Below are positions 1 through 38,329 of a stretch of 38,329 nt of DNA, in pieces. A model generated the notes under the pieces. It ran no database searches and was not told the DNA's origin. It saw nothing but the letters and a program-made list of their open reading frames with translations. Numbering within the stretch: the first letter of the stretch is position 1; every line of letters starts with the position of its first letter. This DNA is from a virus, in the IMG/VR virus record IMGVR_UViG_3300030419_002248, positions 1 to 38,329 of that record; one strand, given 5' to 3'. Position numbers and translations under genes: made by a program.

Positions 1-2
1 TG

Positions 3-3000
3 CTTAGAGATAGCATGTATAAAAGAATAGCTTTACTAAAGATGCAAAAGCTTGACCCTAGTATTACATTAGAAGATATGCAATCTAGTCCTGAAGGGTT
101 AGAGAACTTAGGTATGCATCTACAATGGGCAGCTATAGGAGGTCCAGTAGAAGCTATGGGGGAAAATGTTTTAATTGATAATATTAAATCTCAATTTCTT
201 GATCCAATAATGAGTCCTCATTCTGAGCTTCCAACAGGAGAAACTTATGGAGGAAAGTCTGTAATTAAGCAGTCTTTTCATTTTAGAGATTTAGATCCTA
301 CTATAAGAAAAGGTGAGAAAGAAGATACTACTATATCACCAGGAGAAATTATTTTACCTTACAATGCAAGAGAAGGTTCAATATCTTTTAAGAATGAGAA
401 TATAAAGCTTAAAGCTATAGACAAAGATGGTAAAGCTGAAGATTTAAAGGATGTTTATAAAACTCAAATGCAATTAATGTACGAAAAGCTTGGTGATAAA
501 TTTGACTCAAAAGAATTTGATAGTCATTGGATGCAAATTAGTGATAATGGTGCTTTAGGTGAGTTACATGACCAAATAAAAACTTTAAATGATGAGCTAG
601 GAACTGATTTTTCTATAGGAATTATGGTTACTAGATATCCTAGGACTACTCCAAACGATTTAACAATTCTTAGATTAAAGGATTTTTTATCAGAAGATCA
701 TGGTAATACTGCTATAGTAAATGATTTTGATGTATTAAATATATTTGAAGGTGACTATGATTTTGATGAAGTAGATTTCTTTTGGGGGATGAATGAAGGC
801 ACATGGAGTCATATAGATAGAGTTAAAAAACATTGGGTAAATACTGTTAACCCTGATCATTATAAACCATCTGTACCTGATATGCAATTAATGACATTAG
901 GTCAAAATAATGATGATTGGGATCAATTTGATGCTAATAATAGAATGTTAAGTGCAGGTATAGGTATAGTACAAAAAACAATTAGACTAGTTAATCATGT
1001 CGCAGAGCTTGGTGTAAAAAATGAAGAAAGTGGTATGAATGATTTATTAAGGTACAAGAAAGATGGTGATGAATTTACAGTAAGTGTTGATTATGATAAT
1101 TCAAGCTTTTTTGAAAGAACAGCTTTAGAGTCTCAATTAATAATAGACTATTGGAAAGGAGTATCAAAAGATATTATTAATAAAGCACCTGGATGGAGAA
1201 ATGAATATCTATTCCCTACTAAAGATAAATCTATAGGCAAAGAAGATGTAGAGTCTTTACAGCAGAGGCAAGGTATCCATCTTTCAAAAGGACCTGAAAA
1301 TAATAGAATAAGATTATTTAGAAAATATAATAAGACTACAGGCGAGGAAGTAGACTTGACCTCTGAAGATAAAACTGTCATAAAGAGGCTTATGTCAGAG
1401 CATTCAAAGCTTTTAACATTAAGCACTGAAGTATATGATAAGACTGGACAAAAAAGAACTCCAAACTATAATGATGTTATTGATATAAGTTCTAATTACT
1501 TTGGTGGACATTTAAGTGATATAACTAAAAGTGCTTATCTAGCAGTTAGAAGAAAGCATGGTGACAATGAACAAGTACAAGCTATGTTTAAAACAGGGCA
1601 AAGAGAAAGATATTGGACATCTAGGAATAGAAAAAAATATCAAGATAAGAATGATACTGAGAAGCTTAATCAATTAGATGCAGAAGTTTATAATGAGCGT
1701 AACTTAAAGTCTTTGTCAGGTAAACATACTTATATGTGGTTTACTAGAGATAGAGGCCCATTTTTAGAAGGAGTTAAGACTAATGCAGAGCAAACTCAAC
1801 TTTCAAATGGGACACAAGGCTCAGTTGTAGAAAGAATTTATAGAGAAATATACCATAGAAATCCTTTAGCAAATGATAGTCAAGATGGCAAAACTGATGT
1901 TGTACTACAAGGAGAGCTTTATCAAGAGTTAGAGGCTGCTTCTTATGAGATATTAAGTCCTTTAGAAGACTTTGGTAAAAATCCTATAGATAGAATGAAG
2001 TCTATTTTACCTAAACTAGTTAAAAATGTCAATGATGATATTAAAGTTATTAAATATTATAAGTCTATTATAGCTAAGTTAATTAGGGATAAAAGTTTAC
2101 CTCAAAAAGTAAAAGATAAAAGAGTTAATGCATTAAGTCAAATTATAGAAGAAAAACAAAATCTATTAAAACCATTACTATCTAAAAAATTTCTAGATAC
2201 TGGTCAATCTAAGTATTTAGAGTCTTTAAAAATGGTTGATATTACAAGAGATAAGGATGTTGAAGAAGGCACTATACAATGGTATACTTTGCATAATTTA
2301 GCTGATATGTATAAGCCTGAAGGAAATTTATCTAATTATTTTAATAAGATTAGCGAAATGAGAAAGTTAGCATTTAAATATTATAATGAATATAATAGTA
2401 TGGGCTCAACTGCTCCTTATAAAAATCTAACTTTAATAACATCTGAGCAAAGTAAATTAAGGCAAAATCCTGATGGAGATATGATGAGTATTGAGACAAA
2501 ACTTGCTCAAGAGTTAGATAAGGGGTTTAGAGAGCATGGGATGGCATTCTTATTCGACTATGCTATGCCTACAAAAGATGATGCTACTATAGGAATTTAT
2601 CAAGGTATTCCTATGCCTGTAAGCACTAAAGCCTCTGGAAGGTTTAAACGTATTCTAAGATTTTTATTTGATAAACATAATAATGCTACTAATAAGCAAG
2701 AAAAACTTGAGTATAAAGAGATATTAGAGACATTGGCTAGTAGGTATTCAGCTTATAGAAACTTTTTTGATAGAAATTTTGATCAAATACCTTTAGCAGA
2801 TCAAGATGTAATGGGCGTAATAAATAATGTTCCTGGTTTTAGTAAAAAGTTAACTGATACTTGGGATAGATACGATACTATTAATATAGAGAAAGGTACA
2901 TTCAGTAAAGATGCATTTGGTATGGGTAATGAGTATGACACTCATGTTGGATTTTTTAGAAATCTTGTAGAAGCTCAATTTGGTAAGAATAAACTTTCAG

Positions 3001-3374
3001 AATTTAAAAATTTAGAAGATTCATTATCCTATACTAATCAATTAGTTATGCAAAATAATTACATGAATCCTATGTCTTATTTTTTAATGACAGATAATAT
3101 TAGGACTAGATTAAGTGATATGGGGCTAGACAAGTCATATACAGAAGGATTAGAAACTGGAGAGAATGTAAAACCTCATACATTAAGTCCTGAGTTACAA
3201 ATGCTTTCAGGTACACAAAATGGAGCATCTATAAAGCCTATGGCATTGTTAAGTGAATATAGAATAAATATGCTTAAAAAGCTTATTAAGCAAGGTAGAG
3301 ATATGAAAATAAATCAGAAAAGATCTTTAGATTGGGAAGCTGAAAAATTAAAAGATTTAAAAGTAGGATGCTAA
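3..3374 (+). CDS. Giant virion protein with DxDxD RNA-polymerase-like motif (5'-partial)
   Basis: The frame is open to the left edge, so the first methionine at 15 is probably internal and this is the C-terminal 1,120 or so residues of a larger protein. Counting from that methionine, residues about 205-255 read like the second double-psi beta-barrel of multi-subunit-type RNA polymerases: a VTRYPRTTP segment (R207, P209), then GNTAIVN, then GDYDFDEVDFFW with aspartates D247, D249 and D251. Cellular beta-prime subunits have R-A-P-T followed by NADFDGD in the same order and similar spacing. crAss-like phages carry giant virion RNA polymerases with a comparable DxDxD motif (established). The remaining ~850 residues are charged and helical with no family I recognise. 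It is followed after 12 bases by the 932-residue protein, with which it probably forms an injected complex. A non-enzymatic structural protein is the main alternative. Confidence 0.65.
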   Translation, partial: LRDSMYKRIALLKMQKLDPSITLEDMQSSPEGLENLGMHLQWAAIGGPVEAMGENVLIDNIKSQFLDPIMSPHSELPTGETYGGKSVIKQSFHFRDLDPTIRKGEKEDTTISPGEIILPYNAREGSISFKNENIKLKAIDKDGKAEDLKDVYKTQMQLMYEKLGDKFDSKEFDSHWMQISDNGALGELHDQIKTLNDELGTDFSIGIMVTRYPRTTPNDLTILRLKDFLSEDHGNTAIVNDFDVLNIFEGDYDFDEVDFFWGMNEGTWSHIDRVKKHWVNTVNPDHYKPSVPDMQLMTLGQNNDDWDQFDANNRMLSAGIGIVQKTIRLVNHVAELGVKNEESGMNDLLRYKKDGDEFTVSVDYDNSSFFERTALESQLIIDYWKGVSKDIINKAPGWRNEYLFPTKDKSIGKEDVESLQQRQGIHLSKGPENNRIRLFRKYNKTTGEEVDLTSEDKTVIKRLMSEHSKLLTLSTEVYDKTGQKRTPNYNDVIDISSNYFGGHLSDITKSAYLAVRRKHGDNEQVQAMFKTGQRERYWTSRNRKKYQDKNDTEKLNQLDAEVYNERNLKSLSGKHTYMWFTRDRGPFLEGVKTNAEQTQLSNGTQGSVVERIYREIYHRNPLANDSQDGKTDVVLQGELYQELEAASYEILSPLEDFGKNPIDRMKSILPKLVKNVNDDIKVIKYYKSIIAKLIRDKSLPQKVKDKRVNALSQIIEEKQNLLKPLLSKKFLDTGQSKYLESLKMVDITRDKDVEEGTIQWYTLHNLADMYKPEGNLSNYFNKISEMRKLAFKYYNEYNSMGSTAPYKNLTLITSEQSKLRQNPDGDMMSIETKLAQELDKGFREHGMAFLFDYAMPTKDDATIGIYQGIPMPVSTKASGRFKRILRFLFDKHNNATNKQEKLEYKEILETLASRYSAYRNFFDRNFDQIPLADQDVMGVINNVPGFSKKLTDTWDRYDTINIEKGTFSKDAFGMGNEYDTHVGFFRNLVEAQFGKNKLSEFKNLEDSLSYTNQLVMQNNYMNPMSYFLMTDNIRTRLSDMGLDKSYTEGLETGENVKPHTLSPELQMLSGTQNGASIKPMALLSEYRINMLKKLIKQGRDMKINQKRSLDWEAEKLKDLKVGC

Positions 3375-3386
3375 AAAGGAGCTCAT

Positions 3387-6185
3387 ATGAATAAACCTGG
3401 TAAAGCTTGCGATATTGATGGACTTAAAAAAGAAATGTGGGATATAGGTTCTAAATTTTTATCAGATGATAATATTAAAAATAGATTTGGATTAGAAGCT
3501 GATAATGTAGTCAAAACTATATATGAAGATGTATTTGATATTAACTTTGAAAATAGGAATGCTATTACCTATACTAAAGGTACACTTAAAACATTTCAAA
3601 GAAGGTTAAATAGAGTTAAAAAAGCTGTAGAAAAAGATAAGCTTACAGGTTTTTATTTACCAGAAAAATTTGGTTCATTATTTTATACTCCTGATGCTAT
3701 AGCAAAAAGTAATCCTCAATTAATGGATCTTTATAATAATCTTCATAATGTTAATTTAAATTATCAAGGTAGAGTTAGTAGACATAACAGGTCATTTAAA
3801 AACATAATAGATTTTATGAAGAAACAAATGGTTATTGATGGCTATGTTAAGGAAGGGATGTTTCAAGATAGAAGAGCTAAATATGCTTTAAATAAAGCTA
3901 TTAAAAAGGCAACTAAATTAGAGAATGAAATAGAAAAGCTATCAATAGATGTATATAATAATGTTCCAGGCTCTAAAGAAAATTTGGCTTCCTTGCTAAG
4001 ACAAGAAGATATTTTCTATAGAAAAGGTGAAGGAAAAGTTTTTAATGACATGCTATATACTATAGAAAAAGTTTTACCTCAATTAGATTATGAGGCTATG
4101 CAAAGATGGATTAAGAAGTCTCAAAACTTAAAGAAAAGATATTCACGTGCAGAATATTTAAAAATGAGAAAACGTGAACTTGAGCCTATCTTAGAAGATA
4201 AAATAAAATCAGAGCCTATGAAGAATGCTGTTTTGGAGTACATTGATTTATCAAATGAAATGTATGCTGTATTAAAGAATGGTGTTGATGCATATGCTAG
4301 TTCTTTGAGAGAGTCTATGAAGAATAAATATAGCACTGAAGCTTTAGATGGGATAATAGATAAAATAAAAAAGAAAATTACTCCTGATAAAATAAGAGGG
4401 TACTATCCTCATTATAGAAGAGTATTGAATGTAGACTTTTTAGATAATTTAATGCCTTATATGCAAAAAGTATCTGATAGTGTTAGTGAAAGTTATTCTA
4501 AGGATGCTTCTGCAGTAGATAAAGCTATTGATGATTTAGATGGTTATGTTACATCTAGAGTAAAGTCTAGAGAAATTATTGATTTAGGTGAAGGAGTATC
4601 TGCACAAAAAGAATATTCTAGGAACTTTTTTGTTACTATGAAAAGATATGTTGACGAGATAGACAGATTTAATATGATTGCTAATGCAGATAAATATACT
4701 AGACAATCTTTGAATGCTGCTAAAGAAATGTATAAAAGCGGTAAAGATTTAGATGGATATGCTAGGTCTACTGTTGAAATGATGAAAGATATGAATGCTA
4801 GGATGAAGGGAGGTTATGGCTTTAATAATGAAAGTGTTGAAGCTGCTATGAAAAGTTTATTAGCATTAGAGTTCACATCAAAATTAGGACTTAATCCAAG
4901 ATCAGCTTTTAAAAATGCAACTCAAGGATTATTAAATTTTATAGAATTTGGTCCTTCTATTATGAAAAAGTCTAGAGAATTTTATAAAAATAATTTAGAT
5001 GTTGCTCGTAAAGTAGATGATATGATGAACGAAGCAGGTATATTGTTCTCTGTAACTCAAGCTCCAGAATTAATGGAAGGAGGTTCTTTAGGAAAAGGAT
5101 TCTCTAAAAAAATTAAGATCACAGATGGAGAAACTATAGAGTTTAAGAAGCCTAGTATGTTGTCTCCTCTATATGGAAAGATATCAAGCATAGCAGGTAA
5201 AAGTGGAATATTTATGGCTAAGATAGAAAATTTTAATAGAAAGACTACATTTAAAACAGGTTTTTATAAAATGTATGATATACTTTCTAATTCTACAGAA
5301 TTTAAAAATAAACTAAGAGATGAAGGAAAAAGCAATGCTGAGATTAATGCTGAGATATTAAAGAGATCGAGGAACTATGCTATAAGAAAAACATCATTAC
5401 TTCATTTTGATTATTCTGAGATAGCTAAGTCTTCATGGACACTAAATCCAGCAGGAAGACTATTAGGACAGTTTCAACATTATGGAATAAAATTTCTTGA
5501 TTATAATATGAAATTAGCAAGACAGGGTAAAGATGATATATTAGCAGGAGAGTTATTAGGTGATAGAGCTAAAAAAGCTTATTCTATGGGATTAATTTAT
5601 TTCTTAGCACCAACAATAGCGACAGCTGCTACAGGTTTAGATTTTTCTAATATTATAGAACATGATACTAAAGAAAAGATAGATAAGTTATGGGCATTAT
5701 TTACAGGGGATGAAGAAGACATTAAAAAAGCTTACTATGGTAAAGGAATATTAACAGGACTTCCATTTATAGGAGCTCCTTTAGTCTCTGATGCTATAGC
5801 TTTAGGTAATATATGGGAATTTTACAACTTAGATAATAGTACTCTTGAAATGCTTATTAGTGGCTATGAAGATTATAGTTTAGCATCAAAAGATAAAAAG
5901 GCTTATGAAACATTAAGATTATTAAATGTAGCTGCAAGTAGAATGGCATATAAAACCTTACCAATGATTACTAGTGGCAATGCAATACCAGCGTTAGGTT
6001 ATGAATTTGGTTTCTATAAAACTAAAGAAGCAAAGAAAATAAAAGATGATACAAAAGCTTTGCTGCCTGATGATGTCGCAAGAGCATTATCCTTGTTACA
6101 AGCTCATCAAAAAAGAGCAACTTCAAAAAAAGATTTTACCTTAGAAAGAAATCCTAAAGGAAAGGGTACTTTTGGAACTCTCTAG
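3387..6185 (+). CDS. Large internal/ejection-type virion protein with hydrophobic C-terminal segments
   Basis: This 932-residue protein starts at an ATG with a good ribosome site (AAAAGGAGCTCAT). It is lysine-rich and mostly helical. Two hydrophobic, glycine/alanine-rich stretches lie near the C-terminus (about residues 732-752, SMGLIYFLAPTIATAATG, and about 787-810, GILTGLPFIGAPLVSDA), so it could insert in the host membrane. It directly follows the polymerase-like giant gene and ends the plus-strand transcription unit at a strong terminator. Size, position and membrane segments fit an internal virion protein ejected with the DNA. No catalytic motif is visible. The functional assignment is inference; the gene itself is certain. 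Confidence 0.6.
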   Translation: MNKPGKACDIDGLKKEMWDIGSKFLSDDNIKNRFGLEADNVVKTIYEDVFDINFENRNAITYTKGTLKTFQRRLNRVKKAVEKDKLTGFYLPEKFGSLFYTPDAIAKSNPQLMDLYNNLHNVNLNYQGRVSRHNRSFKNIIDFMKKQMVIDGYVKEGMFQDRRAKYALNKAIKKATKLENEIEKLSIDVYNNVPGSKENLASLLRQEDIFYRKGEGKVFNDMLYTIEKVLPQLDYEAMQRWIKKSQNLKKRYSRAEYLKMRKRELEPILEDKIKSEPMKNAVLEYIDLSNEMYAVLKNGVDAYASSLRESMKNKYSTEALDGIIDKIKKKITPDKIRGYYPHYRRVLNVDFLDNLMPYMQKVSDSVSESYSKDASAVDKAIDDLDGYVTSRVKSREIIDLGEGVSAQKEYSRNFFVTMKRYVDEIDRFNMIANADKYTRQSLNAAKEMYKSGKDLDGYARSTVEMMKDMNARMKGGYGFNNESVEAAMKSLLALEFTSKLGLNPRSAFKNATQGLLNFIEFGPSIMKKSREFYKNNLDVARKVDDMMNEAGILFSVTQAPELMEGGSLGKGFSKKIKITDGETIEFKKPSMLSPLYGKISSIAGKSGIFMAKIENFNRKTTFKTGFYKMYDILSNSTEFKNKLRDEGKSNAEINAEILKRSRNYAIRKTSLLHFDYSEIAKSSWTLNPAGRLLGQFQHYGIKFLDYNMKLARQGKDDILAGELLGDRAKKAYSMGLIYFLAPTIATAATGLDFSNIIEHDTKEKIDKLWALFTGDEEDIKKAYYGKGILTGLPFIGAPLVSDAIALGNIWEFYNLDNSTLEMLISGYEDYSLASKDKKAYETLRLLNVAASRMAYKTLPMITSGNAIPALGYEFGFYKTKEAKKIKDDTKALLPDDVARALSLLQAHQKRATSKKDFTLERNPKGKGTFGTL

Positions 6186-6188
6186 GGG

Positions 6189-6218
6189 AAGGGGAAGCAG
6201 TTAAGCTCCCCCTTTTTT
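6189..6218 (+). terminator. Rho-independent terminator closing the virion-protein unit
   Basis: Four bases after the stop of the 932-residue gene, arm 6189-6198 (AAGGGGAAGC) pairs with 6205-6214 (GCTCCCCCTT) around a six-base loop, with one A-C mismatch, and runs into six T residues (6213-6218). This is a classic intrinsic terminator. It separates the plus-strand unit from the convergent minus-strand operon that ends at 6231. Confidence 0.85.
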
Positions 6219-6230
6219 GAATTTAATAAC

Positions 6231-6392
6231 TTATATTTGGAGTTTATTTATAAGTTCCCCTATTGTTTTCTTTACCATTTTAAGTACACCTATATTAATA
6301 TTTAAATCAATTTCATCGCTTTTGCTTTCCATTGACTCAAGTATTATTAATATACTTTTTATGTAGCTAATAGTTTCCTTAAAGCCTTTCAT
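6231..6392 (-). CDS. Small helical hypothetical protein, last gene of the early operon
   Basis: A 53-residue protein whose ATG overlaps the stop of the upstream nuclease gene as ATGA, the coupling used throughout this operon. The sequence (MKGFKETISYIKSILIILES...) is predicted helical with a central charged stretch and has no recognisable domain. It ends 13 bases from the terminator of the convergent unit. Confidence 0.6.
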   Translation of the reverse strand: MKGFKETISYIKSILIILESMESKSDEIDLNINIGVLKMVKKTIGELINKLQI

Positions 6393-6700
6393 TCGTCTTT
6401 CCCTAATAGCTTAAGTAGATCCAACCAATCATCATATCTCATTACTATGTATGTTTTACCTCTGTTCTCTTTAACAGCTGTGACATCACATGACTCAGGT
6501 ACTTTAATCCAATTAGCTATATGTTTTCTAGTTTTACATTGAACTTTAAATCCACCTACTAAGCAGTCTACATCTTCAGCTTCTCCAAGACTTTTACCAT
6601 TAGAACCATAGGCTCTTACTGCTTTAAATCCTGCTTTCTTAGCTAAATTGACTACTAGTCTTTCAAATCTATTACCTTTGGCTTTGCTTGTTGATGGCAT
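6389..6700 (-). CDS. Hjc-like Holliday junction resolvase / PD-(D/E)xK nuclease
   Basis: A 103-residue protein. The N-terminus KAKGNRFERLVVNLAKKAGF, with E13, followed by D43/D45 in AEDVDCLV and Q54-x-K56 in VQCKTRK, is the pattern of archaeal-type Hjc resolvases and related small restriction-fold nucleases: Glu, a Ser-containing loop, Asp, and (Glu/Gln)-x-Lys. Such enzymes cut four-way junctions before packaging. The length fits a minimal catalytic core. The start is set by AGGAGGTTAA just upstream, inside the 3' end of the preceding gene (29-base overlap). Another endonuclease specificity is possible, because the fold is widely reused. Confidence 0.75.
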   Translation of the reverse strand: MPSTSKAKGNRFERLVVNLAKKAGFKAVRAYGSNGKSLGEAEDVDCLVGGFKVQCKTRKHIANWIKVPESCDVTAVKENRGKTYIVMRYDDWLDLLKLLGKDE

Positions 6701-6908
6701 TTAACCTCCTTGCTTCTAGCTCAAGCACTTCATCTCTAATAGCATGTATTTCATTATCTAATAGTGATTGCTTATCTTCACACTTCTCTAATCTATCCAT
6801 TAAAGATATTTTAGAATGATAGACTTTCTCTTTCTTCATTACTACTTTATTATTAGGATTATAATATTCATCCCAATCAACAAAGTCTCTGATTCTTTCT
6901 TTACTCAT
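6672..6908 (-). CDS. Coiled-coil hypothetical protein
   Basis: A 78-residue protein, start supported by GGAGAAGAAC before the ATG. Residues about 33-75 form a heptad-like, highly charged helix (MDRLEKCEDKQSLLDNEI...), so it is probably a coiled-coil oligomer. It sits between the methyltransferase and the resolvase and overlaps the latter by 29 bases. No function can be assigned. Confidence 0.6.
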   Translation of the reverse strand: MSKERIRDFVDWDEYYNPNNKVVMKKEKVYHSKISLMDRLEKCEDKQSLLDNEIHAIRDEVLELEARRLNAINKQSQR

Positions 6909-6917
6909 GTTCTTCTC

Positions 6918-7844
6918 CTATTCTATTGCAAACATATCTTGTTGTACAAATCTCTGTTTAGCTATGTTTACATACTCTGGATTCAATTCTATTCCTATCC
7001 ATTTTCTTTGCAATCTTTGTGCTACCCATCCAGTAGTACCACTTCCAAAGAATGGATCTAGTACAGTATCTCCAATCTTACTTCCTGCTTTAATACATAA
7101 TTCAGGAATCTTTTCAGGGAATACTGCAAAGTGTGCTACATTTGAAGGCTTAGTATTAATATTCCATACTGATCGTTTATTCTTTAAACCATCTTCTGAA
7201 AAGCCAACTCCATCTATAGCATACTGATTGTCCTCGCTTGCTGATTTACCAGACTTATGCGGCACTCTGCCTTTCAAAGCTCTCTTATCTGTTTCAAAGT
7301 AGATACTTTTTTCAGCTATTGCTTTATAATCATAGTAATATCTAGGACTTTTAGTTAGTAGAAAGATGTATTCATGTGATTTTGTACACCTATCTTTTAC
7401 GCTTTCGGGCATAGGATTGCCTTTAGCCCATATGATGTCTTGCCTTAAGTACCATCCGTCCTTCTGGAGGGCAAATGCGAGCTTCCAGGGGATTCCTACT
7501 AAATCCTTCACTTTTAGCCCTTTAGGCGTAGGAGCTCTTCCAAAAGCTAGTCCTTTAGTACCTATTGCTTGTTCATCAGGCTTTCCAAATTGACCGCTAC
7601 TAGCATAACTATCACCAATATTAAGCCAAAGTGTACCATCATCTTTCATTGCATCTCTTACACCTCTAAATACCTTAACCATATTGTCAGTATATTCTTC
7701 AGGTGTACTTTCTAATCCTAACTGGTCTTCTTCTCCGTAGTTACGCAGCCCCCAGTAAGGAGGGCTGGTAACCACACATTGGACACTTTTATTAGGGATG
7801 TCCATTACCCTTTCTAGGACATTACCTTGAAGTATATTGTCCAT
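6918..7844 (-). CDS. Beta-class DNA methyltransferase (N4-cytosine or N6-adenine)
   Basis: This 308-residue protein has the catalytic motif TSPPYWGL at residues 26-33 and the S-adenosylmethionine-binding motif DPFFGSGTT at 263-271, followed by GIELNPEY. Catalytic motif first and FxGxG last is the beta-class order. The SPPY form is most typical of N4-cytosine enzymes, although some N6-adenine enzymes use it. No restriction endonuclease of obvious type lies beside it, so it probably acts as an orphan modification enzyme protecting phage DNA. The middle of the gene (about 7380-7570) looks richer in G+C than its neighbours, a hint of recent acquisition. It overlaps the upstream zinc-ribbon gene by 23 bases. 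Confidence 0.9.
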   Translation of the reverse strand: MDNILQGNVLERVMDIPNKSVQCVVTSPPYWGLRNYGEEDQLGLESTPEEYTDNMVKVFRGVRDAMKDDGTLWLNIGDSYASSGQFGKPDEQAIGTKGLAFGRAPTPKGLKVKDLVGIPWKLAFALQKDGWYLRQDIIWAKGNPMPESVKDRCTKSHEYIFLLTKSPRYYYDYKAIAEKSIYFETDKRALKGRVPHKSGKSASEDNQYAIDGVGFSEDGLKNKRSVWNINTKPSNVAHFAVFPEKIPELCIKAGSKIGDTVLDPFFGSGTTGWVAQRLQRKWIGIELNPEYVNIAKQRFVQQDMFAIE

Positions 7845-8163
7845 TGCTCACCTTATTCTTACACATGTGTTGTTCATTATTCTCATCAAATAGTCTCCAT
7901 CCCCATTCTGTTTGCCCCCAATAAAAATCATCACCTTTACAATACCTGCATGTAGCTTTCTTGTTTTTCATGATCTTAGGATTCTTAGCGGCTTTAGGTT
8001 TCTTATTTGATAATGAACTTTTAATCTTATTTTGAGTAAAGTTTCTAGCTGCACCTCTAGGATTTATACCAAGTTTGGTTTTATTATTTGATGATAGAAA
8101 GTCATTTATTTGATCTCTAATAGATTCTAAAAATCTTTCAACATCCTTTTTGCTATCTATCAT
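7822..8163 (-). CDS. Small zinc-ribbon protein
   Basis: 113 residues from the ATG at 8163, chosen because TAGGAGAGAATAAT precedes it; a longer reading from a TTG at 8199 has no such site and overlaps the upstream gene. The N-terminal half is helical and basic. The C-terminal half carries C72-x2-C75, W82, W89, a GWRLFDE segment and H99-x-C101, which looks like one small metal-binding unit seen in phage accessory proteins. Function unknown; nucleic-acid binding is plausible. Confidence 0.6.
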   Translation of the reverse strand: MIDSKKDVERFLESIRDQINDFLSSNNKTKLGINPRGAARNFTQNKIKSSLSNKKPKAAKNPKIMKNKKATCRYCKGDDFYWGQTEWGWRLFDENNEQHMCKNKVSNGQYTSR

Positions 8164-8164
8164 A

Positions 8165-8566
8165 TTATTCTCTCCTATCTTTTTGCTTTCTTCTTCCAAA
8201 CATATGATTATTTTTCCATTCTCTTCTATGTTTTATTCTTCTCTCTCTATAACCTTCATTATGCTCATCACCAGGATCTCTAACTGAAATTATTTCTTCA
8301 CTATGATTATAGTCTTTAACAATCTCATCATATTCTTCTTGAGTCCAATCTTTATCCTTATCATACATTTCATCTTCATATTTAAATGCATTATTAAATT
8401 CATCAGCAGTTGTAGGCTCTACTAATATATATTCTTTCTCATCTAACACTCTTGCATATGCATGATCACCACATAAAGAAATCATTCCTCCTGTATCATG
8501 TATAGGAAACCATTCTTTACTTTTTTGTACTTCTTCATTAGGTTTAATTTTTATCTCAACTATCAT
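8165..8566 (-). CDS. Hypothetical protein with acidic body and basic tail
   Basis: 133 residues from the ATG at 8566, which has AAAGGAGAAGAAA in front of it. The 179-codon reading that starts upstream would run through the small zinc-ribbon gene in another frame and is not favoured. The middle is rich in Asp/Glu (for example YEDEMYDKDKDW) and the last ~25 residues are rich in Arg/Lys. No family recognised. Confidence 0.6.
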   Translation of the reverse strand: MIVEIKIKPNEEVQKSKEWFPIHDTGGMISLCGDHAYARVLDEKEYILVEPTTADEFNNAFKYEDEMYDKDKDWTQEEYDEIVKDYNHSEEIISVRDPGDEHNEGYRERRIKHRREWKNNHMFGRRKQKDRRE

Positions 8567-8711
8567 TTTCTTCTCCTTTATTTTCTGATGACTCATAATA
8601 TTTATCTTGACAATCATAGCATTCCCATACATAATGATCAAAATCCATATTATAATCAGGGACTTCTTTTTTACATATTTTACATTTGCTTTTTTTATAA
8701 TCACTCATCAT
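8556..8711 (-). CDS. 51-residue zinc-ribbon microprotein
   Basis: A short gene found by reading the minus strand. ATG at 8711 (a second in-frame ATG at 8708) is preceded by AAAAGGAGAGAAGAC. It contains CKICKK and CYDCQD, two CxxC knuckles about 24 residues apart, so a small zinc ribbon. It overlaps the upstream gene stop and the downstream gene start by about 11 bases each, in keeping with the operon. Function unknown. Confidence 0.6.
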   Translation of the reverse strand: MMSDYKKSKCKICKKEVPDYNMDFDHYVWECYDCQDKYYESSENKGEENDS

Positions 8712-9027
8712 GTCTTCTCTCCTTTTCTCTTCTTTCTTTTATACCTCTCCTTCTATCTTGCCAACTTCTTATTTTTGTTACGATATTCTCTTGTTTTTTA
8801 TTTTTTAACATTTGATTGGCTTGTGCTTGTGTATATGGAGGTCCATAGTTATCAATCTTCTTTTTTAATTGCAATAGCTTTGCTGCAGTATACACTATAC
8901 TATCTAATTGTTCTTCTAAAGACTCTTTTATCCAATCTCTACCATCATTTACATCTAACTCTTCTCCATACTTTTTCGCACCCATATCAAGTCTTTCTTT
9001 AATAAGTTTTATTAGTTCTTTATTCAT
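8701..9027 (-). CDS. MazG-like / nucleotide pyrophosphohydrolase-like small protein
   Basis: 108 residues from the ATG at 9027, chosen because GGAG lies six bases upstream; an ATG four codons earlier overlaps that site. Residues 9-50 (IKERLDMGAKKYG, DGRDWIKESLEEQLD, VYTAAKLL) follow a pattern seen in small phage proteins related to MazG-type all-alpha nucleotide pyrophosphohydrolases, with an E-E-x-x-D cluster (E38, E39, D42) able to bind magnesium. Such enzymes trim the nucleotide pool. The C-terminal 40 residues are very basic and may bind nucleic acid. The family call is tentative. Confidence 0.5.
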   Translation of the reverse strand: MNKELIKLIKERLDMGAKKYGEELDVNDGRDWIKESLEEQLDSIVYTAAKLLQLKKKIDNYGPPYTQAQANQMLKNKKQENIVTKIRSWQDRRRGIKERREKERRHDE

Positions 9028-9050
9028 CTTTTTCTCCATAATCTAGTTTT

Positions 9051-9236
9051 TTACTTACGTTGTTTATATTTTTCATTTACTCTCCTCCCTTGTTTCATTA
9101 TTAATGAATTGTATAATTGATTTAGGTTATCAAGATGATTTAAATCTCTTTCATCTACAATCGCACCCTGTTTCTCTATTTTATCCTCTAGGTAACTGAT
9201 AGATTCTTCTACTTCGTTTAATGTCATTTCACTCAT
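9051..9236 (-). CDS. Small coiled-coil hypothetical protein
   Basis: 61 residues; ATG preceded by AATAGGAGAATAAAT. It is predicted helical and charged throughout (MTLNEVEESISYLEDKIEKQ...), with a basic C-terminus. No recognisable domain. Confidence 0.55.
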   Translation of the reverse strand: MSEMTLNEVEESISYLEDKIEKQGAIVDERDLNHLDNLNQLYNSLIMKQGRRVNEKYKQRK

Positions 9237-9238
9237 AT

Positions 9239-9493
9239 TTATTCTCCTATTTCACTTGATAAATCAATATCATTAATTTTTTGATTACTTTCTATTAGTC
9301 TTAATATTCTTGATTCAGCTTTATCTCTGTATTCCTTATCTTTTGGTTTGTAATCCCAATGTATATCTATATCTTCTCTATCATTTCTACTATTATGAGA
9401 TATGTGTACATTAAAATGATACTTATCATCTATTGTACCAAATATTGATTTATTGTTTATTGTTGATTCAAATTGTATATTCATTGGTGTCAT
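9239..9493 (-). CDS. Hypothetical protein
   Basis: 84 residues from the ATG at 9493 (MTPMNIQFES...), which has AAAGGAG six bases upstream. The ATG at 9499 touches that site and is unlikely to be used. The body looks beta-rich with alternating charged and aromatic residues (KYHFNVHISHNS, DIDIHWDYKPKD), and the last 25 residues are helical. No family recognised. Confidence 0.55.
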   Translation of the reverse strand: MTPMNIQFESTINNKSIFGTIDDKYHFNVHISHNSRNDREDIDIHWDYKPKDKEYRDKAESRILRLIESNQKINDIDLSSEIGE

Positions 9494-9645
9494 TTCCATC
9501 TCCTTTTTTTCTCTCTATTTATTAAGACATTTAATCTGCTTCTTAGTATGTCTGAAGATTTTCCTTGATTTTCTAATTTAGATATAAGAAATTTATATAC
9601 ATCTTTTATATTATTTTTACTCATATTGTTATTATGTGACTGCAT
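9490..9645 (-). CDS. 51-residue basic microprotein
   Basis: The ATG at 9645 directly follows the TAA of the upstream gene, and AAAAAGGAGACATAA provides a ribosome site. The protein (MQSHNNNMSKNNIKDVYKFL...) is helical and ends KKRRWK. Its 3' end contains the ribosome site of the next gene. No function can be inferred. Confidence 0.55.
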   Translation of the reverse strand: MQSHNNNMSKNNIKDVYKFLISKLENQGKSSDILRSRLNVLINREKKRRWK

Positions 9646-9978
9646 TTATGTCTCCTTTTTATTATCTATGTATTTCTTGTTTTGATCTGCAAGGGTTTGT
9701 GTCTTCCCATTCCAATGCCCATCTCCCCACCACCATCCATTGCCATGCTTATCAAATAATTTATTCTTATCTTTAAGATATTTAGCATTCTTTAGCATTG
9801 TATTTATGCCTTTAGGATAAGGCCATTTCCAATGTCTAGCAGTCTTTCTATCTCTTTCTCTTTTTTCACTAAGACATTTTTTACATGTTGCATAGTAGAA
9901 TTGGGGATTATCTTTTTTATTGCTAAATAGAGATATAGGCTTTATTGTGCTACATACTTTACATCTTTTCTCTTCCAT
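9646..9978 (-). CDS. Zinc-finger protein (two CxxC knuckles)
   Basis: 110 residues. C6-x2-C9 (CKVCSTIKPISLF) and C32-x2-C35 (CKKCLSEKR) form a treble-clef-like finger of the kind found in phage HNH-related or recombination-associated proteins. The complete HNH catalytic signature is not evident, but GWWWGDGHWNGK supplies extra aromatic and histidine residues. The start overlaps the preceding stop as TAATG. A DNA-binding role is likely; nuclease activity is uncertain. Confidence 0.55.
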   Translation of the reverse strand: MEEKRCKVCSTIKPISLFSNKKDNPQFYYATCKKCLSEKRERDRKTARHWKWPYPKGINTMLKNAKYLKDKNKLFDKHGNGWWWGDGHWNGKTQTLADQNKKYIDNKKET

Positions 9979-10205
9979 TATATAAACCTACCTTCTAATT
10001 CTTTAATATTATAATCAGGGTAAGCTGCGTTAATAGACATAGCTAATTGATTATATTGATAAATTGTTAAGTCTGCTAAATCACTGACTTGTACTTCATC
10101 ATAACCATATAATTGGTCGTAACAATATATTAGTTCATTATTCTCTACATAATAATATCCTTCTATGCTATCTACTTTTATATTAATTTTTTTTGATTTG
10201 TCCAT
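9978..10205 (-). CDS. Hypothetical protein, acidic
   Basis: 75 residues, ATG preceded by AAGGAGAAGAA. Tyrosine-rich and acidic (VDSIEGYYYVENNELIYCYD), suggesting a small beta-sheet domain followed by a helix. No family recognised. It overlaps the upstream zinc-binding gene by 28 bases. Confidence 0.55.
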   Translation of the reverse strand: MDKSKKINIKVDSIEGYYYVENNELIYCYDQLYGYDEVQVSDLADLTIYQYNQLAMSINAAYPDYNIKELEGRFI

Positions 10206-10597
10206 TTCTTCTCCTTATTATACCAATATTTTATTGATTCTTCATGCTCAGGCCCTATTAAGTATGTATTAAATACTTTTTTCATTATTTTCTTATTCTC
10301 TCTATACCATTTTTTATATTCTGGTTTATGTTTTCTACATAAAAATACTTTCATAGGTAATCTATCGAACCATTTTGGTAATTGAACCTGATTATTTCCA
10401 TTACCATCAAATCGTATTTTACATACTATACATTGCTTAGTTGTAAATCTAACTGCAGCATTATTTGAGCCTTTCAAATTACCGTTATAACTGTCTGGTG
10501 AAGCATTAACATTATACCATATGTCATACTTCATTAATTCATTATACCAATCGTTCTCTTTAAACTTACTTTTATAGGCATTATTTAATTTTTGCAT
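10178..10597 (-). CDS. Zinc-binding hypothetical protein (CxxC...CxxH)
   Basis: 139 residues, ATG with AATAAGGAGAATTA upstream. C56-x2-C59 and C87-x2-H90 bracket a loop with VQLPKWFDRLP, a plausible zinc knuckle; the C-terminus is basic and aromatic. The gene lies directly behind a long structured leader (10598-10798), so its translation may be controlled by RNA folding. Function unknown. Confidence 0.55.
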   Translation of the reverse strand: MQKLNNAYKSKFKENDWYNELMKYDIWYNVNASPDSYNGNLKGSNNAAVRFTTKQCIVCKIRFDGNGNNQVQLPKWFDRLPMKVFLCRKHKPEYKKWYRENKKIMKKVFNTYLIGPEHEESIKYWYNKEKKWTNQKKLI

Positions 10598-10798
10598 TAA
10601 TTCTCCTTATTTTATTAGGGGACACTTTCATGTAAGGTATAAATAAGTACTTCTTTGCTTTTATTTGTATGAAAAATAGTGTATATGTAATAGTACAAAC
10701 ATTTAAGTATCCCCTAAAATTTAGGGCAGTAGGTTCGCCAACCTTAAAAGATATCTTACCCACTGTATTCAATAGTTAATAAAATCCCTCACTGCCCT
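10598..10798 (-). ncRNA. Structured leader RNA with mutually exclusive stems (riboswitch-like candidate)
   Basis: This gap is dense with complementary arms. P1 pairs 10791-10798 with 10723-10730 (AGGGCAGT/ACTGCCCT, perfect). Inside it lies hairpin 10731-10744 (AGGTT, four-base loop, AACCT). A second element, CCCTAA/TTAGGG (10712-10726), shares bases with the 3' arm of P1. P2 pairs 10705-10716 with 10616-10627 (12 pairs, one G-U), shares bases with that second element, and lies just before the ribosome site of the next gene. P1 plus P2 therefore competes with the middle hairpin, the layout of a riboswitch or attenuator. No known riboswitch class is recognised. Confidence 0.5.
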
Positions 10799-10994
10799 AT
10801 AAATAATTTTCGTATTTCCCTAAAGCTAAGTGATATGTATCAGGAGATAATCTTTTAACATTACCTTCCTTGCATCTTTTAGCCATCAATCTAATATGTC
10901 TCATAAAGTCTTCTCTTATCATATTCATGCCTTCAGCAGACATCTGTATCCCTTCATCATTAAAGACTTTTTTTACTTTACTTACTTGTACCAT
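10797..10994 (-). CDS. Possible histone-fold (HMf/NF-YB-like) small protein
   Basis: 65 residues, ATG with AATAGGAGGATAAT upstream. The sequence lines up by eye with archaeal histones: a short helix (SKVKKVFNDEG), a loop with M-S-A-E, a long central helix (about residues 20-43), a basic turn (NVKRLSPDT) in the place of the R-K-T-I-K-A-E-D loop, and a final helix (YHLALGKY). The length equals a single histone-fold unit. If correct it would bind DNA as a dimer, possibly organising replicating phage DNA or acting in transcription. Another three-helix DNA-binding protein is the alternative. Confidence 0.5.
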   Translation of the reverse strand: MVQVSKVKKVFNDEGIQMSAEGMNMIREDFMRHIRLMAKRCKEGNVKRLSPDTYHLALGKYENYL

Positions 10995-11003
10995 ATTATC
11001 CTC

Positions 11004-11171
11004 CTATTCACAAGTTTCACAAGATTTTCCATATATTTCTTCTTGTTGTTTTGATTTATATTCTTTAATCTTCTCAAGAAATCCTTCAAAATCTTTCTTA
11101 AGCTGTCCTTCTAAAGAATTTATTATTTCTATTATATTATCTTCTGTTAAGTTTACTTTGTATTTTTCCAT
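11004..11171 (-). CDS. 55-residue hypothetical protein with C-terminal CxxC
   Basis: ATG at 11171, stop ten bases before the histone-like gene. Helical and charged (MEKYKVNLTEDNIIEIINSL...), ending in CETCE. No clear ribosome site: the region upstream is a long inverted repeat (11182-11241), so translation may depend on that structure. Function unknown. Confidence 0.5.
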   Translation of the reverse strand: MEKYKVNLTEDNIIEIINSLEGQLKKDFEGFLEKIKEYKSKQQEEIYGKSCETCE

Positions 11172-11181
11172 AATTATGAGT

Positions 11182-11241
11182 AAGAGGATGAACTATATTA
11201 GATGAACGAGGTATAATGAGATGACTATAGTCCACCCTCTT
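11182..11241 (-). promoter_or_regulatory. Long inverted repeat in early-operon gap (leader element, copy 1)
   Basis: Arms 11182-11197 and 11226-11241 are complementary over 16 bases with two G-U pairs. The element contains the palindrome GACTATAGTC. A related element lies at 13764-13830: both share, on the minus strand, a GAGGG-type outer arm, CTATAGTC, ATTATA and CATCT in that order. It precedes the 55-residue gene and follows the DUF932 gene. Read on the plus strand it contains TATAAT, so an antisense promoter cannot be excluded. Confidence 0.5.
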
Positions 11242-11251
11242 TTAATTTCCT

Positions 11252-11974
11252 TTATGCTAGTACTAGCTCTTTATGTAATTTAATATGACGATTTAACATT
11301 TGATTAGGTGGTGATGATTTTAATGCCTCAGTACATGCATTATAGAAAGACCACATATTCTTATCTTTAAAGTCCTCATATTTTGAATCCTTCCATTCGC
11401 TTTTAACAATAGGAAGCTGTCTTGGTGTTAAGACTCCATTACCATATAGCAGTCCTAACTTTTTATATGCATCAGAATCACTCATAGGAGTACTAGCCAT
11501 TTCATTGGTTAGTTTATCCATATTTTTCCATTCATTATCAGCACTTTTCATGATTCTCATTAACATAATTTCCATATCATCTTCAACATTACCTGTATGT
11601 TTTCTAAGATATGTAACTTGATCTCCTGAAAATGCAAGATTATCACATACAAATACATGCATTCCAGCAGCTAAACCTATAGATGTAGATTTATCATAAC
11701 TATTTCTACCTCCAATAGTTAATCCATTTCTAGCACCTTCTAAACCATAATTCAATGTAAAGAACATATGCTTTCCTTCTCTCCCTAATCCGAAATTAGT
11801 ACTTTCAAGATTGTATCCTTGAGGTTTTAAGAATATATCTCCTGAATGCATAGTATTCATTACTAAATCATAGTGTGACACAGGTTTATATGTCCTTGTT
11901 TCTTCTGGAAGCTCAATAGTCTTTAGAGATTCTAGCTCTACTAACTCAGCTCCACAATGTAACATCAAACTCAT
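11252..11974 (-). CDS. DUF932-like phage protein
   Basis: 240 residues, ATG with AAAAGGAGAAGAGAA upstream. Residues 86-118 contain GGRNSYDKSTSIGLAAG, then FVCDNLAFSGD, then RKHTG, matching the core pattern of the DUF932 family (rNSyDks, aaG, vCdN, F, kHt). Members are common on phages and plasmids, next to replication or anti-restriction genes; their biochemical role is not established. Here it lies immediately downstream of the primase-helicase (18-base gap), which points to DNA metabolism. Confidence 0.75.
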   Translation of the reverse strand: MSLMLHCGAELVELESLKTIELPEETRTYKPVSHYDLVMNTMHSGDIFLKPQGYNLESTNFGLGREGKHMFFTLNYGLEGARNGLTIGGRNSYDKSTSIGLAAGMHVFVCDNLAFSGDQVTYLRKHTGNVEDDMEIMLMRIMKSADNEWKNMDKLTNEMASTPMSDSDAYKKLGLLYGNGVLTPRQLPIVKSEWKDSKYEDFKDKNMWSFYNACTEALKSSPPNQMLNRHIKLHKELVLA

Positions 11975-11992
11975 TTCTCTTCTCCTTTTAGT

Positions 11993-13747
11993 TTAAAGTA
12001 TTCTACCTGTTCTATTAGTATCAACTTTTAATTTACAATTCATTCTTTCTTGTTCTCTATTCTTTATTGTAGTAAGCTCAAGATATTCTATAATACCACT
12101 ATCATTTGGTCTTATAGGTCTTAAGGAAAGAATTTTATTGGCATTATAGGCTACTCTAAAAGAACCTGAAGGAGCTGCTATATTAACATCTCCATGAAAA
12201 GCACTTTTAGATAATTCCCAAACACCTATTACTACACATTTTAGGTCATTAGCTAGATTCATAATACCTTCAGATATATCTTTATCTTTAGATATTTCAT
12301 CTCTAAATCTAGATTTCATTAAACCACAATGATCAATGAATATTACTTCAGGTTCAAATTCCATTGCCTCTAGTCTACGTTTAATTTCCCAAGGATAACA
12401 ACTTTGGTAATCAAATCTTATATGTTCCATATTAGGCAGGCTTCTCTTACCTTTCTTGTAATTTTCTTTTAATTGATGTTCATTCCATCCATTATGTATC
12501 ATTGATAGTCTAGCACCTATTTGTCTTGGAGACATCTCAAATTCCATAAAATAGGATTTTTTCTTTAAGTTATTTAACCAATTTAATAATAACATTGATT
12601 TCATTGACTCTGGAGGAGCAATAAGTAATACAGTTTCTCCTGGATAAACAGGAAATTCTTGTTGATACATATTGCCTATATCTACTGGATCTCTTTCTTC
12701 ACTAAAGAAACTTATTAATTCATCTTCCAAATCGCTAATATTTGTTTCAGACATGCTCTTTTTAGCTTGAAATATCTTGCAATCTGGTGAACAAAATCTA
12801 TCTTTAATTTCAGAAAAGCATCCAAAATGATACCCTTCTCCTTTATTAGCATTATATACAGAATGAAGAATCTTTTCCATCTCACTAGGCTTAAAAGGTT
12901 TATCATTAGTATCTAATACTGTATCCCTCCAATGCTCCATAAATGCTCTTACTGCACTTTCGGGATATCTTTGTCTTAAGTGTGAACCAAGAGTTAAAGC
13001 TGCCTTATGTCTAAATCCATATGGTGCACTTTCCATTAATCTTTGAATACAAACATACTCATTATTTAAAGGACCTGTACCATGTTGTTTAGTGGTTACT
13101 TTATTCTTAGGTAAACTTTTTCTAACATCGAAGATAGGATCTGTCTCTAATTCTTCATAGTCAAATCTATCTCTAGGTTTAATTGCAAATTTATGCAACC
13201 ATTCAGTATTAATATCATTAATCTCAGATATTTTTACTGGAACTTTCCAATAACCTGAAGAAAGCTTCTTTGTATTAGGAACTCTTATTAACCTTACCTT
13301 ATCTATAACAAGAGGATCTGCATATTCATATATTCCTTTCTTATTTAAAGTATGTTTAACTTTAAGATTTAAGTCAGCACAAGGTTCCCATTTAAAGGCA
13401 GTGCTTGAAATATGTATATGAAATCCCTTCTCTCCTGAAAAGTATGTTTGCAAAGGTATGTCTAATAAGTCAATTAAAGCTAAAGCTAAACTTTTTGCTT
13501 GATCTAAATTTGACCCATCTACATCAAATATAAACTCATCAGGCATATAAAGTAATCCTCTATAACCTGATAATGTTTTATTTTCTTTTACAAAACTTAT
13601 TACTTCTTCATCATAGTCCCATAACGACATAAAAGTGTCACTATCTATACCATTAAATGAAGATATTTTACTTATAGGAAAGAAGTGGTGGCGATTTGAT
13701 AAGGATAATGCGAACTCTTTGTAGATTTGTTTTATTTTTGTACTCAT
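11993..13747 (-). CDS. Primase-helicase fusion (AEP-type primase plus RecA-like helicase)
   Basis: 584 residues. The N-terminal domain has archaeo-eukaryotic primase signatures: FDVDG (D75, D77), SGEKGFHIHIS (104-114), and R154 in VRLIRVPNTKK followed by SGYWKVPV. Next come a helical linker and a zinc-like cluster (C310, C319, C323 in FGCFSEIKDRFCSPDC). The C-terminal RecA-fold domain has Walker A APPESMKS (377-384), a variant lacking the usual GxGK glycines, Walker B VIFIDHCG (468-475) and a GVWELSKSA sensor-like segment. It should make RNA primers and unwind the fork. SSB-like and Sak4-like genes lie immediately upstream. Start supported by CTAAGGAATAAT. Confidence 0.85.
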   Translation of the reverse strand: MSTKIKQIYKEFALSLSNRHHFFPISKISSFNGIDSDTFMSLWDYDEEVISFVKENKTLSGYRGLLYMPDEFIFDVDGSNLDQAKSLALALIDLLDIPLQTYFSGEKGFHIHISSTAFKWEPCADLNLKVKHTLNKKGIYEYADPLVIDKVRLIRVPNTKKLSSGYWKVPVKISEINDINTEWLHKFAIKPRDRFDYEELETDPIFDVRKSLPKNKVTTKQHGTGPLNNEYVCIQRLMESAPYGFRHKAALTLGSHLRQRYPESAVRAFMEHWRDTVLDTNDKPFKPSEMEKILHSVYNANKGEGYHFGCFSEIKDRFCSPDCKIFQAKKSMSETNISDLEDELISFFSEERDPVDIGNMYQQEFPVYPGETVLLIAPPESMKSMLLLNWLNNLKKKSYFMEFEMSPRQIGARLSMIHNGWNEHQLKENYKKGKRSLPNMEHIRFDYQSCYPWEIKRRLEAMEFEPEVIFIDHCGLMKSRFRDEISKDKDISEGIMNLANDLKCVVIGVWELSKSAFHGDVNIAAPSGSFRVAYNANKILSLRPIRPNDSGIIEYLELTTIKNREQERMNCKLKVDTNRTGRIL

Positions 13748-13763
13748 ATTATTCCTTAGTTTA

Positions 13764-13830
13764 AGAGGGGTTACTTATGGATATAGAATTAATCAGATGT
13801 TGTTTATAATAAGACTATAGCAACCCCTCT
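13764..13830 (-). promoter_or_regulatory. Inverted repeat upstream of primase-helicase (leader element, copy 2)
   Basis: Arms 13764-13772 (AGAGGGGTT) and 13822-13830 (AACCCCTCT) are perfectly complementary. The inside carries TATAAT (13805-13810) and GACTATAG (13813-13820) on the plus strand, in the same order as copy 1 at 11182-11241. It fills most of the 98-base gap between the SSB-like and primase genes, which otherwise holds only the primase ribosome site. Confidence 0.5.
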
Positions 13831-13845
13831 ATATGTATGTACTAT

Positions 13846-14394
13846 CTAGAAGGGTGCTGCCTCTGAAGTCATTGTTCCATTAGAAGATTGTTGTTTAGTC
13901 TCCAACCATTTTCTATAAGAATTTTCAGCATTAGCTTTCCAAGAGTTAACATCTTGCTCTGTATAAGTTAGGTGCTCACCTTCACTTACAATAGGAGCTG
14001 GATCTCTCCATCCTCTAATAGCAGTTTTTTCTTCACCATTACTACTTATATATTTACTTTCATAGTAAAATATATTAATAGACATTCCAGCTAATAAAGA
14101 GGCATCATCATCATAAGTAATAATTGGACTTCCTTCCCCATTATCAAGAACTTCTTGTATTCCTGTATGTGAAAATCTAAACCAATTACAAATACGAAAC
14201 TCTTGCTGAGTTTTAGTATTCTTAGCTTCATAAACTCTTATGTTAAACCATTCTGGGTGTTTATCAAAGTATATATCAATATATTTATTCCCATTATAGT
14301 CACCATACTTAGCTTTACTTATTGTTGCTTCTTTCCATCCAGGACTAAGACTAAATCCTGATGGTTTATTTGCAGTTATTGTTCTAATTGCCAT
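13846..14394 (-). CDS. Single-stranded-DNA-binding-like protein (OB-fold/DUF669-like)
   Basis: 182 residues, ATG with TAAAGGAGAAACGA upstream. The N-terminal 125 residues look beta-rich (ATISKAKYGDYNGNKYIDIYF...), in keeping with an OB-fold. A variable linker follows, and the protein ends SEAAPF, like the acidic D-x-P-F tips of bacterial SSB. It lies between the Sak4-like ATPase (11-base overlap) and the primase-helicase, where phages usually encode their SSB or DUF669-type protein. Sequence identity to known SSB is not obvious, so the call rests on context, length and the tail. Confidence 0.6.
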   Translation of the reverse strand: MAIRTITANKPSGFSLSPGWKEATISKAKYGDYNGNKYIDIYFDKHPEWFNIRVYEAKNTKTQQEFRICNWFRFSHTGIQEVLDNGEGSPIITYDDDASLLAGMSINIFYYESKYISSNGEEKTAIRGWRDPAPIVSEGEHLTYTEQDVNSWKANAENSYRKWLETKQQSSNGTMTSEAAPF

Positions 14395-15136
14395 TCGTTT
14401 CTCCTTTAATTAATGTAGACAAACTTTTTGTTTTGCCAGTACCAGGTTTACCAAGAATAAGAATCTTACAATTATCAAATCCTTTCTTCTTAGCAACATC
14501 TAAAACTAATTGATAGTCTTGAGGTATAGCATCATCTAGTAAATCAGTTCTATCTTTAGCATTAGCATATCTTGGAGTATGTCTTGTTCTCCACATATAT
14601 ACATCTTTACCTTTCTCTTTCTTAGTAAATGTATAGAAAACAAAATCAAACCATTTAGATATATCATCTTTAGTAGAACCATCTATATATGGTATTTCCT
14701 CATTTCCTTCATCCATAGATTGAATTTTAGTATGACAAGTTAATATTATTACACCTGGTATTCTCATTAACCTCTCTAATAAATCATCTAATTGCATCTT
14801 TAGTTTTCCCCAGTCTTGCATTTGCATTCCTGGTCTAGTACCAACAATTTTTCTTTGTAACTTTTTAGATAACTCTGAAAATGTATCTATAACAATACCA
14901 TCTATTTCAACATTTTCTTTTAACACTTTCTTATGTTGAGTTTCTACGATATTAATACCAGCGATATCTTTATTAACAGTAAAGGTTCTATCTTCATATA
15001 ACTGACCTATAGTGCTATAAAAGTTATCCCATGTATCTATCTTAAGTGGTGGGAGCCCAAGCATTTTATGGACACGACTCTCCCCACCGAGAGTTTTTGA
15101 ACCATCTTCGGTGTCAAAAAGAAGGATTCTCTTCAT
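14384..15136 (-). CDS. Circularly permuted RecA/Sak4-like P-loop ATPase
   Basis: 250 residues, ATG with AAGGAGAAGTAAA upstream. The body matches phage AAA_24/Sak4-type recombination ATPases: FDTEDGSKTL at the N-terminus, Walker B DGIVIDTFSEL (79-89), MQDWGKLKMQLDDLL, the sensor strand ILTCHTK (131-137), and WRTRHTPRYANAKDR. In those proteins the Walker A loop comes first. Here it is last: CKILILGKPGTGKTKSLSTL, with GKPGTGKT at 229-236, about 15 residues from the end. The segment before it (DVAKKKGFDN) reads like a normal N-terminus of the family. The chain thus looks cut after the P-loop helix and rejoined the other way round. Expected role: single-strand annealing or recombination in replication. 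Confidence 0.7.
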   Translation of the reverse strand: MKRILLFDTEDGSKTLGGESRVHKMLGLPPLKIDTWDNFYSTIGQLYEDRTFTVNKDIAGINIVETQHKKVLKENVEIDGIVIDTFSELSKKLQRKIVGTRPGMQMQDWGKLKMQLDDLLERLMRIPGVIILTCHTKIQSMDEGNEEIPYIDGSTKDDISKWFDFVFYTFTKKEKGKDVYMWRTRHTPRYANAKDRTDLLDDAIPQDYQLVLDVAKKKGFDNCKILILGKPGTGKTKSLSTLIKGETNGN

Positions 15137-15137
15137 T

Positions 15138-15314
15138 TTACTTCTCCTTTATTTTATTTATATAAACTTGTAATCTATTTTGGTAGATATCTAAAGATTT
15201 TTGTGTTACTTGATATCCTTTTGGGGTGTGATTACCTATTCCTATAGAAGAATACTCTAGAAATAGTTTTAAATATTCGGAGGCTATTATACTGTTAATT
15301 CGTTCAATATCCAT
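15138..15314 (-). CDS. 58-residue hypothetical protein
   Basis: ATG at 15314, stop one base before the ATPase start, so the two are probably co-translated. Predicted two helices joined by GIGNHTPKGY (MDIERINSIIASEYLKLFLE...). There is no clear ribosome site upstream and no recognisable family. Confidence 0.5.
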   Translation of the reverse strand: MDIERINSIIASEYLKLFLEYSSIGIGNHTPKGYQVTQKSLDIYQNRLQVYINKIKEK

Positions 15315-15346
15315 CACCGAATATACTAATACTTATACTTTTAGAC

Positions 15347-15421
15347 AAGGAGAAAAGCTTATATTTCACTCTTCTCCTTATCTATTTTTTGTCGATTAGT
15401 ATTACCTGAGTATTACCTCAG
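15347..15421. repeat. Inverted repeat and tandem 11-mer in the gap before the 58-residue gene
   Basis: The 128-base gap 15315-15442 holds no gene. Arms 15347-15354 and 15372-15379 (AAGGAGAA/TTCTCCTT) form a hairpin. Next to it, AGTATTACCTG (15398-15408) is repeated at once as AGTATTACCTC (15409-15419), and CTGAG/CTCAG (406-410/417-421 within 15406-15421) forms a small palindrome across the junction. A repressor site or leader control element is possible; no known site is recognised. Confidence 0.45.
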
Positions 15422-15442
15422 TCTTCCCTTAAAATGATGATT

Positions 15443-16447
15443 TTATGTTATAGCAATAGGAGGGCTATAATACATATTATCTCCATCTCTCCATCTTAAA
15501 GCATCTGTGACTGTATTCATATCTATTTTTCTAATCCATGGCTTACCTTCTTTATTGTTTGGTACACCTTCAATATGATATTCTCCTGTTGAGGGATTAA
15601 TCATCTTTAAATATGTAGCAGGAATTTCGTTCTTTGGTTCTAAAGGATCAGGAAATTTGAATCTTAACAATTCATATTTATTACCATTAATTTCATTTTT
15701 ATCAACAATTTCATTGTCAAATGAATTTAATACCTTCTTAATTCCAAAATATTCTAATAAATCACTTCTTATAGCACTATTCTTAATCTTAAATATATCT
15801 TTAGGACTAAGTTTACTATAATCATTTGATTTTTTAGCTTCTTCAAAGAGCTTAACATATTTATTATTTTGATAATTAGATCTGCTTAATGCATTTCTTA
15901 GTAATCTATCATTTTCAATAGTCTTATCCCTTAAGTTATAACATGATTTAGGAACTTTAGAGCATAGATTTGCATTTTCATCAAATATAATATCTTTTTT
16001 ATGATAAGAAGATATCTCTGTTCCATTAAAATTCCATAATTCAGATATTCTACAATATCTAATTTTAAGATTATTCACTATTCCAGTAGAGGCTAATACT
16101 CTAAAAAACCAATTTCTCTTTCCATTATCAGCATAGCATAAAGTATTGCTAAGGTAACTCATTCTTTTTAAGCTTTTCCATTTTACTTTATAACTTTTAG
16201 TACCATTTACTATATTAGGAAGAATCTCAAGTTGATGTTTTTTACTTAGGTCATAATTTCTAATAAATTTTTGATTCATATGATATCCTTTTATTAATCT
16301 TTTAGAGCATTTTATTAACAAAAATCCTTCATATTTCAGATTATTATCAGAGCTTCCTAAAATAATCCTAGATTGGCCTATGCTTGTTTTTGTATCTATT
16401 AATTCATAGATGATTTTTTGATTATTTGGGTTACTATATATTCTCAT
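15443..16447 (-). CDS. DUF6745-like protein
   Basis: 334 residues, starting directly after the TAA of its partner gene. The C-terminal part has a PSTGEYHIEGVP segment followed by NTVTDALRWRDGD, resembling the C-terminal pattern (cPSTg..y...VP...t..eA..w) of DUF6745 proteins. The N-terminal 200 residues are basic and aromatic with no motif I recognise. The tandem placement with a GHxH/HEEH protein recurs in genomes I know of, but neither partner has an established function. Asparagine- and lysine-rich composition is in line with the rest of the phage. Confidence 0.45.
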   Translation of the reverse strand: MRIYSNPNNQKIIYELIDTKTSIGQSRIILGSSDNNLKYEGFLLIKCSKRLIKGYHMNQKFIRNYDLSKKHQLEILPNIVNGTKSYKVKWKSLKRMSYLSNTLCYADNGKRNWFFRVLASTGIVNNLKIRYCRISELWNFNGTEISSYHKKDIIFDENANLCSKVPKSCYNLRDKTIENDRLLRNALSRSNYQNNKYVKLFEEAKKSNDYSKLSPKDIFKIKNSAIRSDLLEYFGIKKVLNSFDNEIVDKNEINGNKYELLRFKFPDPLEPKNEIPATYLKMINPSTGEYHIEGVPNNKEGKPWIRKIDMNTVTDALRWRDGDNMYYSPPIAIT

Positions 16448-16927
16448 TTAATCCACCACATTCCTTGAGACACCTCCGATATGATCCCATTCTCTAACTA
16501 TCTTTACTTTATATATACCACTAGGTAATTCAATAGGATTATGCTCTTCATGTGTTAATTTAGCTTTTACATTTGTATCATTACTATCATTAGTTATCTC
16601 TACATATCTAGGCACATTACCTAATGTACTATCACTCCAACTATGTCCAAATGTATTTATATTTAAGTTATTATTATTTTCATTAAGAAATATGTGTCTA
16701 TGTCCTGTAGCTTCTCCTAATGCTATAACAACATTATTGTCATCATCTAATTTATTAATTTCTTCATTCCCATATATCTTCCTGTTATCATTTTCCTTCA
16801 TAATTTGCTTTTTACCTTTTCTATTTTCCACGAAAACATCATCTCTTTTAATAAATAAAACATCTCCTTGTTGATATTTTTGTAATTTCCAATAATCTGT
16901 TTTATTCTTATTTGTTTTTTGACTCAT
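16448..16927 (-). CDS. GHRH/HEEH-motif partner protein of the DUF6745-like gene
   Basis: 159 residues, ATG with AAAGGAGAAGATA upstream. Conserved-looking blocks are GDVLFIKRDD (21-30), LGEATGHRHIF (70-80), RYVEIT (107-112), LTHEEHNPIELPSGIYKV (124-141) and VREWD. The histidine/glutamate pattern suggests a metal-binding, cupin-like or OB-like beta fold. An asparagine/aspartate-rich loop (about 50-66) separates the blocks. It lies head-to-tail with the DUF6745-like gene with no gap, so the two probably act together. Biochemical role unknown. Confidence 0.5.
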   Translation of the reverse strand: MSQKTNKNKTDYWKLQKYQQGDVLFIKRDDVFVENRKGKKQIMKENDNRKIYGNEEINKLDDDNNVVIALGEATGHRHIFLNENNNNLNINTFGHSWSDSTLGNVPRYVEITNDSNDTNVKAKLTHEEHNPIELPSGIYKVKIVREWDHIGGVSRNVVD

Positions 16928-17096
16928 TATCTTCTCCTTTATATTTATTATTATAACGATCGTATTGGCTCATAATTTCAACCCATTTACTTCTTGAAAG
17001 ATTTGCTAATTTTCTAGCTCTAGGGTCAAACATATTGTACAAGCCACTTCTTTGTACTTCAACATATTTTAAAAACTCCTCTCTAGTTATACTCAT
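16908..17096 (-). CDS. Small basic hypothetical protein
   Basis: 62 residues (MSITREEFLKYVEVQRSGLY...). The start overlaps the upstream stop as ATGA, and the end overlaps the GHRH-protein start by 20 bases. The pattern of a helix, ARKLANLSRSKWVEIMSQY and a charged tail resembles short phage proteins of unknown function. Confidence 0.55.
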   Translation of the reverse strand: MSITREEFLKYVEVQRSGLYNMFDPRARKLANLSRSKWVEIMSQYDRYNNKYKGEDNESKNK

Positions 17097-17260
17097 ACTA
17101 TACCTATTCTATGTTCAAGTCTTTTTATTTTATCTTTAAGAGATTTTACATCATCACCTATAATATTTATATTCTCTCTAAGCTTTTCTATAGTATCGAA
17201 AGTTAGTTCATTTATTTTTTCTTGGCTATCTTTCTTTGTTTTCTTACTTTTTGTAGTCAT
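17093..17260 (-). CDS. 55-residue coiled-coil microprotein
   Basis: ATG at 17260 with AAAGGAGAGCAAA upstream. The N-terminus is lysine-rich and the rest is one amphipathic helix (INELTFDTIEKLREN..., SLKDKIKRLEHRI). It overlaps both neighbours. No function can be assigned. Confidence 0.55.
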   Translation of the reverse strand: MTTKSKKTKKDSQEKINELTFDTIEKLRENINIIGDDVKSLKDKIKRLEHRIGIV

Positions 17261-17360
17261 TTTGCTCTCCTTTTTCTAATTTAACATACATTAATCCTAC
17301 AGCTATCATAGCTATAATTAGGAATCCAGTTATTATTACTAATTCATATAATTCTAACAT
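17244..17360 (-). CDS. 38-residue single-span membrane microprotein
   Basis: ATG at 17360 with TAGAGGAGGTATT, one of the strongest ribosome sites in the window. Residues 7-27 (LVIITGFLIIAMIAVGLMYV) form one transmembrane helix, followed by a charged tail. As an early-operon membrane peptide it could alter the host envelope or exclude other phages, but this is speculation. Confidence 0.6.
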   Translation of the reverse strand: MLELYELVIITGFLIIAMIAVGLMYVKLEKGEQNDYKK

Positions 17361-17380
17361 AATACCTCCTCTAAAGTTTA

Positions 17381-17416
17381 AAGCAGGCTATACCTATCTC
17401 TAGATACAACCTGCTT
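17381..17416 (-). ncRNA. Hairpin E1 in leader of the membrane microprotein gene
   Basis: AAGCAGG (17381-17387) pairs with CCTGCTT (17410-17416), and an inner TATC/GATA stem closes a four-base loop. On the minus transcript it lies about 20 bases before the start codon of the membrane microprotein. No T tract follows, so it is not a simple terminator. Confidence 0.45.
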
Positions 17417-17433
17417 GTTATGATACAAAACTA

Positions 17434-17512
17434 GGGATAAAAGTGGAGTAGGTTATGCAGGGAAAACAATGTGTATTACACAAAAAACCCTATACCTTTG
17501 AACTCTTATCCC
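17434..17512 (-). ncRNA. Long rod-like hairpin E2 in the same gap
   Basis: Arms 17434-17444 and 17502-17512 (GGGATAAAAGT / ACTCTTATCCC, one mismatch) enclose AGGT/ACCT and GGG/CCC pairs and an apical TGTGT/ACACA hairpin around 17470-17482. The nested pairing over 79 bases is far beyond the local A+T-rich background. Together with E1 it fills the 158-base gap 17361-17518. Possible roles are a processing site, a small RNA or an attenuator. Confidence 0.5.
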
Positions 17513-17518
17513 CATATT

Positions 17519-17764
17519 TTATTTGGCTACATAAAAACAAAAGCTATTTAGCCATAAAAATATTAACATTCCCCATATAAACACACTTGTAGTCCATCTA
17601 TAAAAGAAATTAACATGTTTTTTTAAATTATCTAAAGACATTCTACTACTAAGCTTATGCTTAATATCAAGATTCTCCATTTCCAATAACTTATTTTTAT
17701 TTTGTAATGTTTCTATAAAATTAAGTAATTGCCTTTCTGTCATCTCATTCATTCTATCTTTCAT
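17519..17764 (-). CDS. Coiled-coil protein with C-terminal membrane anchor
   Basis: 81 residues, ATG with AAAAAGGAGTAAAA upstream. Residues 5-40 form a charged coiled coil (MTERQLLNFIETLQNKNKLL...). Residues 56-79 are a hydrophobic, tryptophan/phenylalanine-rich transmembrane helix. A tail-anchored topology with the coil in the cytoplasm is likely. Function unknown. Confidence 0.55.
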   Translation of the reverse strand: MKDRMNEMTERQLLNFIETLQNKNKLLEMENLDIKHKLSSRMSLDNLKKHVNFFYRWTTSVFIWGMLIFLWLNSFCFYVAK

Positions 17765-17984
17765 TTTTACTCCTTTTTTTATTATCTAGAACAATTTCTC
17801 TAGTACATGATTCACATCTATATACACCTCTATTAAAGGGCATATCTTGTACTTTAACAAATATCTTAGAATCAAAGTCTCCAAATGTATAATACTTATT
17901 ATCGTTACTACAATAACAAAGCATTTCATAGAAATCTCTAATTACTTTATTGCCTTTTCTATAGCTCTCTAACTTAACTATCAT
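17754..17984 (-). CDS. Small cysteine-pair (zinc-ribbon) protein
   Basis: 76 residues, ATG with AAGGAGTATTCTT upstream. C23-x-C25 and C57-x2-C60 (CESCTREIVLDNKK) are spaced like a zinc ribbon, with beta-strand-like segments between them. It overlaps the next gene by 11 bases. Function unknown. Confidence 0.55.
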   Translation of the reverse strand: MIVKLESYRKGNKVIRDFYEMLCYCSNDNKYYTFGDFDSKIFVKVQDMPFNRGVYRCESCTREIVLDNKKRSKNER

Positions 17985-17995
17985 AAGAATACTCC

Positions 17996-18205
17996 TTACT
18001 TATTTAAGCAACACTTCTTATACTTTTTACCAGAGTTACATGGACACTTATCATTACGACCTATCTTTTTATTAGATACTACAGGGTTATCCCTTAACCA
18101 TTTATAATAGTGCCCATATCCACCTAGTTTTCTTATAAATTGCCCTACTGATTCATATTCATTCTCTGGATATCTTCGTATAACTTTCTTTTTTGCTATA
18201 TCCAT
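17996..18205 (-). CDS. SEC-C motif protein
   Basis: 69 residues, ATG with AAAAGGAGATTTTT upstream. The C-terminus [18 protein letters not shown] (C54, C56, C65, C66) is the SEC-C zinc motif known from the SecA tail and many small bacterial proteins. The N-terminal 45 residues are basic and aromatic. Known SEC-C modules bind zinc and often mediate contact with SecB or ribosomes; whether the phage protein targets the host secretion system is not shown. Confidence 0.75.
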
Positions 18206-18217
18206 AAAAATCTCCTT

Positions 18218-18691
18218 TTACCATATTTGAAATCCACCTGATTGTTCACAGAACTTCTCAAACTCTACTACATTACTTCTATCAAAAGTATAACTAGAGT
18301 CTTTATTTTCTTTTTCATACTGAGCAATATATGTATCAACAACACCTTCTTTAAGTAGTCTTCTTAATCTTGAAGCTATTCTTTTAGATTTAGTTTTAGA
18401 TATAATATGTCCACTATTATAAGTACCATTTCTTATATCTTTATCAGAAAGTATATTATCACAATATAATACTATAAACTTCCATAAAGGATACCACCAC
18501 CATACATTATTTCTAAAGTATACACCAGGGTTTTCTTCTTCATAAATATCTTTATACTTAAAGTATTCATCTTTCTGTTCACTTGTCATCTCATTCCATT
18601 TGCACCATCCATCTTCATCTTGATACTGTATAACTTCTATTGGCTTCTTTGTATTTTCTTTTGGACTAATACCATACAAATCAAATCCCAT
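18218..18691 (-). CDS. Conserved phage protein of unknown function (YFRNNVWWW family)
   Basis: 157 residues, ATG with AAAGGAGAATAATA upstream. Starts MGFDLYGISP and contains GVYFRNNVWWWYPLW, then SGHIISKTKSKRIASRLRRL, and ends GGFQIW. This combination recurs in many unrelated phages and bacteria, always as an uncharacterised protein. It is the first gene after the terminator at 18839-18867 and so probably opens the main early transcript. Confidence 0.6.
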   Translation of the reverse strand: MGFDLYGISPKENTKKPIEVIQYQDEDGWCKWNEMTSEQKDEYFKYKDIYEEENPGVYFRNNVWWWYPLWKFIVLYCDNILSDKDIRNGTYNSGHIISKTKSKRIASRLRRLLKEGVVDTYIAQYEKENKDSSYTFDRSNVVEFEKFCEQSGGFQIW

Positions 18692-18838
18692 TATTATTCT
18701 CCTTTATTGTGTTAGGTGTAAGTTTATATAATATAATAACGTATATACATCATAAGCTAAAGGCTCTTAGTATATGCTATTCTAACCTGATATGATAGGT
18801 ATATAACTCTCTTTATATAAAATACAATACTTACTATA
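18692..18838 (-). promoter_or_regulatory. Gap upstream of main early operon; presumed promoter region
   Basis: There is no gene in these 147 bases. On the minus strand, downstream of the terminator, the sequence is almost pure A+T, with several TATAAT-like boxes (for example around 18727-18740) but no convincing -35 partner. Its position between a terminator and the first gene of a 12-kb operon makes it the natural promoter site. The exact start cannot be placed by eye. Confidence 0.35.
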
Positions 18839-18867
18839 ATAAAATAAAAAGGGGAGATATACTCCCC
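18839..18867 (-). terminator. Rho-independent terminator after the first minus-strand gene
   Basis: GGGGAG (18851-18856) and CTCCCC (18862-18867) form a perfect six-pair stem with loop ATATA; on the minus strand it is followed by five T and then a T/A-rich run. It lies six bases beyond the stop of the 77-residue gene and should uncouple that gene from the main operon. Confidence 0.85.
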
Positions 18868-18873
18868 AATTTA

Positions 18874-19107
18874 CTACTCGAAACCTTTGAGTAACTTATC
18901 TATCTTATTCTTAGCTTCTTCCTGTTCTAATCCTACAGCTAGACATCTAAGTTCTTGTAATGAATCTATAAACATAGACTTTACTTGTGTCTTACCAGGT
19001 ATCTTCTTCCTTAGAGTTTGACTCCAATTACTATACCCAGGACCTGCCTCTTTATAGTCTTCACGGTACTGCTTAACTTCTTGTATTACTTCTTCTAGTA
19101 TTTTCAT
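18874..19107 (-). CDS. Small helical hypothetical protein, first minus-strand gene
   Basis: 77 residues from the ATG at 19107, which has GGAG nine bases upstream; the ATG at 19122 overlaps that site and has none of its own. The protein (MKILEEVIQEVKQYREDYKE...) is helical, with a GPGYSNWSQTLRKKIPGK turn. It forms its own transcription unit between the divergent gap and a strong terminator, typical of an immediate-early or regulatory gene. No family recognised. Confidence 0.55.
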   Translation of the reverse strand: MKILEEVIQEVKQYREDYKEAGPGYSNWSQTLRKKIPGKTQVKSMFIDSLQELRCLAVGLEQEEAKNKIDKLLKGFE

Positions 19108-19191
19108 TATATTATTCTCCATAATTAATTATTAAATTCAAATTGATCTAAAAAATATAATTCAAAAATAACTAATTTAGTTTATCTAAAT

Positions 19192-19207
19192 CCCCCCGAT
19201 AGGGGGG
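19192..19207. repeat. C6/G6 hairpin
   Basis: Six C (19192-19197), loop GATA, six G (19202-19207). No T tract follows on either strand, so it is not an obvious terminator. Pure G/C runs of this length stand out in this A+T-rich genome. Confidence 0.5.
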
Positions 19208-19277
19208 TATATGTTAAATAAAGGCCACATACTAAAATGCTATAATTTTCAAAAGTTTAGTATTATATTCTCTACGC

Positions 19278-19347
19278 TAATCCTTTCAGGAATCATCCAT
19301 TTAGTACCCTAGTAGTAGTTCTGCTAAGTGGATCAGACGTTGGATTA
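19278..19347 (+). ncRNA. Candidate structured RNA in the divergent gap
   Basis: An outer stem TAATCC/GGATTA (19278-19283 with 19342-19347) encloses an inner ten-pair stem, 19295-19304 with 19324-19333 (ATCCATTTAG/CTAAGTGGAT, one G-U). Further short stems follow (AGAC/GTCT near 19421-19436). The stretch has no open frame and looks less A+T rich than the flanks. It could be a small RNA or a leader of the late transcript. No tRNA, group I intron core or ribozyme motif was found. Confidence 0.35.
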
Positions 19348-19539
19348 TAGAGATATCAACATAGTTATCTTGTGTTTTCTCCGACATTAGCAAAAGAGTT
19401 TGATATAAAGCAGGATATGGGAGACATTACTGGTCTTGTGGAAATTCAAATTTTAAAACTTCATTATTCTACTCAGGGGAAGATACTGTCCAGAACTAAA
19501 GTATTACATAGTTTAGCTTAAAAGGAGTTATATTCTTGT

Positions 19540-19725
19540 ATGAAGATATACACACTAACAATAGTCTATAGTGATAAAGATGACGAAGTTTATGAAATAG
19601 AAGAAACTATAGATGATGAGTTAACATATCATGAAATAAATGGAGTAATGCTTAAAGATAAGATTAAAGATGAGCTTCTTATGGATAAAATAAGATATGA
19701 AGCAGTAGAGATTGGTGAAGCATGA
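19540..19725 (+). CDS. Small acidic hypothetical protein, first gene of packaging operon
   Basis: 61 residues. AAAAGGAG lies 12 bases before the ATG, a longer spacing than usual here. Acidic (MKIYTLTIVYSDKDDEVYEI...), probably a beta hairpin plus a helix. Its stop overlaps the terminase small subunit start as ATGA. Function unknown. Confidence 0.55.
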   Translation: MKIYTLTIVYSDKDDEVYEIEETIDDELTYHEINGVMLKDKIKDELLMDKIRYEAVEIGEA

Positions 19726-20447
19726 GACATTACAAGGTAAATAGATTATATCATGTAGTATATGAGAGCTTAGATGAAGTTCCTGCTGAAGTAAGAGAGA
19801 GGATAAAAGATGAGAGAAGTGATGCTAGTATAGGAGATTGGATAGAGACAGATGATGGATGTTACATGGAAGTATTAAGATCTGGAGAAATGACTAAAGC
19901 TAAAGGTAAGAATAGGAAAGTACCATATATAGGCACATGTACAGGAACATTCTTGTCTAGTTCTAAGATTGATTCTTCCAGAAGGGAGAATATTTATACT
20001 TTAAGTGGATCTGCTCCTAAGACTATGACTAGAAAGAATCTAAATAAATATGAGAGGTTATTTGTTCAGTATTTAAGCAGTGGTTTGAAACCTGTAGAAG
20101 CATATATTAAGGCTTTTCCTACTAATAACCCTGGTTATGCTAACTTTAAGAGTGCTGAACTTACTAAAACCTCTAGAATAAGGAAAGCTATGAAAAAAGA
20201 ACTAGAACCAGTATTAGAGAAACTAGGAATTACACAAGAATATGTGCTTGAAGGTATTAAGTCTACAGTAGAAATAGCCGAAAAAGAAGATACTAAGCTT
20301 AAAGCTTTGTTTAAATTGTCAGATATACTCGATCTAGAAGACAAATCCTCAGCAAAGGTTACCCAGCTTACGGGAATACAATTTCAAGGCTTCTCTGATG
20401 AACAATTAGAATCCGCTGAAAGACCAAAGGAGATTACAAATGGCTGA
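19722..20447 (+). CDS. Terminase small subunit
   Basis: 241 residues. Residues about 105-200 (LNKYERLFVQYLSSGLKPVE..., AYIKAFPT, SAELTKTSRIRKAMKKEL, then ITQEYVLEGI) match the helix-turn-helix and oligomerisation pattern of Terminase_2-type small subunits, which recognise phage DNA for packaging. The N-terminal 100 residues (RLYHVVYESLDEVPAE..., GDWIETDDGCYMEVL) are an extra domain seen in some marine phage homologues. The large subunit follows three genes later. Start coupled to the previous stop. Confidence 0.75.
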   Translation: MRHYKVNRLYHVVYESLDEVPAEVRERIKDERSDASIGDWIETDDGCYMEVLRSGEMTKAKGKNRKVPYIGTCTGTFLSSSKIDSSRRENIYTLSGSAPKTMTRKNLNKYERLFVQYLSSGLKPVEAYIKAFPTNNPGYANFKSAELTKTSRIRKAMKKELEPVLEKLGITQEYVLEGIKSTVEIAEKEDTKLKALFKLSDILDLEDKSSAKVTQLTGIQFQGFSDEQLESAERPKEITNG

Positions 20448-20769
20448 TAAACAACTTACAGGAAGAGAATTTAGACGTACATTAGAAGGAATGCCACCTG
20501 ACATGAGTGATGATCAATGGGATATGTACATTATGACAGGGGTAGAACCTAAAGAGTCTAGTTTAGATTTTATGTTACAAAATGTAGACTCAGATGATGT
20601 AGAAAGTATAGCTAGTCTTCAATATACTTTAAAAAGAGAAGGCTTTGATCCAGGAGCTATAGATGGAATAATGGGTGAACAGACTGTAGCTGCTATGAGA
20701 GAGGCTCAAACTAAAAGAGATATGCCTATAACAGAGAAGATAATTAACATGCTTAAGGGTACTTATTAA
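20440..20769 (+). CDS. Peptidoglycan-binding-domain protein in packaging operon
   Basis: 109 residues overlapping the terminase small subunit end by eight bases. Residues 56-106 (SIASLQYTLKREGFDPG, IDGIMGEQTVAAMREAQ) are a clear PG_binding_1 fold, which normally directs hydrolases to the cell wall. No catalytic domain is attached, and the N-terminal 50 residues are acidic. It may be a virion component used at entry or a helper of the endolysin; the position among packaging genes is unusual. Confidence 0.7.
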   Translation: MADKQLTGREFRRTLEGMPPDMSDDQWDMYIMTGVEPKESSLDFMLQNVDSDDVESIASLQYTLKREGFDPGAIDGIMGEQTVAAMREAQTKRDMPITEKIINMLKGTY

Positions 20770-20772
20770 TTA

Positions 20773-21078
20773 GTGAAGTCTTGCTGGGATTGTAGTTACC
20801 AGGATCTAGCTAAAGAAAATGTATTTTTAGGATATTGTACTTGGTTTATTGATCAAGGGCAAAAACCTAAAGAAATCCCACCTAATGTTGTAAATGTAGG
20901 ATGTCAACATCATGATAAAAAGACAGAAGATGATATACATGCAGCTAAAATAGATGAAGCTTTAATAGATGTATTTGATGGAGAGGTAGAATATGTTATT
21001 CCTAGGAAGAAACAAAAGTATTATAACAGAAAAGCCTATAAAACTAAACATAAGTACACTAAAAGGAAAGATTGGTAA
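20773..21078 (+). CDS. Cysteine-rich small protein (GTG start)
   Basis: 101 residues starting at GTG 20773, three bases after the previous stop. C4-x2-C7 (CWDCSYQDLAKEN), C22 and C44 probably bind one zinc. The C-terminal 20 residues are strongly basic (KKQKYYNRKAYKTKHKYTKR). DNA or RNA binding is plausible; its place before the large terminase suggests a packaging accessory, without proof. Confidence 0.6.
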   Translation: MKSCWDCSYQDLAKENVFLGYCTWFIDQGQKPKEIPPNVVNVGCQHHDKKTEDDIHAAKIDEALIDVFDGEVEYVIPRKKQKYYNRKAYKTKHKYTKRKDW

Positions 21079-21079
21079 C

Positions 21080-21101
21080 AAATTTTACATTAAACACGAA
21101 A
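21080..21101 (+). promoter_or_regulatory. 22-base repeated motif, copy 1 (candidate late promoter)
   Basis: The sequence AAATTTTACAT followed by TAAACACGAAA lies two bases after a stop codon in a 62-base gap. Nearly the same string occurs at 37583-37605, again just after a gene end and before a new gene. Two near-identical copies in two intergenic gaps suggest a promoter or other control site. Confidence 0.45.
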
Positions 21102-21140
21102 GTTTTTGCATTTAACCAACAGAAAGTAGCAAATTAAAAC

Positions 21141-21338
21141 ATGAAGAAGAGCAATACTGTGTCTAAACATGACATATTAAGGGAAATAAAGGACATAAAT
21201 AAGGCAATAAATGGAACTATTTATAGTTTAGACCTATTAATGGGGACATTTAAGAACTATTTAGAGTTTAAAAAGGATGAAGAGAAGTTTACTAAGTTTT
21301 TAAATAAGAAGTTTAGTGATAAAAAAGAAGATAAGTGA
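21141..21338 (+). CDS. Small charged hypothetical protein
   Basis: 65 residues, helical and lysine-rich (MKKSNTVSKHDILREIKDIN...). No good ribosome site is visible, but the stop overlaps the terminase large subunit start (GTGA), so translation is coupled. Function unknown. Confidence 0.55.
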   Translation: MKKSNTVSKHDILREIKDINKAINGTIYSLDLLMGTFKNYLEFKKDEEKFTKFLNKKFSDKKEDK

Positions 21339-22888
21339 ATATAAATAGTCAAAATGTAAGTAAGGCTGAGGAACAACTAAGACTTGCACATAAAGATTTA
21401 ATATCTTTTGGTAAGTTATTTCTTCCTGATGACTTTATGAGAAGCGAGACTCCATTCTTTCATTATGAAGTAGCAGATGCTATAAATGACATTGATATAA
21501 GGCAGATGGCAGTTATATTACCTAGAGGTCATGGAAAGACAGTCTTAACTAAGTGTAGTATTTTACATGATTTCTTGTTTGCTAAAGAGCCACTATTCTA
21601 TGGATGGGTGGCAGCATCAAGTAAGATATCAGTGCCTAATCTTGATTATGTAAAGTATCATATTGAGTATAATGATAGAGTAAGATATTACTTTGGAGAT
21701 TTGAAAGGTAAGAAATGGACAGAAGATGATATTGAGCTTACCAATGGATGTAAACTTATTAGTAAGTCTAACTTATCAGGAATACGTGGAGGAGCTAAAC
21801 TACATAAAAGATACGATCTTATTGTGTTAGATGACTTTGAAGATGAGAATAATACTATTACCCCTGAATCTAGAAGTAAAATATCTAATCTTGTTACTGC
21901 TGTTGTATTTCCTGCGTTAGAACCTAAGACTGGAAGATTGAGAATTAATGGAACACCAGTACATTATGATGCATTTATACAAAAGATACTAGTTGGATAT
22001 AATCAAGCAGCAAAGAAAAATGAAGATTTTAGTTGGAGAGTGATTACCTATAAAGCATTACAAGATGATGGAACTCCTTTATGGCCTTCTTGGTTTGGGC
22101 ATGAAGAGATGGAAAGAAAAAAGAAGTTCTATCAAGATTCAGGTACTCCTCAAAAGTTTTATCAAGAATATATGATGGAAGTACAAAGTGCTGAAAATGC
22201 TATTTTTACTAGAGATCATATTAGGTATTGGGATGGAAAGTTTTATGTAGACTCAGAAACTGGGCTTTCTTTTATTGATGCTAATGGTGATGGATATAAG
22301 CCTTGTAGTGTATATGTAGGTATCGACCCTGCTACAGATTCTGCAAGGAGAGATTCTGATTATTCAGTGTTAATGACAGTAGCTGTCACTCCTGAAAATA
22401 ATATATATGTCCTTGACTATATAAGAAAGCGTTCTCTGCCAGTTCTGGGTATTCCAGGGGAAGACAGGCTGGGTATTGTAGATTATATCTTTCAACTATC
22501 AAAAAGCTACAAACCCAGTCTATTTACTATTGAAGATACTTCTATGTCTAAGCCTATATTCCAATCTATTAATTCAGAGATGAGAAGAAGAAATGATTTT
22601 AGTATTGGCTATAAAGCAGAAAAGCCAGGAACAAGAATGAGTAAAAGAGATAGAATACAAGAGATATTAGCACAAAGATTTGCAGTGGGACAGATTCATA
22701 TTAAAAAAGAACATTATGAATTAGATAGAGAAATAACAACCTTTGGACCAAGAATGGCTCATGATGATACTATAGATGCTTTAGCTTATGCATGTAAGTT
22801 TGCTAATCCACCTATGGCAGCAGGTCAAGATAAAGAAGGTAAATGGTATAAAAAGAAACCTAAACCAAGAGATTGGGTAGTAGCATAA
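21335..22888 (+). CDS. terL: Terminase large subunit
   Basis: 517 residues starting at GTG 21335, overlapping the previous stop. The N-terminal ATPase has Walker A PRGHGKT (63-69) and Walker B DLIVLDDFED (161-170). The C-terminal RNase H-like nuclease has GIDPAT (first catalytic Asp, about 330), FTIEDTS and HDDTIDALAYA (last acidic motif). Length and motif order are those of a complete headful- or cos-type motor that cuts and pumps DNA into the prohead. No sign of damage. Confidence 0.95.
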   Translation: MNINSQNVSKAEEQLRLAHKDLISFGKLFLPDDFMRSETPFFHYEVADAINDIDIRQMAVILPRGHGKTVLTKCSILHDFLFAKEPLFYGWVAASSKISVPNLDYVKYHIEYNDRVRYYFGDLKGKKWTEDDIELTNGCKLISKSNLSGIRGGAKLHKRYDLIVLDDFEDENNTITPESRSKISNLVTAVVFPALEPKTGRLRINGTPVHYDAFIQKILVGYNQAAKKNEDFSWRVITYKALQDDGTPLWPSWFGHEEMERKKKFYQDSGTPQKFYQEYMMEVQSAENAIFTRDHIRYWDGKFYVDSETGLSFIDANGDGYKPCSVYVGIDPATDSARRDSDYSVLMTVAVTPENNIYVLDYIRKRSLPVLGIPGEDRLGIVDYIFQLSKSYKPSLFTIEDTSMSKPIFQSINSEMRRRNDFSIGYKAEKPGTRMSKRDRIQEILAQRFAVGQIHIKKEHYELDREITTFGPRMAHDDTIDALAYACKFANPPMAAGQDKEGKWYKKKPKPRDWVVA

Positions 22889-22897
22889 GGAGGAATT

Positions 22898-23056
22898 ATG
22901 GCTGATATACTAACTACAAAAGATTTATCCGTAGAGGATACAAGTGAATTAAAGACTGGGGATATGAAGAGAAATTATGGTAAATGTCCTCCAGGTAAGA
23001 AACGAGTAGGAAATAAATGTGTTCCAATAAGTAAAAAGAAAAAAGGAGGATATTAA
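22898..23056 (+). CDS. 52-residue CPPGxxxxGNxC microprotein
   Basis: ATG at 22898 with AAGGAGGAATT upstream. The C-terminal half YGKCPPGKKRVGNKCVPISKK has two cysteines ten residues apart and a basic tail; such short peptides occur between terminase and portal genes of other phages. It ends one base before the next gene. Function unknown. Confidence 0.6.
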   Translation: MADILTTKDLSVEDTSELKTGDMKRNYGKCPPGKKRVGNKCVPISKKKKGGY

Positions 23057-23057
23057 T

Positions 23058-23297
23058 ATGCCAGGACCAGAAGTATGTGATCAAATAGAAGATAAAGCAA
23101 CAAGAGAAAGATGTAAAAATTATGAAGGTGAATTTGCTAAACCAATGTCAGAAGAAAAGACATCTGCTTTTTTTCAAGGTTCCCCTAATCAAGTAACAGA
23201 GACAATGAAAAGAAATCCATCTTTTAGAAAAGGAATGGAAATGTTTTATGGTGTTACTCTTGGAGATGATGATACAATAAAGACTATGGACTATTAA
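23058..23297 (+). CDS. Small hypothetical protein between terminase and portal
   Basis: 79 residues, ATG with AAAGGAGGATATTAAT upstream. Starts MPGPEVCDQIEDKATRERCK, with two cysteines, then a flexible stretch. Likely an assembly factor by position only. The stop overlaps the next start as TAATG. Confidence 0.55.
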   Translation: MPGPEVCDQIEDKATRERCKNYEGEFAKPMSEEKTSAFFQGSPNQVTETMKRNPSFRKGMEMFYGVTLGDDDTIKTMDY

Positions 23298-23470
23298 TGA
23301 TTAAAAGAGTAGACTTATTTGAACATGATTCTCGTGATAAGAATGCTGCTAAAGGTAATTTTAGTAAAGTAAAGGATAAAGAATCATTCCATATATGACC
23401 TTACGAGGGAACACCACATCCAGTTTCGGAGAGGCATGATAATAACCCAAAGCACAATAAAGGAAAGTAA
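23297..23470 (+). CDS. Short gene with in-frame TGA (33 residues, or 57 codons by readthrough)
   Basis: ATG at 23297 overlaps the previous stop. The frame reaches TGA at 23396-23398 after 33 residues (ending KDKESFHI). The same frame then stays open for 23 more codons (PYEGTPHPVSERHDNNPKHN...) and ends at TAA 23468-23470, which overlaps the portal ATG as TAATG, exactly the coupling used elsewhere. The continuation looks protein-like and fills the gap. TGA is a normal stop in other genes here, so readthrough, recoding, a recent nonsense mutation or a sequence error (TGG/CGA to TGA) are all possible. Confidence 0.45.
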
Positions 23471-25767
23471 TGGCTAGAAAAAAGAAAGCTGATCAAATTA
23501 GAGAGTTATATAATCTTTCTAATAATTGGACAAGACAACAATGGCAATATATTAATCAAAAAGGTTATGAGTTTGCCCATGATGAACAATTATCTAGTGA
23601 AGAGAAAAGGTCACTTGAAGAACAAGGTATGCCTACCTTTACTATTAATAGGATATTACCTGTAGTAGAGATGCTTAATTTTTATGCTACTGCTAATGAT
23701 CCTAGATGGCAAGCTATTGGAGTAGAAGGAAGTGATTCAGATGTAGCATCAGTATTTTCTGACCTTGCAGATTATATATGGTCTTTATCGGATGGCTCTA
23801 CTTTATATGCTAATGCTATAAATGATTCTATAACTAAAGGACTAGGGTATTTACTTATTAGTGTAGATACAGATGCTGATAATGGTATGGGTGAAGTAAT
23901 GATACAACAACCTGAGCCTTTTGATGTTTTTGTAGATCCTAAGTCAAGAGATATTATGTTTAGAGATGCATCTTATGTTTTAATAAGGAAAGTACTTCCT
24001 AAGAGTCACATAGCTAAATTATTTCCTCAACATAAAAGAAAGGTTGCAAAAGCATCTACTTTAGATGGAGAGAATAGTTTATCAGAAAGAGCTATTTCAG
24101 ATAAAGATCAAAAGTTATTCTTGAAAGATGATTCTACCTCAGAAGGAGCTGGAATAGATACAGAAGGACAACATGAAGCATTGTTAGAATTATTTGAAAT
24201 GTATGAAAAGATAAAGATTTCATATATTAATTTATTTTATAGAATACCTCCAAACCCTGAGCAAATAAAGGCTATCCAACAACAAGTTGAAGTTAAGATG
24301 AAAGAGATGGCTCAAGAAATGCAGATTGGACTTATGGAGCAGGATAGACAGATGCAACAAGCAGTTCAAGAAGGAAAGATGATACCTGAAAGATATCAAC
24401 TTGAATTGCAAAAAGCTCAGGAAATGATGCAACAACAATTACAAGTAGCTCAACAAGAGCATATGAGTATGCTTCAAGCAGAGGCATCTAAGATAGAGAA
24501 TAAAGTTGTATCTGAGAAAGAATATAAAGTTTTAATTAAAAATGAAAAATTTAAAGAAACTGTAGTAGAGGCAGTTCAATTTTATGGAACTAGAATTAAG
24601 CAAACTTGTGTAGTTGGAGATACATTACTATATGAGCAAGTTTACCCTGAAAATGTAACTGAATATCCTATTATCCCATTTCATTATAAATGGACAGGAA
24701 CACCTTACCCTGTATCAGCAGTTTCTCCTTTAGTAGGTAAACAAAAAGAAATAAATAAGTCTCATCAAGTATTAGTACATAATGCATCTTTAGGCTCATC
24801 TTTAAGATGGATGTATGAGGAAGGAAGTATAGATCCAGACTTATGGGAAAAATATTCTTCAGCTCCTGGAGCATTGTTACCAGTAAGACCAGGTTCTGAG
24901 AAACCAAGTCCTATTATGCCTGCTCCTTTATCAAATGCTTTCTTTACTATAGTACAACAAGGCAAAGCAGATATGGAATATTTAGCAGGAATTTATTCTT
25001 CTATGCAAGGAGATACACAACAACAACATGAAACTTTTAGAGGTATGTTAGCACTAGATGAATATGGAACAAGAAGGATTAAACAATGGATGGGACAAGC
25101 TATTGAACCTGCTTTAAGACAACTAGGAAAGGTTATAATGCAGATATCTCAATCAGTATATACTGCTAATAAAAGATTTAGAATTATACAACCATCAGCT
25201 TTACAAGAACAGAGAGAGCAAGAAATTAATATTCCAATGTATAATGATATGGGACAAGCTATAGGAAAATCTATGGATTATGCATCTGCTAAGTTTGATG
25301 TCAGGGTAGTATCAGGCTCTACATTGCCAGTAAATAGGTGGGCTTATTTGGCAGAATTAAAAGAATTATTACAATTTGGAGTAATAGATGATATTGCAGT
25401 ACTAGCTGAAACTGATGTGAGGAATAAAGAACAAATAGCTAAAAGGAAGAGTATGTATGCACAATTACAAAGTCAACTATCATCGCTTCAAGAAGCAATT
25501 AAAGATAAAGATGGAACTATTGAGACATTACAAAGACAAGTTGTTCAAGCTGGCATTAAAGGTAAAGTCATGCAAGCTGAAATGGAAATTACCAAAAAGA
25601 AAGAAGAGGTAAAAGGCGACTTAAAGGAAACCTACAGAGATACTCAAGGTAAGCAAAAGTTATTAAGAAATGTAATGACTAATGAAGTTGAGACAAGAAA
25701 AAAAGAATTAGGACTAGAAGTACAGTCAGCACGAAAAGATTTGCAAAGAAGCAAAATTAATGAATAA
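23470..25767 (+). CDS. Portal protein
   Basis: 765 residues, the DNA gate at the head vertex. The position (after terminase, before scaffold) and the large podovirus-type length support the call. The N-terminal core has DLADYIWSLSDGS, QPEPFDVFVDPKSRD and, further on, PFHYKWTGTPYPVSAVSPL and GKQKEINKSHQ, segments typical of P22-like and related large portals. Residues about 255-350 are a glutamine/glutamate-rich coiled-coil insertion, and the last ~120 residues form another coiled coil, probably the barrel or crown. Translation is coupled to the preceding short gene. Confidence 0.85.
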   Translation: MARKKKADQIRELYNLSNNWTRQQWQYINQKGYEFAHDEQLSSEEKRSLEEQGMPTFTINRILPVVEMLNFYATANDPRWQAIGVEGSDSDVASVFSDLADYIWSLSDGSTLYANAINDSITKGLGYLLISVDTDADNGMGEVMIQQPEPFDVFVDPKSRDIMFRDASYVLIRKVLPKSHIAKLFPQHKRKVAKASTLDGENSLSERAISDKDQKLFLKDDSTSEGAGIDTEGQHEALLELFEMYEKIKISYINLFYRIPPNPEQIKAIQQQVEVKMKEMAQEMQIGLMEQDRQMQQAVQEGKMIPERYQLELQKAQEMMQQQLQVAQQEHMSMLQAEASKIENKVVSEKEYKVLIKNEKFKETVVEAVQFYGTRIKQTCVVGDTLLYEQVYPENVTEYPIIPFHYKWTGTPYPVSAVSPLVGKQKEINKSHQVLVHNASLGSSLRWMYEEGSIDPDLWEKYSSAPGALLPVRPGSEKPSPIMPAPLSNAFFTIVQQGKADMEYLAGIYSSMQGDTQQQHETFRGMLALDEYGTRRIKQWMGQAIEPALRQLGKVIMQISQSVYTANKRFRIIQPSALQEQREQEINIPMYNDMGQAIGKSMDYASAKFDVRVVSGSTLPVNRWAYLAELKELLQFGVIDDIAVLAETDVRNKEQIAKRKSMYAQLQSQLSSLQEAIKDKDGTIETLQRQVVQAGIKGKVMQAEMEITKKKEEVKGDLKETYRDTQGKQKLLRNVMTNEVETRKKELGLEVQSARKDLQRSKINE

Positions 25768-25795
25768 TTTAAAAGTTAACAAAGGAGACTAGAAT

Positions 25796-26644
25796 ATGTC
25801 TGAAACAGCAGGTAACCCAGCTCAAGCTGGCTCCTCAGAAGGTTTCTTTGAAGCCTTAGAGAAAGACGTAAATGGCGTAATAGCCGAAGACACTGAGGTA
25901 ACCCAACAAAGTATTGGCCCCGAACAGGCAACCCAATCACAAGAAGTTGGCTCCAACAATGTGGAAAACCAGGAAGGCAGTAACTGGGAAAAACGCTACA
26001 AAGATAGTAGTAGAGAAGCTGTCAAGTGGAGAGATAAGTATAAAGAGGTTGAAACTTTTGTACCCATTCTTGAAACAATGAAAAAAGATAGCGGGCTAGT
26101 AGATCATGTTCGTGATTATTTGGTAAATGGTGGTTCTCCATCAAAGAGTATACAGGAGCAAATTGGATTAGATGAGGATTTTATTTTCGATCAACAGGAA
26201 GCAATGACAGATCCAAATTCAGATTCAGCTAAGCTAATGAATGCTCAGGTGGATAAAGTTGTACAAGCTAGAGTAGGGCAGATTTTGCAAAAAGAAAAAC
26301 AAAATGCTGCTCAAATTCAAGCTGAAAGATCTAGACAACAGATAGAAAAAGACTTTCAAGAAAAAAAAGGCATGACAGATGAGCAATTTAATGAATTTAA
26401 AGAAAGAGCTAAAAAGCATGTACTTACACTTGAAGATGTTGACTATCTATTGAATAGAGATCAAGCTAATGCTAACGTAGTGCAACATGCAAAGAATGAC
26501 ATGTTAAACCAAATGAAGAATGTAAGGAACATACCTGCAACCGCTAGTGGAGCAAACAGCCGTGCTCAAGATACAGATCCAAACAATGCTGTTTTTGATA
26601 CTATCTTAGGCACAGGTGGTGATTTAGATAACCTGTTTGGGTAG
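25796..26644 (+). CDS. Scaffolding protein
   Basis: 282 residues, ATG with AAAGGAGACTAGAAT upstream. Low-complexity acidic N-terminus (about 1-70, glutamine/glutamate/serine-rich), central coiled coil (about 155-215), and the C-terminal sequence DTILGTGGDLDNLFG, in the style of phage scaffolds lying between portal and capsid. It would guide prohead assembly and leave before packaging. Its first ~200 bases use more G/C-ending codons than the neighbours. Confidence 0.75.
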   Translation: MSETAGNPAQAGSSEGFFEALEKDVNGVIAEDTEVTQQSIGPEQATQSQEVGSNNVENQEGSNWEKRYKDSSREAVKWRDKYKEVETFVPILETMKKDSGLVDHVRDYLVNGGSPSKSIQEQIGLDEDFIFDQQEAMTDPNSDSAKLMNAQVDKVVQARVGQILQKEKQNAAQIQAERSRQQIEKDFQEKKGMTDEQFNEFKERAKKHVLTLEDVDYLLNRDQANANVVQHAKNDMLNQMKNVRNIPATASGANSRAQDTDPNNAVFDTILGTGGDLDNLFG

Positions 26645-26692
26645 CTAAAAAACTTACAATAGCTGCTTAAACTTAATTAAAAGGAGTTCGAT

Positions 26693-28306
26693 ATGTCTGA
26701 TTTTTTATCGGTTTTAACACCGAATACTGATCTGACTGTAGCGGATTTTGACGGGAGAGGGCCAGGTACAAGTACTGATTTAGCTACTGGAGATATACGT
26801 AGAAGGTATAATTTTGGTAGTCGAGTATCTGAGCTGGCAATCGCACAAGATCCGTTCTTTCGATTCGTAAGTAAAGTGGCTAAGAAGCCAACAGATGACC
26901 CTCAGTTCAAATTTACTGAGAAAAGGCCATCAATGCACAAGCGTTATGCTTATGTTATGGGGTATATTGGAAGTGATGGTGCTGATGATTTTACTAATGC
27001 TATTATAGAAGCATATAATGATGGAGGTACTGGATCATCAGTAGCAGTTGGTGATATATTAAAGTTGTATATGGCTGGTGACTATAAAAGTCAAGGTAAT
27101 ATACAAAATGTATATGGTAATACTAGTGATAAAATAGATGTAGGTATTAGTGGTACTACACCTCAGTTCTTTTTGCCAGGGCAAATAGTTAAGATTCCTA
27201 CTATGACAGCTGATCAAAATTCAGGTGCAAGTTGGGGTAAAAGCTATATGTTAGTAAGAATTACTGAAGTAAATAAAGATGTAGGTGTAAAAGATAGTAA
27301 ATATCCTACTCTTATAACTGCTCAAGTTGTTAAGGCAACTGATTCATCTTATGTAGATTATGCTGGTTGGTGGACAGATAATTTTAGTCCAGGTAATGCA
27401 GATGGTGATGAAGCAGTGTCTGATCAAAGTATAGCAGATACTCTTGAAAGAGCAAGATCGTATGTAGTGGGTTCAGCTTTTGCAGAAGGTTCTGGTTTCC
27501 CAGAGACTTGGGTAGATCAACCTTACTCTTCTAATCATGGACTTACTCAGATTTGGAAAACTTCAATGGCAATGACAAATACTGCCAGAGCAACTCAGTT
27601 GAAGTTTGAGCCAAATGAATGGGCACGTGTATGGAAAGATAAGTTGATTGAGCATAAATGGGATATTGAAACATCATTGTTATTTGGTTCTCAATATACA
27701 GATGGTGATAGCATTCAATATACTCAAGGTGCTGTGGACTATATTAGCCAATATGGGAATACATTTAGCTTAGATACATCAACAAAAACTCAAGATAGTT
27801 TTCTTGATGATTTGTCTAACTATGTTGATCCTCGTTACAATAATAGTCAAGCAACTGTATTCTTCTGTAACACAGCAGTATATAATTGGTTGCACAAACT
27901 AAGTGGTTACTTTGCAAATAATGTCGGTGCAGTACAGGCATTTAGTGGAGGATCACTTGATACTACTGCAAGTGATAATACGAAAGGTTATGGAAGAGCC
28001 GATATGAGCTTAATGGGCAAGAAAAAGGTACTTGGTGTTGATCTTACTACTATCTCAACTGTATATGGTGATATGAATGTTGCACGTAATATTCACTTAG
28101 ATGGTACAAATGTCAAGATGTTAGGTATCAATATGAAGCACTGTGCTTACAGGCCTCTTGTTGGTAATGGTATTAATCGTGATACTTCAGTTTATGTGGG
28201 AGTTCAGACTTTAGAGAACTCAGGTGTCGACCGCAGAGTAGATCAAATCTTAACTGAAGCTGGCATGGAATGGTCAATGGCCGAATCCCATGCTATCTGG
28301 ACATAA
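26693..28306 (+). CDS. Major capsid protein
   Basis: 537 residues, ATG with AAAAGGAGTTCGAT upstream. It directly follows the scaffold. N-terminal region: RRRYNFGSRVSELAIAQDPF, then FRFVSKVAKKPTDDPQFKFTE; C-terminal region: LGVDLTTISTVYGDMNV, then VGNGINRDTSVYVGVQTLEN. Length, position and alpha/beta character fit an HK97-fold shell protein with insertions. I cannot place it in a named family from memory alone. Like the scaffold gene, it uses more G/C-ending codons than average here, in keeping with high expression. Confidence 0.75.
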   Translation: MSDFLSVLTPNTDLTVADFDGRGPGTSTDLATGDIRRRYNFGSRVSELAIAQDPFFRFVSKVAKKPTDDPQFKFTEKRPSMHKRYAYVMGYIGSDGADDFTNAIIEAYNDGGTGSSVAVGDILKLYMAGDYKSQGNIQNVYGNTSDKIDVGISGTTPQFFLPGQIVKIPTMTADQNSGASWGKSYMLVRITEVNKDVGVKDSKYPTLITAQVVKATDSSYVDYAGWWTDNFSPGNADGDEAVSDQSIADTLERARSYVVGSAFAEGSGFPETWVDQPYSSNHGLTQIWKTSMAMTNTARATQLKFEPNEWARVWKDKLIEHKWDIETSLLFGSQYTDGDSIQYTQGAVDYISQYGNTFSLDTSTKTQDSFLDDLSNYVDPRYNNSQATVFFCNTAVYNWLHKLSGYFANNVGAVQAFSGGSLDTTASDNTKGYGRADMSLMGKKKVLGVDLTTISTVYGDMNVARNIHLDGTNVKMLGINMKHCAYRPLVGNGINRDTSVYVGVQTLENSGVDRRVDQILTEAGMEWSMAESHAIWT

Positions 28307-28317
28307 GGAGGTAAAAA

Positions 28318-28851
28318 ATGGCAAATCCTTTATATGGACTAAATAAAACGGATAAATACATTGATGATGCAACTACGCTTTTTGATACTTCTGGATCTGG
28401 GCTTGGAATGCATGAATACTATGAAGTAGTGAGTCCGACAACAGCAGACGATAATGATGTTGCTGCATCTCTTAAGATAATCATTCCTCCTCAAGCTCAG
28501 ATTGTAGAAGCAGCTTTGATTGGAGTAGAATTAGCTACTAGCGATCATGGAGCATGGGCATTAGAGGTGCATAATGCAGCTGTTGCTGATGATGCAGCTT
28601 CTGGTGGGACTGAAATTGTTGGTGAAGATGTGTCAGGAGATGTATCCGTACCTGATAATGACCTAGATACATCTAATAATGCTGCGATTGGTAGTGTAAT
28701 CCACATGGGTACATTAGCTAATGTTCAAAGAAGCACTGCTGTGACTCATTTACATGTAACTGCAAAGGAAGATTGTTCATCTATGACAGGTACTCCAAAA
28801 GTCGGTGTATATGTTAAATGGTTTGGTTATCCAGCGCAGAAAATAGCATAA
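28318..28851 (+). CDS. Head decoration / minor head protein
   Basis: 177 residues, ATG with AAGGAGGTAAAA upstream, 11 bases after the capsid gene. Alanine/threonine/aspartate-rich with beta-strand alternation (ASLKIIIPPQAQIVEAALIG, GVYVKWFGYPAQKIA) and no lysine-rich region. Proteins of this kind next to the capsid gene usually decorate the shell. Assigned by position and composition. Confidence 0.5.
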   Translation: MANPLYGLNKTDKYIDDATTLFDTSGSGLGMHEYYEVVSPTTADDNDVAASLKIIIPPQAQIVEAALIGVELATSDHGAWALEVHNAAVADDAASGGTEIVGEDVSGDVSVPDNDLDTSNNAAIGSVIHMGTLANVQRSTAVTHLHVTAKEDCSSMTGTPKVGVYVKWFGYPAQKIA

Positions 28852-28905
28852 GCAATGTTAATCTGAAATTTGAGAGGTAATAGCTCAATATAAAGATAAA
28901 ATAAT

Positions 28906-28953
28906 GGTTGCCCCCCGTGCAGAGTTGATTCTCTTCTCCGCAGGGGGGTAGCC
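28906..28953 (+). ncRNA. Strong GC-clamped hairpin between head genes
   Basis: Arms 28906-28916 and 28943-28953 pair over 11 bases (six C-G pairs plus a foot with two G-U pairs). The inside adds TGC/GCA and AGAG/CTCT. It sits in the 125-base gap after the decoration gene. What follows, TTAATCT, is not a proper T tract. It may be an RNase III-type processing site or a partial terminator lowering expression of the connector genes. Confidence 0.55.
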
Positions 28954-28976
28954 TTAATCTAAGAGAATAAAAAATT

Positions 28977-29696
28977 ATGGCAACATTTGAAGTACAAGTA
29001 GAAGGAATAACAGGATTAACGATATCATCTAGTGGTACTAATCCTACTCAAGCTCAATTAACTGAGTTTTTGAAGGATGGTGTTATAGAGGTTACAAGTA
29101 GATGTGTTCAACTTAAACCTCAAGATTTAGAAGAATTTGGAAGAGAGACTAGTATTAGCGATTCTCAAGGAGTAAGCGTAGGTGGAGCTAAGATTATATC
29201 TGTAATTAGAGAGGCAGGTGCAGATAGTTCTTCAGATGAAAATTCTGCTTGGAGAGTATGTAGAAAGGTGTCTGCTGGGTTACAATCGAGAGTTCAAGAT
29301 AAGGAGAGTCTTAGTTATGCCTCTATTTATAATCCTGTTTATACTATAAATAGCGATAAGACAGTTAATGTATATCCTGTCCCGTCTTCAAATAATGGAT
29401 ATAAGATTTTTTATGTAAATGAAGAACCTAGAGATATTACTAACAATGCTTCATTAACTTATGCTCATGAAAATATAAAGTATTTTCCTAATGATAAAGT
29501 CTATTTAGTAGTTCTATATGCAAGTATTAAATCATTAGAACAGAAACTAGCTGATTATGCACACGATGAAGAGGATGTAGAATTAGTAGGAGGTATGAAT
29601 GCTATGATAGCATCATTAAAACAACAGTATGAAGGTGCCTTTCAGCTTATGGCTCCTAGACAACAAGCACAACCTGATAGAAGGAGAAGGGCATGA
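28977..29696 (+). CDS. Head-tail connector / adaptor protein
   Basis: 239 residues. Mixed alpha/beta, with DGVIEVTSRCVQLKPQDLEE, YFPNDKVYLVVLYASIKSLE and a C-terminal helix ending QPDRRRRA. Position after capsid and decoration and the helical C-terminal half fit a gp6/gp4-type adaptor that joins portal and tail. The stop overlaps the next start (ATGA). No clear ribosome site beyond an A-rich leader. Confidence 0.55.
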   Translation: MATFEVQVEGITGLTISSSGTNPTQAQLTEFLKDGVIEVTSRCVQLKPQDLEEFGRETSISDSQGVSVGGAKIISVIREAGADSSSDENSAWRVCRKVSAGLQSRVQDKESLSYASIYNPVYTINSDKTVNVYPVPSSNNGYKIFYVNEEPRDITNNASLTYAHENIKYFPNDKVYLVVLYASIKSLEQKLADYAHDEEDVELVGGMNAMIASLKQQYEGAFQLMAPRQQAQPDRRRRA

Positions 29697-29977
29697 AAGT
29701 ACAAGAAATGATGGAAAGAGCAGGGGTAGTTGATACTGGTAGAGCTATTGCATATATTAAAGATGCATTAGACGAATTAAATACTATCTCTGAAACTCAT
29801 GTAACTACTGTTAAAATAGATATTAAAAAAGATAAAAGATTTTATAATTTACCTAATGATATGGTTAAACTATTAGATGTAAGATGTAAAAATCAATTAA
29901 ACTCAGATGATGAGTATAGAACAATACCAAGAATGGTAGGTAATCCAATAAGGAAAGATAACGATGGCGACCAGTAA
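29693..29977 (+). CDS. Tail-connector protein, N-terminal part
   Basis: 94 residues starting inside the previous stop. MKVQEMMERAGVVDTGRAIA, then YIKDALDELN, then DKRFYNLPNDMVKLLDVRCK: a short helical domain then beta strands, as in small head-completion or tail-tube adaptor proteins. It ends DNDGDQ-stop, and the next frame starts 14 bases earlier with a sequence that could be its direct continuation by a +1 shift at the stop codon (see findings). Confidence 0.55.
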   Translation: MKVQEMMERAGVVDTGRAIAYIKDALDELNTISETHVTTVKIDIKKDKRFYNLPNDMVKLLDVRCKNQLNSDDEYRTIPRMVGNPIRKDNDGDQ

Positions 29978-30974
29978 AGAATACGCTTATTATGTAAAAG
30001 GTAATAGAATAGCTGTAGTTCAAAAAGATTGGACATTCTCAGGTGGACAAACATTGTCTCAACCTGGATTAAATGATTTAGGAACTATGGGAGCTTTATT
30101 ATGGAAAAGCCCTGTTGAGGATGTTACAAGAGGAATAGAATTGCAATATGTATATTCACCTACTTATAATCTTCAATCAACAGGTACAGAAGGGACAGAT
30201 TTTCATAGATTCTTAGGATGGGGTTCAGATGGAACTAATTTATTGTTATTTACATTTTCAGGAGCTTCTTCAGTAGTTGATTTATCTAGTTTATTTGCTG
30301 CTGATGACTGGATACTTATTAGTGGGTCAGGTAGATGGTCAGGCTTACATCAGGTTAAGTCTACAGGAGCAGCTACAGGAGTACTAACATTAAAAACTAA
30401 GTGTAATTTAAAGCCATCCAAAATAACTGTTACAGGTACATTTGAAGCTGATGATGAGACATTTATTGGTGATGATACTGGTAATATAGTAGATATAGAA
30501 ACATTTAAAGATGTTATAAATAGTACTAGAGCTAATCCTCATATTTTTATAACAGATGCAGCTCACGGCAATAATAGTGGATTATTTTCTTTGACATCAA
30601 ATGATACTTCAGGGAAAATCACTTTAAATCAAAAGATAAGTATAGATACTGATGGAGATTACACAGAAACATCAGCTACTGCAACTGATGGAGGTAGTGA
30701 TGAGGTTACTATATATAATGCTTTCCATGAGCAGCTTTCTGTATATGAAAATATTGAAGTAATGCAAGATGAATCTTTTGAAGTTGATGTTACTAGATAT
30801 CAAGGTAATGCTTTAGTTTATTATTTAAAAGCTAGATATGCTGAAGATGCAGGTAATATAGAGGGGAAAGAATATTTTATGAGAGAATTTAGAAGAATGG
30901 TAGAGAAGCATGAATCAAACAAAGTGATAGGTCCTAGAAGAATGCAAGGATTTAGTCACTTTAGCAATAATTAA
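29964..30974 (+). CDS. Tail-connector / tail structural protein
   Basis: 336 residues; ATG 29964 has only a weak AAGGAAAG site and lies inside the preceding gene. Begins EYAYYVKGNRIAVVQKDWT and continues as a beta-rich, glycine/threonine-rich structural protein; the last 60 residues are helical (YQGNALVYYLKARYAEDAGN, EYFMREFRRMVEKHE). Either an independent coupled gene or the C-terminal part of a frameshift product with the 94-residue protein. Confidence 0.55.
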   Translation: MATSKEYAYYVKGNRIAVVQKDWTFSGGQTLSQPGLNDLGTMGALLWKSPVEDVTRGIELQYVYSPTYNLQSTGTEGTDFHRFLGWGSDGTNLLLFTFSGASSVVDLSSLFAADDWILISGSGRWSGLHQVKSTGAATGVLTLKTKCNLKPSKITVTGTFEADDETFIGDDTGNIVDIETFKDVINSTRANPHIFITDAAHGNNSGLFSLTSNDTSGKITLNQKISIDTDGDYTETSATATDGGSDEVTIYNAFHEQLSVYENIEVMQDESFEVDVTRYQGNALVYYLKARYAEDAGNIEGKEYFMREFRRMVEKHESNKVIGPRRMQGFSHFSNN

Positions 30975-30982
30975 TTAACCAA

Positions 30983-31018
30983 GATGCCCATGAGAATTGT
31001 CAAGCTCGGTAAGGCATC
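30983..31018 (+). ncRNA. Small hairpin in the gap before the 112-residue gene
   Basis: GATGCC (30983-30988) pairs with GGCATC (31013-31018), with an inner GAG/CTC. No T tract. It lies nine bases after a stop and about ten bases before the ribosome site AGGAGAC of the next gene. Confidence 0.35.
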
Positions 31019-31037
31019 GTAACTTAGGAGACAAAAA

Positions 31038-31376
31038 ATGGCAACATTACAAAAATATAGTGTAGTAGAGAGTGGGAATGTAGGATTAGGTCAAGCAGGA
31101 GCTATTTTTGTTACAGGTACAGGAGGAGTTACTTGCAATAATGGAGTATTTGTAGCAATAACATTTTTAGAAGATACTGTATTTGCTTCTGGAGTAGGAG
31201 GTCTTTCAGCGGAAACAGAGCAAATGTGGCCTGATGATGCAGGTACAGGTACTGACATTGCAGATAGTGGGGGAGATGTAATAGATGGAGAAACTTTTCC
31301 AAAAGGAGTTACAATTTATGGTAGGTGGACTCAGTTTCAATTAGCATCTGGTCTTGTAATCGCTTATAGAGGATAA
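31038..31376 (+). CDS. Small beta-rich virion protein
   Basis: 112 residues, ATG with TTAGGAGACAAAAA upstream. Glycine/threonine/valine-rich (FVTGTGGVTCNNGVFVAITF, IYGRWTQFQLASGLVIAYRG). Proteins with this N-terminal GxxxVxxxGxFxAIxFLEDxxF layout occur in tail or fibre regions of marine phages, where the family has no proven function. Confidence 0.55.
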   Translation: MATLQKYSVVESGNVGLGQAGAIFVTGTGGVTCNNGVFVAITFLEDTVFASGVGGLSAETEQMWPDDAGTGTDIADSGGDVIDGETFPKGVTIYGRWTQFQLASGLVIAYRG

Positions 31377-31377
31377 T

Positions 31378-32202
31378 ATGCTAGGTTTAGGAAATAGCTT
31401 AGTAAGTCCATCATATGTTGGTGGATTTGAAAATAAATATTCACTATCATTTGACTCTACGGATGATTTCCTTGAAGCGGGGACATTAAATACTCATCTT
31501 AAAAATGTTCAAAAATTCACTATATCAATGTGGGTTTATCAAGAAGATTTAAGTACTTCAGGACAGAATGGTTTATTTGGAAAGCACGATTCAGACCACC
31601 ACAGAACATACGCTAAAATAGGTCAAGATGGTAAGATGGATTTTGGGGTTGAAAATGGTTCTGGCTCTGATGAAGGAGGTAGACTTAGGTTAACTAATGC
31701 TGATTTATCAAGTGCAGACACTTGGTATCACATTGTTTGCGTATTTGATGGGACGCAAACTGATAGCACAGTATCTGTTCAAAATAAACTTAGGGCTAAA
31801 ATTTATATAGATGGTGTTAATAAATCTGTAACTGATAGTGATGAATTTCCTACACATACATCTAATTCAACAAATTACGGTAACTTTGAACTTAGGATAG
31901 GAAACTTTCAGAATGGAACAGGTGATTGTTTTCATGGAGAGATAGATGAAGTTGGTATTTGGAATGAAGCATTAGACGCTGATGCAGTCTCTGCTTTATA
32001 TAACTCTGGAGTACCTTTTGATATATCTCAAAATCTAGGAAATTACGATAATGCCGCTAACTTACAAGCGTGGTACAGGATGGGTGATGGAACGGAAGCC
32101 GCTTCAGGGACAACGATATATGATATGTCTGGCAATAGTAACGATGCAACTATGACAAATATGGATGCTGCTACAGATTATAGCACGAATGTACCATCAT
32201 GA
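31378..32202 (+). CDS. LamG / concanavalin-A-like lectin domain protein
   Basis: 274 residues, ATG one base after the previous stop. Residues about 18-205 show the LamG_3 pattern: YSLSFDSTDDFLE, FTISMWVYQED, WYHIVCVFDGT, AKIYIDGVNK, LRIGNF, GEIDEVGIWNEALDADAVSALYN. The rest (LQAWYRMGDGTEA, YDMSGNSNDATM) is the usual partner segment. Such domains bind sugars, so it is probably a receptor-binding or head-surface adhesin. No signal peptide. Confidence 0.85.
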   Translation: MLGLGNSLVSPSYVGGFENKYSLSFDSTDDFLEAGTLNTHLKNVQKFTISMWVYQEDLSTSGQNGLFGKHDSDHHRTYAKIGQDGKMDFGVENGSGSDEGGRLRLTNADLSSADTWYHIVCVFDGTQTDSTVSVQNKLRAKIYIDGVNKSVTDSDEFPTHTSNSTNYGNFELRIGNFQNGTGDCFHGEIDEVGIWNEALDADAVSALYNSGVPFDISQNLGNYDNAANLQAWYRMGDGTEAASGTTIYDMSGNSNDATMTNMDAATDYSTNVPS

Positions 32203-32444
32203 GTAAGTATTCAAATAGAAAATGGGTTATTATAACACTAGCATCTTATACAGATGAACAGTTACAGGAAATGGTGGATAACACTATTCAAACCTCTGTA
32301 GATACCTTAAGAAAGAATAATGATAACACTAAAGCTATATTAAAATATGAAGGGAATAAACCTACCTGCTTATATGGAATGACTGCATATACTCATGGTC
32401 AAATATTAATTGAACTAGCAAAGTCGGAGTGGACAAGTGAATAA
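32199..32444 (+). CDS. Small conserved phage protein
   Basis: 81 residues; ATG overlaps the previous stop (ATGA). MSKYSNRKWVIITLASYTDE, then QTSVDTLRKNNDNTKAILKY, then a helical tail. Similar short proteins accompany tail-module genes in marine phages; function unknown. Confidence 0.55.
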   Translation: MSKYSNRKWVIITLASYTDEQLQEMVDNTIQTSVDTLRKNNDNTKAILKYEGNKPTCLYGMTAYTHGQILIELAKSEWTSE

Positions 32445-32511
32445 TTGTGACACTTGTAACAACTTTGATTTAGTAAATCTTTTTAATTTTACCTTAAAAA
32501 AGGAGGATTAA
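32437..32511 (+). CDS. Possible 24-residue CxxC microprotein
   Basis: GTG at 32437 overlaps the previous gene; the frame MNNCDTCNNFDLVNLFNFTL... ends at TAA 32509-32511, one base before the next ATG, with the next ribosome site inside it. It has one CxxC and a hydrophobic tail. It fills the gap neatly, but it is short and could be chance. Confidence 0.3.
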   Translation: MNNCDTCNNFDLVNLFNFTLKKED

Positions 32512-32512
32512 A

Positions 32513-32767
32513 ATGGTTGAAGTATTTGCAGAGTATGGTACAATAGGAGTAATGGTAGTTTTATTTGCTGGCCAAATAATGTTTTTACAGAAAACTCTAA
32601 TGGGTAAACTACAAGAAATAGAAGATATTACTATCAAATTAATTGATAGATGGAATAAGTCTGATGATATTAGGGATAGAAGACATGAATCTTTAATACA
32701 AGAAATGAATGACATTACTGATGACTTAAATTTTGTTAAAGGAAGAATGAATGGAGGAACACATTAA
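32513..32767 (+). CDS. Holin-like small membrane protein
   Basis: 84 residues, ATG with AAAAGGAGGATTAAA upstream. One N-terminal membrane helix (about 9-25, GTIGVMVVLFAGQIMFL), then a long charged amphipathic helix (about 27-80). This topology is that of single-span holins of the BhlA/UviB style, which open the membrane for lysis. First clear gene of the lysis block. Confidence 0.6.
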   Translation: MVEVFAEYGTIGVMVVLFAGQIMFLQKTLMGKLQEIEDITIKLIDRWNKSDDIRDRRHESLIQEMNDITDDLNFVKGRMNGGTH

Positions 32768-32844
32768 TGTGGCTTGATTATGTATTGTTTGGATTGTTGT
32801 TGTATGGAATTTTTTTTCTAAGTAAACATGTAAAGGATATCTAA
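32767..32844 (+). CDS. 25-residue membrane microprotein
   Basis: Starts and ends in TAATG overlaps with its neighbours (32767 and 32844). MWLDYVLFGLLLYGIFFLSK is one membrane helix with a short basic tail. Exact coupling at both ends supports a real gene, possibly a holin partner. Confidence 0.5.
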   Translation: MWLDYVLFGLLLYGIFFLSKHVKDI

Positions 32845-33659
32845 TGCAAGAGACTCTTGAGTATAATTACGCTATTACTCTTTTAAGAGATTTTGTTAAA
32901 GATAAAGGCTTTATTGAAGTACCAGCTCAATCTAGGTTGAATATAATGTCTGCTTGCGAAGATCCTTCTACTGTTGCAACCTTTAAAATCGGTGGAAAGG
33001 TTCATCCCATGATTCAATCGTCTCAGATGACACTAGAGAATGAAATTCTCCAAAATCAAGACTACAAGGGTGTGTATTGCATGAGTACCAGTTATCGTGA
33101 TGAGCCTAATCCTATTGAGGGAAGGCATTGCTTAACCTTTCCTTTATTTGAAATCGAATCCTTTGGTGGAATGGAAGATATGATAAAGTTTCAAGCAGAG
33201 TTACTAGACTATCTAGGATTTAAGAATCCAAGTGAAGTGTTATATGAACATGTGTGCCTTGAATATGATATAGATATAATAGAAGGCAAACATGAGAGTA
33301 AAATGAGGAAAGACTATGGAGATGTAATATCACTTCAATACTTCCCAGAGAGAGCCAACCCCTTCTTTAATATGAATCATCATAGAGACCATTTATACGA
33401 AAAAGTGGATGTAATTCTGGCAGGTCAAGAAACGATAGGTTCAGCCTCTAGGTCATGTGATAGGCAAAGGATGTATGATAATTTCATGTCAATATCTAAC
33501 GGAGAATATTCTCAAAAGCTATTTGATCTATTTGGCAAAGAGAGAGTCATGCAAGAATTAAATACTTATTTATCATTAGATTTTGTACCTAGATATGGGA
33601 TGGGCATTGGAATAACAAGATTATGTAGAGCTTTAAAGGAGTGTGGTATTTATGGATAG
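32844..33659 (+). CDS. Class II asparaginyl-tRNA-synthetase-like / asparagine-synthetase-like enzyme
   Basis: 271 residues with all class IIb catalytic motifs: motif 2 YRDEPNP followed by TFPLFEIE (84-105), the active-site strand GQETIGSASR (194-203, in place of the AspRS/AsnRS G-x-E-I-x-S-G-x-x-R strand), and motif 3 GMGIGITRL (252-260). QSSQMTLENEIL also fits the AsnRS/AspRS substrate loop. The N-terminal OB-fold that binds the anticodon is absent, as in archaeal asparagine synthetase A, an AsnRS paralogue. It may therefore make asparagine or an aspartyl/asparaginyl adenylate for another acceptor rather than charge tRNA. It lies between two membrane microproteins in the lysis block. Confidence 0.75.
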   Translation: MQETLEYNYAITLLRDFVKDKGFIEVPAQSRLNIMSACEDPSTVATFKIGGKVHPMIQSSQMTLENEILQNQDYKGVYCMSTSYRDEPNPIEGRHCLTFPLFEIESFGGMEDMIKFQAELLDYLGFKNPSEVLYEHVCLEYDIDIIEGKHESKMRKDYGDVISLQYFPERANPFFNMNHHRDHLYEKVDVILAGQETIGSASRSCDRQRMYDNFMSISNGEYSQKLFDLFGKERVMQELNTYLSLDFVPRYGMGIGITRLCRALKECGIYG

Positions 33660-33789
33660 TTTAAGAACAACATTATATTCTTATGGGACAATGACAGTAT
33701 GTTTTACAGAGTGGATACCATTTTATATTGGGATTACTGTAGGGATATTACAAATAATTTATTTAACTAAAAAGATTAGGAAGAAATGA
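33652..33789 (+). CDS. 45-residue membrane microprotein
   Basis: ATG at 33652 overlaps the synthetase-like gene by eight bases, and TGA overlaps the endolysin ATG. Residues 21-38 (WIPFYIGITVGILQIIYL) form a membrane helix with a basic KKIRKK tail: positive-inside topology with the N-terminus outside. Position directly before the endolysin suggests a holin, antiholin or spanin-like role. Confidence 0.55.
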   Translation: MDSLRTTLYSYGTMTVCFTEWIPFYIGITVGILQIIYLTKKIRKK

Positions 33790-34238
33790 AAGAAGATATA
33801 AAAAGTATTATTGATTGGACATTAAAGAAGATGGGTCTTTATTCAGAAGATGCATCATCTCTTATTTATGCTACAGGTATGGCTGAAACTGGTTATAGAC
33901 ATCTCTCTCAAATGGGTGATGGACCAGCTATTGGATTCTTCCAACTAGAACCTGCTACTATGAAAGATATAATGACTAATTATGTAGCATTTAGAAAACC
34001 TATCTTACATACGCTTAAAGACTTAGGATATGCTGATGATGATAGTGAGTATAGGGTAAAGGCTAATATCGCCTTACAGGTAGCATTTTGCAGGTTAAAA
34101 TACAAGCGTGACCCCTTTCCTATACCTAAAGCATCAGATAAGGAAGATCAAGCTAAGTATTGGAAAAGAGTTTATAATACAAATCTAGGTAAGGGAACAG
34201 TAGAACATTTTTTAAAAGCTAACAAGGAGAGTGTATGA
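33786..34238 (+). CDS. Endolysin, lysozyme/transglycosylase-like
   Basis: 150 residues coupled to the membrane microprotein. The segment GMAETGYRHLSQMGDGPAIG followed by FFQLEPATM has the glutamate (E34) and the G-x-x-G-x-x-Q motif arrangement of goose-type lysozyme/SLT-type muramidases (E-x-x-x, then G-a-x-G-F-x-Q). It should cleave the glycan strands of peptidoglycan at the end of infection. No signal peptide, so export must rely on a holin. The C-terminus is basic. Confidence 0.7.
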   Translation: MKEDIKSIIDWTLKKMGLYSEDASSLIYATGMAETGYRHLSQMGDGPAIGFFQLEPATMKDIMTNYVAFRKPILHTLKDLGYADDDSEYRVKANIALQVAFCRLKYKRDPFPIPKASDKEDQAKYWKRVYNTNLGKGTVEHFLKANKESV

Positions 34239-35122
34239 TATGTCCATATTGTGGCTCAGATTATATAAAAAAAGATGGAACAAGATTAAATCGTCACAAG
34301 GAGAAGTGTCAAGCTTATAGATGCAATGATTGTAAGAAATATTTTTCTCATAAGTTTAGTAATGAAGAAGTTGAAGTTAGTACTTATGAAGTTACTCCAG
34401 GAGAAGTGCTTAGTGTTAACTCTAAAAAGCCTTTAAGAATACATGGAGCTACAGATGTACATCATGGTGCTAATGAGTTTGATAAGAAAAAATTTAATGA
34501 ATTAATAGAGGAAGTATATGCAGATCCTAATGCTAGGTGGTTTTTAAATGGAGATAATATTGAGTTTATACCACCAAACTATAAAATCCCTCAAAGAGGA
34601 CAAGAGATGGAGCCTGATGACCAGCATTTATCTTTTGTGCGAAGTATTGAGAAGATTGCTGATAAGCTTATTTTTATTCGTGGCGGTAACCATGACTATA
34701 TTAGGTCTGTCAATATACTCGGTTTTGATGTTAGCAAAGTACTATCTGAAAGACTTGGTGTACCGTATTTTATGTTACCTGGGTATACTAAGATAAATAT
34801 TAATGGTAAGAATTGGAATTTAGTATCAGGACATGGCAAAAGTGGAGCAAAAAATGGAGATACTGAACTTGAGAAAATGGCTGCAGTATACTCTGAAGGA
34901 GATGTATTTTTTCTTGGTCATAATCATCAGCTCTATGCTAAACCTATGCATTCTCTACGTATTGAGAATGATAAAGAAGCTTTCCACAGAAGATGGTTTT
35001 GTAGAGGAGGAAGTTTCTTGCTCTACGCTGACTATGCAAGATACTCATTCTATCCAATAGTTAGGACAGGATGGGTAACAATGGAATTTAAAGAAGACGA
35101 AATTAATTCATGGACAAATTAA
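34235..35122 (+). CDS. Zinc-ribbon metallophosphoesterase
   Basis: 295 residues, ATG with AAGGAGAGTGT upstream. N-terminal zinc ribbon: C3-x2-C6 and C30-x2-C33 (CPYCGSDY..., CNDCKKYF), the type found in transposase-like DNA-binding heads. Then a calcineurin-like fold with all metal motifs: D74-x-H76 (DVHHG), GDN (D107), GNHD (152-154), SGHG (H200) and GHNH (228-231). It is probably a phosphodiesterase or phosphatase acting on nucleic acid or a nucleotide. Its position next to the endolysin is unusual for a nucleic-acid enzyme. Confidence 0.85.
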   Translation: MICPYCGSDYIKKDGTRLNRHKEKCQAYRCNDCKKYFSHKFSNEEVEVSTYEVTPGEVLSVNSKKPLRIHGATDVHHGANEFDKKKFNELIEEVYADPNARWFLNGDNIEFIPPNYKIPQRGQEMEPDDQHLSFVRSIEKIADKLIFIRGGNHDYIRSVNILGFDVSKVLSERLGVPYFMLPGYTKININGKNWNLVSGHGKSGAKNGDTELEKMAAVYSEGDVFFLGHNHQLYAKPMHSLRIENDKEAFHRRWFCRGGSFLLYADYARYSFYPIVRTGWVTMEFKEDEINSWTN

Positions 35123-35132
35123 AGGAGAATAT

Positions 35133-35372
35133 ATGTTAGATTTTTTTAGCTGGTCAAATCTATTTTACCTAATTGCTTTAATCATAGCAGGTGTAGCTAC
35201 AATGATGGCTGCTAAGTATAAAACTATGATGAAAGAGATAGGTGATGTAGCTAAAGTTCTTGAAGAAGCATATGCTGATAAAAAGGTAACTGCTGCTGAG
35301 AAGAAAAAGATTATGAAAGAAGTACTTGATGTGCTTAAGAGTGTAATTAATTTAAAATGGAAAATATTTTAA
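35133..35372 (+). CDS. Membrane protein with amphipathic tail (holin-like candidate)
   Basis: 79 residues, ATG with AAAGGAGAATAT upstream. Residues 10-27 (LFYLIALIIAGVATMMAA) are one membrane helix; the rest is an alternately charged helical tail containing an EEAYADKKVTAAEKKKI repeat-like stretch. Similar to short holin-type or tail-assembly membrane proteins. Last gene of the lysis block. Confidence 0.55.
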   Translation: MLDFFSWSNLFYLIALIIAGVATMMAAKYKTMMKEIGDVAKVLEEAYADKKVTAAEKKKIMKEVLDVLKSVINLKWKIF

Positions 35373-35383
35373 GGAGGTAAAAT

Positions 35384-35830
35384 ATGGCTATTACAACAGC
35401 TTCAGCTTTTGCTAGTAGTACAACTGCTGGATATACAGTTAGGACATCTTCTACAACTTCAGCTTTAGCTAATACTGGAGACACTATAGTTTCAGCGGCT
35501 ATAGATACTAGCGTAGATCCTATAGAAAATAAAAAGATTGTTGTAGGAGTTGAAGTAAAGACAGCTTTTGCTAATGTAGAAGCTCATCTCGGATATCAAT
35601 TATCACATAATGGAAGCGATTTTACTCAGACTGTGGACATATCTACAGATACTACCCCAGATGTAGCAGAGGTCCATGTATTTACTGCAGATCTTACTAA
35701 TGTATATGCACCTTATATTAGATTTATATTTAATCCTAGCAGTAGTGTAAAAGGTATTCTTGGAGCTGCTTCAGATAATGTAAATGTAGGGACAAGTGGT
35801 CAATTACAATTTTTCTTTGCATATAGATAA
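35384..35830 (+). CDS. Small beta-rich tail or decoration protein
   Basis: 148 residues, ATG with TAAGGAGGTAAAAT upstream. Threonine/serine/alanine-rich, beta-strand pattern (KKIVVGVEVKTAFANVEAHL, then YAPYIRFIFNPSSSVKGI); no cysteine and few lysines. Probably a virion surface protein. No family recognised. Confidence 0.5.
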   Translation: MAITTASAFASSTTAGYTVRTSSTTSALANTGDTIVSAAIDTSVDPIENKKIVVGVEVKTAFANVEAHLGYQLSHNGSDFTQTVDISTDTTPDVAEVHVFTADLTNVYAPYIRFIFNPSSSVKGILGAASDNVNVGTSGQLQFFFAYR

Positions 35831-35907
35831 TGAAAGTTAAAATTAAATATAGTTGGAAATATAATACATCTATTCCAAATATAAGGATAATATATAGATA
35901 TGCCTAA
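35830..35907 (+). CDS. Possible 25-residue basic microprotein
   Basis: ATG overlaps the previous stop (TAATG), and the end overlaps the next gene by eight bases. MKVKIKYSWKYNTSIPNIRI is basic and could be chance. The fit between neighbours is the only support. Confidence 0.3.
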   Translation: MKVKIKYSWKYNTSIPNIRIIYRYA

Positions 35908-37591
35908 ACAGAGTTTCTCTATGTTTGACTTTAAAGGAGGCATGAATCATAGTTCTAATGGATTAGATATTGATTTGCTTCCTAAAAAGCAAGTTAGAAC
36001 AGCTAACAAAGTACATTTTGACAATGCAGGGACTATATCAAGAGCTGAAGATTATCCTACTTTTGATGATGGGAATGTTGTAACCAGTGGTAATATATCC
36101 AATCTTTATAAAGATTTAGATATAGGCATAGGTCATTCAAGTCCTTCTAATACTGCAGCTTTAGATATTGCTATAGCAGATGTAGATAGCCCAACAGATA
36201 CTTTGTCTTGGGAAGATGGAGGATATAGTTTTAGATATACAGTGTGTAGAGATCTAGGTAATGGTATTATAGAGGAAGGGCCTCTACAAGCGTTTAAAAC
36301 TGCTGCTAATTGTACTAATGTAGATATGAGTGGAGACTCTAAGGGTAAATTTACTTTTACTCATAGTGGAGACGGAGCAGATGACCCTGGACATCCTGAG
36401 CATTTTGATAGTGACTATGAAGGTAAAATATGTGGAAGAGTATATTACGCTAGAACAGAAGGGCAGGGATATCAGAGTCAAACAGGCTATATACATTTAT
36501 GCGATTTAATATTAACTGATTATGATGCTGCTGATAAAGTATTACCTAGACCTGTAGATCAGACAGGTACACCAACTAATAATTATATAAATATAGAAGA
36601 ACCTCCCTCTGCTTCTTCATTTGAAATGAATAGTGGATACCCAAGTGATGTAGGGATTTTAGATGTTTCTTCTTCTGTAGGGATATTTTCATTAGTAGAG
36701 GCTAAAACTACTATTGGTCTAGTAACTTATGTAGCTAAAGATGGTTATATATATAGAAATGTACCTGGACAACCTGATATATGGCCTTCAGATAATTGGA
36801 TAGATATGACAAAGTATGGTACAACTGCTCCTAGTGGGTCTTTATTAAGTGGACCTTGTTCTGCTATGTACGGCACAGGTAATATATTAATGTACTTTAC
36901 TCAAAATGAATTAATTCTATTTGATGTTAATAAAGATCTTATTGTTAAAGAAATGAAAGGCTATGGATTAGAACATAAAGTTCATTCATGTCAATGTGAA
37001 GAAGGAGTAGTATGGTTAGGAGGGAATCTAACTAATGCTTTTGAAGATGCTAGTTATCAAGGAACAAGCTATGATTTTGCTCCATCTGTATATTATTTTA
37101 ATGGACAAGAAGTTAGAGATTTAAATAGTAATAGAGTGCTCTTGTCAAGCGCAGCTCAAGAACAATTACAATATAATAAAGAAAGAAGGTGGTTAAAATT
37201 TGGAGGATCTTCAGGGAGTGAGTCTATTGCATGCTACTATAGCTTTAATAGCGATACTTGGTTTCATGATCAAACAGTTTCTAATGGATATTCGAGCCAA
37301 CCTTCAATAGAGTTTCCTGCTTTTACTAATGGAGAGCCAGGAAGAATAAAAAAAATATATAAAATAATAGTTCATGGAGGAGGAACTTCTCCAACTTTAC
37401 AGGCTAGAGATGAAGACCAAAGCAATATTGTTCTTGAATTACAATCAGGGGGAGATTCTTATCAAACTGAATATAAACCAAGTTCTTCATGTAAAGTTAA
37501 AGAACTCTATTTAAAGTTTATGGGTCAAATATCAGCATTATATCCTTTTAAAGGTATAAGTATAATTTATAGAATGACAAATAAATTTTAA
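35900..37591 (+). CDS. Tail stabilisation / beta-propeller-like tail protein
   Basis: 563 residues, ATG with a weak ATAAGGATA site. The N-terminus FSMFDFKGGMNHSSNGLDID and repeated strands of the form GTGNILMYFTQNELILFDV and GVVWLGGNLTNAF suggest a beta-propeller, as in P22 gp10-like or T7 gp12-like tail proteins that start F-x-G-G-m-n. It would form the tail tube end or its plug. Assigned by fold pattern and position before the tail fibre. Confidence 0.65.
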   Translation: MPKQSFSMFDFKGGMNHSSNGLDIDLLPKKQVRTANKVHFDNAGTISRAEDYPTFDDGNVVTSGNISNLYKDLDIGIGHSSPSNTAALDIAIADVDSPTDTLSWEDGGYSFRYTVCRDLGNGIIEEGPLQAFKTAANCTNVDMSGDSKGKFTFTHSGDGADDPGHPEHFDSDYEGKICGRVYYARTEGQGYQSQTGYIHLCDLILTDYDAADKVLPRPVDQTGTPTNNYINIEEPPSASSFEMNSGYPSDVGILDVSSSVGIFSLVEAKTTIGLVTYVAKDGYIYRNVPGQPDIWPSDNWIDMTKYGTTAPSGSLLSGPCSAMYGTGNILMYFTQNELILFDVNKDLIVKEMKGYGLEHKVHSCQCEEGVVWLGGNLTNAFEDASYQGTSYDFAPSVYYFNGQEVRDLNSNRVLLSSAAQEQLQYNKERRWLKFGGSSGSESIACYYSFNSDTWFHDQTVSNGYSSQPSIEFPAFTNGEPGRIKKIYKIIVHGGGTSPTLQARDEDQSNIVLELQSGGDSYQTEYKPSSSCKVKELYLKFMGQISALYPFKGISIIYRMTNKF

Positions 37592-37605
37592 CAGTAAACA
37601 CGAAA
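37583..37605 (+). promoter_or_regulatory. 23-base repeated motif, copy 2 (candidate late promoter)
   Basis: The sequence AAATTTTAACAG followed by TAAACACGAAA overlaps the tail gene stop and lies in front of the tail fibre gene. It matches the copy at 21080-21101 with one inserted base and one substitution. TATAAT follows at 37614-37619. The gap to the next start (37592-37645) also repeats TTTAGTATTA. Confidence 0.45.
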
Positions 37606-37645
37606 TGATTAGATATAATGAAAGGTTTAGTATTATTTTAGTATT

Positions 37646-38329
37646 ATGAGAGAAGCATTAAAAACTAGCATTAGTAAATATGCTCAAGCATCTAATTCTG
37701 CGATGAGTATAGAAAATGTTCAAGGTAAAGGTCTTCAATTAGTAGTTAGATTTGCTAATAGAAAGCATTATATACCTTTAAGTAGCTCACCTCTTAACCC
37801 TGATGAGCATAAGAATCCTGCTCATATAAATACTATGTCAGTTACAAGAGGAGGCAGTATAGGGGTAAATACTATATCCCCTGATGATCAATTAACAGTA
37901 TCTGGTGGTGAAGCTGAATCAGGTATTATAAATATTTGGGCAGACGAGGGAGATGATAATGCAGATAAATGGAGATTAATAGCAGTGAATGGTGGGAATT
38001 TAGAGTTACAATCATATTCAAGTGGTAGTTGGGTTGCCTTGGCTTCTTATAGAACAGATGGAAGATTAGCAGGTGGATGCATAAAAGATGAAGATGATAT
38101 GGCTTCTAATTCTGCAGCTCATATTGCAAGTCAACAATCAATTAAAGCTTATGTAGACTATACTAGATATATAAGACACATTATGAATGTAGGATGGAAT
38201 GCTTCAAATGCCAATAAAGATTATCTTCCATTAACAGGGTATATTAGTGAAAGAGATTCAGCTTCAAGTAGTAATGAATATATCGCATTTGTTGCACCTT
38301 ATGATGGGCTACTTGATAAAGTAGTAGTT
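37646..38329 (+). CDS. Tail fibre protein (3'-partial)
   Basis: The frame is open to the right edge (228 codons visible). GGSIGVNTISPDDQLTVSGG is the G-I-G-T-x-S-P-x-x-x-L-x-V-S-G repeat unit of phage tail fibres, and DEDDMASNSAAHIASQQSIK followed by AYVD is the common D-x-D-x-M-A-S-x-S trimer-forming block. The N-terminal ~50 residues would attach to the tail. The ATG at 37646 lacks a strong ribosome site; TTTAGTATTA repeats lie just before it. It should determine host range. Confidence 0.8.
   Translation, partial: MREALKTSISKYAQASNSAMSIENVQGKGLQLVVRFANRKHYIPLSSSPLNPDEHKNPAHINTMSVTRGGSIGVNTISPDDQLTVSGGEAESGIINIWADEGDDNADKWRLIAVNGGNLELQSYSSGSWVALASYRTDGRLAGGCIKDEDDMASNSAAHIASQQSIKAYVDYTRYIRHIMNVGWNASNANKDYLPLTGYISERDSASSSNEYIAFVAPYDGLLDKVVV

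Follow-up and report, generated by a model that had tools for sequence, protein, structure and literature searches.

In RecA-like ATPases the order strand, P-loop, helix, catalytic-glutamate strand and Walker B is treated as the signature of the group. In phage HK620 the SSB encoded beside Sak4 ends in NDYPPF, and this tail is needed to stimulate ATP-dependent annealing (PMC5928155). It has also been reported that sak4 genes adjoin an ssb gene in up to 80% of cases, and that the HK620 protein is monomeric in solution (PMC5928155). Natural circular permutation of a P-loop NTPase, with the nucleotide site kept, is found in the TRAFAC GTPases RsgA/YjeQ and RbgA/YlqF, in which the motifs run G4-G5-G1-G2-G3 (PMC6912228). 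No precedent for a permuted RecA-family ATPase was found in the literature covered here, which consisted of open-access titles and abstracts only and left most subscription journals outside its scope.

The window analysed is the whole 38,329-nucleotide stretch of a metagenomic virus record (IMG/VR IMGVR_UViG_3300030419_002248). It contains a gene, P0001, whose product is, as supported by several partly independent tests, a circularly permuted ATPase of the Sak4/AAA_24 family. The gene and its parts are given below; L089 is an ordinary-order Sak4, and n=48 refers to permuted sequences down to 46% identity.

14384-15136, minus strand: permuted Sak4-type ATPase gene P0001, 250 amino acids, ATG start and TAA stop, span including the stop; based on the translation, the AAA_24 and PHROG_124 matches and the order in 92/92 relatives
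15101-15127, minus strand: strand that now forms the N-terminus and carries FDTEDG, residues 4-12; D8, E10 and G12 invariant (n=48), E10 aligned with L089 E60 in the profile alignment
14921-14998, minus strand: predicted beta-hairpin insertion, residues 47-72; not in ordinary L089, from model secondary structure and an alignment gap
14870-14902, minus strand: Walker B strand DGIVIDTFSEL, residues 79-89, with D84; D84 invariant (n=48) and aligned with L089 D104
14549-14560, minus strand: AKDR motif, residues 193-196; invariant in the permuted family, its K and R also kept in ordinary Sak4
14480-14518, minus strand: former C-terminal helix, residues 207-219, running into the P-loop strand at the fusion point; from secondary structure in the permuted and L089 models
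14429-14452, minus strand: Walker A (P-loop) GKPGTGKT, residues 229-236; GxxGxGKT invariant (n=48), matching the start of the canonical profile

The motifs of P0001 thus run FDTEDG (7-12), DGIVIDTFSEL (79-89), ILTCHTK (131-137) and GKPGTGKT (229-236), after which 14 residues remain beyond T236 before the stop. An earlier note on this DNA had pointed to a Walker B preceding a C-terminal Walker A, and this is confirmed. The position of E10 is presumably that of the RecA-type catalytic glutamate (E96 in E. coli RecA). In Pfam, residues 2-197 correspond to AAA_24 profile positions 23-195 (E 1.4e-18, 67.9 bits against a curated cut-off of 27), and the start of the profile, where Walker A lies, is absent from this main match. 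AAA_24 is matched by 48/48 permuted family members (E <= 0.01), and the best PHROG is PHROG_124, "Sak4-like ssDNA annealing protein", with residues 3-213 corresponding to profile positions 65-255 of 382. No GTPase family appears among the Pfam matches at E up to 1, and no second, canonical Sak4 was found in the same viral record, where AAA_24 matches once. Membership of the ordinary family, defined as Walker A, catalytic-glutamate strand and Walker B succeeding each other in one collinear domain, is failed by P0001; because its motif order is swapped, we class it as a permuted offshoot of Sak4 and not as an ordinary member. The residues whose conservation is expected of the family (Walker A, the Walker B Asp and an Asp/Glu following the second strand) are all retained. 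It also fails membership of the permuted TRAFAC GTPases, whose Walker A still comes before Walker B (G3), whereas in P0001 Walker B (79-89) precedes Walker A (229-236); these GTPases are also cut at another site and belong to another branch of the superfamily.

The permutation was analysed with a canonical profile built from 79 ordinary-order proteins (6 from named phages and 73 from IMG/VR), in which Walker A starts at residues 7-105. P0001 matches this profile as two swapped blocks: profile positions 54-237 at residues 1-204 (81.8 bits) and positions 24-48 at residues 218-242 (10.4 bits). Rotating the protein in silico turns them into a single continuous match and raises the score from 81.8 to 103.6 bits; when all 250 rotations were scored, the best starts lay at about residues 207-219 (103.0-103.8 bits). 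The rotated protein with its C-terminal piece shuffled reached a mean of 84.6 bits (s.d. 1.6, maximum 91.4). Rotation increases the score in 67/68 family members, with a mean gain of 17.8 bits, and the corresponding cut costs ordinary Sak4 proteins 56.6 bits. Besides, a doubled profile of the permuted family can be aligned to ordinary Sak4 straight across the join, with no interruption except a three-residue gap (E 4.8e-27). In paired searches of 50,697 phage records at an identical E limit, the native-order protein matched 15 records, none of them covered to 80%, and the rotated one matched 66, with 43 covered to at least 80%. The swapped order is not due to chance, because the AAA_24 match lacks the profile start, the order is the same in 92/92 relatives and the rotation gain stands out against the shuffled control.

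The viruses carrying the permuted Sak4 are tailed-phage-like and known only from metagenomes. Single-sequence and profile scans of IMG/VR retrieved many relatives, 46-78% identical, with the permuted order over the length of the protein. Among 100 distinct relatives, 92 are full length, all with a C-terminal Walker A (92/92) and none with an N-terminal one (0/92), so the same order that the earlier note wished to see sought in homologues is kept. The order is found as one full-length match, again at 46-78% identity, in more than 100 other contigs from many separate samples. In a tree of 62 ordinary proteins and a sample of 27 permuted ones, entered in rotated form, the permuted proteins form one clade (SH-aLRT 100) on a stem branch of 2.62 changes per column, which fits an inherited rearrangement of single origin that is not recent. 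When a canonical-order or double-P-loop intermediate was sought with the DISKWFDF DNA pattern, 79 permuted open reading frames came up, none canonical and none with both P-loops, apart from 3 truncated matches and 1 unrelated one; no close ordinary-order sister of the permuted clade was found in that search. Cellular relatives were not detected in two scans, at pattern-scan sensitivity, of a set with one genome per species for 84,980 prokaryote species, nor were plasmid relatives of the permuted Sak4 found, and named phages searched in native order yielded only partial matches to ordinary Sak4.

AlphaFold modelling of P0001 together with 47 relatives gave a pLDDT of 90.8 and a pTM of 0.88, with values of about 94-95 at residues 221-240 and below 50 at residues 246-250 only; ordinary L089, modelled likewise, reached a pLDDT of 95.8. 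In the L089 model strand 27-32 leads into the P-loop and helix 38-47, followed by strand 54-58; further along come the Walker B strand (100-104) and, towards the chain end, strand 236-238 and a last helix at 242-250. The P0001 model has strand 4-8 near its start and the Walker B strand at 80-84; towards its end, strand 203-205 and helix 208-218 precede strand 223-229, the P-loop and a last helix at 237-241, with about four residues between the old C-terminal helix and the P-loop strand. The segment DVAKKKGFDN, which had been read in the earlier note as a normal family N-terminus, is therefore not one: by predicted secondary structure, residues 207-219 are the C-terminal helix of ordinary Sak4. 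The N-terminal extension that precedes the P-loop strand in ordinary Sak4 is missing from the permuted protein, whose new start methionine aligns just before the second strand, at a place where the ordinary profile favours M. Circular permutation, as proposed in the earlier note, is thus supported by the swapped blocks, the rotation gain, the paired searches, the conservation in 92/92 relatives, the single clade and the order of elements in the model.

In a viral structure library there was one close match to the permuted model, A0A516LUR7 (TM 0.91, 41% identical), and after one permuted relative the best viral structural neighbours are phage AAA/RecA-like proteins at TM about 0.6. With a confident model, these neighbours and the ordinary elements in rotated order, the test for a RecA-like fold is met at the level of prediction. 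Foldseek comparison of the permuted model with the PDB, which aligns in chain order, returned no chain at E <= 0.001, whereas ordinary L089, as positive control, returned 334 chains with KaiC and RAD51-paralogue complexes on top; the blank result is attributed to the fact that a chain-order search cannot superpose a permuted chain. Since ordinary L089 matches the folds of RAD51 paralogues/RadB and KaiC, the permuted protein shares their core by descent, although its chain order is broken. A PDB sequence search with the permuted-family profile found nothing below E 0.01, and most of its weak matches covered the P-loop alone. It is likely that the P-loop docks within its own chain, but this is inferred from model confidence, without a distance between the P-loop and D84, and a residue-coupling analysis of the docking was uninformative (effective depth 36).

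Two genes of the same module are located next to the permuted sak4:

13846-14394, minus strand: gene of a probable SSB partner, 182 amino acids, ending in SEAAPF; its start overlaps the end of the permuted sak4 by 11 bases, and it is conserved at 237/243 loci
11993-13747, minus strand: primase-helicase gene, next in the module (PHROG primase 1.2e-21, DnaB-like helicase 1.1e-20); same order in relatives

Some contigs were counted more than once among the 243 loci fetched for the SSB-like neighbour. Its identity as an SSB is probable, though weak by sequence: several proteins of its family resemble SSB PHROGs (at best 2.4e-4), the profile compared with the neighbours of ordinary Sak4 gives a weak probability of 16.5%, and no match was obtained against the PDB. 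The last three residues include F or W in 80 of the 89 distinct tails, and the last 12 contain on average 2.88 acidic and 0.28 basic residues. A similar order with ordinary Sak4, SSB and primase is present in Bacillus phage BSTP12. Upstream of the permuted sak4, the frames at 15443-16447 and 16448-16927 (minus strand) have no confident Pfam family, and similar ORFs of like size occupy the same place in relative contig L001. In another relative contig, L003, two genes at L003:637-1815 and L003:1772-2662 lie directly upstream of the permuted sak4: one is ThiF/E1-like (3.1e-22), the other a weak Prok-JAB match (0.00065).

Compared with described Sak4 proteins (PHROG_124, AAA_24, HK620), the permuted protein shows homology across the entire domain after rotation and keeps Walker A, Walker B, the catalytic-glutamate strand and AKDR; its gene adjoins that of a probable SSB, weakly identified by sequence, with an acidic, aromatic-tipped tail. 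It differs in the place of Walker A, which ordinary members carry near the N-terminus and the permuted protein at the C-terminus, in the loss of the N-terminal extension and in the extra hairpin at 47-72. The explanation that we regard as likely is a circular permutation of Sak4, of single origin, retaining ATP-dependent, SSB-assisted annealing of single-stranded DNA, the function itself being inferred. The cut would lie between the P-loop helix and the next strand, which carries the catalytic glutamate, and the old C-terminal helix would have been joined to the P-loop strand almost without a linker. The chain would then start at the catalytic-glutamate strand and end at the P-loop, so that the ATP site may be assembled from both ends, with K235 and T236 from the C-terminus, E10 from the N-terminus and D84 from the middle. 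The most likely route would be a tandem duplication of sak4, after which the first copy lost its front and the second its back, with an existing methionine taken as the new start; this route is a guess, because no close canonical-order sister or intermediate has been found. Most probably the product would still bind ATP and single-stranded DNA and would anneal complementary strands, the DNA being coated by the SSB that the neighbouring gene encodes. ATP binding and hydrolysis, DNA binding and annealing are all inferred, and the "working" permutant of the earlier note rests on the invariance of ATP-site residues (G229, G232, G234, K235, T236, D84, D8, E10 and G12 across the 48 sequences), without any assay.

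It could be argued that the protein is an active, permuted RecA-like ATPase that has given up annealing and works at a different point of replication, for instance as a loader of the neighbouring primase-helicase or a recombination mediator. The added hairpin at 47-72 and the adjoining primase-helicase are in line with this proposal, as is the long stem branch (2.62), because of which the function may have drifted; but sak4 is still paired with ssb and the SSB still has its acidic tip, just as in HK620, where the pair anneals DNA, and we consider a non-annealing role unlikely. A different arrangement of an equally real and active permutant would be a C-terminal P-loop swapped between subunits, with ATP sites formed only in dimers or filaments. 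A terminal P-loop element behind a short joining stretch is, by inference, a usual setting for such a swap, and ATP sites of the RecA family are located at subunit interfaces. The single-chain model is, however, confident through the P-loop strand, and HK620 Sak4 is monomeric, as cited above; this exchange between subunits seems quite improbable.

Nothing but the absence of an assay speaks for the idea that GKPGTGKT stands at the C-terminus by chance or as a vestige in a protein that is not an ATPase. GxxGxGKT, E10 and D84 are invariant, and the C-terminal piece with its flanks matches the start of the canonical profile; a chance P-loop is ruled out by this invariance together with the loss of the rotation gain on shuffling, and there is hardly any room left for an inactive protein. 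In favour of a local misassembly or rearrangement of one contig stands the fact that the window is a metagenomic virus record, but this reading is excluded by the more than 100 independent contigs that share the order, which reduces its probability practically to nil.

If circular permutation of Sak4 is accepted, this would be the first recognised natural permutation in the RecA/RAD51/Sak4 branch, fixed as a lineage of single origin, with an ATP site drawn from two chain ends and a P-loop beside a free C-terminus that possibly allows a new kind of ATP gating; we hold this broader claim with moderate confidence only. A sizeable viral clade has broken the order and yet kept the ATP-site residues, which suggests that the connection leading from the P-loop helix to the strand after it can be dispensed with and makes the clade a natural experiment on folding and allostery of recombinases. 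Annotation misses such proteins, since the main Pfam and PHROG matches of P0001 end short of the P-loop, and more of them could surface through searches with rotated profiles. The permuted annealer and its SSB might also become a recombineering tool, if active.

The free C-terminus beside the P-loop is of variable length and its gene end often overlaps the SSB gene. Counted from the start of Walker A, the tail ranges among relatives from 16 to about 85 residues, and in L071:2995-3909 and L078:845-1789 the part after the P-loop is long and of low complexity. The permuted sak4 of L049 has an in-frame stop 4 residues before the end of the match, right after the P-loop helix (LI*GEK), and this copy therefore terminates even nearer to the P-loop. 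Elsewhere in the window, a small protein encoded at 6389-6700 (minus strand) lies at the Pfam cut-off for a Hjc-type Holliday junction resolvase and also resembles PDDEXK weakly. Among the late genes, the frame at 32844-33659 (plus strand, 271 amino acids) encodes a class II aminoacyl-tRNA synthetase catalytic domain (Pfam tRNA-synt_2, D/K/N type, 1.6e-12).
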